A DNA stretch of 64,000 nt from Nitrospira sp. (GTDB lineage: Bacteria > Nitrospirota > Nitrospiria > Nitrospirales > Nitrospiraceae): contig CP126121.1 of assembly GCA_030123625.1 (NCBI GenBank), forward strand, positions 124,001-188,000, given 5' to 3'. Numbering within the stretch: position 1 is the first letter of the stretch; each line of letters opens with the position of its first letter. Below the pieces are notes generated by a model, which saw only the letters and a program-made list of their open reading frames with translations, was not told the DNA's origin and searched no databases. Below are positions 1 to 64,000 of the stretch, piece by piece. The translations under genes and the position numbers were made by a program.

Positions 1-52
1 ATGAGTAGTTCTTCACCTTCTTTTCGCTCTTCCTTCATCTCCCTTGTGTAGC

Positions 53-94
53 ATGTGTTCGTCGATTGGCGACATGTGTTCGTCGATTGGCGAT
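53..94. repeat. Tandem duplication of a 21-bp unit
   Basis: Two back-to-back 21-bp units (53-73 and 74-94) beginning ATGTGTTCGTCG differ only at the last base. An open frame runs through them, but it has no ribosome binding site and no recognisable product, so I call only the repeat. Confidence 0.7.
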
Positions 95-191
95 AGGAAA
101 AGGAAGATCCGAAGATCCATGGATGCGCTGGCTCACATTCGGAGCGGCGATTCTCGGCTAGTGGTCGTGGCTGTGTTTGAAGAAAGGTCAG

Positions 192-217
192 CAGCCCGTA
201 GGGCCTGTCACGGGCTG
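192..217. terminator. Hairpin upstream of the first small gene
   Basis: The arms CAGCCCGT and ACGGGCTG enclose a 10-nt loop. No clear T-run follows, so it may be a weak terminator of something upstream or simply a hairpin in the leader of the gene at 253. Confidence 0.3.
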
Positions 218-252
218 TTGATCAGCTGAAATCGCGCTCTCAGGAGGTTGAC

Positions 253-456
253 ATGGCCATCACACCGATCGAGGATCTCTTCACGTATCGACTTCACCAA
301 GCTTACAACCGATCTATGCCGGCCGGAGCTTCCTCCACGAATATGTTCGGAGTGGCCCGTTATGTTGTAGAGATGCTCAAACGTGTTGTGTCTCGCATGA
401 GATTTGTTTCAAAGATGCGAGCCTGCCGAAGTGCTGTACAGAATCTTCTCCTGTAA
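253..456 (+). CDS. Small basic hypothetical protein (67 aa)
   Basis: I do not recognise this protein. The ATG is preceded by a strong Shine-Dalgarno (CAGGAGG, 6 nt spacing), the best reason to believe it is translated. The product is basic and Met/Arg-rich, with a possible amphipathic helix in its C-terminal half (VVEMLKRVVSRMRFV) and no signal peptide. The next gene starts 24 bp downstream with another strong ribosome binding site, so the two probably share a transcript. Confidence 0.5.
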   Translation: MAITPIEDLFTYRLHQAYNRSMPAGASSTNMFGVARYVVEMLKRVVSRMRFVSKMRACRSAVQNLLL

Positions 457-480
457 ATCGTTTCACTCAAGGAGGTTCTT

Positions 481-816
481 ATGATTGCAGTAACCAACAT
501 CATTGGTATCCTCGCGTGTGGAGTCATACTGAGCATTGGCCTATCTCATCAGACCACATGGGCGAAAGACGGGATGGAAGCGTCTCGTGTTGCTTCACGT
601 ATCGGCGGACAAGCTGGGCAGCCCTACGGGCACCTCAAACACAACCGCCCATCTGTTCAAGCAAAAGAACGGCTGGACGGACACCCTGGACAACGAACCG
701 GCGGGCAAGCTGGGCGACCCTACGATCACATAAAACACGAGTATGAGCCTATTCAGGCCAAGGGACGAATCGGAGGGAAAGCGGGAGAAAGCTATAGCCC
801 CATCTTATTAGAATAG
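481..816 (+). CDS. Secreted small protein with GGQAGxPY repeats (111 aa)
   Basis: A near-consensus ribosome binding site (AAGGAGG) precedes the ATG. Residues 1-28 form a typical Sec signal peptide ending near TTWAKD. The mature part holds two clear copies and a third degraded copy of a unit of about 31 residues: RIGGQAGQPYGHLKH, then RTGGQAGRPYDHIKH, then RIGGKAGESYSP, each followed by a charged linker containing QAK. No enzyme motif is visible. It is probably a periplasmic or extracellular low-complexity protein of unknown role. It follows the 67-aa gene by 24 bp. Confidence 0.6.
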   Translation: MIAVTNIIGILACGVILSIGLSHQTTWAKDGMEASRVASRIGGQAGQPYGHLKHNRPSVQAKERLDGHPGQRTGGQAGRPYDHIKHEYEPIQAKGRIGGKAGESYSPILLE

Positions 817-856
817 CGTGCGTCGCGGTGTCGTGGGATTCGCAAGGAGGGACGAC

Positions 857-1093
857 ATCATACGAGAATATAAGGGCGATCTCATCGCTCTCATCGCAGG
901 TCAAAAGGAAGGGCGATGGGTGTGCCAGTATCTCATTATTGACTCCGGAGTCACCGGCTATTGCGAGGGCAGCTTCGCGACGCATAGTGAGGCAGACGCC
1001 GCCGCCCTCCATGTAGCGAAGACTGTGATCGATTCACGCCGATGGGGAATGAAATCTGTGGCGGCGCGTCATGGATGTGGGTTGGGCTCATAG
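857..1093 (+). CDS. Small conserved hypothetical protein, start uncertain
   Basis: The frame encodes REYKGDLIALIAG, then GRWVCQYLIIDSG, then FATHSEADAAALHVAKTVID. This resembles small one-domain proteins with a beta-sheet core and an EAD...ALxxAKxxID helix. An excellent ribosome binding site (AAGGAGG, 844-850) sits 6 nt before an in-frame ATC at 857 and ATA at 860. The only conventional starts, GTG at 818 and 833, lie upstream of that site and have none of their own. Either a rare start codon is used or an ancestral ATG has mutated. It lies downstream of the secreted repeat protein, probably in the same transcript. Confidence 0.5.
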   Translation: MIREYKGDLIALIAGQKEGRWVCQYLIIDSGVTGYCEGSFATHSEADAAALHVAKTVIDSRRWGMKSVAARHGCGLGS

Positions 1094-1645
1094 CGTGATC
1101 CCATGCTCCCAGCTTCAGTCCCGGATCCGGTCCCGTGCGCTCCTGGGAGATTCGGATTACTTTCCACTCGACTCAGGAGCCCTTCCTTGCGGTGTGGCAT
1201 CCTCGCCCATTCTCGGTCTCGTCATATCCGGGCGCCCCTTGCTCCATCGGGCCCGAAGGTGTTCGGCCGTGAGTCCGATTTTGGGTCATAGACCCGCCGC
1301 CTGGCTTTTCTAACTCGCTTCCCATTGTCTCCACCTGGAGAGGGTCCACCGCCTACCTGAGCCTGTCCGGCCCCGCCGGTGAATAGTGCGGATACCATGC
1401 GGAATATCCTGGCTAGTGCCCGCGCCGACTCCTCATTTGTCGGAATCACTTACTTACCTTCTCACATCCCTTCTATGAACTCGTGTATATTTCGATCCGT
1501 GGATCGCGATCTCCAAGAGCTGCGACGCGGAGGTGAGGATTCAGCTCTATGTCGCAATCCAGGATGCGACTTGTCTAGTGTCAACTTCAACTCACACAGG
1601 AATGAGTCAAGGTCCACGAGTTCTCAGAACCCGCGGAATTGAAAC
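1094..1645. other. Gene-poor stretch
   Basis: Open frames here lack ribosome binding sites, biased codon use or family motifs. I see no tRNA, repeat or clear terminator. Confidence 0.5.
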
Positions 1646-2116
1646 ATGGCCGTGACCCTCACCATTGATACGATGATTCGCCTGCTCCGCATGGCCAACA
1701 TCGCGATGCTGTTTCTGTATTCACTTGGGCTCATCATCCGAGTGCCACCGGAAATTATTCGATTGTCAAAATCAGGATCGGTATCTCTGATTGCTTTCCT
1801 CGTCGTCACGTTGCTGTTGTTTGTTCTGCACGTGCTTTCGCTGTACTACGCCTGGCGTGGTTTAGGGTCAACCGGTACACTAAAAGTTGTGCAGATCGCA
1901 TGGCGTCTCAACATAGTCCTGCTCCTGTTCAGCCTGTATCAGATCATCAGTTCCCTGCTGGACACAACGGCAGTTCTTCTTTCTAACCCTCTCTTCACCC
2001 TCTTGGTGGCACTCAATGTCGTCGCACTGGGAAAACGTCAATCGATGTTGAAAGCGATGCCGGCCACGGAGACAGGCGGCGCGAGTGAGGATTCAAAGCC
2101 GAGCGCCGACGGTTGA
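1646..2116 (+). CDS. Small polytopic membrane protein (156 aa)
   Basis: About four hydrophobic segments are visible: near residues 17-33 (ANIAMLFLYSLGLII), 47-68 (LIAFLVVTLLLFVLHVLSLYY), 86-108 and 111-128. A polar tail of about 25 residues follows. No catalytic motif or family is recognised. It converges on the coiled-coil gene at 2137-2568, with only 20 bp between the stop codons. Confidence 0.6.
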   Translation: MAVTLTIDTMIRLLRMANIAMLFLYSLGLIIRVPPEIIRLSKSGSVSLIAFLVVTLLLFVLHVLSLYYAWRGLGSTGTLKVVQIAWRLNIVLLLFSLYQIISSLLDTTAVLLSNPLFTLLVALNVVALGKRQSMLKAMPATETGGASEDSKPSADG

Positions 2117-2136
2117 ATGGTTCGCGACAGAATCGT

Positions 2137-2568
2137 CTATCTCGATCTCCTGAAGGGAAGCACAGGGGCGGGAGATTTCAAAGCCGTCTTCAAGACGGTC
2201 TGGGCTTTTTCAGTCTTACTCCGTAGTTCATCGAGTGTGGTGGCCACGGGTTGTATGAGCCAATCCAGCTGTTCAAGAACATGCTGAGACTGTGCCAAGT
2301 CGGTCTGCGATTGCTTCAATCGGTCTTCGAGTGCTCTGGTTTGTTCCTGTTGTTCCTCCCGCTTCGATGGGCCCTTTTCGATCTCTTGCGGCAAGCGAGT
2401 CACGGACAGCACAAGTTGAGCATGGGATAACGCATCGAAGAGCGCCGAGCGTTCCGCCTCGATTCGCTTTTGCCGAGGAGCTCGGTTGACAAAGGCTTCC
2501 GCCGTCTCGGCTAAACGCCGGCAAGCTTGTATCAAGTCTGGGTCGGCATGGCTCGATTTCCTGGGCAT
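2137..2568 (-). CDS. Coiled-coil hypothetical protein (143 aa)
   Basis: The protein is highly charged and lacks a signal peptide or membrane segment. Its middle (about residues 65-120) is rich in Glu, Gln and Leu with heptad character, for example REEQQEQTRALEDRL and QSQTDLAQSQ, suggesting a coiled coil. It begins MPRKSSHADPD. It looks like a cytoplasmic structural or adaptor protein. The function is unknown. Confidence 0.6.
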   Translation of the reverse strand: MPRKSSHADPDLIQACRRLAETAEAFVNRAPRQKRIEAERSALFDALSHAQLVLSVTRLPQEIEKGPSKREEQQEQTRALEDRLKQSQTDLAQSQHVLEQLDWLIQPVATTLDELRSKTEKAQTVLKTALKSPAPVLPFRRSR

Positions 2569-2945
2569 GACTGAATTGTATCGAGTAAACAGTGTATGAC
2601 ATACTAGACAATTACCTTAAGCAGTATCCGGTCGTCCCCGATTCCTCTCGCCGGCTTCAACCTTTCAAACAGAGATGGCGCAGTCAGTGGCTTACCTTGA
2701 CCGGCTGTTGACCGTACTGTCTCTTCAGGGATTCTCCCAGATGCTTCATCATCCTACTCGTGGTGGGATGGAGAAGTCCGCGAATCGGAAGTTTGGTGGG
2801 CCGACAAAGCGCTGATGCCATCAAAGACATGATTCAACGTGCGAGTGAACCGTAATTTCATGTGCACCTCATGAACACCTCATGACGGCGACACGATCCG
2901 ACAGTGAACAGACGGCTAAGCATCTGACGTCGGACGTGATGGGAC
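2569..2945. other. Intergenic stretch
   Basis: No supported gene. There is a short direct repeat of CACCTCATGA near 2864-2885. The stretch separates the divergent coiled-coil and membrane-protein genes and presumably holds both promoters. Confidence 0.5.
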
Positions 2946-3407
2946 ATGTTCGTGGCCTCGCATCTCCTTGTGATCAAACTCGGCCTCCTATCGTTTTGGG
3001 GACTCTGGTTTCTTCTCGTATTTTTTACAAACCTGTGCGAGGGCTTGAAGGTCTTGCGCCTCATACCCTGGACATGGAAATTCGCCTCTCACAATTTTCA
3101 GGCAGTCGTCCTCGCGCTCACTGAGTACGTGGCCCCGCCGTGGATATCCAAGGCCTTATTCTCCGGCATTCTGCTCTGGCAACTGATCACGACGTTCCTA
3201 TTTGGATGGGCCATTGTCGCAAGCCTTGCAACCTTCTCGCTGAGAGGGGAACTCGTCGATGCCGCCTTTGCGGCAGGATTGGCTCTCTGGGCGGCTTTTA
3301 TGCTTGCCGATGAATTGTGCAAGCAATATGACCCTGAGCGTGGCCACGTCCTCTTCTTTATCGCCCAACTCGTTACACTCGTAGCTCTCCATCTCCTCCC
3401 TTCTTAA
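2946..3407 (+). CDS. Membrane protein of unknown function (153 aa)
   Basis: Four hydrophobic segments are visible: residues about 8-30 (LVIKLGLLSFWGLWFLLVFF), 72-95 (FSGILLWQLITTFLFGWAIV), 107-122 and 136-152. The loop between segments 3 and 4 carries DELCKQYDPERGH. No known family is recognised. It is a predicted inner-membrane protein, convergent with the secreted protein at 3439-4029. Confidence 0.6.
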   Translation: MFVASHLLVIKLGLLSFWGLWFLLVFFTNLCEGLKVLRLIPWTWKFASHNFQAVVLALTEYVAPPWISKALFSGILLWQLITTFLFGWAIVASLATFSLRGELVDAAFAAGLALWAAFMLADELCKQYDPERGHVLFFIAQLVTLVALHLLPS

Positions 3408-3438
3408 TGGAGGCTATTGAGGCGCTTCAAGCGTCTTC

Positions 3439-4029
3439 CTACTCTGTCGGGTAGCTGTCGACCGGAATCATCAGGTGGGCATAGGGAGTTCCGGCCCACA
3501 TGATCCATGGTCCGCCGTTTCTCGGATTCGTCGGCACGCTTTTCAACGTGTCCGCATCGGGCAGAAGGATCATGATATGGGCGCCGAGCTTATCGATCCA
3601 ATCATCTCCCGGCTTCGGTTCGGTCGCATACGGGTCGGTATTGCTCACCGGACGGTCGCCTTGAAGCATATAGGCTATCCCTACCTGAGTGGAGGTAGGC
3701 TTCTTCTTGTTCTTCAACGCATCCATAAAAGTACGCCACGATTCGTCCATACAGATGGAGTCTGTCCCTGCCGTATTGGGATCATCCGGCAAGCATATCC
3801 ACCCATTGCTCCCGATGCGGACCACGTGTCCGTCCCGATTGAGAATGGTGGCATGCTTCGACAGTGACGAGGGTGCGGCATGTTCAGCGGCTGCCGCTTC
3901 GGCCGCCTGACGGACCACGTCGCGGCGCGCCCCTCCTTCGCCGAGGACCGATGATGGTGATAGTGCGGCGGAGACGGCCATGATCAACATTCCAACCGAC
4001 ACGATCATGGATTTTCCCTCGTGCATCAT
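3439..4029 (-). CDS. Secreted/periplasmic hypothetical protein (about 196 aa)
   Basis: The ATG at 4029 has a good ribosome binding site (AAGGAGG, spacing about 6), so I prefer it to the GTG at 4035. The N-terminus is a Sec signal peptide (MIVSVGMLIMAVSAAL) with cleavage near SVLGEGG. The mature part contains RIGSNGWICLPDD, ICMDESWRTFMDALK and a C-terminal MWAGTPYAHLMIPV. Proteins with this layout occur as uncharacterised exported proteins in environmental bacteria. I see no catalytic signature. Confidence 0.65.
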   Translation of the reverse strand: MMHEGKSMIVSVGMLIMAVSAALSPSSVLGEGGARRDVVRQAAEAAAAEHAAPSSLSKHATILNRDGHVVRIGSNGWICLPDDPNTAGTDSICMDESWRTFMDALKNKKKPTSTQVGIAYMLQGDRPVSNTDPYATEPKPGDDWIDKLGAHIMILLPDADTLKSVPTNPRNGGPWIMWAGTPYAHLMIPVDSYPTE

Positions 4030-4188
4030 AGGCACCCTCCTTTCTCAATGGGACGGCTCTTGTGCCTCAATATCCTAAGCGCTCGAAGATTGGGAGTGCA
4101 ATGAAAAAGGCACGGCGTGACAACCGTGATCACCGGTCGGCGAGAGAGACTCGGAACGAATGAGTCATGCGCAGGTTGTCTGAAACAC

Positions 4189-4218
4189 AAAGGCCGCGTC
4201 TCAAGAGACGCGGCCTTT
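4189..4218. terminator. Strong hairpin terminator downstream of glrR
   Basis: The arms AAAGGCCGCGTCTC (4189-4202) and GAGACGCGGCCTTT (4205-4218) pair perfectly around a 2-nt gap, with A/T runs at both bases, so it can act in either direction. It lies 41 bp past the glrR stop codon. Confidence 0.8.
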
Positions 4219-4258
4219 GCTTCGCCTAGGCCTTTTCCAGATCGAAGGAATCGAAGAG

Positions 4259-5680
4259 CTATCGCTCCGCTTCGGTCAAACTCACTTCGCTTTCGAACTC
4301 TTCCATGTCCGAATCCGCTCGTCCCCCTTTCGTGGTCGACGGATGAAGGCCGTATTTTCTCAACATCTTATAGAAGTCGGCTCGATACCGGCCGGCAAAC
4401 TGCGCGGCGCGAGAGATATTTCCCCCCGTCAATTGAAGGACATTTTTCAAATAGGTCCGCTCGAATTCTTCTTTGGCCTCCGTCAGCGGCTTAAGCGGCG
4501 AATCGGGCGACACACTGACCGCCGGCAACAAATCCGGCGTGAGCATATCTTGCCGCGACATCACCACGGCCTTCTCGACCACGTTCTCCAGCTCGCGCAC
4601 ATTGCCCGGCCAGGGATTGATCATCAATCGATGAAGCGCCGCAGGCGTGAACCCTTTCACCTCCTTGTTCGCCCGTTTCACGCTGAGCTTCAGGAAATGT
4701 TGCGCCAACAGCGGAATATCATCGCGCCGATCCCGCAGCGGCGGGATGAACAGGGGGACTACCGAAATTCGATAGTACAGATCGTTGCGGAACGTCCCGT
4801 TTTTGACCGCCTCACCGAGATCCTTATTGGTCGCGGCAATGATACGGACATCGACTTTGATCGAGGTTTCCGATCCCACCTCTCGAATTTCCCGCTCTTG
4901 CACGGCACGCAATAATTTGACCTGCATGGACAGCGGCATCTCACCGATCTCGTCGAGGAACAGCGTGCCGCCGTTGGCCATTTGAAACAATCCGCGCTTC
5001 GCGCCCAAGGCGCTCGTGAATGCGCCTTTCACATGTCCGAACAACTCGCTCTCGAACAGTGTTTCTGGTATGGCGGCGCAGTTGAGCGCCACGAACGGGC
5101 CCTTCCCGCGTCGGCTGTTCGTATGGATGACGCGAGCCATCACCTCTTTGCCGGTGCCGGTTTCTCCAAACAGCAAAATGGTCGCATCCGAATCGGCCAC
5201 CTGCGCGATTTGCTGGAAAAGCCGTTGCATCGCGGGACTCCGCGCCACGACATTTTCGAGTCCGTACAGTTCCTTGACCAGCGACTTGAGCCGCTGAATC
5301 TCCCGGCTCATCCGCTGTTGCGCGAGCGCTTTCTCGATCGTGGCTTTCAGCTCTTTATCATCAAACGGCTTCGTCAGGTACCCGAACGCACCTCGTTGCA
5401 TCGCCTCCACGGCATTGGGAATACTCCCATGGGCCGTCAGAATGATGACCGGAAGTCCCGGATGACTCCTGAGGAGTTCTTCGGTCACGTCCAAGCCGTC
5501 TTCCCCGCGAAGACGCAGGTCGGTGATCGCCAAGTTGAACATCGTCTTCTTGGCCTCTCCGACCGCATCATGCCCCGTCGTACAAGGGGTGACCGAATAC
5601 CCCATCGCGGACAATCGCATTTTCAACAAATGCAACAGCCCCTCATCGTCGTCGACTACGAGAATGTGTTCTTGCTCCAT
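4259..5680 (-). CDS. glrR: Sigma-54-dependent response regulator, GlrR/QseF type
   Basis: This is an NtrC-family activator. The receiver domain (about 1-120) has the acidic pocket VVDDD and phospho-acceptor D54. The central AAA+ domain has Walker A GETGTGKE, the sigma-54 contact loop GAFTSA (usually GAFTGA) and LFLDEIGEMP. The C-terminal Fis-type helix-turn-helix reads GNISRAAQFAGRYRADFYK, a pattern typical of GlrR. The ATG at 5680 fits the family start and has AAGGG upstream; the reading frame opens at 5698. It is the last gene of a kinase-lipoprotein-regulator operon and should drive sigma-54 promoters once phosphorylated by the upstream kinase. The Ser in place of Gly in the GAFTGA loop is a small oddity. 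Confidence 0.9.
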   Translation of the reverse strand: MEQEHILVVDDDEGLLHLLKMRLSAMGYSVTPCTTGHDAVGEAKKTMFNLAITDLRLRGEDGLDVTEELLRSHPGLPVIILTAHGSIPNAVEAMQRGAFGYLTKPFDDKELKATIEKALAQQRMSREIQRLKSLVKELYGLENVVARSPAMQRLFQQIAQVADSDATILLFGETGTGKEVMARVIHTNSRRGKGPFVALNCAAIPETLFESELFGHVKGAFTSALGAKRGLFQMANGGTLFLDEIGEMPLSMQVKLLRAVQEREIREVGSETSIKVDVRIIAATNKDLGEAVKNGTFRNDLYYRISVVPLFIPPLRDRRDDIPLLAQHFLKLSVKRANKEVKGFTPAALHRLMINPWPGNVRELENVVEKAVVMSRQDMLTPDLLPAVSVSPDSPLKPLTEAKEEFERTYLKNVLQLTGGNISRAAQFAGRYRADFYKMLRKYGLHPSTTKGGRADSDMEEFESEVSLTEAER

Positions 5681-5705
5681 AAGGATCCCTTCTCCCAAGG
5701 TGTCG

Positions 5706-6494
5706 TTAAGGTGTCGTCTCGTGGCCCGGAACCGGAACGGTAGTTGCCGGCGGACGTATCGGCCGCACTTTTTCCCGCATTTCCTGATCGATTCGTTTCA
5801 ACGCTTCGAGTTGCGTGGAAAGCTCCTCGATCTTTCTGTCGCGCTCGGCAAGCTGTTTTTGCATATTTTGAATCGATGTCGAATCGGCCGTCGGCTTGGC
5901 CGAGTCTTTCTTCGACAACAGCGACTCGATCTTATGCTCCCGATCCGCCAACTCGCGCTGCAAAGACCCCACCGTTTCGGAATCGTCGCCCTTGGATGCA
6001 CGAAGTTGTTGAACGAGCACCTCACGATCAAGCAAATCCCGCACCAGACGATCGGCAGTCGACGCCAACGATGTATTGGCCTCCGCAAGAAGCGGGGCTC
6101 GAAACACAGCCTCCAGCCATGATCTGTGTCCAGGAACGGCAGGTTGTTGCAGCAATTCAAGCCACGCTTTGCTTGACGCAGCGAGGTGGCTCCTGGGGGC
6201 CACCGCTACAACCTTCTCAAAATATTTCTCTGCAACTTCGCGGCTTTCATAAAGTCCGAGCAATCCGCGCGTAAAGTAGACATGGTCACAAGTGGTCGAT
6301 TCACCACATTTGGAGGCTATACTCTCTTGTTTCTTCGTAAGGGATTGAAAAAATTTGGTTTCTCGAGGATCTACAGAAAAAAATGGACGAGAACCGGCTG
6401 GAGGAGTCGTCCAAGCCGCACACCCAGCCAATAATGATAAGGTAGAACTAATGATAATGGAAGCTCTCGTCAGAGATAGCGCTTTTCTCGTCAC
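5706..6494 (-). CDS. QseG-like outer-membrane lipoprotein of the two-component operon
   Basis: The N-terminus is a lipoprotein signal with lipobox LLAGC at about residues 21-25. The middle contains TPR-like helices (YFTRGLLGLYESREVAEKYFEKV). The C-terminal half is a long coiled coil (ELADREHKIESLL, LAERDRKIEELSTQLEALKR) ending in a Pro-rich tail. The GTG start overlaps the kinase stop as GTGA, and the regulator gene follows by 25 bp. In E. coli the same order (glrK-qseG-glrR) encodes a kinase, a lipoprotein that controls the kinase, and a regulator. I infer the same role here from context and architecture. Confidence 0.75.
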   Translation of the reverse strand: MTRKALSLTRASIIISSTLSLLAGCAAWTTPPAGSRPFFSVDPRETKFFQSLTKKQESIASKCGESTTCDHVYFTRGLLGLYESREVAEKYFEKVVAVAPRSHLAASSKAWLELLQQPAVPGHRSWLEAVFRAPLLAEANTSLASTADRLVRDLLDREVLVQQLRASKGDDSETVGSLQRELADREHKIESLLSKKDSAKPTADSTSIQNMQKQLAERDRKIEELSTQLEALKRIDQEMREKVRPIRPPATTVPVPGHETTP

Positions 6495-7966
6495 GCTTGT
6501 CCTACCTTTTCTGGTTTTGCCAACCGTAGGATAAACCGTACAGTCGCCCCCTTGCCTTTCTCACTTTCGATCCAGATTCTTCCCCCGTGAGCGTGGACGA
6601 CCTTCTTCGCCAATGCTAAACCCAATCCACTCCCCGCCGTATGCTTTGTCTTCATGCGGCCTTGAACAAAACGTTCGAACACATGGGGAAGGTCCTCCGG
6701 AGCGATGCCGGGTCCCGTATCTGAGACGGTCACTTCAAGAACTCCGGCTTGTGGGTCGGGTTTCATTTGAACCTTCACCACACCTCCCTCAGGACTGAAT
6801 TTCAGGGCGTTTGAGAGTAAATTATCGAGCACCTGTTCCAACCGGGAGGCGTCCGCCTTGACCCACGCCCGCTCTCCGATACTTTCCAGCACAAGTTGCA
6901 CATGTTTGGAGTCCGCCAAGAGACGAATCTTATTGATGGAAATTTCCCCGATCCGCTGGAGATCCACCGGGACAATGCGGTACTCCATCATCCCGGCTTC
7001 CATTTTCGATAAATCCAGAATCGTGGAGATCAGATGGATCAGCCGCTTACTGCTGTCGGCCATGATCTTTAAAATAGTCCGCTGCTCCTGTACCAGTGGA
7101 CCCGGAATTTCATCGAGCAGGAGGTGCGTGCCTTCTTGAATCGAGGCCATCGGAGTACGCAATTCATGGGACACGTGCGCGAGGAACTCCGTTTTCATAT
7201 CGTCTATTTCCTGCAGTTTTTTGCCCATCCAATTCACGGTATCGACGAGCTCGCGTAACTCCGCAGGAGCTTTGATCTGAAGGGATGCCCCGAAATTTCC
7301 TTGCCCGATCTGTTTGATGTGCCCTTGCAGCTGTCGAAGCGGACGTAAAATCGTATAACTGGCAATGCCGGCAAGCCCCAACCCGAACACCAACGCGACC
7401 AAGACCAGTTGCTCTGTGACGGCCTCCGCCTGAGCCGCACTTGCTCGGGATGCCGTCACCCCGACACTCACTCGAGCCTCGTGCAGATCGATATACCCCT
7501 GAATCGAGGAAGACATCCGATCCGTCAGGACATCACGGTGGTTCTCATACTCCGGAGTCGCCTCACGAATCTTCCCCTTCGCGGTCTGCAATTCATTCTG
7601 AAAAAGCTTCAGCTGCTCCTTGAGCAATTCGTCCGTCTCTTGGAGCAGTTTCAATCCTTGAGGGAAACTTTCCTGGCTCCGCAGCAGCTGAAGACTGCGC
7701 TGAAACTCATCGACCTCTTCAGTCAGATTCGTCAGAAAGGTTCGATCTCTGGTCGCAAGGTATTTCTTTTCACTGTTCAATTGGGCATAGAGCGAACCCA
7801 ACAGCCTCTTCGCGGATTCAGCCGCCGGATAATGGTACGATGCCATCCGGGTACTCATTGCCGTCAACTGCCGAAGCTGAAAGAGCGCGTAGATGTTGAC
7901 CCCTCCCATGACTGTAATAATGACAAGGGACGTCATCACCAACCGCCAAAAGATCGAAAGTTGCAT
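6491..7966 (-). CDS. glrK: Membrane sensor histidine kinase, GlrK/QseE type
   Basis: The order is: TM1 (MTSLVIITVMGGVNIYALF), a periplasmic helical sensor of about 160 residues, TM2 (LVLVALVFGLGLAGIASYTI), HAMP (LRPLRQLQGHIKQIGQGNFG), HisKA with the phospho-acceptor in HVSHELRTPMASI, and HATPase_c with LDNLLSNALKFS (N box), VSDTGPGIAPEDLPHVFERF and GSGLGLALAKKVV. The ATG at 7966 (MQLSIFWRL) has GGAG upstream; a longer GTG start at 8011 is possible. It overlaps the lipoprotein gene by 4 bp. It should autophosphorylate and pass the phosphate to the GlrR-like regulator. Confidence 0.88.
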   Translation of the reverse strand: MQLSIFWRLVMTSLVIITVMGGVNIYALFQLRQLTAMSTRMASYHYPAAESAKRLLGSLYAQLNSEKKYLATRDRTFLTNLTEEVDEFQRSLQLLRSQESFPQGLKLLQETDELLKEQLKLFQNELQTAKGKIREATPEYENHRDVLTDRMSSSIQGYIDLHEARVSVGVTASRASAAQAEAVTEQLVLVALVFGLGLAGIASYTILRPLRQLQGHIKQIGQGNFGASLQIKAPAELRELVDTVNWMGKKLQEIDDMKTEFLAHVSHELRTPMASIQEGTHLLLDEIPGPLVQEQRTILKIMADSSKRLIHLISTILDLSKMEAGMMEYRIVPVDLQRIGEISINKIRLLADSKHVQLVLESIGERAWVKADASRLEQVLDNLLSNALKFSPEGGVVKVQMKPDPQAGVLEVTVSDTGPGIAPEDLPHVFERFVQGRMKTKHTAGSGLGLALAKKVVHAHGGRIWIESEKGKGATVRFILRLAKPEKVGQA

Positions 7967-8142
7967 GCGTCTCCACCGCCTCCGCACCACAGCGCGAAGG
8001 AATCCACTCACATGTAGGCCAACCCATACACTATTTCAGTTCTGAATCACAAGCCAAGAACCATCAACAACCAAGAATCGTCTCAAGTTGGTACAGAGAG
8101 AGATACCTGCAATGAACCGGACGGCCTATCCTGACGTCGGCC

Positions 8143-8973
8143 CTACTGTCTGGTGCCGAACTGGTGAGAAAATAGACGTTGTCGTCTGGAGGACCCATGG
8201 AGCGACGCAAAAAGGTGACCGCGGAACAGCAAAATCGCCATGGCCATCGGCGGAGTCAGGAGCAGCAGAATGATCCCTTGCCCTTCGGAATCCAAGCCCG
8301 CGTAGGATAACCACCCCCCGATCGCGGTGAGTGGCAGCATGAGGATTTGGAAGAAGTCGAGACCTGCGCCCCGCCCGACACGGCCGGAAAGCGTGAAGAA
8401 CTCCTGCAGCCCGCTCGGTGACAGCACCACCGGCAAGATGAGAATCGCGAAGGGGAGAAACCACTCGACCCAATGCTCCAACACAAACTCATAGGAGGTT
8501 TTGAACACGTTGAGTGTTGAATCGTGTCGGACTTGATAAATCACCTCCGGCGCCGGATTCAAGAGGATGAACACCAGCAGCAGAAATGCCGATAACAGAA
8601 ACTGTCCATAGGGATTCGCTTGCATCCCCATATCGAGCAGCATCGTCGGCAACCACAGCACAAATCCCACGCCGATCACGTCCCAGAAGTAATAGCCAAA
8701 GCTCTCGGTCACGTCCGTGAGCCGAATGGACCTCGCTCCACTCAAAGACAGCTCGATGAGCCGGAGGGTGGCCCCTACCAACAACGCATTGACGATGCCG
8801 AGGATGAACCCCCCTGCGATTCCCAATGGAGCGGCGATCCGTGACGTGCCTAAAAACAGGATGGCGAATACGATAAGAGCCACCACGGTCACCCAACTGC
8901 GACCGAGCGAACGCCCGGTCGCATAGAGAACATGCCGATACAGCTGAAGCGTGGCTGAGACGAGGTTGACCAT
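8143..8973 (-). CDS. Polytopic membrane protein of unknown function (about 276 aa)
   Basis: Six or more hydrophobic stretches are visible, for example VTVVALIVFAILFLGTS, GIAGGFILGIVNALLVGAT, FLLSAFLLLVFILLNPAPEV and FLPFAILILPVVL. The motif NPAPEVIYQ follows the fourth. It resembles uncharacterised integral membrane proteins with DUF-type annotation and has no transport or catalytic signature. I start it at ATG 8973 because the upstream extension of the frame runs into a palindromic repeat element and is probably not coding. Confidence 0.6.
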   Translation of the reverse strand: MVNLVSATLQLYRHVLYATGRSLGRSWVTVVALIVFAILFLGTSRIAAPLGIAGGFILGIVNALLVGATLRLIELSLSGARSIRLTDVTESFGYYFWDVIGVGFVLWLPTMLLDMGMQANPYGQFLLSAFLLLVFILLNPAPEVIYQVRHDSTLNVFKTSYEFVLEHWVEWFLPFAILILPVVLSPSGLQEFFTLSGRVGRGAGLDFFQILMLPLTAIGGWLSYAGLDSEGQGIILLLLTPPMAMAILLFRGHLFASLHGSSRRQRLFSHQFGTRQ

Positions 8974-9014
8974 ACCGCTGCGTACCCTAATCGGGATTGT
9001 GCAAGAGGTCAAGA

Positions 9015-9284
9015 ACCTGCCCGCAATATTCATGAAAATTCTGCTGCAATCGCGAATTCGCTGCCGCGGCGAGCCTTCGGCGGGCAGGCTCGCCCCTCGC
9101 AACTTCGACATACTGTTTCACCTATGCCTCGGTTCCTCGGGTCTCCGTGCAGAAGACACCGCCGCCTCACCGCCTCGGCGGCGTCCACAAACGTGGCGCT
9201 CATTATTCTTCGCGCCGTGGACCTCGCAACGTGACTGCGCGATTTCGCTACGAACCTTCATGAATACTGCGGGCAAGTCGCCTC
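9015..9284. repeat. Palindromic intergenic repeat element with 19-bp terminal inverted repeats
   Basis: TGCCCGCAATATTCATGAA at about 9018-9036 is matched in reverse at about 9258-9277 (TTCATGAATACTGCGGGCA, one mismatch). The interior holds GC-rich sub-palindromes (GCCGCCTC/GAGGCGGC type) and a core, GCGCTCATTATTCTTCGCG, found in reverse complement in the element at 12000-12295. There is no transposase. This is MITE-like non-coding DNA and probably forms extensive secondary structure upstream of clpB. Confidence 0.7.
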
Positions 9285-9306
9285 GCCTGCAGAAATAGAT
9301 TCTTGG

Positions 9307-9334
9307 TTGACTTATCTCGACCCGATGTTATCAG
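9307..9334 (+). promoter_or_regulatory. Possible sigma-70-type promoter for clpB
   Basis: TTGACT (9307-9312) and TATCAG (9329-9334) are separated by 16 bp, about 50 bp before the clpB ATG. The -10 element is weak. No clear sigma-32-type or CIRCE element is seen. Confidence 0.35.
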
Positions 9335-9385
9335 ATGTCTCATCAACAAGTGTCTTTTCAAGTGTCTTTTCAGGAGTGAGTCACC

Positions 9386-11998
9386 ATGGATGTGAACCGA
9401 ATGACAGTCAAACTGCAAGAGGCACTGCAGTCCGCCTCGGCCCATGCGCAGCGAAGGAGCCATCAAGGCATCGATGTGGAGCATGTGCTGTTGGCGCTGC
9501 TCGACCAGGAGGGTGGAATGACGCCTGCCCTGCTCGAGGGGGCCGGTCTCGCCTTGCCTGCCGTTCGGCAGGCGGTCGAACAAGCCTTGGCCAAGCTGCC
9601 GCAAGTGCAAGGTTCCGGAGCCGCTCCGGGCCAAATGCATATCACCCCCCGCCTGACCCAAGTCCTCAACCATGCGGAGGACGAACAAAAATCGCTCAAG
9701 GATGATTTTCTCAGCGTCGAGCATGTGCTGTTGGCGATGGTTCAGGAAGGAGGAGTGCTCAAAAAGCTGGGACTCACCAGGGACCGTCTGTTGGCCGGAT
9801 TGCAACAGGTGCGCGGCAATCAGCGTGTCACCAGTCAGGATCCCGAAAGTACCTACCAGTCGCTGGTGAAATACGGGCGTGATCTGACCCAATTGGCCGG
9901 ACAAGGCAAGCTCGACCCCGTCATCGGTCGCGACGACGAAATCCGACGTGTGATTCAGATCCTTTCCCGCCGAACCAAGAACAACCCCGTGCTCATCGGC
10001 GAACCGGGGGTTGGAAAAACCGCGATCGTGGAAGGGCTGGCGATCCGTATCGTCAAAGGGGATGTCCCCGAAAGTCTCAAACACAAGAAGCTCTTCGCGC
10101 TGGACATGGGATCGCTCGTCGCCGGGGCGAAGTTTCGCGGAGAATTCGAAGAGCGGCTCAAGGCCGTGCTGAAGGAGATTCAATCTTCCCAAGGTCAAAT
10201 TCTGCTGTTCATCGACGAATTGCACACGGTCGTGGGGGCAGGAGCGGCCGAAGGCGCGATGGACGCGGCCAATCTGTTGAAGCCGATGTTGGCAAGAGGC
10301 GAATTGCACCTCATCGGCGCCACGACACTCGACGAATATCGGAAACACATCGAAAAAGACGCTGCCTTGGAACGCCGTTTTCAGACCGTCTTGGTCGATC
10401 AACCGTCCGTGGAGAACACCATTTCCATTTTGCGCGGTCTCAAAGAGCGATATGAAGTCCACCATGGCGTGCGGATCAAAGACAGCGCGCTGGTCGCGGC
10501 GGCGAAATTGTCGCATCGATACATTTCCGATCGGTTTCTTCCGGATAAAGCCATCGACTTGGTCGATGAAGCCGCCGCGCGGCTCAGGACCGAAATCGAC
10601 AGCCTTCCGGCCGAGCTGGACGAGGTCTCACGCAAGGTGCTCCAACTGGAAATCGAGCGGGAAGCGTTGAAGAAAGAGAAGGATCCGGCGAGCGCCGCCC
10701 GCTTGACCGCTCTCGAAGCCGAGCTGAACGAAAAGCAACGCGACTTGCAGGCCCTGAAAACCAGATGGGAATCGGAAAAGACCTCCGTCTCCCGCCTCCG
10801 TAAGACCCGTGAAGCGATCGAGGACGTCAAACTGAAGATCGACCAAGCCGAGCGGGCGTATGACCTCAATCGGGTGGCTGAGCTGCGGTACGGAGAGCTA
10901 CCTCGGCTCGAACGGGAATTGGAACTGGAGCAGCAGCATTTGGGAAAGAAGCAAGATGAGACAAAGCTGTTGAAAGAAGAGGTCGATGAAGATGAGATTG
11001 CCGCCGTGGTCAGCCGATGGACCGGCATTCCCGTCTCTCGTTTACTCGAAGGGGAAACCGACAAGCTGTTGAAGCTCGAGGACCTGCTGCATCAGCGTGT
11101 CGTGGGACAAGATGAAGGCGTTCGAGCCGTCGCGGACGCCGTGCTTCGTGCCCGGTCCGGCATCAAAGATCCCAATCGCCCGATCGGTTCATTTCTGTTC
11201 CTCGGCCCGACCGGCGTCGGAAAAACAGAATTGGCGCGTGCGCTGGCCGCAATCCTGTTCGACGACGAAGGCAATCTGATCAGAATCGACATGTCCGAAT
11301 ATATGGAAAAGCACACGGTCGCCCGCCTCATCGGCGCGCCTCCCGGCTACATCGGTTACGAGGAAGGCGGTCAACTCACCGAAGCCGTTCGACGGCGTCC
11401 GTTCTCCGTGATCCTGTTCGATGAAATCGAAAAGGCGCACCACGACGTCTTCAATATCTTGCTGCAAGTGTTGGACGATGGGCGCTTGACCGATTCACAA
11501 GGCCGCACGGTCGATTTCAAGAACACCGTGTTGATCATGACCTCCAATATCGGCAGCCCGCACATTCTCGAAGCGCAACAACGCGGCGCCTCGTATGAGC
11601 AAGTCAGGACGGTCGTCATGGGCGAATTACGCCAACATTTTCGCCCGGAGTTCTTGAACCGAGTCGATGAGCTCGTGGTGTTCCATCCGCTGGGTACCGA
11701 ACATTTGGTCAAGATCGTGGAAATTCAGTTGGAGCGTCTCCGCAGCAGACTGGCGGAACGCCGGATCACACTGTCCATCACGCCTGCCGCCCTCCGGCAC
11801 CTGGGAGAGCGCGGCTATGATCCGGTCTATGGAGCGCGCCCCCTCAAGCGCCTCATTCAGCAGGAATTGGAGACGCCGATCGCGCGATTGCTGGTGAAGG
11901 GAGAATTGCGTGACGGAGACACCGTGTCGATCGATCTGAAGAACGGCAACCTTCTCCTGACACCGACCGTTACCGGGACAGCGGGCGTCTCCGCCTAG
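9386..11998 (+). CDS. clpB: ClpB, ATP-dependent disaggregase
   Basis: This Hsp100 chaperone uses ATP, with DnaK, to pull polypeptides out of aggregates. At 870 residues it has normal family length. Two Clp N repeats occupy residues about 1-145. Nucleotide-binding domain 1 has Walker A GEPGVGKT (205-212) and Walker [10 protein letters not shown]. The middle coiled-coil propeller (about 410-525, rich in Glu/Lys/Leu) separates it from nucleotide-binding domain 2, with [26 protein letters not shown] and the conserved [15 protein letters not shown] pore-loop region. The start has an AGGAG site 8 nt upstream. It is monocistronic and flanked on both sides by palindromic repeat elements. Confidence 0.97.
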
Positions 11999-11999
11999 C

Positions 12000-12295
12000 A
12001 GGATGTTGACAAACTATATGGCAAGTGTGGCGACGCCAGAGATCCACAAATCCCATTTTCACAGAAGTTCACAGGCTGATCAAAAAGGCCTTTGTTTCAC
12101 CCACCCACCCCTGCGCGCAAAGACGCGCATGTCACCGAACAAGACCGCAGCGAGGGCCGCGACGCGAAGAATAATGAGCGTCACGTTTGCGGACGGGCGC
12201 GAGTTGGTGAGCGCCCAGTGTCTTCGAGGCGAAGCGTAATTATTACCTAAGCGCCGCGAAAACGCCGCTGGCGGACTTTTTCAACAGCCTGCTAA
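12000..12295. repeat. Palindromic intergenic repeat element downstream of clpB
   Basis: The element opens with GGATGTTGAC and closes with GGACTTTTTCAACAGCCTGC. It contains AACGCCGCTGGCGG near its end and a core (GCGAAGAATAATGAGCG) shared in inverse orientation with the element at 9015-9284. The closing module recurs at 35120-35142, 38701-38722 and, inverted, 46038-46070. It abuts the clpB stop codon and the end of the next gene, so it may also act as a bidirectional terminator. Confidence 0.7.
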
Positions 12296-12717
12296 CCGAT
12301 AGACACCGCGCCTCCCTCGGCATCGTGCGTCAGCCCGCTCTTCTGCTGCTTATCGAGCTTCCATTCCTTGGGGGAAATCTCCAGCAGGTGTCCTTTCATC
12401 GTATGAAACTCTCCTCGCGACAACGTGACCACGTCGGAGGCCCTCACATCGAAATGGAGAACGAGTTTGCCGGACTCGATTTCTTTCATCGCCACGCTCT
12501 TGTTCGTCTTCGTCAATTCATAAGCGCGCCGTTCATTGAACGTGATGGTGCTGTCCACCACCTTCGCCAACAGTCGGCCGTTCGCATCGAACAACGCAAA
12601 ATTCACCAGGAGAGTCCCCGTTGAAGGATGCCGGGCGATTTCAATTTGTGGGACGCCCTCGACTTCGATAGTGCCGTTGGAATTTCGGTACAGATTGGAA
12701 CCGATTTCAATATCCAT
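12292..12717 (-). CDS. Conserved hypothetical protein (about 141 aa)
   Basis: A small cytoplasmic beta-rich protein starting MDIEIGSNLYRNSNGTIEVEGVPQIE. Phrases such as LLVNFALFDANGRLLAKVVDST suggest an immunoglobulin-like or beta-sandwich fold. There is no signal peptide or enzyme motif, and the family is not recognised. I prefer the ATG at 12717 over a TTG at 12726. Its 3' end touches the palindromic repeat element. Confidence 0.6.
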   Translation of the reverse strand: MDIEIGSNLYRNSNGTIEVEGVPQIEIARHPSTGTLLVNFALFDANGRLLAKVVDSTITFNERRAYELTKTNKSVAMKEIESGKLVLHFDVRASDVVTLSRGEFHTMKGHLLEISPKEWKLDKQQKSGLTHDAEGGAVSIG

Positions 12718-12884
12718 AGTCTTCAAACCTTATTTCTCCAGCCTTGGTGTAGAATCTGAGCCCTCTCTTTTATCTCTCAAACCTGTCCTTTTTCAATCCT
12801 CGCCGGCAACTACCTCATCCGAAGAGGCCGATTGCTTGTGATCAACCCGGTGGTTTGTTAGACTCGGCTCCAATCGATGAGGCA

Positions 12885-13460
12885 ATGATGGCCGCCCCTG
12901 CCGTACAAACAAAGCGCTGGACCCGCCGGGAATACGACCGTATGGCCGAAGCGGGGTTTTTCACTCAGGGTGACCGCGTCCAATTGATTGAGGGTGATAT
13001 CGTCACGATGACTCCTCAAAACAGTCCACATGCGTCAGCGATCGGAAAAACGGAACGGGTTCTAGAGCGTCTCTTCGGAATGAACGTCTGGGTGCGCGTG
13101 CAAATGCCGCTCATCGTCGATCCTGATTCAGAACCGGAGCCGGACCTGGCGGTCGTCCCGGGAACGCCTGATGATTACCGCGACGAACATCCGCGGTCGG
13201 CTTTGCTTGTCGTGGAAGTATCCGATACCACCCTGGCATTGGATCGAGACCGCAAACGCGCCATATACGCCCGCGCGGGCATTTCGGAATATTGGATCGT
13301 CAACCTCGCCGAGCGCTGTCTGGAAGTGTACCGAGATCCAATTGCCGTTCCTGGCCAAGCAAGTGTATACCGTTCAGCTCAGAAGCTCACTCCTGCCGAT
13401 AGCTTGGTTCCCCTCGCCGCTCCTGCAGCCACAGTCACCGTCGCGGATTTGCTTCCCTAG
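12885..13460 (+). CDS. Uma2 family endonuclease-like protein
   Basis: Uma2 (DUF820) proteins have a PD-(D/E)XK nuclease fold. Visible hallmarks are TRREYDRMAEAGFFTQGDRVQLIEGDIV, the acidic residues of PDSEPEPDLAVV, the LLVVEVSDTTLALDRDRK strand-helix with its catalytic E and K/R positions, and the YARAGISEYWIVNL motif. Length is normal for the family. The cellular role of these proteins is unsettled. The stop lies 92 bp from the leader-distal end of the CRISPR array, on the opposite strand, so the association may be incidental. ATG 12885 or 12888 is the likely start; a TTG lies at 12855. Confidence 0.8.
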   Translation: MMAAPAVQTKRWTRREYDRMAEAGFFTQGDRVQLIEGDIVTMTPQNSPHASAIGKTERVLERLFGMNVWVRVQMPLIVDPDSEPEPDLAVVPGTPDDYRDEHPRSALLVVEVSDTTLALDRDRKRAIYARAGISEYWIVNLAERCLEVYRDPIAVPGQASVYRSAQKLTPADSLVPLAAPAATVTVADLLP

Positions 13461-13552
13461 TAAGCCGATCAAGCAGCGATTGTTGAACGTAGGCACTTCA
13501 ATCCATACCAGTCCTTTCGCCCAAAGTTTGAGGAGGTACCTCGCTTCAAGCG

Positions 13553-15702
13553 CCTTCAATGGGGCCACGGCATCTCTGCCGTGGAATCCAACTCTACAAC
13601 ATGGTGAAAATTGAGAAGATCCTAGCTTCAATGGGGCCACGGCATCTCTGCCGTGGAATCCGCATGCGCCCCTTGAAACAATTGCGCGACTGAATCGCTT
13701 CAATGGGGCCACGGCATCTCTGCCGTGGAATCCATGCTTCACCGCTCAAGCATGTATCCATGACCGCTGCTTCAATGGGGCCACGGCATCTCTGCCATGG
13801 AATCGTACTTCATACCAATCCGTGCCGCGCCGCTGAAGGAGCTTCAATGGGGCCACGGCATCTCTGCCGTGGAATCATAAGGGTCTGCATACTTCTCTAG
13901 CGCCACTGTGCTAGCTTCAATGGGGCCACGGCATCTCTGCCATGGAATCGAATGTGCTGTTGCGCAAAACGAAGCTGTTGAGAGAAGCTTCAATGGGGCC
14001 ACGGCATCTCTGCCATGGAATCGCCGTCAATCTTCAACCGACAGAGAAGCCTAATGATATTGCTTCAATGGGGCCACGGCATCTCTGCCATGGAATCGTG
14101 TACGCAACCGTGACACTGCGGAAATGCTCGTAGCTGCTTCAATGGGGCCACGGCATCTCTGCCATGGAATCGGTCCACGTGACGGACAAGACGGATCTCG
14201 ATGAGATCGCTTCAATGGGGCCACGGCATCTCTGCCATGGAATCAATTCGCAGTGCTCTATCGCACGCTGCGAACGGATCCGCTTCAATGGGGCCACGGC
14301 ATCTCTGCCATGGAATCATTGGTGAGCTTCTGAAACGCATTGAGGAATTCCAGAGCTTCAATGGGGCCACGGCATCTCTGCCATGGAATCAATAATCAAC
14401 CGGAGATCTATCATATACATCAGTGAGCTTCAATGGGGCCACGGCATCTCTGCCATGGAATCAGCGCGCTTGTCGTGCCATCACCAATAGCATTTTCCAG
14501 CTTCAATGGGGCCACGGCATCTCTGCCATGGAATCAACGCCAGGACATAACACGACCGATGCCTATTGCGTGGCTTCAATGGGGCCACGGCATCTCTGCC
14601 ATGGAATCTGAGCAAGTGGGTGCAGCATAAGTCCGGCATTGGAGAGCTTCAATGGGGCCACGGCATCTCTGCCATGGAATCTTATCGCCACGAGAACATA
14701 CCGTGTTGCAACTCATGTGGGCTTCAATGGGGCCACGGCATCTCTGCCATGGAATCGCTCCTGCCTTGTATGAGCAGGTAATAGATAGTACGGCTTCAAT
14801 GGGGCCACGGCATCTCTGCCATGGAATCCAAGAAGTGAGGCGAACATGGCGATAGCGAAGTCGCTTCAATGGGGCCACGGCATCTCTGCCATGGAATCCG
14901 TTATTGCCGATGCCTGATTGATCGAGCCATGCTTTGCTTCAATGGGGCCACGGCATCTCTGCCATGGAATCCTTCTCCGAATACTCACTTCAATCGCCCA
15001 AGGCGTGGCTTCAATGGGGCCACGGCATCTCTGCCATGGAATCCCTGTTTATGTTCGTTGTCTATCATGGATGAGTTTTCTTGAGCTTCAATGGGGCCAC
15101 GGCATCTCTGCCATGGAATCCAACGCACGCCGTGTTATATCTCTGACGCAGACCGAACAGCTTCAATGGGGCCACGGCATCTCTGCCATGGAATCAAAAT
15201 CCTGATGCCCTCGATCAGGCCGAATATCAGGCTTCAATGGGGCCACGGCATCTCTGCCATGGAATCAACCGAAGGGCAAGAAACTCGACACCCTCATCTG
15301 TTCAGCTTCAATGGGGCCACGGCATCTCTGCCATGGAATCGACCAATTCCCATACATCCTGGGTAGTTGTCGGTCGCTTCAATGGGGCCACGGCATCTCT
15401 GCCATGGAATCTGAAGTTGAGCAAGGGTCTGGTACCAATGGATGAGCTGCTTCAATGGGGCCACGGCATCTCTGCCATGGAATCAACCTGTCGCGTGGTA
15501 CAGCGACGTACTCAGCGAGGTGCTTCAATGGGGCCACGGCATCTCTGCCATGGAATCCCAAGCTCGGCTCCTTCGCCATCGCCCGACGCCTCGAGCTTCA
15601 ATGGGGCCACGGCATCTCTGCCATGGAATCGGTCTCTGCCTGTTTCGCCAGCACGTCAACTTTTTCGCTTCAATGGGGCCACGGCATCTCTGCCATGGAA
15701 TC
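13553..15702 (-). CRISPR. CRISPR array, 30 repeats of 36 bp, 29 spacers
   Basis: Repeats begin every 70-77 bp from 13553 to 15667. Spacers are 34-41 bp, mostly 36-37. Read on the minus strand the repeat starts GATTCC, then has stem CCATGGCA, tetraloop GAGA and stem TGCCGTGG, and ends CCCCATTGAAGC. The terminal ATTGAAGC matches the usual type I 5' handle, so transcription runs from 15702 toward 13553. Repeats 1, 2, 3 and 5 from the low end (starts 13553, 13625, 13697, 13841) carry CCACGGCA in the first arm. The outermost repeat also has a changed final base (ATTGAAGG). Variant and degenerate copies at this end mark it as the old, leader-distal end. The array lies 210 bp from cas2. Confidence 0.98.
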
Positions 15703-15912
15703 AGCTCCTGCGGAAACCGGCATTGTGCAATCGGTTCTGAAGCAGGGTGCGAGTACGTCGTTTCAAATGACAGACGAATCGAGTCACGGAGAACCATCAC
15801 CTTCTTTTGCGATTGGTTTGAATTTCATTCTTTTCCATTCGTGCTTGTTGTGGGTCACGAGTGATGCCCGGTATGACGACATCATTGGAGCGCTCGCATC
15901 CTACGGCAATAC
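15703..15912 (-). promoter_or_regulatory. CRISPR leader
   Basis: These 210 bp separate the cas2 stop from the first (newest) repeat. They contain AT-rich tracts (for example TTCTTTTGCGATTGGTTTG on the plus strand) and no credible gene. From the orientation of the repeats this should hold the array promoter and the integration signal. I cannot identify the exact promoter. Confidence 0.7.
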
Positions 15913-16203
15913 TCAAAGGACTCGAGCGCGCCGTTCATCCACATCAGCCTTAATCCCCATCGCTTCAATTCGCTTCACCGGATTACTGTCGGTCGAGCCC
16001 AGATCAATGATGAGAACTTGATCTTCTCGCTGGTCGATGATCTCCGTCAAGACCGCTTTCATTCGTATCAGATCGATGTCCGGGAGATCGCATTGGAACA
16101 CCGAGAGCTGCAAATGCGCGCCGAAACCTTTCATGGTTTTGAACACGCGGCGAAGACGCTTCGGATCAGCAATATCGTAGGCGACGAGATAATAATGTCT
16201 CAT
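15913..16203 (-). CDS. cas2: Cas2, CRISPR adaptation subunit
   Basis: At 96 residues with the ferredoxin-like core, the protein begins MRHYYLVAYDIADPKRLRRVF. It contains the conserved first-strand Asp of YDI and the SVFQCDLP strand. It pairs with Cas1 to integrate spacers. The ATG lies 3 bp after the cas4-cas1 stop, so the two are co-transcribed, and the gene is adjacent to the leader. Confidence 0.96.
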   Translation of the reverse strand: MRHYYLVAYDIADPKRLRRVFKTMKGFGAHLQLSVFQCDLPDIDLIRMKAVLTEIIDQREDQVLIIDLGSTDSNPVKRIEAMGIKADVDERRARVL

Positions 16204-16206
16204 GGA

Positions 16207-17907
16207 TTATCGCGTGGTAAAGGGAGGAAGCTCTGGAATCTCGCCGAGGAGATATCGACCTAGCAGCCGAGCCTGCACTTCCAGCACACGGCGATAGCTG
16301 ATCTGGTAGCCGAAGACCGGATGGGTGATCTCCTGGCCCATCCGCCTCTCATAGGTTTCGATCAGTCGGCGCCGGCCATCCGTCGTCAACGCCACCGAAC
16401 CCATGCGTTCGATCCAATCGCTCGGGCGGATCTCTCCGTTGTTGATGGCCGTCAAGACGGCAGAATCCGCAATGAGCGGGCGGAATTCCTCCATCATATC
16501 GAACGCCAGCGCCGGCCGTCCGTACCGCGGTTGATGATAAAACCCCAGGTAAGGATCAAGACCCACGCTCTGCAACACGACCGTCCATTCACGTGCGAGC
16601 ATCGAATAGAGCAGCGAAAGCATGGCGTTGACCGGATCGCGCGGCGGGCGGCGGTTTCGCCCGTCGAAATCGAACCGTGCGCCCGGCTCTGCTTCCTTCA
16701 ACATTCCGGAAAATTCCGAGAAATAACGGCGAGCCGCCGTGCCCTCGATACCGAGCAATGACTGCAAAGAATCCGCAACACCCGCTTGCACCTGATCTCG
16801 TTTTAAATCCTGAATCACCATGTCCGGTGCAGCGCGATGATTCCGCCGAAGCAACGTTCGGGAATTGGCGATTTTCGCTTGGACGAATCGCCGGGCAAGC
16901 CCGAGGCACCGTTCCTGATCGGCTGCCGTCGCGTATTGTCGTCTACGGAGATCGATGTGTTTGTGGAGGAGACCGGTGGTCATTCCGTAGAACCAGCCGC
17001 CGCTGGAGCAATAGACCAAGGGAATGCCCCGTTTACATAATTCCTGCACAACCTGCGTGCTTACCTGGACGGTTCCATAGAGCACGACTTGAGAGGTTTC
17101 CACCAAACGGGCCTCTCCAATCACCTCGTCGTGATCTTTGACCTTCAGGCACTCACCGTCCTTTGCCAACTTGGCGCCGGGTGTCTGCACATAAAGCGGC
17201 AGGGCATCATCGTTCGTGGGAACCAGTTTTCGTAGAGCCGGTTCCTCCCCTCCATGCGGCGCCTTTAGCCACCCAACTTCGTCCGGCAAACAGAGTCCCA
17301 CCAGAGAACAGCGCGGGCATTTGGGACTATCGACCAGCGGGGGAGGAGCGATGGTGGCGGTGGTCATCGCCCTCATGCCCTGAACGAGCTCCAACGTGCG
17401 GGCAACCAATTCTTCGTCGAAAAGTACGTCCACCCGTTCGCGGGACCCCACGAAATACAGGACTCCGCGATCGCACGCATACCCCTGTTCCTGGAGCAAA
17501 AGACCTTGCACGCACAACTGGACGCGTTCAGGTTCCCAGGCCCCTTGCGCGGTGTGCGGACGCTTCCCACGCTTGTAATCGACCGGCACGACCCTGTTGC
17601 CCTCTCCCTCAACAAGATCGATTTTTGCCGTGACGCCCAGCCGTTCCGACGAGAGCCAAACGGAACGTTGATGGATTGTGTCCTCACCTTTGTCCTCGCT
17701 CTCAACCTGACGCGGTTTCCTTGCCGGTGTTTGGTCCACGCGTCGGTGGTGAAAGCGTCCCTCAGTCGTCTCGGCGTTGTCGGCAAACTCCCCATCGACC
17801 CATTCGAAATAGGCCAATCGCGGACAGTAGGCAAACTCATTGATCATCCGCGCGGGGAGCAACGGCATGTCGCCCCCCATGGATGCCTCTTGTGATTCGG
17901 TCTCCAT
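16207..17907 (-). CDS. cas4-cas1: Cas4-Cas1 fusion protein (566 aa)
   Basis: The Cas4 nuclease domain (about 1-210) shows the first iron-sulfur Cys in FAYCPRLAYF (C28), catalytic residues in TAKIDLVE (D97) and VPVDYKRGK (D110, K112), and the closing cluster CPRCSLVGLC (C197, C200, C206). The Cas1 integrase domain (about 228-566) has E388 in LLGIEGTAARRYF, H458 in FYHQPRYGRP, and D470/E473 in AFDMMEEFRPLIAD. Such fusions are characteristic of type I-G and some other subtypes. Cas4 helps select PAM-bearing prespacers; Cas1 with Cas2 integrates them. The gene is separated from the interference genes by 2.8 kb of toxin-antitoxin genes. Confidence 0.96.
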   Translation of the reverse strand: METESQEASMGGDMPLLPARMINEFAYCPRLAYFEWVDGEFADNAETTEGRFHHRRVDQTPARKPRQVESEDKGEDTIHQRSVWLSSERLGVTAKIDLVEGEGNRVVPVDYKRGKRPHTAQGAWEPERVQLCVQGLLLQEQGYACDRGVLYFVGSRERVDVLFDEELVARTLELVQGMRAMTTATIAPPPLVDSPKCPRCSLVGLCLPDEVGWLKAPHGGEEPALRKLVPTNDDALPLYVQTPGAKLAKDGECLKVKDHDEVIGEARLVETSQVVLYGTVQVSTQVVQELCKRGIPLVYCSSGGWFYGMTTGLLHKHIDLRRRQYATAADQERCLGLARRFVQAKIANSRTLLRRNHRAAPDMVIQDLKRDQVQAGVADSLQSLLGIEGTAARRYFSEFSGMLKEAEPGARFDFDGRNRRPPRDPVNAMLSLLYSMLAREWTVVLQSVGLDPYLGFYHQPRYGRPALAFDMMEEFRPLIADSAVLTAINNGEIRPSDWIERMGSVALTTDGRRRLIETYERRMGQEITHPVFGYQISYRRVLEVQARLLGRYLLGEIPELPPFTTR

Positions 17908-17965
17908 AGCCTCCTTATCGGCAGGGGATATGGAAATATTCAGTTGTCAAAGAACGAGTGAACTC

Positions 17966-18519
17966 TTATGACGGTTTTTCCACTCGCCGTTGAATCATGT
18001 CCCAGATATCGCGTAGCCCCAAGCGATCCGCCCATTCCGCAATATAGAACTGATCGATCTCGTTTCCGCTGACCTTCAACATTCCCGTGATGTCTCGCAG
18101 ATGCTTTTCCGATCCGCCTTCGCGGAAATATTCCATTTTCTTGATAATGACATCCTCCGCCGAGGCAAAGGCTGCCTCGTATGACTCGGCCGGGCGCAGC
18201 GGGCGAGCCCGCGCAAACCGGCTGCGATCGAACGGCGTGTCTCTCCGCACAGCCCCGACCCAGGATGGATGATGTTGAACTGCCCATCCCGACAAATAGC
18301 ATCGCGAATCGCCTCGTCGCTGAGATAGAACTCAGGCGCGGGAAAAGCGGCAACCATGTCCGAGATATCAGCCTCACGAATGCCCGCCACCACATCGATA
18401 TCGTTGGTAAATCGCGGCTCACCGTATGCCATGGAGGCAACTGAGCCGGTAACAAGATAGGGAATGCGAAGCCGCTCGAAGGTCCGCACGACCTGCGCCA
18501 ACAAATCATACAGCTCCAT
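17966..18519 (-). pseudogene. Nucleotidyltransferase (NTase) gene, frameshifted
   Basis: The 5' part (from ATG 18519) encodes MELYDLLAQVVRTF, then YLVTGSVASMAYGEPRFTNDIDVV, a nucleotidyltransferase core with G-S and D-x-D motifs. The frame breaks after FNIIHPG near 18265. The 3' part continues in another frame as AVRRDTPFDRSRFARARPL, then IIKKMEYFREGGSEKHLRDI. The family normally has a short D-containing strand at the junction, so a few residues are missing as well as the frame. It overlaps the small gene upstream by 14 bp. Related full-length NTases occur at 29635-30216. It is either a decayed antitoxin-type enzyme or a local sequence error. Confidence 0.75.
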
Positions 18520-18784
18520 GCGACAGCCTCCGTGCGACTTCTCGCTCAAGCCGCTGGGCATCCCATTCCGGATGCAACGACGCCAATTGCCCTCGCAAAA
18601 TCTTTTGAGCCGACCGCCAGAGTCCGAATCCGATCGCCAGACGCTCAGCGGGCGTCTTTCGGCGGAGAATCTCCGCCATCGCCTCATCCAGGACTTCGAT
18701 CCGCCGAATGTCCAGAGGCAATCGCTCCTCTCCCGTTCGTTTCCCGTTAGCATTCTTCCACTTCGCCATGGATTGGTTAGGCAT
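18506..18784 (-). CDS. Small helical protein paired with the NTase (about 92 aa)
   Basis: The visible core is RIEVLDEAMAEILRRKTPAERLAIGFGLWRSAQKIL, followed by LEREVARRL. This is a small all-helical protein of a type commonly found directly upstream of MNT-like nucleotidyltransferases. The start may be ATG 18784 or 18769. It overlaps the NTase gene start by 14 bp, which implies translational coupling. It probably acts with the NTase, but no function has been assigned to it that I can name. Confidence 0.6.
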   Translation of the reverse strand: MPNQSMAKWKNANGKRTGEERLPLDIRRIEVLDEAMAEILRRKTPAERLAIGFGLWRSAQKILRGQLASLHPEWDAQRLEREVARRLSHGAV

Positions 18785-18901
18785 CATCCCCTCACCTGCT
18801 TGCAGCTCGCACGGCACACCTTACAATACCTCTCGCTATCCGATACACCGAACCAGTACCTCGCTCAATGACTTGCGTTACGATTCCAGCCGAGTGGCCA
18901 T

Positions 18902-19254
18902 TTATTCCACGAATTGCCGGGCCGACTGAATTCCAGCCTCGGCTTGCTCGAGGCCGATCTCCAACAGCCCATGGTCGCCCTCTGCCCGGTCCTCGAACCC
19001 GTCGCGAAGCAGATGGAAGAACGACTCAGGCACCTCCCCTGTCTTGACGAACTGTTGTTGAAACGCGGCGATGACTCCGGAATGTTTACAACGCCGAATG
19101 TCGCGCGTGAGCAGCATCGCTTGCGCCACATAGAACATGGCAAGTAGGCCCGCGACACCGCAAAGTCGTAGTCACCGTCCCGCAGGAGGCGTTCGGCTGC
19201 TTTCACGCTCCGCCTCGCCTTGTTCAGGAGCCCCGCGACCTCCTCTCGGTTCAT
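18902..19254 (-). pseudogene. HEPN-domain gene with a one-base frameshift
   Basis: The N-terminus MNREEVAGLLNKARRSVKAAERLL, then YDFAVSRAY, is the classic start of a HEPN protein, where SRAYYAMFY normally follows. The sequence reads TAC TTG CC where TAC TAT GCC is expected, so one base is missing near 19143. The remainder continues in the next frame as AMFYVAQAMLL through GLEQAEAGIQSARQFVE. HEPN proteins of MNT-HEPN pairs are usually RNases or targets of the partner NTase. The start overlaps the upstream NTase stop as ATGA. Confidence 0.8.
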
Positions 19255-19591
19255 AATGGGAGCCCCTCCTCCTTGATGTTTTCAAAAATGGCGTAGTCAC
19301 CTCGCGTCCGAGCGGTCTCACGATCCACCGCCAGCACCGATACGATCAGACCATGAGCCAGCGAGACTTCTCCGGCCAAACGTCGGAGGACGCGCTTATC
19401 CGGAAAGGAGAGCCGCTCCATTTCGAGTTCGACAAAAAGATCGAGGTCGGAGTCCGGGTCGGCACCCCCCGCGCACGGGAACCAAACAAGGTGTACCTCC
19501 CATGGACGCATGGGAACGCCTGAGCAAACCGCTGTTGAAAGTCGGCCAATACCGCCCGCTCTTCAGATGACAGCTCCTGCACCGTCTTCAT
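19251..19591 (-). pseudogene. MNT-type nucleotidyltransferase gene with a one-base frameshift
   Basis: The N-terminal part ends in YTLFGSRARG and the C-terminal part resumes one frame over as ADPDSDLDLFVELE. Families with this layout read GSRARGDADPDSDLD, so a single base is missing at a run of six G (about 19471-19476). The C-terminus runs through HGLIVSVLAVDRE to EEGLPL. It is the partner of the HEPN gene that follows (4-bp ATGA overlap). Loss at a homopolymer makes a sequencing or assembly error a real alternative. Confidence 0.8.
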
Positions 19592-19672
19592 TCACCCTCC
19601 ATAGCGCCACCCGACACGCGCGCATAGTTCTGTGATTTCATCCTGACAAGGGCTTCCGCACCGTCAGAACGG

Positions 19673-19773
19673 CATCATCTCACGCATTACGCTCACACTT
19701 CACGACGTTGCTCATCACTTATGCCTGCGCCCTCACTGGCCATCTACCGCCACAAACTGGCCGAGGCCGAAGT
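19673..19773. repeat. Direct repeat, left copy, flanking the HEPN-MNT pair
   Basis: CATCATCTCACG (19673) and a 35-bp block at 19739-19773 (CCATCTACCGCCACAAACTGG onward to GAAGTG) recur at 20575-20672. The 35-bp block has one mismatch between copies and the intervening sequence is partly conserved. The two copies bracket the intact toxin-antitoxin pair. Confidence 0.8.
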
Positions 19774-19784
19774 GGCAGGAATTC

Positions 19785-20183
19785 TCATTCCAATCGCTCG
19801 TCAGGAAATAACGTCGTAATCAATGATCGAGCCTCTGGCAATTCTCGCCGAATGTCCTTGGTTTGCAGCCCTTCGGCTCCAACGCTCGGATAGCGATCCC
19901 CGATGTAAAACCCTGATACCCGTTCACAGACCGGACGCAAGGCGACCACCTGCGGCGCGAAGGCCGCCGCTTCATCAAGCAAACTTTGCAGGGTGTGCAC
20001 CTTTTTGAGTTTCCATCCATGCGTGAGCAAGAACGCTTTGAGGTACTTCTCTATCGCTTGCTGCAAGAAGAACCCGGCTCCGTCGGCATCGCCGTCATTG
20101 AGCAGCACATGGAGACGGTGCCAATCTCGTCGCGAGATCTTCAACCAATCCTCGGCATAAGGAGAATCTGCTCGGTCCGTCAC
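19785..20183 (-). CDS. HEPN-domain toxin/partner protein (132 aa)
   Basis: An intact HEPN protein. AEDWLKISRRDWHRLHVLL leads into the helical pair ADGAGFFLQQAIEKYLKAFLLTHGW, then KVHTLQSLLDEA, the typical YLKA...H...L pattern. HEPN partners of MNT nucleotidyltransferases are commonly RNases neutralised by the NTase. The start overlaps the NTase stop by 4 bp (ATGA). The pair lies inside the cas gene cluster, between cas8 and cas4-cas1, bracketed by direct repeats. Confidence 0.85.
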   Translation of the reverse strand: MTDRADSPYAEDWLKISRRDWHRLHVLLNDGDADGAGFFLQQAIEKYLKAFLLTHGWKLKKVHTLQSLLDEAAAFAPQVVALRPVCERVSGFYIGDRYPSVGAEGLQTKDIRRELPEARSLITTLFPDERLE

Positions 20184-20512
20184 AATTCCACCCCGGTCTC
20201 CACGATCTCCTGCAAGAATTGGTCACCGCGTGCTAAACGGGCCGAGAGTTCTTCAGGCGTCACGACGATCGGAGCCAACGGCAACCCTCGGCTGATGTCT
20301 CTGACAACAGCCAATGCTGACCCCATCCGTTCGTAAAAACGTTCCGTCGTCGGCGCCACCACCAAGAGGTCGATATCGCTATGCTCCGTCGCCGTGCCGC
20401 GCGCCACTGATCCGTACACCAGCACCCGCTCGGCTCTATAGCGATCCCGTAACCGGTCCGCAATTGCCTTCAACGCTTCCTGCGTCGCCACGCTTGACGT
20501 TATCGTCCCCAT
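20180..20512 (-). CDS. MNT-type nucleotidyltransferase antitoxin (110 aa)
   Basis: The minimal nucleotidyltransferase core is intact: VLVYGSVARGTATEHSDIDLLVV holds the GSxARG loop and paired Asp residues, with a third acidic position expected after the next strand. ATG 20512 has GGGGAG upstream and is preferred to 20551. In known MNT-HEPN pairs this protein adds nucleotides to the HEPN partner and silences it. That is inference here. It is co-transcribed with the HEPN gene through an ATGA overlap. Confidence 0.85.
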   Translation of the reverse strand: MGTITSSVATQEALKAIADRLRDRYRAERVLVYGSVARGTATEHSDIDLLVVAPTTERFYERMGSALAVVRDISRGLPLAPIVVTPEELSARLARGDQFLQEIVETGVEL

Positions 20513-20574
20513 GGCACTATCTCCCCTCGATTTGCCCCTGTTCCGACACAATCAGTTTGAGAGCCCTTTCGACC

Positions 20575-20672
20575 GCATCATCTCACGGTTTACACTCACA
20601 TTCACGACTGGACTTACCCCTTTACGCCCTGACTATCCATCTACCGCCACAAATTGGCCGAGGCCGAAGTGA
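20575..20672. repeat. Direct repeat, right copy, flanking the HEPN-MNT pair
   Basis: This is the second copy of the repeat at 19673-19773: CATCATCTCACGG at 20575 and a 35-bp block at 20638-20672 (CCATCTACCGCCACAAATTGG onward). The copies are 902-899 bp apart, matching one TA module plus flanks. Confidence 0.8.
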
Positions 20673-20703
20673 TAGACATAACAACAAGAGACTCTTGATG
20701 TAC

Positions 20704-21636
20704 TCACACCGGTATTCCCATAGTGAAATTACGGAACCGACCTTGGGTAATGCGTTCGCAGCGATAGATTTCCTTCACCCCCATAGCACCGAGTCGGCGG
20801 CGATCAGGCAACTCTTCCCGCAGCTCCTTGAATGCCAACAAAGACCGTACAACGTCTACACTGACCTCACATTCCCAGATAGGCCACGTCCAGAACATTC
20901 CGATGTCTTTGCGTCGAATAAAGCCTGTGGTCTCGAGTCGATTCCCAACTGGTACAGTCGGTAACAGCGCTATGCCTTCGACTGCGAGCCGATTGGCACC
21001 CCAGACGCTACCCTGAATTTTTCGTCCTGGGTCTCCACTAGGCTCACTCCAACGCAACGCACGGCGTACGTCGTCACGGGGGTCCCATCGCATGGTATGC
21101 TTCTCCACCGGATCATCATAGAGCCATGGCTCCAACAGCGCCTTGCGCAAATGTTCAGGCTTGGTGTCTTGAGCTAACTGCCGCATGGTTCCAAGAAAAT
21201 CCTGATGCCCAGACCCACTCATGGTACGCAATGAAGTATCCGCAATAATCTTGGGATTGTTCGTGCTCTTTATTACTTCACTACCGAACGCAGCCATGAA
21301 ATCGGCAAACCGTCTATCTGAATAAGTTGCCGTTGCCTGCGCTTTAATGGCTTGATCGCGAAATTCAGCTAGCTCAACTGTGAGGTTATTTGAAAACGCA
21401 AATGCTTGATGCTCTGGCTCACGTTCCAATTCTTTTGCCAGTGCGGCAACAAGATCAGCGTCGTCTTCCGCCTCCACGGTGAACGCTGGCCGCCAATTGC
21501 CCGCAGATCGTTTCCACGCCATGCGGCAACGTGAGTTGGGCCACATCAAGGTCGCTGTTCTCAGCATACCCAATGCTGCAAGGAAGGCGAGCGGGTTGCT
21601 CCCGTTCAGTCCTGTTAATAACCACGATCTACTCAT
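20704..21636 (-). CDS. Type I-G Cascade subunit, Csb3/Cas8-like (310 aa)
   Basis: It begins SWLLTGLNGSNPLAFLAALGML, a pattern seen in the small Cas8-type subunits encoded beside csb1 and csb2 in type I-G loci. It has no nuclease motif and is expected to recognise the PAM or stabilise the effector complex. The start overlaps the cas3 stop (ATGA), placing it fourth in the csb1-csb2-cas3-cas8 transcription unit. The label rests on position and N-terminal pattern rather than on catalytic residues. Confidence 0.8.
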   Translation of the reverse strand: MSRSWLLTGLNGSNPLAFLAALGMLRTATLMWPNSRCRMAWKRSAGNWRPAFTVEAEDDADLVAALAKELEREPEHQAFAFSNNLTVELAEFRDQAIKAQATATYSDRRFADFMAAFGSEVIKSTNNPKIIADTSLRTMSGSGHQDFLGTMRQLAQDTKPEHLRKALLEPWLYDDPVEKHTMRWDPRDDVRRALRWSEPSGDPGRKIQGSVWGANRLAVEGIALLPTVPVGNRLETTGFIRRKDIGMFWTWPIWECEVSVDVVRSLLAFKELREELPDRRRLGAMGVKEIYRCERITQGRFRNFTMGIPV

Positions 21637-24600
21637 GCTTCACCCTGCTTCCCAGTTTCATTGTGTTGTTCCGCTTCACTGCGCCGATGGTCTGCCAATC
21701 GCATGATGGCTTCAAGCCATGCAAGCCCCCACCAACCGTAATGGCGCGTAAGCATCCAAAATCGCTCAGCTACTCCGGAATCCAGACATTCCAGCCCCGT
21801 CGCGCTTGAATGAATCAAGTGGCGACCTTGAAAGTTCACGGCGACATCCATCGGATTGTCATCAATCACGACTGGCGTAAACGGCCGGCAGTACCCATGA
21901 TGACTGCCGACCAAATGCAGCACCAATACCCGAAGATAGTCATCGTCTCGTGGCAATAGGTCGGCGGCTCTTTCGAGAAGACGCACAGAAAGCAGTTCGT
22001 GTCGGCCGCCCTCAGGGTAGCCCGCACGCTGTCTTGCCTTTTCGTTGGCTTTTCTTCCTTGAGGCATATCCGAGGACTTTGCGAGTAACTCACCCCTTGC
22101 CCAAGGATTGCCACCGCTGAGCCACGCCTGAAAACGCGGGTCGGCCTTGCCGAGATCATGCGCCCGACCTGCTAACTCTACAGCGTCTATCAATGGCTTT
22201 GATAAACCACACCCTTCCGCGAATCGACGAGCAAAATCCCCCACTCCGTCAAGATGTGCCGCAAGCCCTATGCGATGTGTGCCAGAAGCTGTGGCATCGT
22301 CCTCGTCCGAGAATGCATCTGTCTCGCCTGGCTGCGCAGACAACTTTTTGCTGCCCTGCACCACCAATCCGTCCACTGGGTGCAGCATAAGGCCACGTGC
22401 GAGCTTCTTATCATTGGCGAGACTTGATGCGATCTCCCGAAGCCATTCCGGAGTAACCGGATCGCCTGTCATGCCTGAGAAAGTTATTCGAAGATCATCG
22501 GCTAGTGACTCAGGATCTACCTCAAGGCGATTCGCTGCGTCCGCAGCAAGACGACGCAGTCGTTCTATCGATAATGTTTTAGGAAGGATGGACATGACCT
22601 GCGGGTGTAACCGAAGCGTTGCTTTTGCTCGAGCTATGCGATGTGCGCGATCACCCCAATCCAGCACGGGTTGTCCGTTCGGTCCAGCCGGTAGATCACC
22701 AAGGACATCCCACCCACCCGATTCGGCAGGAATCACCACTACATCACCAGGACGAATTTCTCGTGGATCGGAGATGACCTCCGAGTCCTTCCGCCCACGC
22801 CAACGAATGACACAAGAAGTGCCCAACCCAGCTTCAGGCTCCAAAAGAAACTCTCCGCTCGTTCCCTCCACATCGGCATCGTTGCTACCAGCAGTTTCGT
22901 CTCCAACAAGCCAGTTGCGTAAAGTGGCGAGCTGAACCGGCAGACACTCCATTGAGGCAGGTGGGCACAGCGTGAGCGTTTCGATCCAGTTCGCCGTGCT
23001 ACCAATAGGAAGATCGGCCCGCCAACACACTTGCACATCAGCCACGGCTCGTTCTGGGCCGTGCAAGAAGACAGCAACATCAGGCGTAGGTGCAGGCTCC
23101 GGGGCCGTCTGCGCCCAGCAGTCAACATGAGAAGGAAGCATCACCGGGGCATGCACAGCAGGAGCGACAAGTTCCGCCAATTTCTCTCCGCTAGGTAGTC
23201 TCCCGGCTAACGACATAATACTCATGTTAAGCGCCTTAGATTTCCCCGCCTGCTTGCCCAGCCATTTCCATGTCTCAGCAAGTGCTGGTCCATATACCGG
23301 ATCATCTTCGCTCTTCTCCCCTTGATCGGCCCGGATAAGAATGGCGGCCTTGGCACCACGAGGATAACCGGACTCGCCACGTCCATCGATTGGCCGTCCC
23401 ATTCGGTTGAGTCGCCCAAAGCGCTGTCGCAAGGCATCCAAGCTCGCGCACTCGGTCACCAATACGTCGAAATCCAAATTGGCGCCAACTTCCAACGTCT
23501 GGGTGGCGACGACAAATATAGGACTGGAAAGCTGGCGCCCCTTTGAATGTTCAGCGGAGAGGGCTTCCAGCCGTGCTGCTACCGTATCGTCTTTGTCGAT
23601 CGGTCGCATACGTCCAGTGAGCAACACGGCCGCCTCCCCATATCGTGCTGCGAGCAATTTGTAGGCGTGCCGCGCAGTAGCTATGCGGTTGGCAAATATA
23701 ACAGCGGCGACGGCGCAACCCGCGACCAGGGCTTCAGCTTTCGTTACCAGCGCGGAAGCAAGTATCTCTCCGGCTTCCGCTCGCAGTGTGACAAGCTGCT
23801 TGCGAAGACGTCTTTGCGCGTTGCTGCCCTTGGCATCTTTCAGTTGTTTAAAAGTATCTTTAACCTGATCAGCAAGTTTCTTATCTTTTTCAGTTGGCTG
23901 TATAAGCTCAGCGGGTTTCTCTGCAAGTTGTCTATCGCCAAGTGGATGACCCGCAGTATTCGGCTCCTCGGAGTTGTCCCGGAACACATCCGACAGCCTA
24001 TCCGGCGGCGTGGCGCTCATGACAACAACATGAAATGGCGTCTTTGGTACGGCATCGCCCCAAAGGCGATATTTTTTTACTGCCTGTAAGGTCTCCAGAA
24101 ATGGTTGGGCACAATGGGCTTCGTCGAGCAACACCAGCGCATCGTTACCGGCCATGCCTGCTTGTATAGGCCACGCACGGTGGGAACGACCGTAGGCCCG
24201 GAACAGCAGGCGCGAGCCCAGTTGATCCACTGTGCTGGCGATTACGGCAGGCTGAACGGGCGAATGTGCCCAGGCATCGGAACAATACATGCCGCCGCGT
24301 AACTGAAAACAAGCTAAAGGTTCTTCGCCTCTCGAAAGTCGGCGCAGTCGGGTAGCTATCTTGTGCAGAATCCCATCGTTCGCGTTTCGCAGCCGGTCTG
24401 CAATTTTGCGGGCACGCTCATAGGCTTCGTCAACAATCACTCGGCGATCAACAACAAAGAAGATGCGCCGCGGAGCGGCCAACGGTTGCCCTGGTGGTGC
24501 TAGGCTGTCTACGTGTGCAGCCAAAGAGAAAACGGCGATGTCGATGCAGGCTGTCTTGCCGGAGGCGGTTGGCAGTGCGATTGCCTGGGGCCAAGGTTCG

Positions 24601-24710
24601 GACTGATTTGACAATACCCTTTCAGCTAAGTCCTTCTGCCATTGAAACGGAACATGTCCCCAAAGTGCAGTAAAGAAATTGCTGAAGGCTGCGGCGCTCA
24701 ATTCAAGCAT
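21633..24710 (-). CDS. cas3: Cas3 with helicase-HD order (1025 aa)
   Basis: This nuclease-helicase degrades DNA unwound by Cascade. The N-terminal SF2 helicase has a Q-type motif (PFQWQKDLAERVL), Walker A PTASGKT near residue 50, DEAH in VLLDEAHCAQPF, and motif VI in ASLDALRQRFGRLNRMGR. The HD nuclease is C-terminal, with ELAGRAHDLGKADPRFQAW, GGRHELLSVRLLE and VGSHHGYCRPF. This order is the reverse of canonical Cas3 and is typical of type I-G. ATG 24710 overlaps the csb2 stop by 8 bp and removes an implausible N-terminal extension from 24803. The 3' end overlaps cas8. Confidence 0.95.
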   Translation of the reverse strand: MLELSAAAFSNFFTALWGHVPFQWQKDLAERVLSNQSEPWPQAIALPTASGKTACIDIAVFSLAAHVDSLAPPGQPLAAPRRIFFVVDRRVIVDEAYERARKIADRLRNANDGILHKIATRLRRLSRGEEPLACFQLRGGMYCSDAWAHSPVQPAVIASTVDQLGSRLLFRAYGRSHRAWPIQAGMAGNDALVLLDEAHCAQPFLETLQAVKKYRLWGDAVPKTPFHVVVMSATPPDRLSDVFRDNSEEPNTAGHPLGDRQLAEKPAELIQPTEKDKKLADQVKDTFKQLKDAKGSNAQRRLRKQLVTLRAEAGEILASALVTKAEALVAGCAVAAVIFANRIATARHAYKLLAARYGEAAVLLTGRMRPIDKDDTVAARLEALSAEHSKGRQLSSPIFVVATQTLEVGANLDFDVLVTECASLDALRQRFGRLNRMGRPIDGRGESGYPRGAKAAILIRADQGEKSEDDPVYGPALAETWKWLGKQAGKSKALNMSIMSLAGRLPSGEKLAELVAPAVHAPVMLPSHVDCWAQTAPEPAPTPDVAVFLHGPERAVADVQVCWRADLPIGSTANWIETLTLCPPASMECLPVQLATLRNWLVGDETAGSNDADVEGTSGEFLLEPEAGLGTSCVIRWRGRKDSEVISDPREIRPGDVVVIPAESGGWDVLGDLPAGPNGQPVLDWGDRAHRIARAKATLRLHPQVMSILPKTLSIERLRRLAADAANRLEVDPESLADDLRITFSGMTGDPVTPEWLREIASSLANDKKLARGLMLHPVDGLVVQGSKKLSAQPGETDAFSDEDDATASGTHRIGLAAHLDGVGDFARRFAEGCGLSKPLIDAVELAGRAHDLGKADPRFQAWLSGGNPWARGELLAKSSDMPQGRKANEKARQRAGYPEGGRHELLSVRLLERAADLLPRDDDYLRVLVLHLVGSHHGYCRPFTPVVIDDNPMDVAVNFQGRHLIHSSATGLECLDSGVAERFWMLTRHYGWWGLAWLEAIMRLADHRRSEAEQHNETGKQGEA

Positions 24711-26301
24711 GGTCTCCGTCTCCCTGCAGCAAGGGACGGCAGAGACCATAGCCACGATACCGTCCGGCGCCAACGAGCACAGGACCCTCAACGTCTTCTT
24801 CAAAAACGATCACAGCATGAGCATGGTGCATGCGCCCACCATCTTTCTTGCGGATCAAACAAGGGAAGTCGGTGCTTCTCGGAACTCCCTCAAACATGGA
24901 TACGGTATGCAAGAGAACTTCTTGTGGCCGTGGCAAGCCCACGCGTTCACACGCGTCTTTCGTATTTTCTGCTGCACGATTCCACTTATCTTTGCCATCG
25001 AAATGGCGATCTAACACCACTGGTGTAACACTGGCCCATGCGCGCGCCGGGCCTGTCCAGATCTCCGGCCTCAAACTCCAAGACGGTGATTCGCCAGTCT
25101 CCAGTTCCACAGCGCATTCGAACCATTTTCCATCGAAGAGACGATGATGTCTGGGGAGTTCGGATTCATTGCGCAACCAATGTCTAAGGACATGTGCCGC
25201 TTCGGGCTGTGAAACTGATCGAGGCAATGCCAGAGCGACCCCCAGTAGCCGACCATCAGCGTGTTCCCTTCCGACAAATGGCAAAGGTATGAATGCGACG
25301 TGCGGTTGCTCGCTGCGCCCGCCATCCAACGCATGACCGGACAGCCATTCCGGCAGCGGCGATTGAGTGCCGGCCATCAATGCTCCACGTAAGGCCTCAG
25401 TAAGCCTAAGCGTAGCCGGAAGCAACAATCGCTTTCCCGAGAGGCTCAATATCACCAAGCGGGGATCAAAGATGCTGCCTTGAATCTTCTTTGCTGGTTC
25501 GGCCAACGGTTTGTCGTATCCCGCGTAGTCCCAAGGATTGGGGCGCAGTCGCTCGACGATACCGTAGAGATAGGTTTCTCTGGATTTCTTAAGTTTGTTT
25601 CTCGGCGCCCCCGTAGCCGCTTGCTCCTGCGTCCACAAGTCATCAACCCGCGTGATGTGAGACTTCCTTCCGCATGTTCTAGACAAGTAATCGAGTCGTC
25701 CCTGCTTAAAAACACGTAAACGCTGGCGGGTCACACCGTCGCGCACGACAAGAGTGGGGACCGGTGGGGAATCGGTTAACCACATCTGCACGAACGATGC
25801 GGAATGACCGATAGAGACCACCTTGCCGCAAAGGCGGGTGAGGGGCTCACGATGAACATTTGGCAAGTCCTCGTTCCATATCAGATGAACAATTGGGTCA
25901 TGGGGGATGGCGACTGGGAAGGAGCGTTCCTGCCTGGGACGAAACTCTGCAGCTAGTGTCAAACCAGCAGCCTTCAAATCCTTGAGTGAGGATTGCGGAT
26001 TGGCAAGCACGCCGTCGAGCTTTTTGCGTCCGGCCAGTTCCACGTCGTTTGCCGGCACGTAACTCGTGACCACATCCCGAAACTCAGTTTCAGAAGCTGC
26101 AATTCCCGGGGGCTTGAGTTGTTCCAACCAACGGATTGCGTCGCCCTCAGCAGCATCCTGGTCTGTTTCAAACCAAGCCGCAGCCAATGCCATAAAGACG
26201 CGATCCGGATGAGGCGGCCATTCTGCGCGCTCTTTCTTCGGTCCATCCGCTGCGGCCATCGCCCATCCATTCAGATAATCAATGCCAAGGCCGAACATCA
26301 T
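24703..26301 (-). CDS. csb2: Csb2, Cas5-Cas6-type fusion subunit (532 aa)
   Basis: The N-terminal RAMP-like Cas5 part begins MFGLGIDYLNGWAMAAADG, then EWPPHPDRVFMALAAAWFE, a pattern typical of Csb2/GSU0054-type proteins. The C-terminal part (from about residue 330) contains AVIVFEEDVEGPVLVGAGRYRGYGLCRP, the glycine-rich loop of a Cas6-type RAMP, with His residues in the preceding stretch. It should process the crRNA at the repeat hairpin and cap the handle end. It overlaps csb1 by ATGA. Confidence 0.92.
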   Translation of the reverse strand: MMFGLGIDYLNGWAMAAADGPKKERAEWPPHPDRVFMALAAAWFETDQDAAEGDAIRWLEQLKPPGIAASETEFRDVVTSYVPANDVELAGRKKLDGVLANPQSSLKDLKAAGLTLAAEFRPRQERSFPVAIPHDPIVHLIWNEDLPNVHREPLTRLCGKVVSIGHSASFVQMWLTDSPPVPTLVVRDGVTRQRLRVFKQGRLDYLSRTCGRKSHITRVDDLWTQEQAATGAPRNKLKKSRETYLYGIVERLRPNPWDYAGYDKPLAEPAKKIQGSIFDPRLVILSLSGKRLLLPATLRLTEALRGALMAGTQSPLPEWLSGHALDGGRSEQPHVAFIPLPFVGREHADGRLLGVALALPRSVSQPEAAHVLRHWLRNESELPRHHRLFDGKWFECAVELETGESPSWSLRPEIWTGPARAWASVTPVVLDRHFDGKDKWNRAAENTKDACERVGLPRPQEVLLHTVSMFEGVPRSTDFPCLIRKKDGGRMHHAHAVIVFEEDVEGPVLVGAGRYRGYGLCRPLLQGDGDHA

Positions 26302-27611
26302 TCATCTCCTTCTTCGCCTTCAGCCACAATTTCGTGACTTCGACGTACCAACGCAAGCAGGTCAGCAGATGGAGTAAGTTCGATCACGTTCTGCTCCCAC
26401 GGCAAGCTTGCCATCTTTGCTTCGGCGACGGCATCATTGAGTAGCTGCACAGCATTCTCGCCTGACAACTCGAATGGTGTCTCCTTGTCTGGTCCACTCA
26501 GTAGGTTCCAGACAAAAGGACCGGCAGGGACGAGTTGGCAACGAGATCGGAGGTCAGAGCCCTCCTCACGCGCCAGTGTGGCTGCACAGAGACCAAGTGC
26601 AGCCAATACGGTGTGCGCGGTCTGATTCGCCTTTACCAATTCGTCATTCTTCTTATCCTTGAGAGGAAAGCGCAACCGCCGCAATCCTGTCAGTGAAATC
26701 ACAGTGGTTTGGATAGCCTCGCTGATGGTGAACCCACCTTTGATGCGAGGTGTTCCATCGCTTTCTCGAATAATGTTGTTTCTCTTGTCTTTGGCATATG
26801 CATAATCAGGGGTTACACCGCCAAGATTGGCTTCGGACGGCTTACCCTCCTTGCCGATCTTCAGTTTGGCACTATCTTTTTCTCGGGCAAGTGACTCATC
26901 CAAGGTCCAATTGGGAAGGGAGTCAGATGACTCCTGACGTTGAAAAAGAGGCCCTGCACTCTTTAGGATGTTCAAGTGATCGACCTTGCCACCGGTCGTT
27001 TTGCCCAGTTGGGCATTCATGCCGACAATCTCCGATACAATTGCTCGTTGGAACTTCGCGCCGAGACCACGGCGAGGTCCGGTAGAGTCCCACAAGCCGA
27101 ACAGCAATGCCGTCGGACAGAGACCGAACAGCCCGGTCGCATTCCTGAGATCAGCCGAATCAAGAACCCTGCCCTTGCTCGATTGACGAAAGAGCACCTT
27201 CCGACCATCTTCTTCACGCAGGCTATCCCGAAACAGGGCGTCAGCAACACGGTGGGGAGCATCAAGACTCGTTATTCTGATGGCTTTCTTTACTCCTCTC
27301 ACTTCGAACTCAAATTTCACCTGCACCATCGGAAGCGAGTGAGGTTTGAAGCGTCCCGCCTCCCATGCATCAAGCAGCGCCGACTCCATTCTATTCGCCT
27401 GAGATTGCACCGAATCCAACAACACGCAGTCCACGACCTTGCCATCTTTTAGGACTCGTTTCTCCGTCGCATACTTTCCGCCCTCGTAAGTCGGAGGAAA
27501 TACCTTGTCGCCTGGCCCCCCGGCAGGCTGATACTCAGTTACGCAACGGAACGCTGCCGCTGAACTACTCACCGCTTGCTTTAACCTCTCCAATGTTAAC
27601 GTTTCACCCAT
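26298..27611 (-). CDS. csb1: Csb1, type I-G Cas7 backbone subunit (437 aa)
   Basis: Hallmarks of Csb1/GSU0053-type Cas7 are SVQSQANRMESALLDAWEAG, DAPHRVADALFRDS, and GLCPTALLFGLWDSTGPRRGLGAKFQRAIVSEIVG. It forms the repeating filament that binds the crRNA. Its ATG has an excellent ribosome binding site (AAGGAGGG) just 16 bp after the end of a truncated cas3 relic. It is now the first gene of the csb1-csb2-cas3-cas8 operon. Confidence 0.95.
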   Translation of the reverse strand: MGETLTLERLKQAVSSSAAAFRCVTEYQPAGGPGDKVFPPTYEGGKYATEKRVLKDGKVVDCVLLDSVQSQANRMESALLDAWEAGRFKPHSLPMVQVKFEFEVRGVKKAIRITSLDAPHRVADALFRDSLREEDGRKVLFRQSSKGRVLDSADLRNATGLFGLCPTALLFGLWDSTGPRRGLGAKFQRAIVSEIVGMNAQLGKTTGGKVDHLNILKSAGPLFQRQESSDSLPNWTLDESLAREKDSAKLKIGKEGKPSEANLGGVTPDYAYAKDKRNNIIRESDGTPRIKGGFTISEAIQTTVISLTGLRRLRFPLKDKKNDELVKANQTAHTVLAALGLCAATLAREEGSDLRSRCQLVPAGPFVWNLLSGPDKETPFELSGENAVQLLNDAVAEAKMASLPWEQNVIELTPSADLLALVRRSHEIVAEGEEGDE

Positions 27612-27627
27612 AACCTTCCCTCCTTTG

Positions 27628-28260
27628 TCACATCGTTTTCAAATTAGGCCTCCGCCATAGCCACCCCAACACCGCCATCGCGGTCTTCCCCATCCCCGTC
27701 GGCACATCCACCAATTGAGGCAGCGTAGGCTCACAGGCAAAGCGGATCTGAAATGGGTAAGGCTCATGGCCTGTCGCTTGCTCGAACCAGCGTACAAATG
27801 CGTCTCGATTGTTCATTTAAATTTTCCTAACTTTTGACTCCATCAGCTCGTGGTCGGTGACTTCCCTCGCTCATTCGAGTCTCTGGTTTTCCCCACCGAT
27901 TCGCCATCCCGACCGAAAGTCGAGGCGAACAGTCGAGCAATGTCCTCCATCTCCTCTCCTCTGTGGCTAGCAGGATGTTTCCAACGGCAATTGCGACCAG
28001 CGGCGGATTTGTTCTCGGCAAGCACCTTCGAAACTGGTCAGTCGCCAGTCGAAGTCTGTCGGTTGTGCGTCATGTTTCGGCATCGCCTTCCAACCTCATA
28101 AGCATGTATTCGACATCTATTCTGTTGCCGGTCGAGTGGGCATCGAATGACCAGTTGGAGTTGAATCATTCCCCCACCCCGCGCAAATACTCTTCAAGAT
28201 CATAGAGGGTGAACGATCCATCTTCGTTCCGCCGCACATGGGCAAGATAGTCAGTCATGT
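27628..28260 (-). pseudogene. Relic of a second cas3 with HD-helicase order
   Basis: Three pieces lie in order on the minus strand. From ATG 28260: MTDYLAHVRRNEDGSFTLYD, then LEEYLRGVGE and a stop, the usual start of a canonical Cas3 HD domain. Near 27880-27960: MEDIARLFASTFGRDG, resembling the next HD helix. From 27816: MNNRDAFVRWFEQATGHEP, then FQIRF and DVPTGMGKTAMAVLGWLWRR, a helicase start with Walker A, ending at a stop at 27628. Everything after Walker A is gone. The order (HD then helicase) and the sequence differ from the intact cas3 downstream, so this is not a duplicate of it. The middle piece is the weakest. Confidence 0.7.
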
Positions 28261-28483
28261 CCGATTCAGAAGTAAGATTGGGAATCCACCGAGAATTCAG
28301 GTGGGCGTACCGGGATCATACAACCGCTCGTTCGTATCGAAAAGAAGAATGACGGTATTTGCTTGCCGAGAAATGCAGAATGCATTTCTTCTCGTTTCGA
28401 TCCGGCGTCCCGGCGAAGAGGACCTACCGACTGTGGAGCGCCCAAAGTCCATGGACCATGCCTTGACAGCTGCACTATTCACG

Positions 28484-28550
28484 TTCCTCCATTCAACGGC
28501 GCAAACGGCACGTCGGAGTTGAATTTGTTCGCTGGATTCAGCGGATCGTG
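28484..28550 (-). pseudogene. C-terminal scrap of the NPVN-repeat secreted protein
   Basis: The minus strand reads HDPLNPANKFNSDVPFAPLN. This matches the C-terminus of the protein encoded at 30234-30599 (PLNPANKFNPAVPFAPLD). No start or upstream part is present. It precedes the AbrB-PIN module. Confidence 0.75.
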
Positions 28551-28575
28551 CAATCGTGCAGAGGAGAGTGACAAA

Positions 28576-28604
28576 TTGACCACCATTCCGGTCATCGGTA
28601 TACT
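28576..28604 (+). promoter_or_regulatory. Sigma-70 promoter of the AbrB-PIN module
   Basis: TTGACC (28576-28581), 17 bp, TATACT (28599-28604) is close to consensus. Transcription should begin near 28611. That favours translation from ATG 28629, which has GGAG upstream, over ATG 28614. Confidence 0.65.
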
Positions 28605-28628
28605 CATCTAGAAATGGAGAACATTTCC

Positions 28629-28880
28629 ATGCCTGTCTCTCAAATCTCAGCTAAGGGGCAAATACTCATTCCACGGCAACTCAGACGAAAATTGGGGCTC
28701 AAGGCCGGAGGCAAGGTGCAATTGATCGAGGAAGGCGGTCGCCTGGTGATTGCCCCGGCTCCTGACGATCCGATCGCAGCGGCCACCGGCTTTCTCACGG
28801 GCAAATTCTCCCTGACGGGCGAGCTCCTGCGCGAACATCGAGAGGAGGCGCGCCGTGAGCGGAAAGCTCGTTCTCGATAG
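28629..28880 (+). CDS. AbrB/MazE-type antitoxin (83 aa)
   Basis: The swapped-hairpin AbrB fold is visible: VSQISAKGQILIPRQLRRKLGLKAGGKVQLIEEGGRLVI, in which the K-G-Q-I-x-I-P-R motif is diagnostic. A helical C-terminal tail (LREHREEARRERK) would wrap the toxin. It overlaps the PIN gene by 26 bp. A strong promoter lies immediately upstream. The protein should bind its own promoter and neutralise the downstream PIN toxin. Confidence 0.9.
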   Translation: MPVSQISAKGQILIPRQLRRKLGLKAGGKVQLIEEGGRLVIAPAPDDPIAAATGFLTGKFSLTGELLREHREEARRERKARSR

Positions 28881-29262
28881 CTTCGCCCTGGTCAGTCTCT
28901 TTCATAAGGAGCGTGGTTGGGAAAAAGTCCGAGCCTCGCTGTACGAACAGCAACGGGCTGGAACCAAGGCTTATCTGAACTGGGTCAATTGGGGCGAGTT
29001 CTACTACATCGTCAAGCGCAAGGTCGGTGCGACCAAGGCTGCTGAATCCCTCCATCTCCTGGAACAATTGCCCATCGAACTGGTTCCCGTGGATTTGCAA
29101 TTGGTGCGGGAGGCAGCGGAGATCAAAAGTGAGCATGCGGTCTCCTATGCGGATGCGTTCTGCATCGCCACGGCGCGCCGCCTGTCGGGAACGGTCCTGA
29201 CGAGCGATCCTGAATTCCATGCTGTTGAGCATCTAATTACCGTCCGGTGGCTGACATCCTAG
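28855..29262 (+). CDS. PIN-domain (VapC-type) ribonuclease toxin (135 aa)
   Basis: The PIN fold has its first acidic residue in LVLDSFALVSLFH, then a Glu in VNWGEFYYIV, and acidic residues in VSYADAFCIATARRL and VLTSDPEF. It begins with GTG after an AGAGGAGG site inside the antitoxin gene. Such toxins cut RNA, often tRNA, when unbound by antitoxin. The stop is followed within 20 bp by another NPVN-protein scrap. Confidence 0.88.
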   Translation: MSGKLVLDSFALVSLFHKERGWEKVRASLYEQQRAGTKAYLNWVNWGEFYYIVKRKVGATKAAESLHLLEQLPIELVPVDLQLVREAAEIKSEHAVSYADAFCIATARRLSGTVLTSDPEFHAVEHLITVRWLTS

Positions 29263-29275
29263 TTCTGCTTTCATC

Positions 29276-29350
29276 CTCAGTGACTCCGTCACTTCCCTCC
29301 ACCCAACGGCGCACACGGCGCGTTGCTGTTGTACTTATTGACCGGGTTCC
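29276..29350 (-). pseudogene. Second C-terminal scrap of the NPVN-repeat protein
   Basis: The minus strand reads HPDKLRNPVNKYNSNAPCAP, then LGGGK and a stop. It aligns with the end of the protein encoded at 30234-30599 (HPDNPLNPANKFNPAVPFAP). It lies between the AbrB-PIN module and the next TA-like pair. Confidence 0.75.
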
Positions 29351-29417
29351 GTAGTTTGTCCGGATGGGACGCTCTCGCAGGCTTTGCCTTTCTCTGCCCT
29401 TCCTGTACAATCGCTCC

Positions 29418-29627
29418 ATGGCGTTCGACCCCGACAATCCGCCCATTTGGCTGCGCAAGCTTCATGTGAGCGCGGCGCAGATCAATCCCACGGACTATCC
29501 CGCTTCCGCTGTCGAGGGAATCCTTGCCGTCTGTCGTTTGTCATCTGCCCAACACCGCTGGATATCGGCTCTACGCGACGCCGTAGAGAAGTCTGATTGC
29601 ACGGGTTCGGCTGTTCCTTACTCTTAG
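29418..29627 (+). CDS. Small protein paired with an NTase (69 aa)
   Basis: It begins MAFDPDNPPIWLRKLHVSAAQINPTDYP and continues helical to the end. I do not recognise it. The stop lies 7 bp before the nucleotidyltransferase ATG, so it is probably the co-expressed partner in a toxin-antitoxin-like pair, comparable to the small helical partner at 18506-18784. No strong ribosome binding site is visible. Confidence 0.5.
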   Translation: MAFDPDNPPIWLRKLHVSAAQINPTDYPASAVEGILAVCRLSSAQHRWISALRDAVEKSDCTGSAVPYS

Positions 29628-29634
29628 CCGCATC

Positions 29635-30216
29635 ATGGACCCCCCGGATATTTTTCAAAACGACTACCTCTCGGTGGTACAGTCGGCCAATCGCGCGCTG
29701 TCTTCCACGGAAGTTCCTTACTGTGTGATCGGAGCGTTAGCCCTTGGTATGTGGGGAACTCCACGTGCCACCTACGATGTCGACTTTCTTATTCTCGCTC
29801 AATGCCACGACCCTCAGCCGTTCCTCGATCTGTTGCGCACAGCTGGATTTGCCATTAACGAAACATGGCACGACGCCAATCCGATGGCTCGTGAAGTCGT
29901 CCTCCGACTGGCGCATCCCACCGCTCCTCATTTTCCCGTGGACCTCGTCTTTTCACTGGGGCCCTTCGATCGCGCTGTGCTCGATCGGCGTCGGGCTGTC
30001 GATTTTCATGGTTCGACGATCTGGATGAGCTCACCCGAAGACCTCATTCTTATGAAATTGCGAGCGAGCCGACCACGAGACTTTGACGATGTGATCAGTA
30101 TCGTCAAAAACCCTCGCCTGCAGCTCGACCTGGACTATCTATGGAGCTGGGCGGACCGGCTTGGGCTTCATGGAGAATTGCAGTATGCCCTCCACGCAGC
30201 CGACACCGGAAGTTGA
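29635..30216 (+). CDS. Nucleotidyltransferase of an AbiEii/MNT-like family (193 aa)
   Basis: The NTase core is VPYCVIGALALGMWGTPRATYDVDFLIL, with the G-A-L-A-L helix and the DVD metal pair; PVDLVFSLG supplies the third acidic residue. The C-terminal region has IWMSSPEDLILMKLRASRPRDFDDVISIV, typical of the family, and ends in helices. It is homologous in layout to the frameshifted NTase at 17966-18519, but that copy carries SVASMAYGEPRFTNDID. It probably acts with the 69-aa protein upstream. Confidence 0.8.
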   Translation: MDPPDIFQNDYLSVVQSANRALSSTEVPYCVIGALALGMWGTPRATYDVDFLILAQCHDPQPFLDLLRTAGFAINETWHDANPMAREVVLRLAHPTAPHFPVDLVFSLGPFDRAVLDRRRAVDFHGSTIWMSSPEDLILMKLRASRPRDFDDVISIVKNPRLQLDLDYLWSWADRLGLHGELQYALHAADTGS

Positions 30217-30233
30217 TCTGTCTCGGTTCAGCG

Positions 30234-30599
30234 TCACCATGCGCCGGTCCTCCGACCGCTCCTTCCATCCAGCGGCGCGAACGGCACGGCGGGGTTGAAC
30301 TTGTTCGCCGGGTTCAATGGATTGTCCGGATGATAGCGGTTCACGGGATTGAAGGGATTGTTTGGGTTGTATTGGTTGATCGGGTTTGTCGGATTGCCAG
30401 GATCGTAGCGGTTGACAGGATTGAACATGTTATCCGGGTCGTACGTATTGACTGGGTTGAGCGGATTATCCGGCTGATATTTGTTCACGGGATTGAAGAT
30501 GTTGTACTCGCGCTCGTAGCGCGACTCGAAACCCATGTCGGCATAGGCAGCCGGGAGTCCTAGAGATAGCATCATGGCCGCCCATATTGCGTTCCGCAT
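30234..30599 (-). CDS. Secreted protein with tandem 12-residue NPVN repeats (121 aa)
   Basis: ATG 30599 has a consensus AGGAGG site 6 nt away. A signal peptide (NAIWAAMMLSLGLPAAYA) precedes the mature part, made almost entirely of five units of the form YxPDNPxNPVNR: YQPDNPLNPVNT, YDPDNMFNPVNR, YDPGNPTNPINQ, YNPNNPFNPVNR and YHPDNPLNPANK. It ends FAPLDGRSGRRTGAW. The Asn/Pro/Asp richness suggests an extended, possibly calcium-binding or wall-associated protein. C-terminal scraps of the same gene lie at 28484-28550 and 29276-29350. Confidence 0.75.
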   Translation of the reverse strand: MRNAIWAAMMLSLGLPAAYADMGFESRYEREYNIFNPVNKYQPDNPLNPVNTYDPDNMFNPVNRYDPGNPTNPINQYNPNNPFNPVNRYHPDNPLNPANKFNPAVPFAPLDGRSGRRTGAW

Positions 30600-30755
30600 A
30601 GCCACCTCCTCGTATGATGGCCTAGTCTCACACACCGATGTGACATCCGAGGTCATTTCCAAAATAATTCTTCCGCTGCGCTTGTCTCCTGTTTTTGGCC
30701 TGGTTCCTGTGGTCTCTCCATGCGCACGTCCCCGAACTGATCCGGACATCCGAGG

Positions 30756-31742
30756 TCACACGGATGACACGATCTTCGCCGCCTCCTGCTTAACTGTTGT
30801 TCGCAAAGACTCCGGCCGCGCGACCCGCACCCCGCTCCCGAAGCTGAGCACCCATCCGACGAGTTCGCGGCTGTCGGCGACGGACAGCGTCATCCGCAGC
30901 TTGCCGCCCGGCAGCCGTTTCAGCTCTTGACTCGAATGCCAGACACGATGTTTGGCCCAGGCTGCCGTCGGCTTGTCGAATTCCAGTTCGACGTCGATGC
31001 GCGGCCCTCGCATGACCGTGAGCGAGTCTTCCACGAAGGCATCGAAGTCGAAATGCAATGGAATTTGGTACGGCAACTCGGTCGGCGTGACGGATTTGAT
31101 CCGCTCGACGGCGAACATGCGCGGCTCTTTGCGGAGATGGCAATACCCGATGAGATAGAGGCCGCCGGAGGCATACCAGAGGCGATACGGATCGACTTCA
31201 CGCCGGGTCACGCGCCCGCGCGAAGCGGAGTCGTAACGCATCTGAATCCGTTTTTTATCGGCGATGGCACGGGTGACGCGCTCGACAATCTCCCGGTGGC
31301 GCTTGTAGCGTTTATGCGGGCCGAGGCCGACGGAAAACGTGTCCTCGAGTTGCTGGACCAGGGTCAGTCCTTCCGGCGGCAGCGTCGCGGAGGCTTTGTT
31401 CAACGCCGATTGCAACGACGCATGCACGACGGTGCCTTCAAGGGGTGCGATGAGCTTGCGGCTGAGGGTCAGCGCCATCACCTCCGTGGTCGATAGACGC
31501 AAGGCCGGCGCCTGGCGCGCTCCTTCCAACAGTTTCCACCGCGTCCGCCCGTCAATCCTTTCCGTCTGCAGGGGCCACCCGGCCGATTCGATCGCGTCGA
31601 GGTCTCTCCGCAACGTTCGAGAATGACGGGCTGCCGAGGGATCGATCGATTCGGCGAGTTGTTCCAACGTCAATCCATGCCTGGACAATTCCAATTTTTT
31701 GAGAACGATGAGCTGCCGAACGGCCTGGTCGTTGCGCGGCAT
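30756..31742 (-). CDS. WYL-domain transcriptional regulator (328 aa)
   Basis: An N-terminal winged HTH (LTLEQLAESID, then SRTLRRDLDAIESAGWPL) is followed by a linker and a WYL domain with IQMRYDSASRG, VDPYRLWYASGGLYLIGYCH and RMFAVERIKSV. The C-terminal WCX extension ends near SFGSGVRVARPESLR. WYL regulators bind nucleic-acid ligands and often control CRISPR and other defence loci. It is the outermost gene of the CRISPR/TA island and a candidate regulator of it, which is inference. Confidence 0.88.
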   Translation of the reverse strand: MPRNDQAVRQLIVLKKLELSRHGLTLEQLAESIDPSAARHSRTLRRDLDAIESAGWPLQTERIDGRTRWKLLEGARQAPALRLSTTEVMALTLSRKLIAPLEGTVVHASLQSALNKASATLPPEGLTLVQQLEDTFSVGLGPHKRYKRHREIVERVTRAIADKKRIQMRYDSASRGRVTRREVDPYRLWYASGGLYLIGYCHLRKEPRMFAVERIKSVTPTELPYQIPLHFDFDAFVEDSLTVMRGPRIDVELEFDKPTAAWAKHRVWHSSQELKRLPGGKLRMTLSVADSRELVGWVLSFGSGVRVARPESLRTTVKQEAAKIVSSV

Positions 31743-32139
31743 CGCTTACCCTGCCGACCTGCCGGAACAACACGGCGTTTGAGGACGATTGCGGAATGAG
31801 GAGAAAGGGAAGGACGTCGTCGATAGAAAGCGCCGGAACGGCATCCGGCATCTATGGAACAGCGCCATGGAGAGGCCTCGTGCACTGCGCGGAACAGGAT
31901 GCGGCGGGAGGCTTATACACTTATTTCGTGGCCTCCGCAACCTCCGTCTTCATATCAACTTCTCGAATGCGGGTATGTGGATCCGAAGTCGGTGCGAGAG
32001 TATGGCCCGAAGCAGGAAAGACCTGTATGCAAGTGAGCAAGGAATCAACCGATCGGCTAGAGCAGCGCAACCGGCCCTAAGAGGCCGCCCGTCCGGCACC
32101 ACTGTAAGGAAAACACTGAGGAAAGATTCGGATCCGCAA
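31743..32139. other. Gene-free stretch
   Basis: I find no supported gene or RNA. It separates the WYL gene's promoter region from the 3' end of the comM operon. Confidence 0.45.
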
Positions 32140-32352
32140 TTACGATTTCTTGATCCGATCGAGGATCAACGCGATGCAACCGCCCAGCAACCCTCCGCCG
32201 ATGATCGTGGTCAGCAGCTCGACAAGTTTCAATTCCCACACAGATCCTTGAGCTTGCATCACTTCCCGGATGCCTCCTTGCACCAAGATGACGGCCAACG
32301 CCATCGTCGCGCCCACGACAAACCACCAGAGAAATACTTTGAGGGATGCCAC
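32140..32352 (-). CDS. Two-TM small membrane protein downstream of comM (70 aa)
   Basis: GTG start, 7 bp after the comM stop, so the two are one transcript. Two hydrophobic segments are visible (VFLWWFVVGATMALAVILV and LLTTIIGGGLLGGCIALIL), with a short polar loop between and a basic C-terminus (DRIKKS). The function is unknown. Confidence 0.6.
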   Translation of the reverse strand: MASLKVFLWWFVVGATMALAVILVQGGIREVMQAQGSVWELKLVELLTTIIGGGLLGGCIALILDRIKKS

Positions 32353-32359
32353 CGAAGCC

Positions 32360-33889
32360 TCACATGTCTGGATTGCGGTCGAATGAACGGTATTGAATGG
32401 CTTCCGCGATGTGCACGGTCTCGATCGTATCCGAGTCGGCTAAATCGGCAATGGTACGCGCGACCCGAAGAATACGCCCATGCGCTCGTGCCGACAGCCG
32501 CAGCCTTGCCATCGCGTGCTCGAGCAGCTCTTGAGCCGGCTGATCAAGCCCACAATACCGCTTTACCATCCGAGGCTTCAACTGCGCATTTGTATAGATC
32601 CCATCGTTGCGGTAACGCCGCCGCTGGCGTTCCCGAGCCGCGACGACACGCGATCGGATTGCCGCCGACCCCTCCGAGGGGGGCAGTTCGGTACGGAGCT
32701 CTCGGACCGGAACAGGCGGCACATCCAGATGGATATCCAGCCGATCCAGCATCGGCCCGGAGAGTTTCGCGCGATACCGACGAATCTGAGTGCCGGTACA
32801 AATACAGGGTCTGGTTCGATCCCCATAATATCCGCACGGACAAGGATTCATCGCGGCAATCAACATGAATCGGGCGGGATATCTCAAGGTTCCGCTGGCT
32901 CTGGTCAAAATCACATGTCCATCCTCCAACGGTTGCCGCAATCCCTCCAGCACGCCCCGTTTGAACTCGGGAGACTCGTCCAGAAACAGGACGCCGTTAT
33001 GCGCAAGGGAGACTTCGCCGGGCTTTGGAACAGTGCCTCCTCCGATCAGACCGGCATCGGAGATGCTGTGATGAGGAGCGCGGAAAGGGCGCACTGTGAG
33101 CAAGGGCCGGTCCGGAGCGAGTTGCCCGGCGACGCTGTGAATACGCGTCGTTTCAATGGCCTCTTCCGATTCCAACAGCGGAAGGATCGAGGGCAGTCGG
33201 CGTGCCAACATCGTCTTGCCGGAGCCGGGCGGACCGACCATCAGCACATTGTGTCCACCGGATGCGGCCACTTCCAATGCCCGCTTGGCATGGTCCTGCC
33301 CGCGGACGTCCGTATAGTCTTCATCCTCCGCCGTTCGGGCCACCCCCAGCACGTCGGGGTTCGACCGGCTCGGCACAATGGTTTGGTTGCCCTTCAGAAA
33401 CTCCGCAGCTTCCGTGAGACTATGGAGGGGATAGGCACTGACGCCGTCCACCAACGCAGCTTCAGGGCCATTGTCGGCCGGCAGCAAGAGTTCGTACCCG
33501 GCTCGGCACACGAGCGCAAAAGAGAGTGCGCCCATGATCGGTCTCACGCGTCCGTCCAACGACAACTCTCCGACGAGCACTCGATTCTCCAGCCCCGACC
33601 GAGGGATGACTTCTTCGGCGACGAGGATCCCGACGGCGATCGCAAGGTCCAGTCCCGATCCCTCTTTTTTGACGCCGGCGGGAGCGAGATTGACGGTGAT
33701 TCGTTTGGCAGGAAAGTGAAATCCCGTGTTCTTGAGTGCGGAGCGCACTCGGTCACGGCTTTCCTTGACGATTGCGTCGGGCAGCCCGACGACCGAGAAT
33801 TGCGGAAGACCGCCGGAGATATCGACCTCGACATCCACAAGATGCGCGTCGAGACCGACGAGCGCCGCGCTCCTCACCTTGGCGAGCAT
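32360..33889 (-). CDS. comM: ComM/YifB-like AAA+ helicase
   Basis: ComM is a hexameric branch-migration helicase for natural transformation; YifB is the older name. Length (509) is normal. The N-terminal ChlI-like domain starts MLAKVRSAALVGLDAHLVDVEVDISGGLPQF and includes KRITVNLAPAGVKKEGSGLDL. The AAA+ domain has Walker A GPPGSGKTMLARRL, FRAPHHSISDAGLIGGG, Walker B VLFLDESPEF and the Cys-rich insert NPCPCGYYGD. The C-terminal Mg-chelatase-like domain contains SARAHGRILRVARTIADL. It is transcribed with the small membrane gene downstream. Confidence 0.95.
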   Translation of the reverse strand: MLAKVRSAALVGLDAHLVDVEVDISGGLPQFSVVGLPDAIVKESRDRVRSALKNTGFHFPAKRITVNLAPAGVKKEGSGLDLAIAVGILVAEEVIPRSGLENRVLVGELSLDGRVRPIMGALSFALVCRAGYELLLPADNGPEAALVDGVSAYPLHSLTEAAEFLKGNQTIVPSRSNPDVLGVARTAEDEDYTDVRGQDHAKRALEVAASGGHNVLMVGPPGSGKTMLARRLPSILPLLESEEAIETTRIHSVAGQLAPDRPLLTVRPFRAPHHSISDAGLIGGGTVPKPGEVSLAHNGVLFLDESPEFKRGVLEGLRQPLEDGHVILTRASGTLRYPARFMLIAAMNPCPCGYYGDRTRPCICTGTQIRRYRAKLSGPMLDRLDIHLDVPPVPVRELRTELPPSEGSAAIRSRVVAARERQRRRYRNDGIYTNAQLKPRMVKRYCGLDQPAQELLEHAMARLRLSARAHGRILRVARTIADLADSDTIETVHIAEAIQYRSFDRNPDM

Positions 33890-34079
33890 GAAAATACTGC
33901 CTTTCTCATCTCCCCCACATTATCCATGGACGCTTCTGTGGCAACCGCCGGCGAATAATGTGGGCTTGGACCGCGGCCAAACCGAGCAATTATAGGAAGT
34001 CTCTAAGGGGGTTTCAATAGAGTAGTCGATTGCCGGGTCTTCACTGGCACCGCTCCCATCGACACTGTATAATCCGCCC

Positions 34080-34724
34080 ATGCGCCTCTGGTCTACCCCA
34101 GAGGGGATCATCCCTTCGAATCGGTCGCGACTCAACCACCAGGCTTGCCGGGTCTTCGCCTTTAGCCTCTCTCTCGTGCTGTGTTCTCCCCTCGAATACG
34201 GTTCTTCCTTGCTCGTGGCGGGCGAAATCTCCCTCATCCCCGTGCAGCGGCCCCAGCGCGCCTCGCCGCATGTCGGATCGGCTATGGCGGTTCTCGCGAC
34301 ACTTGAACAGGCACAGGTGCTTCCACCGGAAGGCAGCCGGGAAGCGGATCGTATCATTCAGTCCGTCATCCAGTTCCAATCCGCCTTCGCAAAAGGCACG
34401 GACCCCCCTGTGCTGGATTTTGCGCAGCGCGCCCTTGCCGATACATACGGCGAAGAGGCCACCACCCTGCTCGAACGATTTCGCGCAAGCGGATGGACCG
34501 CAGAACTATTGGAAGCGCTCGCGGATGCGGACCAGCGCACCTCCACGGAAGAGCTGGAGCGGCTGGCAACCGGGTTTGGACGATTCAACCTATCGGTCGA
34601 TGATTTCAGGCGATTCATGCAGCTCGTACGAGACGGCCGCTCGGCGCTGGCCGCGCGAGGGCAACATTTTGAAGAGGTCTATGCTCACCATCGAAAGGCC
34701 ATGCCGGGAGCGCCGGGACAGTGA
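34080..34724 (+). CDS. Exported helical hypothetical protein (214 aa)
   Basis: A basic N-terminus and hydrophobic segment (VFAFSLSLVLCSPLEYG, about residues 25-42) suggest export. The mature region is predicted helical: YGEEATTLLERFRASGWTAELLEALADAD, then LSVDDFRRFMQLVRDGRSAL. No domain is recognised. The start is uncertain, since later Met residues are few. It is divergent from comM and shares the 190-bp intergenic region with it. Confidence 0.6.
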   Translation: MRLWSTPEGIIPSNRSRLNHQACRVFAFSLSLVLCSPLEYGSSLLVAGEISLIPVQRPQRASPHVGSAMAVLATLEQAQVLPPEGSREADRIIQSVIQFQSAFAKGTDPPVLDFAQRALADTYGEEATTLLERFRASGWTAELLEALADADQRTSTEELERLATGFGRFNLSVDDFRRFMQLVRDGRSALAARGQHFEEVYAHHRKAMPGAPGQ

Positions 34725-34841
34725 ATCATGTATCTCGTGAAGGGTATCTCGTATCTCGCAACAACGAGAGAGAGTGTGCTACATACGCTTCACCTCGCCA
34801 CGCGGCGAAGCGGGCTTCTCGAACGACGACACCCAGAGGGC

Positions 34842-35142
34842 TGTAGAAACTCAGTTAATGCGAACAATATGGTTGGAATTTTCCGTACAGTGCTAACGCA
34901 AGAATAACAGCAGGATGCTCAAAAAGGCTGTCCAGCAAGGCCGCAGCAAGCGAAAAGGCGAGGCGTAATCATTTTCACCCACCGCCCCGAGCTGCTTTGC
35001 AGCTCTTTCCCGGTGGTACGTTGAGCCTCTGAGGTTCACGCCGCGCTGAATAAAGCGCGGCACGCTTGTGAACGCCGCCGAGATGGTGAGGCGGCGGTGT
35101 CTTGCGAGAACGCCGCTGGCGGACTTTTTCGGCATCCTGCCA
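34842..35142. repeat. Palindromic dispersed repeat, long copy
   Basis: It begins with GGCTGTAGAAACTCAGTTAATG, followed by GTGCTAACGC, CAGCAGGATGCTCAAAAAGG and TGTCCAGCAAGG. It ends with GAGAACGCCGCTGGCGGACT and TTTTCGGCATCCTGC. All these modules occur in reverse complement in the element at 46037-46232. The GGATGC/GCATCC ends are inverted repeats. It is non-coding and lies just upstream of the Lrp-type gene's ribosome binding site. Confidence 0.8.
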
Positions 35143-35155
35143 GAAGGAGGGACAC

Positions 35156-35392
35156 GTGGCAACCAGAGCCTACATTCTCATCAAAGTGAAAGCGGGAAAA
35201 ACCAAAGACGTGGTCGGCGCGCTGAAACGCATATCCGGCGTGGAACAGGCTCACTCCTGTTTCGGCCGTCCGGATATTTTTGTCTTCATCAGCGTACAAG
35301 ATGAACGGGCGCTCTCCGATGTCGTCATCACGAAGATCCATTCGATCGACGGCGTCGAGGAGACGGATACGCATATCGTAGCGGAACCGTAA
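35156..35392 (+). CDS. Lrp/AsnC-type ligand-binding domain protein (78 aa)
   Basis: A stand-alone RAM/dimeric alpha-beta barrel domain: RAYILIKVKAGKTKDVVGAL, then GVEQAHSCFGRPDIFVFISV, then VITKIHSIDGVEETDTHIV. There is no DNA-binding domain, as in small stand-alone Lrp-domain proteins. The GTG at 35156 has a strong site (AGAAGGAGG). It probably forms oligomers that bind an amino acid or similar ligand. Confidence 0.85.
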   Translation: MATRAYILIKVKAGKTKDVVGALKRISGVEQAHSCFGRPDIFVFISVQDERALSDVVITKIHSIDGVEETDTHIVAEP

Positions 35393-35429
35393 ATGAGAGG
35401 TATGAGGCTAGAAGCTAGAAGCTGAAGGC

Positions 35430-35487
35430 TAAGGTTGAGGCTGAGGCTGAAGCAACTTTATCTCAGCCTTAACCTCCAGCCTCAGCC
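35430..35487. terminator. Purine/pyrimidine inverted repeat between convergent genes
   Basis: AAGGTTGAGGCTGAGGCTGA is opposed by TCTCAGCCTTAACCTCCAGC with a short AT-rich loop. A related inverted block lies at 38625-38690. It sits between the Lrp-type gene and the 3' end of the convergent oxidoreductase gene, so a bidirectional terminator role is plausible. Confidence 0.55.
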
Positions 35488-36464
35488 TTGAGCAATATCC
35501 GTGCGCCTCCTGCTTGTGCGGACCGGTAACAGGCGTCGGCGATTTCCACGGCGCGACACCCATCCTCCCCCGTGACGGGCATTGGGGAATTGTTTTTCAC
35601 CGCCTGCAAAAAAGCCGTCAGGGTGTAGAGAACGGTCTGCGACGGAGGAGGCTCGGCATTCATCGTCTCAACACCGGTATGATCCACACAGCGAATTCGG
35701 CGATGCATCCAGTCGGCTTCCATCCGCCCCTGTGAACCAATCCATATCGCTCGCCCGGCGCGTGATCCCAAGACTCGGGCGATTTCTATCCGGCAGGTCG
35801 TTCCTCCCGCCGTGGTGAGATGAATAGAAGCCCTCGTTTCCGGCGCGCTCGGTGGAAGACAGTCCATCGTGCACTCTACATGCTGTACTTCTTCCCCGGT
35901 AAGGAATCGAATCAGGTCCATCATATGGACTCCGATTTCCAGCACGGCTCCCCGTTTGCCGTAGCCGTCGGCATGGTCGGGAGCCGTTTGTCGTCTCTCA
36001 ATGTGGAACACTACATCCAGTTGTTGGGAACGTCCGATACAAGGTCGGAACCTCTTCATGTGCTGAATCGTATGATCGAACCTGAGGGTTTGCGCCGTCA
36101 TCAAGGGAACTCCGGCTTCGCAAGCTTGAGCCACTATCGTACGGGCATCCGATACCGTCGTCGCCAATGGTTTCTCGATCAACAAAGGTTTACCGGCTGG
36201 AGAGGCCAGTCCGCAGATTTCGGAAGCGTAGATGGGAGGAGCGACCACGACCACCACATCGACCATCGGATCGGCAATGAGCGATCGAGCGTCGCCGTAG
36301 ACCTTGACTGACTCGGCACCCGATATGTGAAAGCCCTGTTCAGAATGTCGTCGACACACGGCTCTGAGGGAAGCCGTTGGAAGATCCTGAACAAGGTGCT
36401 GGGCATATCGGGCCCCATGACGGCCGACGCCGATCAGCCCGACCCCTATTGGTTTATTGTCCAC
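35469..36464 (-). CDS. Gfo/Idh/MocA-family oxidoreductase (331 aa)
   Basis: The N-terminal Rossmann fold has VGLIGVGRHGARYAQHL and the family EKP motif in GKPLLIEKPLATTVSDA. The C-terminal domain carries GAVLEIGVHMMDLIRFLTGE, with the conserved His pair region. Such enzymes oxidise or reduce sugars and cyclitols with NAD(P). The substrate cannot be deduced. The gene is convergent with the Lrp-type gene and divergent from the next gene. Confidence 0.9.
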   Translation of the reverse strand: MDNKPIGVGLIGVGRHGARYAQHLVQDLPTASLRAVCRRHSEQGFHISGAESVKVYGDARSLIADPMVDVVVVVAPPIYASEICGLASPAGKPLLIEKPLATTVSDARTIVAQACEAGVPLMTAQTLRFDHTIQHMKRFRPCIGRSQQLDVVFHIERRQTAPDHADGYGKRGAVLEIGVHMMDLIRFLTGEEVQHVECTMDCLPPSAPETRASIHLTTAGGTTCRIEIARVLGSRAGRAIWIGSQGRMEADWMHRRIRCVDHTGVETMNAEPPPSQTVLYTLTAFLQAVKNNSPMPVTGEDGCRAVEIADACYRSAQAGGARILLKAEAGG

Positions 36465-36706
36465 CGCACTCCACAGGCTTTATAAACATTGCTCCCCGCC
36501 GACGCCACTCTCGTATCGCACGGAAACGGATCAGAACAATAATGAGGTGCTCGCTTAGCGTTATTTCCGATTCCGTGCCATAAGCCATATGCCATCTGCT
36601 CCCGTCTTTAGCCAAAATGCGGTCCGTTGACATTCCCGCAAGCGGCTTCATATAGTAACGAAACATCATGTTGGTCTCAAAGCCTCTTCGGTAGAGCATC
36701 TCGACC

Positions 36707-37507
36707 ATGTCCACAATACAGACGGCTCCGTTCACACTTGAGCAGATTGGAACGGGAACAGCCCGTTTCCCAAGCGGCGTGCCGATCCCCACACTGACCG
36801 ATCAGATGGTGGACCCTTACTTCAAGAGCAAGATACCGAAGGGACACCAAATTGATTGCCTTCTCTTCTGGCCACAACAACCGGGAACCTATCCGGGAGT
36901 CGTCCTGCTGCATGACCGGTGGGGATTGACCGGACAAATGAAAGATCTCGGCGCCCGGCTGGCCTGTGAAGGCTATACGGTGATTATTCCGAATCTCTAC
37001 GGCCGGTTGGGAGGCATGGTGACCGCCGATGATGACGTCGCGGCCGCTCTGCTGGAACGCCAGAACGACGCGCATATCATGACGGATATCAATTCCTGCT
37101 GCGAGTATCTCAATACAAGCCAGGTCGTGAAGAGAAATATCCATGGCGTGGTCGGCTATGGAATGGGAGGGTCTTACGCGCTCCGCTTTGCCTGCCATCG
37201 GAAACGGCTGCGCGCGGCCGTCTCGTACTACGGCAAGACGGTCGTTCCCAAAGAGCTGATGAAGGACCTTTTTTCACCGGTGCTGTACCATCAAGCAGGA
37301 AAGGATTCCTGGGCCACTCAGGACGACGTCGAGCAATTGCGCACCGCCTCTGTCGACTATGCCAAGCGAGTCCAGATTCATCTCTATCCCGACGCATCCC
37401 ACGCGTTCTGTAATGATATGAAGCCGCACGCCTACGATCCCGACAGTTCGGCCCTCGCCTGGGAACGAACCGTCAGCTTCTTGAAGTCTTGCTTTCAAGG
37501 AACATGA
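36707..37507 (+). CDS. Dienelactone-hydrolase-like alpha/beta hydrolase lacking the nucleophile Cys
   Basis: The alpha/beta-hydrolase core is clear: YPGVVLLHDRWGLTGQMKDL (oxyanion region), EGYTVIIPNLYG, HGVVGYGMGGSYALRFACH (nucleophile elbow), VLYHQAGKDSWA (acid) and YPDASHAFCND (His). In dienelactone hydrolases the elbow reads G-x-C-x-G-G; here it is G150-Y-G152-M-G-G, so the Cys is replaced by Gly. Either it is non-catalytic or it uses another mechanism. It overlaps the next gene by ATGA, so the two are coupled. Confidence 0.85.
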   Translation: MSTIQTAPFTLEQIGTGTARFPSGVPIPTLTDQMVDPYFKSKIPKGHQIDCLLFWPQQPGTYPGVVLLHDRWGLTGQMKDLGARLACEGYTVIIPNLYGRLGGMVTADDDVAAALLERQNDAHIMTDINSCCEYLNTSQVVKRNIHGVVGYGMGGSYALRFACHRKRLRAAVSYYGKTVVPKELMKDLFSPVLYHQAGKDSWATQDDVEQLRTASVDYAKRVQIHLYPDASHAFCNDMKPHAYDPDSSALAWERTVSFLKSCFQGT

Positions 37508-38493
37508 CCGAACGTCGCTCCTCAGTGCACCATCAGCCTTCCATCAGGATCGCGATCGAACGACCTTCCGGCCGGAGCCACTCAGTCTATCGCCGTGCCG
37601 TGATCGGCTTGCTCCCGATCATGATGTGCTCGATGCTCGCCCCCTCTCTCGCCGTGGCAGAGGGAACCGTGTCTCCTTCCCTGCTGACCGACGTGGTGAG
37701 TCAACGGGCCGACCAGCTGGCTACGATCGACTCGGATGAGAGAGCCCTGCAACTGTTCACAACGGAAGTCGGGCCCGCGCTCGGACTCAACGATGCAGCG
37801 GGAGCATTGGGAGCGAAGAAACTCCCGAGTAAAATGGCCAAAGAACTGAGGTTGGCGGAATTATCCCAGTCCGTCCATGAACTGATGGCGGCGCTGGCCA
37901 CATGGCAGTTTGCCGATTCCATTCGCCATGCTGCAGGACCGTCTCCTGCCGTACTCTCACTTCCTGCAGCACGACAAGAATGGTTGCGCGGCCACAGCAA
38001 GACGATCCCGCTCCCCGGCCTATCCCCCCTTACCCAAGAGGACCAGTCCCTTCGGAATTCTCAATCGCCCTCCGATCCGCAAAACACCGACCTGCTGTTG
38101 GCGGCCGAGCGTACGATATTTGAAGCCAGTCAGCGGGCGACCGCCGCTTGGTGGGATATCTATGGCTGGAAGGAACGTATCCGACAGACGAAAGGCCGCG
38201 CTCGTCTATGCGGAACCTGGCAATGGACCATTCATAATCACCAACACCACGAAGACCAAAAAAACACGCTCGTCTTCCATCCTGAAGGACAGGTACCGGC
38301 CAATAGTCCCGTCCCGTCGGAAATGATCATCCTTGGCGACAGTATTTACCTGCGATGGGAGCACAACGGACACATCCAAGAAGACAGTTTACTGTTCACG
38401 AAAGACAATACGAAAATCGAAGGGTCCTTTGCGAACAGCCTTGGAGGATGGGGATCGATCAGCGGCAAACGGACGGCCCCCTGCAAGCAATAG
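37504..38493 (+). CDS. Exported hypothetical protein coupled to the hydrolase (about 329 aa)
   Basis: ATG 37504 overlaps the hydrolase stop. An N-terminal basic stretch and a hydrophobic run (RRAVIGLLPIMMCSMLAPSLAVAEG, about residues 32-56) act as a Sec signal. The middle is helical. The C-terminal 100 residues are beta-rich (CGTWQWTIHNHQHHEDQ, then IEGSFANSLGGWGSISGKR), with paired Cys residues that could form a disulfide. I do not recognise the family. Confidence 0.65.
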   Translation: MTERRSSVHHQPSIRIAIERPSGRSHSVYRRAVIGLLPIMMCSMLAPSLAVAEGTVSPSLLTDVVSQRADQLATIDSDERALQLFTTEVGPALGLNDAAGALGAKKLPSKMAKELRLAELSQSVHELMAALATWQFADSIRHAAGPSPAVLSLPAARQEWLRGHSKTIPLPGLSPLTQEDQSLRNSQSPSDPQNTDLLLAAERTIFEASQRATAAWWDIYGWKERIRQTKGRARLCGTWQWTIHNHQHHEDQKNTLVFHPEGQVPANSPVPSEMIILGDSIYLRWEHNGHIQEDSLLFTKDNTKIEGSFANSLGGWGSISGKRTAPCKQ

Positions 38494-38526
38494 CAGAAGG
38501 ATTAGAATTCCTTTTGGCGTCTTTAT

Positions 38527-38722
38527 CAGCAGGATGTTCAAAACGGCTGGACATTTCACCCACCAGCCTCGGCGCGCAAGACGCGCCTTCGCACGCAAAA
38601 CCGCAGCAAACGAAACCGAACAGGCTGAGGTCGAGGTTAAGGCTGAGGGAGGATTCGATTCCTCAACCTGAGCCTCAACCTAGACCTCCCTGAATGCTGG
38701 AGGACTTTTTCAACAGCCTGCC
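38527..38722. repeat. Palindromic dispersed repeat with internal purine inverted repeat
   Basis: It opens with CAGCAGGATGTTCAAAACGG and closes with GGAGGACTTTTTCAACAGCC. The interior 38625-38690 contains GGCTGAGGTCGAGGTTAAGG, opposed by CTCAACCTGAGCCTCAACCT. It overlaps the 3' end of the DUF423 gene by about 13 bp and probably supplies its terminator. Confidence 0.7.
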
Positions 38723-39102
38723 CAGCGCCATGCGCGCCAAGCCAAGAGGCACCAGCCGACAATGAACAGCGCTCCGCCCACCGGCGTCACCGCTCCAAGC
38801 CAGCGTACTCCCAATAACGAAACCCCATAGAGACTACCCGAGAATAAAAAGATTCCCGCCAAAAACATCCATCCGGCCTTGGCCGCACCCGCATCGCGGC
38901 CGATGCGGACGGCAAAGCCGCTCAGGACCATACCGAAGGCATGATACATCTGATAGCGGGTCGCCGTATCATAGACGGCCAACATGGGCTGATCCAGGAT
39001 GCCTTTGAGCATATGAGATCCGAACGCGCCGGCCGCCACGCCGAGTCCGGCACAGATGCACCCGATACAGACCAACCATCGAGATGACGCCACGATATCC
39101 AT
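38710..39102 (-). CDS. DUF423 (YgdD-type) membrane protein (130 aa)
   Basis: Four TM helices, with the family signatures LGVAAGAFGSHMLKG near the N-terminus and TRYQMYHAFGMVLSG in helix 2, followed by GIFLFSGSLYGV and APVGG-like TPVGGALFIVGW. The role of this widespread family is unknown. ATG 39102 is preferred over TTG 39117. Its last codons lie in the adjacent repeat element. Confidence 0.88.
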   Translation of the reverse strand: MDIVASSRWLVCIGCICAGLGVAAGAFGSHMLKGILDQPMLAVYDTATRYQMYHAFGMVLSGFAVRIGRDAGAAKAGWMFLAGIFLFSGSLYGVSLLGVRWLGAVTPVGGALFIVGWCLLAWRAWRWAGC

Positions 39103-39270
39103 CGCATCTGGCTCCAAATACGTGCCGGTTGTGGAACGGTGGGATCATACGCGATCCCAACCGAATACTCCATCCGAGATCGGGAAACCGATTCACCTAT
39201 GCCTGGAATATTGCACGCCCTCCGGTATCGTTTCTCGTTGGGATACAAGCCAATCCCCCAAAAACAGCCT

Positions 39271-39299
39271 TTGATTCTTGCTTCCGACTGCTGTATGGT
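39271..39299 (+). promoter_or_regulatory. Sigma-70-like promoter of the bactofilin gene
   Basis: TTGATT (39271-39276), 17 bp, TATGGT (39294-39299), about 40 bp before the ATG. Confidence 0.5.
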
Positions 39300-39340
39300 G
39301 AGCCTTTATTTTTTTGAAACCACTCTGAAAGAGGATCATC

Positions 39341-39799
39341 ATGTGGGACAAAAAGCGAGGCGATATGGAGTCAGAGAACGGGAACTTTACCGTTTTAGGG
39401 AAAGACGTCACATTTAAAGGCATCGTCCACTTCCACAGCACCGTCCAACTCGATAGTGCCTTTGAAGGAGAAATCCACGCCAAAGGCATGCTGGTCATCG
39501 GCGAAAATGCGGTTGTCCGAGGCTCGATTGTTGCCGAGACTATTGTCAGCAGAGGGAAGATCCATGGAAACGTGACCGCCAGCGGCAAGATCCAGCTGCT
39601 CAAGCCGGCGGTCCTGCTCGGCGATGTTTCCTCCCCCTCCTTTTCCATGGAGGAAGGCGCCTTCTTCAAGGGTTCGATCGACATGGGCTCCCATCCGGTG
39701 GTCGACGAACTGCAACAATCGACCATGGTGCTGCCGGATTTTTCTCACCGGATCAGCCCATCGCGACCTGTTTTGATCGAGAGTGAACGAGGGGGCTGA
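39341..39799 (+). CDS. Bactofilin, polymer-forming cytoskeletal protein (152 aa)
   Basis: The right-handed beta-helix core (about residues 18-105) shows the short hydrophobic/Gly periodicity of the family: TVLGKDVTFKGIVHFHSTVQ, then DSAFEGEIHAKGMLVIGENA, then SIVAETIVSRGKIHGNVTA. Flexible termini (MWDKKRGDMESENGN and a C-terminal tail with DFSHRISPSRP) are as expected. Bactofilins polymerise without nucleotide and position wall or envelope enzymes. A promoter lies just upstream. Confidence 0.93.
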   Translation: MWDKKRGDMESENGNFTVLGKDVTFKGIVHFHSTVQLDSAFEGEIHAKGMLVIGENAVVRGSIVAETIVSRGKIHGNVTASGKIQLLKPAVLLGDVSSPSFSMEEGAFFKGSIDMGSHPVVDELQQSTMVLPDFSHRISPSRPVLIESERGG

Positions 39800-40001
39800 C
39801 GCTCCCTCGCGCCGATCTTTTGGGGCCGAGTCTCCTCAATTTTCTTCCACAATGGATTAGCCGCTCGGCCGGTCTTATAAGACATCCGAATCTATTTTGA
39901 CCTCGTATACCAAGCCTCAGCCTCACGGTAGACATGGCGACCTCTTCCTTTTCCTATTGCGACGCAGGGTTTTGGAACGGAGTTCGATCGGCTGCGCGAC
40001 A

Positions 40002-40223
40002 TCATGACGCCGCTTTGAGTTTTCGGTACTCGTAGCGGGGCTTGATTCGCTTGTTCACAAACCGACCGATGGATTTCGCCTGGAACAGATCGATCACCTC
40101 ACTCGCCGGAACCTCATCGTATTCATAGAGATCTCCGTCGATAAACTGTACATACAGAACCCTTCGCTCTTCCTCATACCCGATCGCGCGAACTCCGGAA
40201 GAATGGACGGGAATCAATCGCAT
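40002..40223 (-). CDS. KTSC-domain protein (73 aa)
   Basis: The small KTSC domain spans the whole protein: SSGVRAIGYEEERRVLYVQF, then GDLYEYDEVPASEVIDLFQA, then SIGRFVNKRIKPRYEYRKL. The usual K-T-S-C end is degenerate here (IGRFVNKRIKP). Family members are thought to bind nucleic acid or act as accessory modules; the role is unknown. Confidence 0.88.
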   Translation of the reverse strand: MRLIPVHSSGVRAIGYEEERRVLYVQFIDGDLYEYDEVPASEVIDLFQAKSIGRFVNKRIKPRYEYRKLKAAS

Positions 40224-40362
40224 CGGTTGCCTCCACAGTCATTTCACCATCCAAGGGATCGACATTCAAGTGACGGCGACGGGATGTGCATGCCTCTTTT
40301 CGTGTGTCCTTCCCTTCGGTAAGATACGCCGCTCATTGTCCACAGACGCGGAAGAGTTTCTG

Positions 40363-42009
40363 ATGGCTCGAACCGCCGCATTCCGTTCATTTGCGCGTGT
40401 GATGACCGCTGCGTTGCTGGCCGACCGCCGACGTTGTTCGGCTGTGGATGCCGTTGGAATGCTGCAAGAACAGACTCTGGCTCGGACTATTCCGGCGATT
40501 TCTCGCCGCCGATTTTTGCTCGGCGCCGGAGCGACCGGTGCAACGCTTGCCCTTGGGGCGATCACGGGCTTTCCACTTCGCATCACCGATGCCAAGCCAC
40601 TTTCCTCCTCCCTGTCGGTGGGTATTGTCGGTGCAGGGCTCGCCGGACTGGCTTGCGCCGATACGCTCAAGACACGAGGTATTCGAGCCTCCATCTATGA
40701 GGCAACGACACGAACCGGCGGCCGCTGCCGGTCGCTGCATGGTTTCTTTCCCGGTCAAGTGGCGGAATGCGGCGGCGAGCTGATCGATACCTCCCATAAG
40801 ACTTTATTGGGGTATGCCGAACGATTCGGCCTGGGTCTCGAAGACGACCACGATCAACCCGGTGAGATTGTCTACCATTTCCTCGGGCAACGGTATTCAG
40901 AATGCTCGATCATCGCCGAGTTTCGCGATTTCTTGTCGATCGCGCGGGGCGATCTGAATCGTCTGTCTCCAAAAGTCTCGGCCCTCTCTCATACCCCGGA
41001 CGATGTCGCGCTGGATCGGACGAATCTGCTGGCCTACTTAGAAGGACACAACGGAGCCGGCGTCCCGGCCGGTCCCCTGGCCAAGGCCGCCGTCATCGCA
41101 GCCTATGAAGCGGAATACGGACTGGCAGCGGCCGATCAGAGTTGTCTGAATTTCCTCTTGTTCATTCACTCCGAGCCCCGTTCGACATTCACTCCCTTCA
41201 GCGTCTTCAGTGACGAGCGTTACCATCTGGCGGACGGTAACGACCGCATCGTCGAAGGACTGACGCGAGAAGTCGCGGGACAAATTTCCTATGAGAGCAG
41301 GCTTATGCAAGTCCGCCGTCTCAGCGACGGACGCATCGAGCTGACGCTCCAAACCGGCGGCCGCACGACCATCAAAACACACGACGTCACGGTGCTCGCC
41401 GTCCCCTTCACGGTCCTACGTGAGGTCGAACTCGACGCGAGTCTTGCGATTCCCTTGAATCAACTGACGGCTATTCGGACGCTCGGCTACGGCACCAACG
41501 CCAAGCTGATGATCGGCTTTTCCGGCAGGCCGTGGCGGGCTGTGGGATCGAACGGGACGGCTTACGCGGATCTCAGGAACGTGCAGACGGCGTGGGAAAC
41601 CAATCCTTCACGAGGGACGGAGACGAGAGGCGTACTCATCGACTACTCCAGCGGCGCACGGGGAGCAAGCTTGCGTCCACACGCGGTTCAAGCGAATGTC
41701 CGGCGGTTTTTGAACGACCTGAATGTCATCTATCCCGGCATACTCGACGCCGCCACGATCGTACAGGGACAGTATCTCGCCCACCTGGAACATTGGCCGT
41801 CGAATCCATTTACGAAAGGCAGCTATACCTGCTACCGTCCCGGCCAATTTACGACGATGGCCGGCTTGGAGGGTGTGCCTGTCGGCAATGTGCTGTTCGC
41901 CGGAGAACATGCGAACTCGTTCTATGAATGGCAGGGCTTCATGGAGGGGGCGGCGCTCTCCGGCATTGCGGCGGCCCAATCGATTCTGACCACAGCCAAA
42001 AGACGCTAG
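40363..42009 (+). CDS. Flavin amine oxidase with a Tat signal (548 aa)
   Basis: A twin-arginine signal (ISRRRFLLGAGATGATLALG) precedes the FAD-binding Rossmann motif VGIVGAGLAGLACADTL and RTGGRCRS. The C-terminal FAD-binding end reads LFAGEHANSFYEWQGFMEGA. This matches flavin monoamine oxidase or L-amino-acid oxidase-like proteins exported folded with their cofactor. The substrate is unknown. ATG 40363 is chosen over a longer frame from 40270. Confidence 0.88.
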   Translation: MARTAAFRSFARVMTAALLADRRRCSAVDAVGMLQEQTLARTIPAISRRRFLLGAGATGATLALGAITGFPLRITDAKPLSSSLSVGIVGAGLAGLACADTLKTRGIRASIYEATTRTGGRCRSLHGFFPGQVAECGGELIDTSHKTLLGYAERFGLGLEDDHDQPGEIVYHFLGQRYSECSIIAEFRDFLSIARGDLNRLSPKVSALSHTPDDVALDRTNLLAYLEGHNGAGVPAGPLAKAAVIAAYEAEYGLAAADQSCLNFLLFIHSEPRSTFTPFSVFSDERYHLADGNDRIVEGLTREVAGQISYESRLMQVRRLSDGRIELTLQTGGRTTIKTHDVTVLAVPFTVLREVELDASLAIPLNQLTAIRTLGYGTNAKLMIGFSGRPWRAVGSNGTAYADLRNVQTAWETNPSRGTETRGVLIDYSSGARGASLRPHAVQANVRRFLNDLNVIYPGILDAATIVQGQYLAHLEHWPSNPFTKGSYTCYRPGQFTTMAGLEGVPVGNVLFAGEHANSFYEWQGFMEGAALSGIAAAQSILTTAKRR

Positions 42010-42067
42010 CGGTGCCGAGTGTCATCCCCCGGCAGATGACCATCGTCGGCAGCGGACAGAGAGGCAT

Positions 42068-45000
42068 TTACGGCTGTTTCAGCGCAAAATCGTAGCTGCC
42101 GTAATGAATATAGTCGGCCCAATCCACTGATTCGAGCTCGACCCGCACCTTTTCGCGGCCAGCCAGGAGTGCCGCTCCGATGGTCTGTTGCCGTAACAAT
42201 TCCGTATAGAAGGTTTGCGCGAACGCTCCAGCCGATTCATCACCCACCGGCCAGTAGGTTCCCACATAATTGGCCACACCTCCTCGCAAGAATGCCTCCG
42301 CCAGTCCCGCTGTCCGTTCGAGGCGCTTCTCGATATTCAAATTCTGAATCTTTTTTTCCGGCGGCTTTCTGATCCGGCCGGCTTCACAGGCGTTGAAAAA
42401 CACGAGGCTGGGGAGATTGCCGATCGCGGCCAAATCTGCTCCGCTCAAGACTTCCTTGCCATTGCACAAAATTCCACTGCGAGCCGGCGCGTGTGGATCG
42501 AAGAACGCATGTCCCGCATAATGCACAACATCATACGCGCCGGATCGAAATTTCTTCAGTAATTCGGCCTTCGTGGCTTGCGTACCGTGCACCTTCTCCA
42601 TGACGACTCCCGGTTGAGCACCGCCGAATAAGCTCTCGATTCGCTCCCCCTCTTTCTCAGCTCCCGGCAAATCTTGAGTCGGATTCACGACGAGAAGGAC
42701 TGTGAGCTTTTCGGTGCGTTGCCGCTGCTCCAGCCACTTGGCCACGGACAGGTTGCTGGCGAGATATCGTCGGCTCAAACCTTGATCGATCGCCGGCACC
42801 CATCCGTTCACCCGGATCGTCTCCCAGGGTATGCGGGAGGATGGAGCATCATGCACCACCACCAGATGTTGCTCTTTCACTTGTGGGAGAACCGCGAGGA
42901 CTCGTTGCGGGAGTACGAGCTGCGCGAGCTCATCACCGAACCGAATCATCGCATCAAGACTGAGCGAAGGAGACTCCAGCTTCGCTAAATGCTTATCCAG
43001 AGCGTCGCTCTTCAGTTGTTGCGTATCCGTGATGACACTGGCCTTCGATCCTGGCGTCAGGATAGACGACGTCAAGCCGATCGAGCCCTTGCCCTGAGCG
43101 GATGCCTCCTGCCGAACCAGGAGGTAGGCCGGCTCGGGCCCTTTCGATGCACGCAGCACACTGGGCACCAACGGAGGCTTGAGCCGCACCTCGTCGAACG
43201 TAACTTCTACTTCTTCGAAGAGCGGCGTACTGGAAAGCCGCAAGAGTGCCGATCGGATGTCTTGATAGCGCTGAGGATTCATTTCACAGATCGTAATCCG
43301 CCTGAACCAATGGTCCCCATCGGTATCTTTCAGTGCTCTGAAAAAGCCGGTCAGCAAATCTTGCAAGGCCGACTCGATGTCCTGACCGCTTCGTCCCCCC
43401 AGCAACACCGTGCCGAATTCCTCGACGCTCGTTCGGATGCAGGTGCGCACGATATTCTCCGCACTGACTTGCAAGACCGTATTACTGAACTGATCGAAGT
43501 CGCCGAGCCCGATAAAGATGATGAAATCCGCTTGGAGGGGGTGACGACCGGTGGGCATCACGAATATCTCGCCCACATTGCCGCTGAACATCCGCCTTGT
43601 CGTGAAATCCTTAATGGCGCCGTTCATCCGCTCATCGAGCGCATCCGCCGGGCCGCTGGGCGCCACGTTGCGGTAGATGCCTAAAACATAGGCGCGGCTG
43701 TCCAACTCCGTGATACTGCCCAACGCCAGTCGAATGTCGAGCCGTTGCTGTCTCCGTCGGCCGACGATCACTTGATGTAACGGCTGCTCAAGCAGGCTTG
43801 GGTGCGCCGCTCCGATGGTAAGCGCCGCGTCGCCGACCACCGGCTGATCCCGACTGTCCGGAGCAACAAAGCCGTCCAAAGCGTGACGGATGTCTTGCTC
43901 AGTCAACTCCTTTCCCTGGCGGCCTCCATAGGCCGGTGCTCGGAGCGCCTGCTCACGAACCGTGCGAGTCGGGCTGCGTCGGATCGGCGCCCACTGTTGA
44001 GGTAACAGCGACGTATCGCCCTGCCGAATGATTTCGATGGTCGCTTGAGCGACAAGGCGATTGTTGGGCAAGCTGCCGTGGGATTCTTCGATGTAATACG
44101 TCTTCGTGCCTGCCAGTTCGGCAAACGCCTTCGGCACCGTCCCATCGCCTTCCATGGACTGTTCGTACACGAATTCATTGCCACGCAGCTTCAAGCCGAC
44201 GACCGTTTCCTGATTCACACCGGCGATGAGAACAAATCGATTGTCGGCAGGCGCCAGGGACTGCTGCACCGACGGTACTTTTGTCAAGATCGGCTGCTGC
44301 GGCTTGGGGCCTTTGGTCGGCCAGGAGGCGAGGTCGAACAGATCGACATCGTGAAACACCTCCTTGGTCGGAAGCAGATGGTACAGGCCGGGAAACGTCG
44401 TAAAGACGAGGGACGAAAGCTCTTCCGCATCGTGCATGGGATCGATGGCGGCGACCTGCTTCACCACGGGATACACACCCCGAATCGCTTGCGCCGGCGC
44501 GAACGATCCATGGTTCGGAGTGCCGAGCATCACCAGTCGGTTGATTTTCTTCGTGGCAGACGAGTCCCGCTCGATAGCCGCTCGTACGACTAAGCCTCCC
44601 ATACTGTGTGCCACAAGCCATACCTGCTCCGCGCTCTCTTCCCGCAGTTTGCTCACCAATCCATTTCCCAATACATCCAGACCCTGACGCCAATCGTAAT
44701 AGTGAAAATCCGCGTCGAACCCGGCGAGCTTCAACCGCAGCTTGAGGCCTGTATAGGCTAAGGGAATCGCCCCCAGTGCCGTGTACTTGTTGGTCGATCC
44801 ATTGAGGGCAAGTTGAGTGAGGTGTCCCAGCATGATATCGGCCGGGTCAAACCACAGCACATCGTCAAGAATCGGACGTTCTTTTCCGATCGTCGATCCC
44901 ATGATGCCGGGAAGGATGAGCACGCGGGGCCCACCTCGGACACTCCGGCGCCTGGTTTCCTTCGCCAACTGCTGCAACTCTTGATACTGCGCGTCGCCAA

Positions 45001-45184
45001 AATACGCCTTCAACTGGTCGGCGTTCTTGCCCGTCGCCAGAGCCTCTTCGATCTGGTCTTCGCGATAGGAATAGGCAGCTACGTCTTCACGGCCTTGCAA
45101 GTCCTTCGCATCTCGCGCATCTCGGCGACTCCTCGCTCGTCGTGATGATGAAACGGTTCGTCTTCTGCGTGTAGGCTTTGCCAT
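42068..45184 (-). CDS. LCAT-like alpha/beta hydrolase fused to a CHAT protease (1038 aa)
   Basis: The N-terminus is Arg-rich. Residues about 85-390 form an LCAT/PGAP1-like lipase: RVLILPGIMGSTIG, HYYDWRQGLD, the nucleophile elbow VAHSMGG (S194), and the acid and His in MEGDGTVP and ESHGSLPNN. A central region (about 410-760) has no motif I recognise. The C-terminal CHAT caspase-like domain has VVHYAGHAFF (H892 catalytic) and LVFFNACEAGR (C933 catalytic), then GGVANYVGTYWPVGDESA. CHAT proteases act in several prokaryotic defence and regulated-death systems. I infer a stress- or infection-triggered effector combining lipid and protein cleavage. It is monocistronic, and an IS5 element lies 36 bp upstream. 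Confidence 0.88.
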   Translation of the reverse strand: MAKPTRRRRTVSSSRRARSRRDARDAKDLQGREDVAAYSYREDQIEEALATGKNADQLKAYFGDAQYQELQQLAKETRRRSVRGGPRVLILPGIMGSTIGKERPILDDVLWFDPADIMLGHLTQLALNGSTNKYTALGAIPLAYTGLKLRLKLAGFDADFHYYDWRQGLDVLGNGLVSKLREESAEQVWLVAHSMGGLVVRAAIERDSSATKKINRLVMLGTPNHGSFAPAQAIRGVYPVVKQVAAIDPMHDAEELSSLVFTTFPGLYHLLPTKEVFHDVDLFDLASWPTKGPKPQQPILTKVPSVQQSLAPADNRFVLIAGVNQETVVGLKLRGNEFVYEQSMEGDGTVPKAFAELAGTKTYYIEESHGSLPNNRLVAQATIEIIRQGDTSLLPQQWAPIRRSPTRTVREQALRAPAYGGRQGKELTEQDIRHALDGFVAPDSRDQPVVGDAALTIGAAHPSLLEQPLHQVIVGRRRQQRLDIRLALGSITELDSRAYVLGIYRNVAPSGPADALDERMNGAIKDFTTRRMFSGNVGEIFVMPTGRHPLQADFIIFIGLGDFDQFSNTVLQVSAENIVRTCIRTSVEEFGTVLLGGRSGQDIESALQDLLTGFFRALKDTDGDHWFRRITICEMNPQRYQDIRSALLRLSSTPLFEEVEVTFDEVRLKPPLVPSVLRASKGPEPAYLLVRQEASAQGKGSIGLTSSILTPGSKASVITDTQQLKSDALDKHLAKLESPSLSLDAMIRFGDELAQLVLPQRVLAVLPQVKEQHLVVVHDAPSSRIPWETIRVNGWVPAIDQGLSRRYLASNLSVAKWLEQRQRTEKLTVLLVVNPTQDLPGAEKEGERIESLFGGAQPGVVMEKVHGTQATKAELLKKFRSGAYDVVHYAGHAFFDPHAPARSGILCNGKEVLSGADLAAIGNLPSLVFFNACEAGRIRKPPEKKIQNLNIEKRLERTAGLAEAFLRGGVANYVGTYWPVGDESAGAFAQTFYTELLRQQTIGAALLAGREKVRVELESVDWADYIHYGSYDFALKQP

Positions 45185-45219
45185 AGTGGCTCCTTCCGCC
45201 GATACGCTCCCTTCTCCTA

Positions 45220-46034
45220 GGGCCTGTTAACACTAACGCAAGCCTTCGACGATCAATGCGAAATGAATGAACGCGACGAACATGACATCGAGTTTTTCAA
45301 ACCGCGAGAAGATGCGCCGAAATCCCTTGAGCCGGCGGAACAGCCGTTCAATCTCATTGCGTCGTTTATACATGGCTCGGTCATATTCCCATGGCGCGAG
45401 CCGATTGTGCTTGGGCGGCACCACTGGCACATAGCCTAACTCCAAGGCCAGGTGCCGCGTCGCATTGCCTTCATACGCCCGATCCATCAATAGGGGGATC
45501 GGGCGCGGCATTCTCCCGACGCGTTGTAACAGCTTTCGTCCCTCCGGTGCATCGTGGGCCTGGCCCGGGGACAGGGCAAAGGTTATGGCCGTTCGAGCAT
45601 CCGCGGCAACCAGATGAATCTTGGTCGTCCATCCGCCACGGGACCGGCCAATGGCTTGCGGGCCGTTTTTTTTAATGCCCCCGTCCCATCCGGATGGACC
45701 TTGACGATGGTACTGTCTAAAGCCACGGCTTCGATCTTCACGCGGATGATCTGAGTATGTTGCAACTGTGCAAAGACGCGATCCAGCACCCCGCTCTTCG
45801 ACCACCGATTCATGCGAGTATAAATGGTGTGCCAGTTGCCGAACCGCTTGGGCAGCGCGCGCCATTTGCACCCCTGCTCGGCGACGTACAAGATGGCGTT
45901 CAGAACGTGTCGATTGTCGAGCGTCACGTTGCCGCGTGGCGTCGGCAAACACGGCGCGATGTGGCGATACTGGGCGTCGGTGATTTCCATGTGCGCAGTA
46001 TCGCATAAACAGGGTCATTAGTGTTAACAGGCCC
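45220..46034 (-). mobile_element. IS5-family (IS427-group-like) insertion sequence, 815 bp
   Basis: Perfect 17-bp terminal inverted repeats begin GGGCCTGTTAACACTAA (45220-45236) and end with the complement at 46018-46034. TA on each side (45218-45219, 46035-46036) looks like a target duplication. Two overlapping transposase frames are joined at a run of eight A on the coding strand (45666-45673), a classic -1 frameshift site. It landed beside a dispersed palindromic repeat and 36 bp upstream of the lipase-CHAT gene. Confidence 0.93.
45233..45990 (-). CDS. IS5-family transposase, expressed by -1 frameshifting
   Basis: The first frame (45583-45990) begins MEITDAQYRHIAPCLPTPRG and carries the first DDE Asp in EAVALDSTIVKVH. 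After the A-run the product continues in the second frame with GRSRGGWTTKIHLVAADA, the second Asp in LLMDRAYEGN and the Glu in YKRRNEIERLFRRLK. All catalytic residues are present, so the element may be active. The A8 run at 45666-45673 is in the right position for the ribosome to slip back one base. Confidence 0.9.
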
Positions 46035-46036
46035 TA

Positions 46037-46232
46037 GTAGGATGCTGAAAAAGTCCGCCAGCGGCGTTCTCGCATCGCTCAGAGGCTCAACGTACCGAAG
46101 TGTACGCCTCGCCTCTTCGTTCGCTGCGACCTTGCTGGACAACCTTTTTGAGCATCCTGAAGTTCTCTGGCGTTAGCACCGAACGGAAATTACCGGCCAC
46201 ATTGTTGGCATCAACTGAGTTTTTCAGCAGCC
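46037..46232. repeat. Palindromic dispersed repeat, inverted copy
   Basis: Reading the reverse complement, it starts with CAGGCTGCTGAAAAACTCAG and TTGATGCCAACAATGTGG, then GGTGCTAACGCCAGAG, then GGATGCTCAAAAAGG, and ends at GAACGCCGCTGGCGGACTTT. This is the module order of the element at 34842-35142, with about 100 bp of interior missing. It directly abuts the IS5 element. Confidence 0.8.
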
Positions 46233-46414
46233 TGAGCCCGCTGGGGCCGACGCAGGGCACAGACTACGACTCATGCAGGAGGGAGTCAATCCACGCGAAG
46301 CCCTCGCTTGTACCTCCTTTACCTCCTTCCTTAAACCGGTTAGGGTAGAAGACTATTCCGCGACCAATGCCTGGTTCTGATCAATCAAGACGTCCGCGTC
46401 GCACCTCTACAAGG

Positions 46415-47110
46415 ATGTTCCGCATCCTGCCGCTTGGCGACTCGGCAATCATGATCGAATTCGGCCACGAGATCGATCCTCGGATCAACGCCCGAGTCGT
46501 CGGCTTTGGGAAAGCCATTGTCGATCAAGGTTGGAGCGGAATCTTTGATGTTGTCCCAACCTACCGATCGATCACCGTTCACTTTGATCCACTCCAGTGG
46601 GATTCAGCCGCCTTGGTCAATAGACTGAAGGCTTTGCCTCGACCCACACCAGGCAAGGCCGAACAGCAGGGCACTCTCCATGAGATTCCGGTTTTGTATG
46701 GCGGCACATGGGGACCTGACTTGGATGATGTCGCAGCCTTCGCCGACCTATCACCCGAGCAAACCGTGACTCTGCACGCATCGCCTCGCTATCGCGTCTA
46801 CATGCTCGGGTTCAGCCCCGGTTTCCCTTACCTGGGGCTCGTCCCTACACGTCTGGCCATCCCTCGACTCTCCACACCTCGTACGAAGGTCCCGGCGGGA
46901 TCGGTCGGCATCGCCGACCGCCAGACGGGCATCTATCCAATTGTCACGCCGGGCGGCTGGCGACTGATCGGCCGAACCCCCACACCTCTCTATCGCAGGA
47001 CCAACCCGACTCCATTTCTGCTGAAGCCGGGCGACCTGGTTCAATTCAGACCGATCGACAGAGAGGAGTTCGATCGTCTGAGCCGTGAGGCACCGGATGA
47101 GGACCATTGA
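46415..47110 (+). CDS. pxpB: PxpB, 5-oxoprolinase subunit (KipI family)
   Basis: Begins FRILPLGDSAIMIEFG, as in PxpB/KipI. It contains YRSITVHFDPL and the carboxyl-terminal cyclophilin-like domain with YRVYMLGFSPGFPYLGLVP, then LSTPRTKVPAGSVGIADRQTG and YPIVTPGGWRLIGRTP. With PxpA and PxpC it cleaves 5-oxoproline to glutamate using ATP. ATG 46415 fits the family start; the frame opens at 46367. It overlaps pxpA by 14 bp. Confidence 0.94.
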   Translation: MFRILPLGDSAIMIEFGHEIDPRINARVVGFGKAIVDQGWSGIFDVVPTYRSITVHFDPLQWDSAALVNRLKALPRPTPGKAEQQGTLHEIPVLYGGTWGPDLDDVAAFADLSPEQTVTLHASPRYRVYMLGFSPGFPYLGLVPTRLAIPRLSTPRTKVPAGSVGIADRQTGIYPIVTPGGWRLIGRTPTPLYRRTNPTPFLLKPGDLVQFRPIDREEFDRLSREAPDEDH

Positions 47111-47858
47111 TTTGAACAGCGACATGGGTGAGTACGAAAGCGAGGAGTGGTCGGCTCGGGAAGCCCAACTCATGCCGCTGCTCACGTCCGTCAATATCGC
47201 GTGCGGCGGGCACGCCGGCAATCCCGATCTCATGCGCCGGACCGCAAGACTGGCCGCGCAACAGGGAACCGCAATCGGCGCACATCCGGGTTTTCCGGAC
47301 ACACAGGATTTCGGGCGTCACGACCGCCGTGCCTCTCCATCAGAGGTCGAATCGTTAGTGACCATGCAAGTGAACAGGCTGGCCGACGTGTTGGCATCGG
47401 ATCATCTGACGTTGACCCACGTGAAGCTGCATGGCGGGCTCTATAACCTGGCGGCCAGGGATCGGGCGGTGGCCGATGCGGTGGCCCGAGCCGTCGCAGC
47501 ATTCGACCGACACCTCCTCCTCTTCGCCCTCGCGGGATCAGTCTTAGTTGAGAGCGGACAGAATGCCGGTTTGACTGTTGTTCAAGAGGCCTTTGCCGAC
47601 CGAGCCTACCGGTCTGATGGGACATTAGTTCCACGTTCCCGACCTGATGCTGTTCTGCAGACCGAACAACACGTTCGCCGGCAACTGCACGAGATCCTGA
47701 ACGGATACGTCATGAGTATCGAGAAACGACGAGTCGATCTACAGGCAGACAGTCTGTGCGTCCATACCGATACGCCGCACGCCGTCGAATTCGCCCGCCT
47801 CATTCGACATGAGATTGAATCGTCCGGTATCCATATTGGTAAGCCTTGCGACTCATGA
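47097..47858 (+). CDS. pxpA: PxpA, 5-oxoprolinase subunit (LamB/YcsF family)
   Basis: The family start is RTIDLNSDMGEYESEEW, followed by SVNIACGGHAGNPDLM, GAHPGFPDTQDFGR and HVKLHGGLYN, whose Asp/His/Glu residues line the active site. The C-terminal region has VCVHTDTPHAVEFARLIR-type residues (SLCVHTDTPHAVEFARLIRH). It is translationally coupled on both sides (14-bp overlap with pxpB, ATGA with pxpC). Normal family length. Confidence 0.94.
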   Translation: MRTIDLNSDMGEYESEEWSAREAQLMPLLTSVNIACGGHAGNPDLMRRTARLAAQQGTAIGAHPGFPDTQDFGRHDRRASPSEVESLVTMQVNRLADVLASDHLTLTHVKLHGGLYNLAARDRAVADAVARAVAAFDRHLLLFALAGSVLVESGQNAGLTVVQEAFADRAYRSDGTLVPRSRPDAVLQTEQHVRRQLHEILNGYVMSIEKRRVDLQADSLCVHTDTPHAVEFARLIRHEIESSGIHIGKPCDS

Positions 47859-48838
47859 TGGATCGTCAATCATGTCGCGTCATAGTGGTCAAGGGCGGAT
47901 GGTTGACCACGGTGCAAGACCTGGGACGATACGGTTACCAGCAATATGGAGTCCCCGTCGCCGGCGCGATGGACTCTTTTTCTGCGGTGGTCGCCAATCG
48001 CCTTGTGGGGAATCCAGACCAGGCCGCAGTGCTCGAACTTACCCTGAAAGGGCCTGAACTTCAGTTTGAACGAGACACCGCCATTGCCATCACCGGTGCA
48101 GACCTCTCCCCGACCATCAACGGCAATACCATTCCGCTTTGGCAAAGCATTCTGGCGCCACACGGCAGTCGGTTGAGCTTCGGCACGAAGCGGACCGGTT
48201 CTCGTGCATACCTCGCTATCGTCGGCGGCATCGACGTTCCACTGGTTCTCGGTAGCCGCTCGACACATTGTGCAAGCGAAACCGGTGGATTCCAAGGACG
48301 GCCATTAAGACCGGGAGACATCTTGTCTGGTGGGCAGCCAGGGAAGTCCATAAACCGTTTGATCGGCAAGCGACTTCCCGACCGACTACTCCCTCGCTAC
48401 GAACGGTCCATAACCCTTCGCATCATTCCTGGCCCGCAACAAGACTTCTTTGTGAAACAATCACTCGTCACGTTGACAGATGTCACCTATACCGTCTCTC
48501 CTCAGTCGGATCGCATGGGATATCGGTTGACTGGACCAAAGATTGCTCCCAAGAGATTCATGCGGTTCATCTCCGACGGCATCACAATGGGAGCCTTGCA
48601 AGTTCCATCTGATGGACAACCAATTCTCCTGATGGCCGACCGACAAACCACCGGCGGGTATCCCAAAATCGCCGTGGTGATCTCAGCCGATCTTCCCCTT
48701 GCCGCACAACTGGCCCCCGGCGACAGCATTACCTTTACCCCCTGCGCCATCGCCGAAGCTCAACGGGCATTGCGGGCACATCGAGCTCAGCTCGACGCAG
48801 CGCTGCTGCCGCAAGACGGTTCCCCTCTATCCAGGTAA
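47855..48838 (+). CDS. pxpC: PxpC, 5-oxoprolinase subunit (biotin-dependent carboxyltransferase family fold)
   Basis: It begins VVKGGWLTTVQDLGRYGYQQYGVPVAGAMD, the invariant N-terminal motif of PxpC and allophanate-hydrolase subunit 2, then ALVVANRLVGNP-type ANRLVGNPDQAAVLELTLKG. The C-terminal domain has LRIIPGPQQDFF, VSPQSDRMGYRLTG and TTGGYPKIAVVISADL. It forms the heterocomplex with PxpB. The start overlaps pxpA as ATGA. It is the end of the operon. Confidence 0.94.
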   Translation: MMDRQSCRVIVVKGGWLTTVQDLGRYGYQQYGVPVAGAMDSFSAVVANRLVGNPDQAAVLELTLKGPELQFERDTAIAITGADLSPTINGNTIPLWQSILAPHGSRLSFGTKRTGSRAYLAIVGGIDVPLVLGSRSTHCASETGGFQGRPLRPGDILSGGQPGKSINRLIGKRLPDRLLPRYERSITLRIIPGPQQDFFVKQSLVTLTDVTYTVSPQSDRMGYRLTGPKIAPKRFMRFISDGITMGALQVPSDGQPILLMADRQTTGGYPKIAVVISADLPLAAQLAPGDSITFTPCAIAEAQRALRAHRAQLDAALLPQDGSPLSR

Positions 48839-49593
48839 CAAACGCAGAAGTGTCTATGGAGGTCGCGGCTCCGTCCGGCCTTGCTGCCGCACAATCGGTT
48901 TTGCCATCGCCACGACACAGTAAGAGTCTGCCAGTCGTGAGAAAGCGATGCTGAGTGACGACAAGGCCAGCTTTTCTGTCAGTTACATCATCGTCAAGAC
49001 ATTGTTTTCACATAGAGACTGCGTTATAAGCGATTCAGCTTTGTGGAGTGCGCCGGTTTCGCCATCATGAAACGGCTCGGCATCAGAACGGCGTTCACCT
49101 TCGATGACGACTTTCGTCGACTTGGGAAATGGATTGTTGAGCCGATTATTGAGGCGAGCTGATCCAGAAGGCTCAAGAATCACAATCATCGTCGAATTCT
49201 CACCATAACCCGACATATCAAGAATCCATTAGGCCTTAGCTGCCGTTGGATCTCAACGCACCTATACAGTAGATCTGTACATCCCTAAACCAACGAATTA
49301 TTTCTTTGCTTTTTCTCCGGCGCTACCATCCTGCCACGTTTGACATTCGGTTTTCCTCTACGTGCTTCAGGCTAGTGTATGTCTGAATGGCAACTCAGTC
49401 GTCCGGTCGTTCAGAGTAAGAGCCATGAATCCATTTGGATACTCCTTGAATCGAAAGAGATTCAGTTCGCGAGGCTCCGTCTCGCAAGCAACAGCACAAT
49501 GCCTGAGAATTCACATGATGTTCATGGATTCAGGCGTGGCCCGTTCTTTGCTGATCAAAAGATTATTAGTGCATAAACTACCTGGAAGGCATT
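48839..49593. other. Intergenic region with a toxin relic
   Basis: Apart from the PIN fragment at 49022-49162 I see no supported gene. Base composition becomes more AT-rich to the right, toward the lipoprotein cassette. Confidence 0.5.
49022..49162 (+). pseudogene. C-terminal fragment of a VapC-type PIN toxin
   Basis: The frame reads RYKRFSFVECAGFAIMKRLG, then IRTAFTFDDDFRRLGKW, then VEPIIEAS and a stop. This is the usual end of a PIN toxin (SFVDC...RRLGI..AFTFDxHF). No start or upstream PIN motif is present in frame, so it is a remnant. Confidence 0.7.
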
Positions 49594-50001
49594 GTGCCAA
49601 AGAGAATGAATAGCATCAGTCCTCCAAATATCGGCGTAGGGAACATATTGAACCTTCGAGTCGGATTGATTGGCATAATCATCCTTAGTAGCGGATGTGC
49701 CGTTCACTACTACGATGCTGATACTCAATCAGAGCATGTGTGGGGCATTGGACACATGATGTTGAAAGCGTCAACACCACGGGAAAATTTAAAAGCAACA
49801 GTGCGCGGGACAGCTTTGTCAGGCCTATCAATTGGCGTCGGAGACCCAGGCACGTCTCTAACCATCGGATGGGAGAAGCGCCAACTCGTCGAGATCACAG
49901 ACAAGAGCACAGCAGTACGACTCGAATGGCCGCGGGGAGATTTGCTTAATCTCCGAATTGGATCCGAGTGGCCGTTACGAGAAACGACAGATGGTCCCTA
50001 A
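49594..50001 (+). CDS. Small lipoprotein of the 49.6-52.3 kb cassette (135 aa)
   Basis: GTG start with GGAAGG a few bases upstream. The signal segment LRVGLIGIIILSSGC ends in a lipobox Cys at about residue 35. The mature part (VHYYDADTQSEHVWGIGHMM, then ENLKATVRGTALSGLSIGVG) has beta character and ends WPLRETTDGP. I do not recognise the family. It overlaps nothing but is followed 17 bp later by the next lipoprotein gene, with the same low-GC character. Confidence 0.6.
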   Translation: MPKRMNSISPPNIGVGNILNLRVGLIGIIILSSGCAVHYYDADTQSEHVWGIGHMMLKASTPRENLKATVRGTALSGLSIGVGDPGTSLTIGWEKRQLVEITDKSTAVRLEWPRGDLLNLRIGSEWPLRETTDGP

Positions 50002-50018
50002 TTATCGGGAGGTGCCAG

Positions 50019-51032
50019 GTGAACAGATGGGTTAGGGCTTTGGGCTTACTACCACTAGCTACGATGGTAACCGCATGCTCCGCTCTAGAGGAACACGTGC
50101 TGTTCATGACTAAGTCCAATGTCGGCATCGATGTCGATAGTAAGCCGCCAACAGCTGAAATTTCGATCGCTAGACGGGAAGCCGTACTTGAACCGACGTT
50201 TGAGGGAGGGAAAACACCAGCAGTGCTAGCGAGCTTCCGTTCCGCTGGAACAGGAATATTCGGAATGTTCTACAATATCTCTGCAACTTTCGCGGGTGGC
50301 GACGCTGCCACAACGATGACTGCGCTATACGGAGACGAGACGGCAGGCCCGGTAAAGATCGAATCGTCCTCTTTGTGTCTGTCCAATCAACCAAAAAGCA
50401 AGAGTGCTTTTAGAGCCGACAAAGAGCTCGGTCTTGGTTCGTCCGGAGAGTACCGTCCATTCATTTTTGGAACGGATACGGCGTTTGGCCTCAAGGCAGC
50501 ATGGTCTGGATTGACAGGCTATGTTCCTGACACGGTACGTCTTGGGTACAACAGAAAGGAGTTAGCATGGGCACCAATATTTGTCACAAATGAGCCCTGC
50601 GCCGAAGATCCACGCAAACCAGAAATCACGAAGCCATATAAGGCAGATGTGAGTTCTTTCTTGGCCACCATAGATCATGAAGGCAGGATGTCGTCGCCTG
50701 ATAAGAGTGGTTTTGATCACCTACAGTACTTTGCAACTGGAAAGGCAGCGACTAACTTAAGTCTTCGCAAGGAAGTCCGGCTGGCGATGTTGAGAAAGAT
50801 AGATCCGGATTTACTGGTCACCTATACCGATAGGCCAGACGAAAACAGCAAGTGCCTGGCTACCTGGCTTGATGCTGATCAGACCAATCCTTCCAAACTG
50901 AGAAACTGGCTAAACGGGCAAGGCATAACGGTTAAGAACACGATTTTTGTCACCTCAGCCGAGCATTCTTCAATCCGACCAAAAGCAATAACTGCCCTGA
51001 GTATTTCATGTTCGAAAAAGGAGGACCGGTAA
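50019..51032 (+). CDS. Lipoprotein with a C-terminal domain duplicated in the next gene (337 aa)
   Basis: GTG 50019 has GGGAGG upstream. The lipobox is ATMVTAC (Cys at residue 20). The mature part is largely beta-rich and unrecognised, with SAGTGIFGMFYNISATFAGG. A basic middle segment (LSLRKEVRLAMLRKIDPDLL) precedes a C-terminal domain: LATWLDADQTNPSKLRNWLN, then GITVKNTIFVTSAEHSSIRP. The small protein encoded next has the same pattern of W-L, L-R-x-W-L, G and H-S positions. The stop overlaps that gene's start (TAATG). Confidence 0.65.
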   Translation: MNRWVRALGLLPLATMVTACSALEEHVLFMTKSNVGIDVDSKPPTAEISIARREAVLEPTFEGGKTPAVLASFRSAGTGIFGMFYNISATFAGGDAATTMTALYGDETAGPVKIESSSLCLSNQPKSKSAFRADKELGLGSSGEYRPFIFGTDTAFGLKAAWSGLTGYVPDTVRLGYNRKELAWAPIFVTNEPCAEDPRKPEITKPYKADVSSFLATIDHEGRMSSPDKSGFDHLQYFATGKAATNLSLRKEVRLAMLRKIDPDLLVTYTDRPDENSKCLATWLDADQTNPSKLRNWLNGQGITVKNTIFVTSAEHSSIRPKAITALSISCSKKEDR

Positions 51033-51280
51033 TGGCCTTGGGAAAACGAAAAGTGGCCACTAAAAGAAGACAACGACCTCGATTATCTGCATCAGGACAG
51101 CTCCATAGGTGGCTAGAACTCGACACCAAAACCAATACAACCCGTTTACGAGAATGGTTAAGAGCCAAAGGTCTTTCGCTTCTAATTACCAATCTAATTT
51201 ACGATTCACGACATTCTCATCATTGCCATTGCGCTGTTGATGAACTACTCAAACCCAATCGATCGAAACAGAGGAGGTAA
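51032..51280 (+). CDS. Small basic protein matching the lipoprotein C-terminal domain (82 aa)
   Basis: A basic N-terminus (MALGKRKVATKRRQRPR) is followed by LHRWLELDTKTNTTRLREWL, then AKGLSLLITNLIYDSRHSHH. Aligned with the upstream lipoprotein, the shared positions are L-x-x-W-L, D, T-N, L-R-x-W-L, G and S-x-H-S. The ribosome binding site AAGGAGG at 51018 lies inside the upstream gene. It is a stand-alone, probably cytoplasmic or nucleic-acid-associated version of that domain. Confidence 0.6.
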   Translation: MALGKRKVATKRRQRPRLSASGQLHRWLELDTKTNTTRLREWLRAKGLSLLITNLIYDSRHSHHCHCAVDELLKPNRSKQRR

Positions 51281-51284
51281 TTCC

Positions 51285-51428
51285 ATGGCAAACGATGATG
51301 GAACGATGTCTAATGTACCTGAACGCAACGTTGGTGAATATGTCCAGCGATTTATCAACTGGGACCAGGCCACACATGTACGCTGCGAAAAGACAAACGA
51401 TGGTTCATGGAAAATTGTTGCTCAATAA
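51285..51428 (+). CDS. Tiny protein of the cassette (47 aa)
   Basis: ATG 51285 sits 6 nt after a consensus AGAGGAGG site and 4 bp after the preceding stop. The product, MANDDGTMSNVPERNVGEYV then QRFINWDQATHVRCEKTNDG, is acidic at the N-terminus. The family is unknown. Position and ribosome binding site support translation. Confidence 0.55.
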   Translation: MANDDGTMSNVPERNVGEYVQRFINWDQATHVRCEKTNDGSWKIVAQ

Positions 51429-51549
51429 GTGAACGCTCTCACGGGCCTAAAGAGATGCCCGATCTGATGGAAACTAAAGAAATGCGCCAGAGGTCTTTCT
51501 CTATTTCTGCTTGGCTCTTCGAAGCGATCTTGTCGATAGGAGAGCATTC

Positions 51550-52308
51550 ATGAGCAATGATTCCGAGCAGCCACAGGAAGGTGCTGAAAAAGGAAATGTC
51601 GTCCAGAGTCCTCGTGAGGCGACAGACTCAAAGACAGAACGATTAAAAGCATGGATGGCCGCAAATCTTCCCGTCATAGCTGCCATTTTTACTGCTGCCA
51701 CATTTGTTCTCATCATTGCGTCAATCTTCTGGCCGTTCACACCGTTTTCTAGTGGCTCACAAGCAACTCTCTTGCGCGAACTTGCTGTTACTGAAGTAGC
51801 ACGAGGCCTGATCACCTTTCTTGTCGCAGTCACTACTGTAGGAATAGCGCTGATCTTAACAGTGTTCATGGTTGTCACTGAGAACAGGGATGCCGATGGT
51901 AAGTTTGGGAAAGCGAAAGAAGTACTGAGTACTCTTATTGGTGTTCTCGGGACTATTGTAGGTTTCTATTTCGGCTCAACAACAATTCCAACTCAACAAC
52001 ACGAGACTCACTCCTTAGCAGTCTCCCAGGCACTGATTTCCCCATCCACAGCAAAAACCGGAGACAAGTTCAATGTTACTGCAGATATTATTGGTGGCAA
52101 ACCACCGTACGAATACATACTCAGTTTCAAACCCTCCACGATTGGTCCCGTAACTAAGTCCGGAATCAGCGGGAAAATTAATGAACAGTTCGCTGTGCCT
52201 TCGGAAGCAAAACCCGGATCCGATCTCGATGTGGCCATCAAAGTGAAAGATCAAGGTGGCGTATCGTTTGAAATAGACAAAGTAGGAAAGCTAGCTATTC
52301 TACCTTAA
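51550..52308 (+). CDS. Two-TM membrane protein with Ig-like tail (252 aa)
   Basis: ATG 51550 has AGGAGAG upstream. A charged cytoplasmic N-terminus leads to TM1 (LPVIAAIFTAATFVLIIASIF) and TM2 (GLITFLVAVTTVGIALILTV); a third hydrophobic stretch, LIGVLGTIVGFYFGST, may be a re-entrant or third helix. The C-terminal 90 residues look like an Ig-like or cadherin-like domain (FNVTADIIGGKPPYEYILSF), common in bacterial surface proteins. It closes the cassette. Confidence 0.65.
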   Translation: MSNDSEQPQEGAEKGNVVQSPREATDSKTERLKAWMAANLPVIAAIFTAATFVLIIASIFWPFTPFSSGSQATLLRELAVTEVARGLITFLVAVTTVGIALILTVFMVVTENRDADGKFGKAKEVLSTLIGVLGTIVGFYFGSTTIPTQQHETHSLAVSQALISPSTAKTGDKFNVTADIIGGKPPYEYILSFKPSTIGPVTKSGISGKINEQFAVPSEAKPGSDLDVAIKVKDQGGVSFEIDKVGKLAILP

Positions 52309-53624
<1,316 letters not shown>

Positions 53625-53713
53625 CAACACAGTCGCTTATTCCCCTCAGCCTCCGATACCATCTCAGCCTTTCTTGTTAACATCAAGACATCAATCCATC
53701 TATGCTTTGATGT

Positions 53714-53965
53714 ATGCGAACGACTCTGAGCCTTGATAGCGACGTGGCTGCGCTCTTGAAGCGCGCGCAGAAGGTTCGCAAAGAGAGTCTCAAGACCGTG
53801 GTCAACGATGCGATGCGTCAGGGGCTTAAAGAGATCTTAGGACCGCCAGCGCGGTCCAAGAAACCCTTCAGGACCAAAGGCGTCTCTCTAGGTCGTTGCC
53901 TCGTCGGTAGCTTAGATGATGTGGCGGAAGTGTTGGCCACGGCGGAAGACGAAGCCTTCCGATGA
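53714..53965 (+). CDS. VapB-type antitoxin, ribbon-helix-helix (83 aa)
   Basis: MRTTLSLDSDVAALLKRAQK is a ribbon-helix-helix DNA-binding start, as in VapB-type antitoxins, followed by VVNDAMRQGLKEIL. The Gly/Pro-rich linker and acidic tail (SLDDVAEVLATAEDEAFR) would bind the toxin. It overlaps vapC by ATGA. Confidence 0.85.
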   Translation: MRTTLSLDSDVAALLKRAQKVRKESLKTVVNDAMRQGLKEILGPPARSKKPFRTKGVSLGRCLVGSLDDVAEVLATAEDEAFR

Positions 53966-54402
53966 TCCTGGTCGATGCGAATCTCCTCGTCTATGCCCAT
54001 GTAACTTCTCTATCCCAACGTCAAGCCGCTCGCACCTGGCTCGATTCACGTCTGAATGGACCGACCCCGGTGGGATTGTCCTGGGCAACGTTACTCAGCT
54101 TTGTCCGGCTTGTGTCGAACCCACGTATCTTCGAGCACTCTGAATCAATCTCCGCCGCCTGGAACCAGGCCGAACAGTGGTTGACTTGCCCGGTCGTCTG
54201 GATTCCCCAACCCACGGAACGCCATCGAGACATCCTTCGTTCCTTATTGAGCGATACACTGGCGCGTTCAAACCTCGTGCCCGATGCTCATCTGGCGGCG
54301 TTGGCTATTGAGCATGGGCTGACCATCTGTTCCACCGATCGTGACTTCGCCCGTTTCCCCAATCTTTCCTGGGACGATCCTCTTCAGAAACAAAGAACCT
54401 GA
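53962..54402 (+). CDS. VapC-type PIN toxin (146 aa)
   Basis: The PIN residues are in MILVDANLLVYAHV (first Asp), ARTWLDSRLN, ARSNLVPDAHLAALAIEHGL (Asp) and ICSTDRDFARF (Asp pair). Normal length, coupled to the antitoxin by a 4-bp overlap. A complete, probably functional module next to an IS110 copy. Confidence 0.9.
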   Translation: MILVDANLLVYAHVTSLSQRQAARTWLDSRLNGPTPVGLSWATLLSFVRLVSNPRIFEHSESISAAWNQAEQWLTCPVVWIPQPTERHRDILRSLLSDTLARSNLVPDAHLAALAIEHGLTICSTDRDFARFPNLSWDDPLQKQRT

Positions 54403-54492
54403 CAGATTCGCATAGCTCCTGCTGAAGCAAAGACAGCCGAGTGAGGTTGCTGTTGATCTCACAAGCACGTCTCGCTACGATGGCCGCCTTCT

Positions 54493-54888
54493 ATGCGGTT
54501 CAAGCTTTGGAAGACAGGGATGACGACAGTGATGCTAGCCGCGTCTCTCGGTGGTTGCGTAACCAGGCACTATACGCCTTTGGGTGATGCGGATAAGGCG
54601 GAAATCGAACAGCTCAAAGAGGATGTGTATCGGGTCGAATATCGAACGAGCGCCTTCACCCCGCAGGAACAGCTGGATCTGTATCTCCGTCGCCGCTGTG
54701 CGGAGCTGACCCTCCGTGAAGGATATGACTTTTTTCATCTGGCTCAGCGCACCGACGTGCTGAGCTTCTCACGCCGCACGGCCATGACGGTGACGCTGTA
54801 CAAAGGCCAAAAGTCCGTCGGGGTTGCGAACCTCTACGATGCCAAGGACGTGCTGGCAGAGACCGCGATCGTTCCGAAGTCCCGCTAA
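54493..54888 (+). CDS. Small lipoprotein (131 aa)
   Basis: The lipobox is AASLGGC at about residues 16-22. The mature part contains EIEQLKEDVYRVEYRTSAF, LYLRRRCAELTLREGYDFF and a beta-rich C-terminus (AMTVTLYKGQKSVGVANLYD). This layout is found in conserved lipoproteins of unknown function in several phyla. Convergent with the next gene. Confidence 0.7.
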   Translation: MRFKLWKTGMTTVMLAASLGGCVTRHYTPLGDADKAEIEQLKEDVYRVEYRTSAFTPQEQLDLYLRRRCAELTLREGYDFFHLAQRTDVLSFSRRTAMTVTLYKGQKSVGVANLYDAKDVLAETAIVPKSR

Positions 54889-54909
54889 GAAGACAATCAA
54901 GAGACAGAC

Positions 54910-56883
54910 TCACTTCCAGCCCACGACTTCGCAGCGACAACGAGAGTAGAAGGCATCCGGGTGATTTCCCCATGCAATCAGTGCATGTTGCATTTCAGCA
55001 AGCTCCGATTCGGTGGCCCATTGTTCTTTCAAAATCAGTGCTCGGTGTTGATTTAAGAAGACGCCGCCGAAGTAACGGCTGAAGCCAAAGGTAAACTCCG
55101 ACGTGCCGAAGGCATCGCACGATGCCGAGGCGGCAATGTTCTGAAATCCGGCTTCTCGCAGCAGCCGCCGCTGTTTGCGCCCGAACAGTGGATCTCCACC
55201 ATTGTGTTCAATCACCCGTTTCGTCAGCTTCCAAAACCGATCGACATCTTCATGGGCCGGGTAATAGACATCCCCGTCAAAATCCGCATCGCGCAATCCA
55301 ATCATGCCGCCCGGCTTCAGGATACGCCACAGTTCTCGCAAGGCTTTCATCGGCTCGGCAAGATGATAAAGAACGGCGTGGGCCAAGACGGCGTCGAAGG
55401 TTCCGTCCTCGAATGGAAGGGCATAGAGGCTGGCATGGTGAAACTCGACGTTGCCGATCCCACGCTGCTGCGCCTCTCGACGGCCCATGTCGAGTTGGCC
55501 GTCCTCAATGTCAATCCCCACGACTCGTCCCTGCGGGACCAGCGCCGCAAGAGTGACCGTGATTCCGCCTGGCCCACATCCACAATCCAATACGTGCATA
55601 TCTGGTTTGAGATGGGGAACGAAAAATGCGGCGTCACGAGCCGCACTCCGTCTCGCCAAACCTTGCAACACCAGCGGATCGTAGCCGGCAGAATAGGCTT
55701 CGTGTTTCTCAAAGGATTCTTTGCTGGTAGAAGCGGCCCGTGGGGTCAACATGTCTAAATAGGAAGCGAACTGATGATCCTCCAGTGCCGCACCCAGTCG
55801 CTCGCACAGCCGCTTTAATAAGTGGGTCCCACGTTCACTGGAGAAGTCCAGCATGCCACCGGCGATAACCCAGGTCGTCAACGGGGCGCCGAGCCCGGCC
55901 TGAAAATCACGACGGAGATCTCCGGGAGAATACCCTTCCACGCCACCGGTCTTCAGTGTCTCATAGTACAAGCTCAACAGCGACTCCTCCATCGCCCGTC
56001 GTTGCTCGACCGACATCGAGCCTGACAAAAAATAGGCCAGATCGCGCGGGCCACGGGAGCGCCGTGCCACCTGCCAATCGAAAATGGTGACGCCTCGGCC
56101 ATCGCTCGTTCCGGCAAATGCCAAATTGTCGGCTCGGAAGTCGCCGTGCGTGAGCGTCTGGGGACCATGTGAGCACTGTTGAGAGTATTCAGGGATGACC
56201 GAAGCAAATCTTCGTGCAATCTCCCGCAAACTCGGCGTCAGAAACTCGGCGCACCGTTGTTCGAAGCGAGGCAACATCGCCTGGTACACGCCGGCTCTCG
56301 CCTGAGTCTCATCGGTGAGCGTACGCAACCACGACAATTCTTTGAGCGAGGCAGATTCCCAAAAGTGCGCGTGCAAGAGTCCGAGTTGCCGCACGGCGAT
56401 CCGAGCGTCCGTTGCCGAACAACCGGCGAGATTGTCTCCGAATTCCACCGCACTGAGATCTTCCAGCAACAGAATACTTGCGCTTGTGCCTTCATCATAC
56501 TGGCTCAAGTACGGACGGGGCACGCGTAGAGGAAAGGCCGGCTGCAACGCCACGTCTCGATAAAACCCGGCCTCGGTTTCGTAGAGTCCCACTTTGCGTA
56601 GTTGCTGCCTGACGGCTGGATCCGCGGAGGACAATTTGGCAAAGATGGTGGCGGGAGCACCGGTTTCAGGGGCATCGTACGCGACGTGGAGACAGGCCGT
56701 TTGCCCTACAAATCCACTGCCTGTGGCAATCGGCGTCACATCGATACCCACAACAGTGGCGCGGTCAAGCACCCCTGCCTGACGTAGCGCTCTCGTCAGC
56801 CATACAGAACTTATGGCATCGGGTGTCTGCGGAATTGAGAGAAGACCGTCTATCTCTGTTGTCACGACGACGGATAGTACCAC
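54910..56883 (-). CDS. Kinase-fold phosphotransferase fused to a SAM methyltransferase (657 aa)
   Basis: Residues about 20-380 are an aminoglycoside/ecdysteroid-kinase-like phosphotransferase: ATIFAKLSSADPAVR (Lys), catalytic loop THGDFRADNLAF (H246, D248, N253) and metal-binding IFDWQVARRS (D269). Residues about 390-657 are a class I methyltransferase: HVLDCGCGPGGITVTLAAL (D433), GRVVGIDIEDGQLDM, FDAVLAHAVLYHLAEP and ILKPGGMIGLRDADFD. Both sites look intact. I do not know a substrate; a small molecule phosphorylated and methylated by one chain, perhaps as detoxification, is possible. The start may be GTG 56883 or GTG 56865. Confidence 0.85.
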   Translation of the reverse strand: MVLSVVVTTEIDGLLSIPQTPDAISSVWLTRALRQAGVLDRATVVGIDVTPIATGSGFVGQTACLHVAYDAPETGAPATIFAKLSSADPAVRQQLRKVGLYETEAGFYRDVALQPAFPLRVPRPYLSQYDEGTSASILLLEDLSAVEFGDNLAGCSATDARIAVRQLGLLHAHFWESASLKELSWLRTLTDETQARAGVYQAMLPRFEQRCAEFLTPSLREIARRFASVIPEYSQQCSHGPQTLTHGDFRADNLAFAGTSDGRGVTIFDWQVARRSRGPRDLAYFLSGSMSVEQRRAMEESLLSLYYETLKTGGVEGYSPGDLRRDFQAGLGAPLTTWVIAGGMLDFSSERGTHLLKRLCERLGAALEDHQFASYLDMLTPRAASTSKESFEKHEAYSAGYDPLVLQGLARRSAARDAAFFVPHLKPDMHVLDCGCGPGGITVTLAALVPQGRVVGIDIEDGQLDMGRREAQQRGIGNVEFHHASLYALPFEDGTFDAVLAHAVLYHLAEPMKALRELWRILKPGGMIGLRDADFDGDVYYPAHEDVDRFWKLTKRVIEHNGGDPLFGRKQRRLLREAGFQNIAASASCDAFGTSEFTFGFSRYFGGVFLNQHRALILKEQWATESELAEMQHALIAWGNHPDAFYSRCRCEVVGWK

Positions 56884-57026
56884 ACCCCCTCACAATGGAC
56901 ATATTACGAAATGTGCGTAAGGGCATACATGGGTCTTGCGCCGGTCCTCCGACGCTGGCAATCTTCCGCTGATTTACTTCACTGCAGGCATGACACGAGC
57001 CGGAGCACATTGCGCCAAAATACAAT

Positions 57027-57971
57027 ATGAATACACTGGGCCACTCTCTTTCGCCGACCATCATCACTGTGCTGCTCGTATTTCAGGCAGGCTGTGGAGC
57101 AACACAGCTTGGGATGTGCGCGCCGCATACGAAAGAAGAAGGTGCGCCTACTCGGAATTGGGTCGAGTGTTTCGACCAACCATTCCCGCACGGGGGCATC
57201 ACCCATTCGGTGTTCTGCCTGCATGACGGCACCGACAAGCCTCCGGTGATTTTGCTCCATGAGTTGACCGGACTGTCACCGGGGACACTTGCTTACGCCG
57301 AAGCGCTCTCGCAGGACTTCACTGTGTACGTGCCCCTGCTTTTCGGCGAGAAAGGCAAGTTTTCTCTTACAAAAGGATTGTCAGCCTATTGGTTCGTAGG
57401 ATCAATACAGTTTTTCCCCGGCGGAGAATGGGGCGCTCCCCCTCAGGGAAGTGCTCCTATTGTGAACTGGTTGCGAGGTGTGGTGCAGAAGATTGGAGAA
57501 CGGCATACTCACCAGCGCATCGGCATCATTGGAAACTGTTTGACAGGCCCTCTTCCTCTCGCGCTGCTGAATCATCCTCGCGTCAATGCCGCGGTGGTGG
57601 CCCAGCCGTCACTGCCTCTCCGTTTCTGGTGGCACACGGATGCCGATCGCCGATCTCTCGGTCTGTCGACCGACGATCTGCAGTACGCGCGGAAGAGCAC
57701 TGCGAAAATCTATGGGCTGAGATTTGAAACAGATTGCATGTCGGCGTCGGCTAAACAAGATACGCTGCGCGACGAATTCGGCGATCGCTACATGAACGGT
57801 GAGATCCTGGCAAGCGCATATCACATCGAAGGAAAGCCGGTCAAGGCGCACAGCACGCTGATCGGTTCGTGGAGAGCGCAGGGCGAGGCGGGACGGCCTT
57901 CGCGAGACGCGCGAGAAAGAGTTCGAACGTTCCTTCTGGAGGAACTCAGTGAGCTTGCGTCGCACGGATGA
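57027..57971 (+). CDS. Dienelactone-hydrolase-like lipoprotein (314 aa)
   Basis: A signal and lipobox (VLLVFQAGC) near residues 16-24 predict a lipoprotein. The hydrolase core has VILLHELTGLSPGTLAYAEA, the nucleophile elbow IIGNCLTGPLPL with the expected Cys, and a late conserved region SAYHIEGKPVKAHSTLIG. Unlike the homologue at 36707, its nucleophile is present. The stop overlaps a 37-codon frame. Confidence 0.82.
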   Translation: MNTLGHSLSPTIITVLLVFQAGCGATQLGMCAPHTKEEGAPTRNWVECFDQPFPHGGITHSVFCLHDGTDKPPVILLHELTGLSPGTLAYAEALSQDFTVYVPLLFGEKGKFSLTKGLSAYWFVGSIQFFPGGEWGAPPQGSAPIVNWLRGVVQKIGERHTHQRIGIIGNCLTGPLPLALLNHPRVNAAVVAQPSLPLRFWWHTDADRRSLGLSTDDLQYARKSTAKIYGLRFETDCMSASAKQDTLRDEFGDRYMNGEILASAYHIEGKPVKAHSTLIGSWRAQGEAGRPSRDARERVRTFLLEELSELASHG

Positions 57972-58081
57972 ACGGCATCGAATACAAACCGGAACTCATT
58001 CGGGATCTCCGCTTCGGCGAGTTTCCCGAGAAGGATCAGCGATTCCTGCCAGCCAAGATAGCACTCCGAGAGGCAAGGTGA
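57968..58081 (+). CDS. Possible 37-aa protein coupled to the hydrolase
   Basis: An ATGA overlap with the upstream gene begins a frame MNGIEYKPELIRDLRFGEFP, then KDQRFLPAKIALREAR. There is no known family. Coupling is the only argument for translation; it may be a remnant of a larger gene. Confidence 0.35.
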   Translation: MNGIEYKPELIRDLRFGEFPEKDQRFLPAKIALREAR

Positions 58082-58195
58082 TATGGCAGAACACTGGATG
58101 AGGCAGTGGGCAGCGAATTTCGATCAACCGGGCGGTTTTTCGTCTTGGGTGACGGAACCGACGGGTGGCCACTCACACAGAATGAGGCTCTCCCC

Positions 58196-59122
58196 ATGAA
58201 AGCGGTACGATTACATCAAGCGGGTGGCCCCGAGTCGCTTCTCTATGAAGAAAATGCGCCGAAACCGATTCCAAAAGATAATCAGGTGCTCGTTCAGGTC
58301 TATGCTACAGCGATCACGCCGACTGAGTTCGACTGGTATCCCACATTCCATACTCCTGACGGGGACATGAGACCGTTCCCGATTATTCTCGGTCACGAAT
58401 TCTCGGGCGTTGTTGAAGCGGTCGGGCCGGATTGCACGGAGGTACAGGCGGGAGATCCTATCTATGGACTGAGTGATTGGTTCATAGACGGGGCTCAAGC
58501 GGAATATTGTGTGACCGTTCCTGCCGATATTGCACCGAAGCCTGTCACGCTTGAACATACTCAGGCCGCGGTCGTACCGATCTCAGCGCTTACCGCCTGG
58601 CAGGCGCTCATCGATCACGCGCACCTTTCGGGAGGACAACGGGTGTTGATCCATGGTGCCGCCGGCGGTGTCGGCGGTTTTGCAGTGCAGCTGGCCCGGC
58701 GCCAGAGGGCACACGTGATCGCAACGACCTCGGCGGCGAACACCGACTTTGTCAAGTCACTCGGCGCCGATGATGCCATAGATTACCGGCTCACAGCGTT
58801 TGAAACGGTCGTCGGAGACATCGATGTCGTGCTTGATACGGTAGGAGGAGACACAAGAGACCGTTCATGGGGAGTTCTCCGGAAGGGTGGCCGGGTGGTG
58901 ACCATTGCCGCAGATGCCGAAAGAGCGAAGGAGCAGCGGGTGCGCGACGCCTTCTTCATTGTTCAACCAAACCGGAATCAGTTGATGGAAATTTCGCGTC
59001 TGATCGACCACGGCATCATCCAACCAGTTGCAGGTACGATCTTCTCGATGGAAAACTTTCGGCAGGCCTACGAACAGAAACCCGCGCGTGGCAAGAATGT
59101 CCTCCGAATCGCGGAGACGTGA
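58196..59122 (+). CDS. Zinc-free MDR/quinone-oxidoreductase-like protein (308 aa)
   Basis: Medium-chain reductase fold with MKAVRLHQAGGPESLLYEEN, IILGHEFSGVVEAVGPDC, GGQRVLIHGAAGGVGGFAVQLARR (NADPH-binding) and SLGADDAIDYR. The catalytic zinc ligands of alcohol dehydrogenases are absent, as in quinone reductases. ATG 58196 is the family-consistent start. It leads a redox-repair stretch with msrB and glutathione peroxidase. Confidence 0.9.
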   Translation: MKAVRLHQAGGPESLLYEENAPKPIPKDNQVLVQVYATAITPTEFDWYPTFHTPDGDMRPFPIILGHEFSGVVEAVGPDCTEVQAGDPIYGLSDWFIDGAQAEYCVTVPADIAPKPVTLEHTQAAVVPISALTAWQALIDHAHLSGGQRVLIHGAAGGVGGFAVQLARRQRAHVIATTSAANTDFVKSLGADDAIDYRLTAFETVVGDIDVVLDTVGGDTRDRSWGVLRKGGRVVTIAADAERAKEQRVRDAFFIVQPNRNQLMEISRLIDHGIIQPVAGTIFSMENFRQAYEQKPARGKNVLRIAET

Positions 59123-59235
59123 TGGATGATCAGGAGAAGTACACGCCAATGATGACAATATCCGAATGCGAGCAAGACCGAAGCGGCCAAGCTGAAACAC
59201 ATGCCTCATCTGGCCGCCCAATGGAGGATCTATGA
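59122..59235 (+). CDS. Possible 37-aa protein between the reductase and msrB
   Basis: ATG 59122 overlaps the reductase stop (TGATG) and the stop overlaps the msrB ATG (ATGA). The frame reads MDDQEKYTPMMTISECEQDR and ends GRPMEDL. No family is recognised. Tight coupling on both sides makes translation plausible but unproven. Confidence 0.4.
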   Translation: MDDQEKYTPMMTISECEQDRSGQAETHASSGRPMEDL

Positions 59236-59738
59236 TGCAGCATGAAGACCATTCCCACACAGCGGATCGCGGAGCGAACTCTTCAGCGGAGATTCTGAAA
59301 TGGGATGATGTGCTCCGTTTGGCTCGTCACGGTAATCCTCCGCCGCCGCGCCGAGTAGAGAAGACCGATGCCCAGTGGCGCGCGCTCCTCACCGACGAAC
59401 AATTCCGCATTACACGCCTGAAGGGAACTGAGCAGGCACACAGCTCGGACATGTGTCGGCTGTTCAGTCCCGGACAATATCGGTGTCTTTGCTGTGAGAC
59501 AGTGCTGTTCAATGCGGCAGGCAAATATCAAAGCCATTCCGGCTGGCCCAGTTTTACCCAACCGGTGGCGCCGGGCATAATCGCCTATCACCAGGACGAC
59601 AGATATGGCATGCGTCGGATCGAGACGACGTGTAATGTATGCGATGCTCATCTCGGCCATGTGTTCCCGGATGGACCTGAACCGAGCGGGTTACGGTTCT
59701 GTATCAATGCCCTCTCGTTGCGGAAGGCTGAGGATTGA
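59232..59738 (+). CDS. msrB: MsrB, methionine-R-sulfoxide reductase
   Basis: The SelR/MsrB domain has structural zinc Cys pairs in YRCLCCETVLF and TTCNVCDAHLGH, the substrate motif YQSHSGWPSF, and the catalytic Cys in GLRFCINALSL. The N-terminus has a His/Asp-rich tail (MMQHEDHSHTADRG). It repairs oxidised protein methionine. It starts inside the preceding short frame. Confidence 0.93.
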   Translation: MMQHEDHSHTADRGANSSAEILKWDDVLRLARHGNPPPPRRVEKTDAQWRALLTDEQFRITRLKGTEQAHSSDMCRLFSPGQYRCLCCETVLFNAAGKYQSHSGWPSFTQPVAPGIIAYHQDDRYGMRRIETTCNVCDAHLGHVFPDGPEPSGLRFCINALSLRKAED

Positions 59739-59779
59739 TCTGGAAGCGCCTTATCCGCGCCGGGACTCTCCGCGGGCTT

Positions 59780-60256
59780 CTACAGCCTCGCGGCTAGATC
59801 GGCCTCAATCGCTTCCGGTTTATCGCTCGGCGCATAGCGCTTCACGACCGTACCGTCGGAGCCCACGAGGAACTTGGTGAAGTTCCACTTGATCGCTTCG
59901 GTACCCAGAATCCCGGGTTTCTCCGATTTGAGGTAGTGGTAGAGTGGGTGCGCATTCCCCCCGTTCACTTGGATCTTTGCGAACATCGGGAAGGTAACGC
60001 CGTAGCTCCTGGTGCAGAACTGGGCGATCTCGGCTTCGCCGCTCGGCTCCTGGTGCCCGAACTGATTGCAGGGAAACCCAAGCACCGCAAATCCCCGATC
60101 TTTGAATTTGTCGTAGAGTGCTTGCAGCCCCTGGTACTGCGGCGTGAGCCCGCACTCGCTCGCGACATTGACGATGAGCAGCGTCTTGCCGCGGTACGCC
60201 TCCATCTTCTGAGGCTTGCCGTCGATTGTGATGAGGTCGATGTCGTAAAAGTTCAT
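59780..60256 (-). CDS. Glutathione-peroxidase family thiol peroxidase (158 aa)
   Basis: The catalytic motif is LLIVNVASECGLTPQYQGL, with peroxidatic Cys (not selenocysteine), followed by VLGFPCNQFGHQEPG-like VLGFPCNQFGHQEPSGEAEI and IKWNFTKFLVGSDGTVVKRY. The FPCNQF Cys is the resolving residue, so it is probably thioredoxin-dependent. Convergent with msrB. Confidence 0.93.
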   Translation of the reverse strand: MNFYDIDLITIDGKPQKMEAYRGKTLLIVNVASECGLTPQYQGLQALYDKFKDRGFAVLGFPCNQFGHQEPSGEAEIAQFCTRSYGVTFPMFAKIQVNGGNAHPLYHYLKSEKPGILGTEAIKWNFTKFLVGSDGTVVKRYAPSDKPEAIEADLAARL

Positions 60257-60613
60257 AGATTCCCAATCAAGGTGTATTCTTGGCCAACCGATAGATGCCT
60301 ATGCTCCAACGATCCGGTACTCCGTTACCATCATCCCATCGGCAATATGGGGAGATTAAAGCATAGTCGGCAGTACAGTCGCCACAGCCATCCGTCGGGT
60401 TTCCAAAACAGGCACGTGAACTGTCTTCCCTCTGACGGTAGCAACGCTCCCGCCACTTCGTTTGTCCGAAACTTCAGCAGGGCCGCCTCATCCTCATCGG
60501 CACGCTTGGATCTTCACCCAACGGAACGGCACCCAATGGCGCATCCAGCTGCACTGGAAGGTTGACCTTACCTGGCTTATCATGTTTCTATCTATCTGCC
60601 CTGAGAGGTCCAT
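60257..60613. other. Intergenic stretch upstream of glutathione peroxidase
   Basis: No supported gene. It must hold the promoters of both flanking, divergent genes. Confidence 0.45.
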
Positions 60614-60940
60614 ATGAACTCAATGAATTCAGCGACTGCGTTTCGATTCCTCATCCTAGTGATTCCTGAAGTCTTGGTGATCTTTCGTCTATTTCCTGCT
60701 GAACATCCGAGGTACGGAAAACCCAAGGCCGTCGCGCTGGAAACGCAAGAACACCAATCACGCCAAGTAGGACAGGACCGAATCGTGGAAAGCAGTGAGC
60801 GGGAGAAAGACACGTTCGACAAGTTCCTGAGTCACGAACTTTGGTTGAAAACCCATTACCAATCGCACGACACGACATCAGGTTACGATTACAATCACTA
60901 TCGGCCTGCTTACAAGTATGGGTTCGACCTGCCCCTTTGA
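60614..60940 (+). CDS. Small exported or membrane-anchored protein (108 aa)
   Basis: An AGAGG site precedes the ATG. A hydrophobic N-terminal stretch (FRFLILVIPEVLVIFRLF) is an anchor or signal. The rest is polar, ending SGYDYNHYRPAYKYGFDLPL, a Tyr-rich tail. I do not recognise it. Confidence 0.5.
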   Translation: MNSMNSATAFRFLILVIPEVLVIFRLFPAEHPRYGKPKAVALETQEHQSRQVGQDRIVESSEREKDTFDKFLSHELWLKTHYQSHDTTSGYDYNHYRPAYKYGFDLPL

Positions 60941-61167
60941 TCCGCATAATCAAAAGGGAACAGGCTGGAAGAGCATCGAACCCTAAGCGCGCCAAAACTG
61001 GATGGACGTATCATGGGACCGTGGAGTCAGCACCACCAAGCCGTTCTCTACGGGTGCGGACAGGGTGTCACATCAGAAGTCGGGCATGAGAAGAACCGAA
61101 TTCTGGAGGCCCTTTTTACACGAGTGGGGAATGCATCAATATCAACTTCAACTACAAGGAGGGTTGG

Positions 61168-61269
61168 ATGGATCATATCAAATTGATGATCTATGGTTTT
61201 ATCGGCATGGGAGCCCTAGTTGCAATCATTGCTTTGCTCACACAGATGCTCGGCATCGCCAGAGGCTGA
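61168..61269 (+). CDS. Single-TM small protein (33 aa)
   Basis: A near-perfect ribosome binding site (AAGGAGGG, spacing about 5) precedes ATG 61168. The product MDHIKLMIYGFIGMGALVAI, then IALLTQMLGIARG is one transmembrane helix with a basic N-terminal side. It resembles the many short membrane peptides that modulate larger partners. Which partner is unknown. Confidence 0.55.
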   Translation: MDHIKLMIYGFIGMGALVAIIALLTQMLGIARG

Positions 61270-61433
61270 TGCAGCAAGCCTGATGAGTTCTAGGATCGGG
61301 AAGATGAGGTTCATACCACGCTTCGTATGAGCCGACGGCTATTCAGCGCTCTATCGTAATGGCCGGCGGATACACCTCTTCGACTTCGACTTTCTTCATG
61401 AAGGAAGTCGATGCTGACCGAGGCCCAAAGCAA

Positions 61434-61463
61434 GAGCCCGACGATCTTCTGATCGTCGGGCTC
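61434..61463. terminator. Strong hairpin terminator
   Basis: GAGCCCGACGATC (61434-61446) and GATCGTCGGGCTC (61451-61463) pair perfectly over a TTCT loop and are followed by TTTGT. It ends the small-protein transcript before xthA. Confidence 0.85.
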
Positions 61464-61551
61464 TTTGTAACCCCCACAGACGTCAGTCTTCCGGAGTGCG
61501 AGTCTCAGTAAGGTCTTTGCTACCTGAGTCACGCTTGGATAATCTTTACGC

Positions 61552-62430
61552 ATGCGTATTGCCACCTGGAATGTGAACTCGCTGAAGGCTCGCCTGGAAA
61601 AGGTCATATGGTGGCTGGATCGGGCGAAGCCGGATGTGCTCCTGATGCAGGAAACGAAGTTGTCGGACGCCGACGCGCCTGTCACATTATTCAAGCAGGC
61701 CGGATACGAGCTGGTGCACCATGGTGAGGGGCGATGGAACGGCGTGGCGATCGCGAGTCGATGCGGCATCGGCAGCGTGATCACGAATTTTGGAGAGCCG
61801 TTACGGCCGGCGCAGACGTCTGAAACCGGTGATGATGAACCGCTGGCTGAGGCGAGGATGCTCGCGGCGGAATGCGGGAACCTGTTCGTCATCTGCGTGT
61901 ACGCCCCAAACGGCAGGCAGGTCGATTCGCCGTTTTATGAAGCGAAACTCGCGTGGTTCAGCAGGCTGACTCGCTGGATCGACGAGGCCGTCGCTCCGGA
62001 CACAGCAGCCGTTATCGGCGGCGATTTCAATGTCGCACCGAAAGATATCGATGTGTGGGATCCCCGCGCCTGTTATGGCGGCACGCACGTGTCGGAGCGT
62101 GAGCGGCAGGCGTTCGCACGGCTCTCGAGCGCGGGATTCGTCGATGCGTATCGATTGCATCATCCGGAACCAGGGCGGTACACGTGGTGGGACTACCGCG
62201 CCGGCAGTTTTTATAAAAATTTCGGCATGCGCATCGACCATCTATTGGTGACAACCTCATTAACACACCGTGTCGTCTGGGCAGAAATCGATCGTGAGGC
62301 ACGGAAGGGAAAACCTGTACCCTCGGACCACGCACCGCTGGTCATCGACATCGACAGCCCCGGCCATCCGTTCGATTCCGGCTGGACGTCAGCGGAGTCG
62401 CGCATCGCGGCGCGCCTGCGGAAGCAGTGA
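61552..62430 (+). CDS. xthA: Exodeoxyribonuclease III
   Basis: The EEP-fold AP endonuclease/3'-exonuclease: MRIATWNVNSLKARLEKVI, LLMQETKLSD (catalytic Glu), CVYAPNGRQVDSPFYEAKLAW (Tyr), VIGGDFNVAPKDIDVWD (Asp/Asn), YTWWDYRAG, and the closing His-Asp in SDHAPLVID. It repairs abasic and 3'-blocked ends after oxidative damage, fitting the neighbouring redox genes. Normal length. Confidence 0.95.
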   Translation: MRIATWNVNSLKARLEKVIWWLDRAKPDVLLMQETKLSDADAPVTLFKQAGYELVHHGEGRWNGVAIASRCGIGSVITNFGEPLRPAQTSETGDDEPLAEARMLAAECGNLFVICVYAPNGRQVDSPFYEAKLAWFSRLTRWIDEAVAPDTAAVIGGDFNVAPKDIDVWDPRACYGGTHVSERERQAFARLSSAGFVDAYRLHHPEPGRYTWWDYRAGSFYKNFGMRIDHLLVTTSLTHRVVWAEIDREARKGKPVPSDHAPLVIDIDSPGHPFDSGWTSAESRIAARLRKQ

Positions 62431-62527
62431 TGAGCCAGGGCTGTGAGTTCCATCAGTAACCTTCACATGGCCTTCGATGTTTGATTGCAAGACCCTTTAC
62501 CTTTTGGTCATCGGGCGGAAGTGAGCT

Positions 62528-62890
62528 ATGGCGGAAAGACTGACAGAAGCCCAATGTTGGGCTCTGTTCGAGCACCTGTTTCCAAATGGCCTCGACGATC
62601 ACGCCTTAGTCGAAGAACTGGCGCCCGAGGGGTGGGATCGGTCTCCTTTGCTGCACGTCTCCCATCCTACCGCGGAGCAGGTCTATGAGGAAACGATGAA
62701 GATCCGTGAGAATTTCAGAAACCTTCTCAAGAGGGACCCCGTAACGCCCGAAGCGGAACCGCCACTCACCCTGGATGCAGTCAGCCGCGAGATGATCTAC
62801 CGGGCACCAAATCTCGTGGAAGAATGCGCGGACTTACTAGTGTGGTGTCTCTCAAATAGCTATACAGTCAGCACCTGCCTGGCTCGGTGA
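62528..62890 (+). CDS. Hypothetical protein, 3' end altered by IS630 (120 aa as read)
   Basis: Begins MAERLTEAQCWALFEHLFPNG and is helical and charged, with a middle segment REMIYRAPNLVEECADLL. The last 17 or so codons come from the IS630 end that starts near 62838, so the natural C-terminus is lost. The family is not recognised. Confidence 0.6.
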   Translation: MAERLTEAQCWALFEHLFPNGLDDHALVEELAPEGWDRSPLLHVSHPTAEQVYEETMKIRENFRNLLKRDPVTPEAEPPLTLDAVSREMIYRAPNLVEECADLLVWCLSNSYTVSTCLAR

Positions 62891-63978
62891 ATCTTGCGGA
62901 GGATCTCTTCCCCCTTGGCTTTCCAGACGTAGCGCGTTGGTTGTGCATTTCGTTCGGCTAGGTACGCCAGAATCTGGTCGCCGAGTTCCTTGACGTGCTT
63001 AAAGCTCCCCTCTCGCACGACGTCGACGGTGAGGTCTCGGAAAAAGCGTTCGACCAGGTTCATCCACGACGCCGATGTCGGCGTGAAGTGCATATGAAAC
63101 CTCTTGTGCTTGGCCAACCACTTTTGGACGTCCGCATGCTTGTGCGTAGCGTAGTTGTCGGCAATCAGATGCAGCTCTAACCCCGCGGGCGTTTCGCGAT
63201 CGATCCGTTTGAGAAACTTCAGCCATTCCTGATGGCGGTGTTTCTCTGCGAGCATCGACACGATCTTGCCTTCCAGATAATTGAGCGCGGCAAACAGAGT
63301 CACCGTGCCGTGCCGGATATAGTCATGGGTGGCTGTCTTGATGTGCCCCACTCCCAGTGGTAAGCCAGGCTGGGTGCGCTCGATCGCCTGGCACTGACTT
63401 TTCTCGTCGCAGCAGAGCACCAGCGCCTTGTCAGGAGGATCCAAGTACAGCCGATCACATCCCAGAACTTTTCTTCGAATCGCGGATCGGTGGAGATCTT
63501 GAATGTTCTCGTCACGTGCGGCTTGATGTCGTTCTTTGACCAGAGGCGTTGGACCGTGCTCTTGGAGACCTTGTGGGCCTTGGCCATCGACCGACAACTC
63601 CATCGCGTGCGATTTGGTGGCGGTTGCACGGCCCCTGTCAGAATCGACTCGGTCACGCCGTGGGTGAGAATTGGCTTACGGCCACGGCCCGGTGTATCGG
63701 TTAACCCCTCCAGTCCCTTCTCGGCGAACCGTTGCCGCCACAACCGCACCGTGTGTCTGTTGATCCGCAACTGCTCAGCCACCGCCAGATCCGACCCGCC
63801 CGCGGCTGTCAGGAGGATGATCCGCGCCCGCAGGACATCCCGTTGCGCGGCCTTTCCCATCCGACTCATTCGCCCCAGCGTGGCCCGGTCCGTCTCGCTC
63901 AACACCACAGCCTTGGATCTCATAGCCCGGCAGTACATCCCCATCAGCCCATAATGTCTATCCATTTATGGGACACTA
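62838..63978 (-). mobile_element. IS630-family insertion sequence
   Basis: The left end near 62838 (CTAGTGTGGTGTC) and the right end near 63978 (GGGACACTAG) are short imperfect inverted repeats. A TA at each edge fits IS630 target duplication. The size of about 1.14 kb is normal. The right flank carries the AGGATGCTG module of the dispersed palindromic repeats. Confidence 0.75.
62860..63965 (-). pseudogene. IS630-family transposase split by a one-base frameshift
   Basis: The N-terminal frame (63300-63965) holds HTH domains (LGRMSRMGKAAQRDVLRARI, then RINRHTVRLWRQRF) and runs to PRFEEKFWDVIG. The catalytic frame (62860-63603) continues with LYLDPPDKALVLCCDEKSQ (first Asp), LELHLIADNYATHKHADV (second Asp) and SWMNLVERFFRDLT (Glu). 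At the junction the sequence reads GATCGGCTG where GATCGGGCTG is expected, so one G is missing. It is inactive unless frameshifting or a sequence error explains it. Confidence 0.85.
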
Positions 63979-64000
63979 GACTAGGATGCTGCCTGTGGGA

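Follow-up and report, generated by a model that had tools for sequence, protein, structure and literature searches.

The window analysed here, 64,000 nucleotides of contig CP126121.1 (positions 124,001 to 188,000) from the nitrite-oxidising bacterium Nitrospira sp., carries on its reverse strand a frame of 657 codons with no internal stops, in which a predicted small-molecule kinase is joined by a short linker to a predicted SAM-dependent methyltransferase (Table 1). Alignments with homologues begin at residues 4-15, so the exact start codon is unsure.

Table 1. The fused gene, its parts and its two flanking genes, in window coordinates
Feature	Position	Strand	Remarks
Whole fused gene, 657 aa, GTG start	54910..56883	-	Start codon uncertain by up to ~15 codons
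Kinase half, residues 1-380	55744..56883	-	EcKL profile aligns with residues 78-311 (55951-56652)
Kinase catalytic loop HGDFRADN, residues 246-253	56125..56148	-	HxDxxxxN form
Kinase D-W, residues 269-270	56074..56079	-	Seen in alignments and sequence
Linker, residues 381-391	55711..55743	-	Site of TGA, eight codons and ATG in six relatives
Methyltransferase half, residues 392-657	54913..55710	-	Pfam
SAM-binding motif I DCGCGPGG, residues 433-440	55564..55587	-	Sequence and homologues
Divergent neighbour, 314 aa, lipoprotein-like	57027..57971	+	Unmatched in Pfam; resembles a hydrolase by eye only
Convergent neighbour, 131 aa, putative lipoprotein (by eye)	54493..54888	+	Present at 9 of 15 loci

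Pfam recognised both halves with scores that lie far beyond chance expectation. The kinase half matched EcKL (E 1.1e-17; 64.8 bits against a curated cut-off of 22) and also APH (E 6e-10; 39.7 bits against 23.2), and methyltransferase models aligned at about residues 411-584, the best of them with E 4.2e-26 and 91.8 bits against a cut-off of 27. The HGDFRADN loop occurs in all 12 full-length homologues, as does the D-x-G-C-G-P-G core of motif I. Residues H246, D248, N253 and D269 of the kinase are invariant in two alignments, and D269-W270 are presumably metal-binding, as in the family. These matches and motifs bear out the first-pass annotation in its description of a single frame with both catalytic domains intact.

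Neither half could be named with NCBIfam: 68 families matched, and the best 25 of the 68 all fell far below their curated cut-offs, including the named methyltransferase equivalogs ArsM, UbiE/MenG, BioC and others (64.6 against 263 for arsenite methyltransferase). Among solved structures, the kinase profile reached 8v3v (E 6e-7) and 3csv (E 7e-5) best, and the closest to the methyltransferase profile was 3mgg, an unnamed methyltransferase (E 2.4e-39). The kinase half shares with the EcKL/APH small-molecule kinases their Pfam matches, the HxDxxxxN loop and the intact D-W, but differs in its fusion to a methyltransferase and in the distance of its solved sequence relatives. Likewise, the second half has the core and motif I of class I SAM methyltransferases of the Methyltransf_11/25/31 type, but differs from the arsenite-, UbiE- and phosphoethanolamine-methyltransferase-like enzymes in being kinase-fused and below the cut-offs just mentioned. 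An AlphaFold model of the fused protein, built from a shallow alignment of 17 close sequences, had a mean pLDDT of 40.5, too low for structural interpretation.

A search of 79 genomes of the genus (E <= 1e-25) gave matches in 14, with both halves adjacent in 12. The frame is continuous in six of these 12 (G000, which is the window, and G001, G033, G034, G058 and G422) and is interrupted by TGA at the junction in the other six (G027, G040, G018, G030, G044 and G016). In the split copies the kinase ends with the TGA, and after eight codons the methyltransferase begins with an ATG in the same frame, so these are two adjacent genes. Shine-Dalgarno matches of five bases are absent from the vicinity of this ATG. 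At the aligned position the ATG is missing from all six fused copies; three carry a different in-frame ATG within or close to the linker and a fourth has a GTG, so that a methyltransferase on its own might also be produced. The two activities are therefore not obligately fused, and homologues with separate genes, which the first-pass annotation had said would count against it, do exist. Of its claim to novelty, the intact fusion stands and the new architecture is weakened, since half of the full-length relatives hold the two parts as neighbouring genes. The other danger that it raised, a frame error joining two genes, is not supported, given the purifying selection described below and the many linker changes relative to unfused relatives. 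Indeed, the window's linker differs from theirs at several positions and is one codon shorter, rather than showing a single-base loss of the stop, and the linkers at the six fused junctions are individually distinct, with several differences. Selenocysteine, or another recoding of UGA, was considered and rejected: the TGA of the relatives lies at the domain junction and not at a catalytic position, and an ATG follows it.

The kinase was found without the methyltransferase in G056 and G012, and G030 and G001, both among the 12 genomes with the pair, carry an additional kinase. There are thus four kinase-only loci in four genomes, two of which lack the methyltransferase. A methyltransferase without a kinase gave no match at E <= 1e-25 in the 79 genomes. 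Across the phylum, 31 of 395 genomes matched at E <= 1e-20, with full-length matches confined to the genus and methyltransferase-only matches (37-45% identity) in other genera of the family. Searches outside the genus, which beyond the phylum favour close relatives, gave no full-length match. A scan of a GTDB-based collection used two short patterns, both from the kinase half and therefore limited in reach to close relatives; its 12 named loci comprised 11 Nitrospira metagenome assemblies and one weak Prevotellaceae methyltransferase match. A viral or plasmid origin of the fusion was rejected, as no relatives in viral contigs were confirmed and none of 269 matching plasmid records or 10 matching phage records had a query coverage of at least 80%. 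The neighbourhoods of distant plasmid kinases held mixed catabolic genes and no pointer to a substrate. Searches of open-licence papers did not find the fusion. The fusion is real and, within the reach of these searches, lineage-restricted.

In the pairs where it was computable, dN/dS ranged from about 0.07 to 0.23 in the kinase and from about 0.05 to 0.18 in the methyltransferase, well below 1 in fused and unfused copies alike, indicating that both halves are under purifying selection. The fused copies do not form one clade (p-AU 0.0005 for the methyltransferase tree and 0.00008 for the kinase tree), and at least three changes between the fused and split states are needed on each tree. In the methyltransferase tree the copies that branch deepest are fused, with weak support; the standalone kinases did not give a root for the kinase tree. 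The two halves also yield conflicting trees: in G016 and G044 the kinases group with P450-linked standalone kinases, and their methyltransferases group with those of G027 and the window. Against G027, G016 shows 56-80% identity as far as about residue 335 and 89-99% from about residue 340; over the first of these parts it has 85-97% identity with the standalone kinase of G001. This switch, together with the match to the G001 kinase, shows that the kinase part was exchanged by recombination; the breakpoint in the G016 kinase (L044:5299-6510), at about residue 335, is clear. The extra kinase of G030 retains the junction and the first methyltransferase residues before diverging, which marks it as a remnant of the pair.

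Gene neighbourhoods were compared at fifteen loci, with that of G422 read separately. A cytochrome P450 gene adjoins the kinase at five of 16 kinase loci, the remaining 11 having no P450 neighbour. It is co-directional in G012, G001 (second kinase), G016 and G044, and divergent in G030 (second kinase); three of the five P450s were run against Pfam and matched with E about 1e-93. In the unfused G016 and G044 the genes run P450, kinase, methyltransferase. Of the 79 genomes, 66 encode related P450s (E <= 1e-40) and the family is multi-copy, so that adjacency may partly reflect chance or shared duplication, and the P450-kinase link is suggestive rather than proven. In G018 a decayed kinase remnant of 56 residues (L108:7981-8148) lies beside a divergent P450, at a place where the kinase of G030 is intact. 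The divergent 314-aa protein, often found beside the pair, was rejected as a pathway partner because it is present in 55 of the 79 genomes, against 12 for the pair, and so is not specific to the fusion.

Outside the genus, three of six standalone methyltransferase loci lie among tryptophan genes, the Pfam matches being GATase, Glycos_transf_3, PRAI, PALP and Trp_syntA in G225, GATase and PALP in G343, and PRAI and PALP in G352. No tryptophan genes were seen by eye at the standalone loci of G204, G354 and G264. The three methyltransferase relatives among tryptophan biosynthesis genes belong to sister-genus genomes (L118:4048-4815, L123:4489-5334 and L119:4405-5193) and lie directly before trpF in L118 and L123.

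The reading that we favour, with a probability of roughly one half, is a bifunctional enzyme that tailors or detoxifies a small molecule and in which two adjacent genes that work together became joined or have stayed joined. The kinase would transfer phosphate from ATP to a hydroxyl of the small molecule, which in some species might be the product of the neighbouring P450, and the methyltransferase would methylate the phosphorylated molecule with SAM. Fusion would hold both activities at equal amounts and near each other; among the unfused relatives, stop-start coupling over the short gap, without a clear Shine-Dalgarno sequence, could have nearly the same effect. That half of the closest relatives have separate neighbouring genes makes the fusion a modest one, and hints at joint work on one compound. 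Successive action of kinase and methyltransferase on one molecule is consistent with the neighbours and with the co-occurrence of the halves: in the genus the methyltransferase was not found without the kinase, whereas the kinase is sometimes alone, which fits a kinase acting first. This asymmetry, taken with the P450 neighbours, suggests the order hydroxylation, phosphorylation, methylation. Phosphorylation followed by methylation, which the first-pass annotation put forward as a new modifying enzyme, is an order already known from phosphocholine and psilocybin synthesis. EcKL enzymes are described as phosphorylating ecdysteroids (PMC12117438).

A tentative alternative, which we consider doubtful, is that the stop between two co-transcribed genes was lost by accident, leaving a neutral fusion whose domains work independently on different substrates. 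The alternation of fused and unfused copies over both trees, the poor conservation of the linker and the kinases that lack a methyltransferase all favour this reading, but it accounts poorly for the constraint on both halves in the six fused copies and for a methyltransferase that was not seen without the kinase in 79 genomes.

In phosphocholine synthesis phosphorylation comes first and methylation second, and the phosphoethanolamine methyltransferases of plants, nematodes and parasites N-methylate a phospho-amine. The Nitrospira protein is unlikely to follow such a route, with the kinase phosphorylating an amino alcohol and the methyltransferase N-methylating the product. The second half does count phospho(methyl)ethanolamine N-methyltransferases among its best named relatives of solved structure (5wp5, E 8e-21; 5wp4, E 3e-19), which it resembles in its methyltransferase core, and the APH clan, matched by the first half, includes choline kinases. 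However, the similarity spans the Rossmann core only, and the unnamed 3mgg is closer; the best kinase profile is EcKL, a family for larger lipophilic substrates, and P450 neighbours are a poor fit for an amino alcohol. We know of no kinase fusion in the phosphoethanolamine methyltransferase pathway.

It seems improbable that the unfused relatives also make the fused protein, by readthrough of the stop. The codon is always TGA, in frame and eight codons from the ATG, and C follows in five of six copies, UGA-C being a leaky stop. However, the constant spacing is explained by common descent, and the gap evolves unlike coding sequence (for example, pN 0.26 and pS 0.04 between G018 and G030), although it is rather too short for a firm test.

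Decidedly a long shot is the more specific proposal that the P450 and the pair form a bacterial hydroxylate-phosphorylate-methylate pathway with the logic of psilocybin synthesis and a methyltransferase of unrelated stock, which would make or neutralise an aromatic, possibly indolic, compound. The indole or anthranilate hint comes solely from the methyltransferase relatives among tryptophan genes at three of six loci outside the genus. METTL16-like N-methyltransferases carry the motif [DNS]PP[FYW], which is absent from the 657-aa protein, so that it does not belong with PsiM. The kinase profile reaches the 4-hydroxytryptamine kinase PsiK (8zic) weakly (E 1.4e-3) and over the catalytic loop only, ranking below chains of acyl-CoA dehydrogenase 11 and aminoglycoside phosphotransferase. 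The P450-kinase-methyltransferase row of the two unfused loci has the same set of activities as PsiH (a P450 monooxygenase), PsiK and PsiM. Two studies describe psilocybin synthesis as strictly sequential, with PsiK before PsiM (PMC11808438; PMC10978996), PsiM as METTL16/RlmF-like (PMC10978996) and PsiK as closest to methylthioribose kinases (PMC11808438). The likeness is one of logic and not of descent, a precedent for the logic rather than for the substrate.

Finally, an assembly or sequencing artefact is barely credible: the named relatives are metagenome assemblies, but the window lies on a one-contig genome, the six fused junctions have distinct linkers and the same TGA junction recurs in six assemblies.

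The toggling of fusion on and off among close relatives amounts to a natural experiment, which makes it probable that both enzymes serve a single pathway. It pairs a methylation step with a kinase family that has few known bacterial substrates, and offers a quick way to find what a bacterial EcKL-type kinase acts on. The pair also provides a clean system in which to study the fusion and splitting of neighbouring genes.

Two long EcKL frames in another genome of the phylum (G160) were considered as methyltransferase fusions and rejected, being HMG-CoA reductase fusions instead. In both (L116:1364-4210 and L117:1166-4162, reverse strand), Pfam places HMG-CoA reductase first (E 1e-105 and 4e-103) and then, without a change of frame, an EcKL/APH kinase domain (E 1e-12 and 2e-11), with a PPDK_N frame alongside; they are possibly fusions of the reductase with a mevalonate-kinase-type enzyme. 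Within the window itself, a gene for an IS110-family (RNA-guided) transposase (52584-53624) lies about 1.3 kb from the fusion gene, and two overlapping reverse-strand frames at 62860-63965 resemble, by eye, an IS630-type transposase with a frameshift, either broken or read through.
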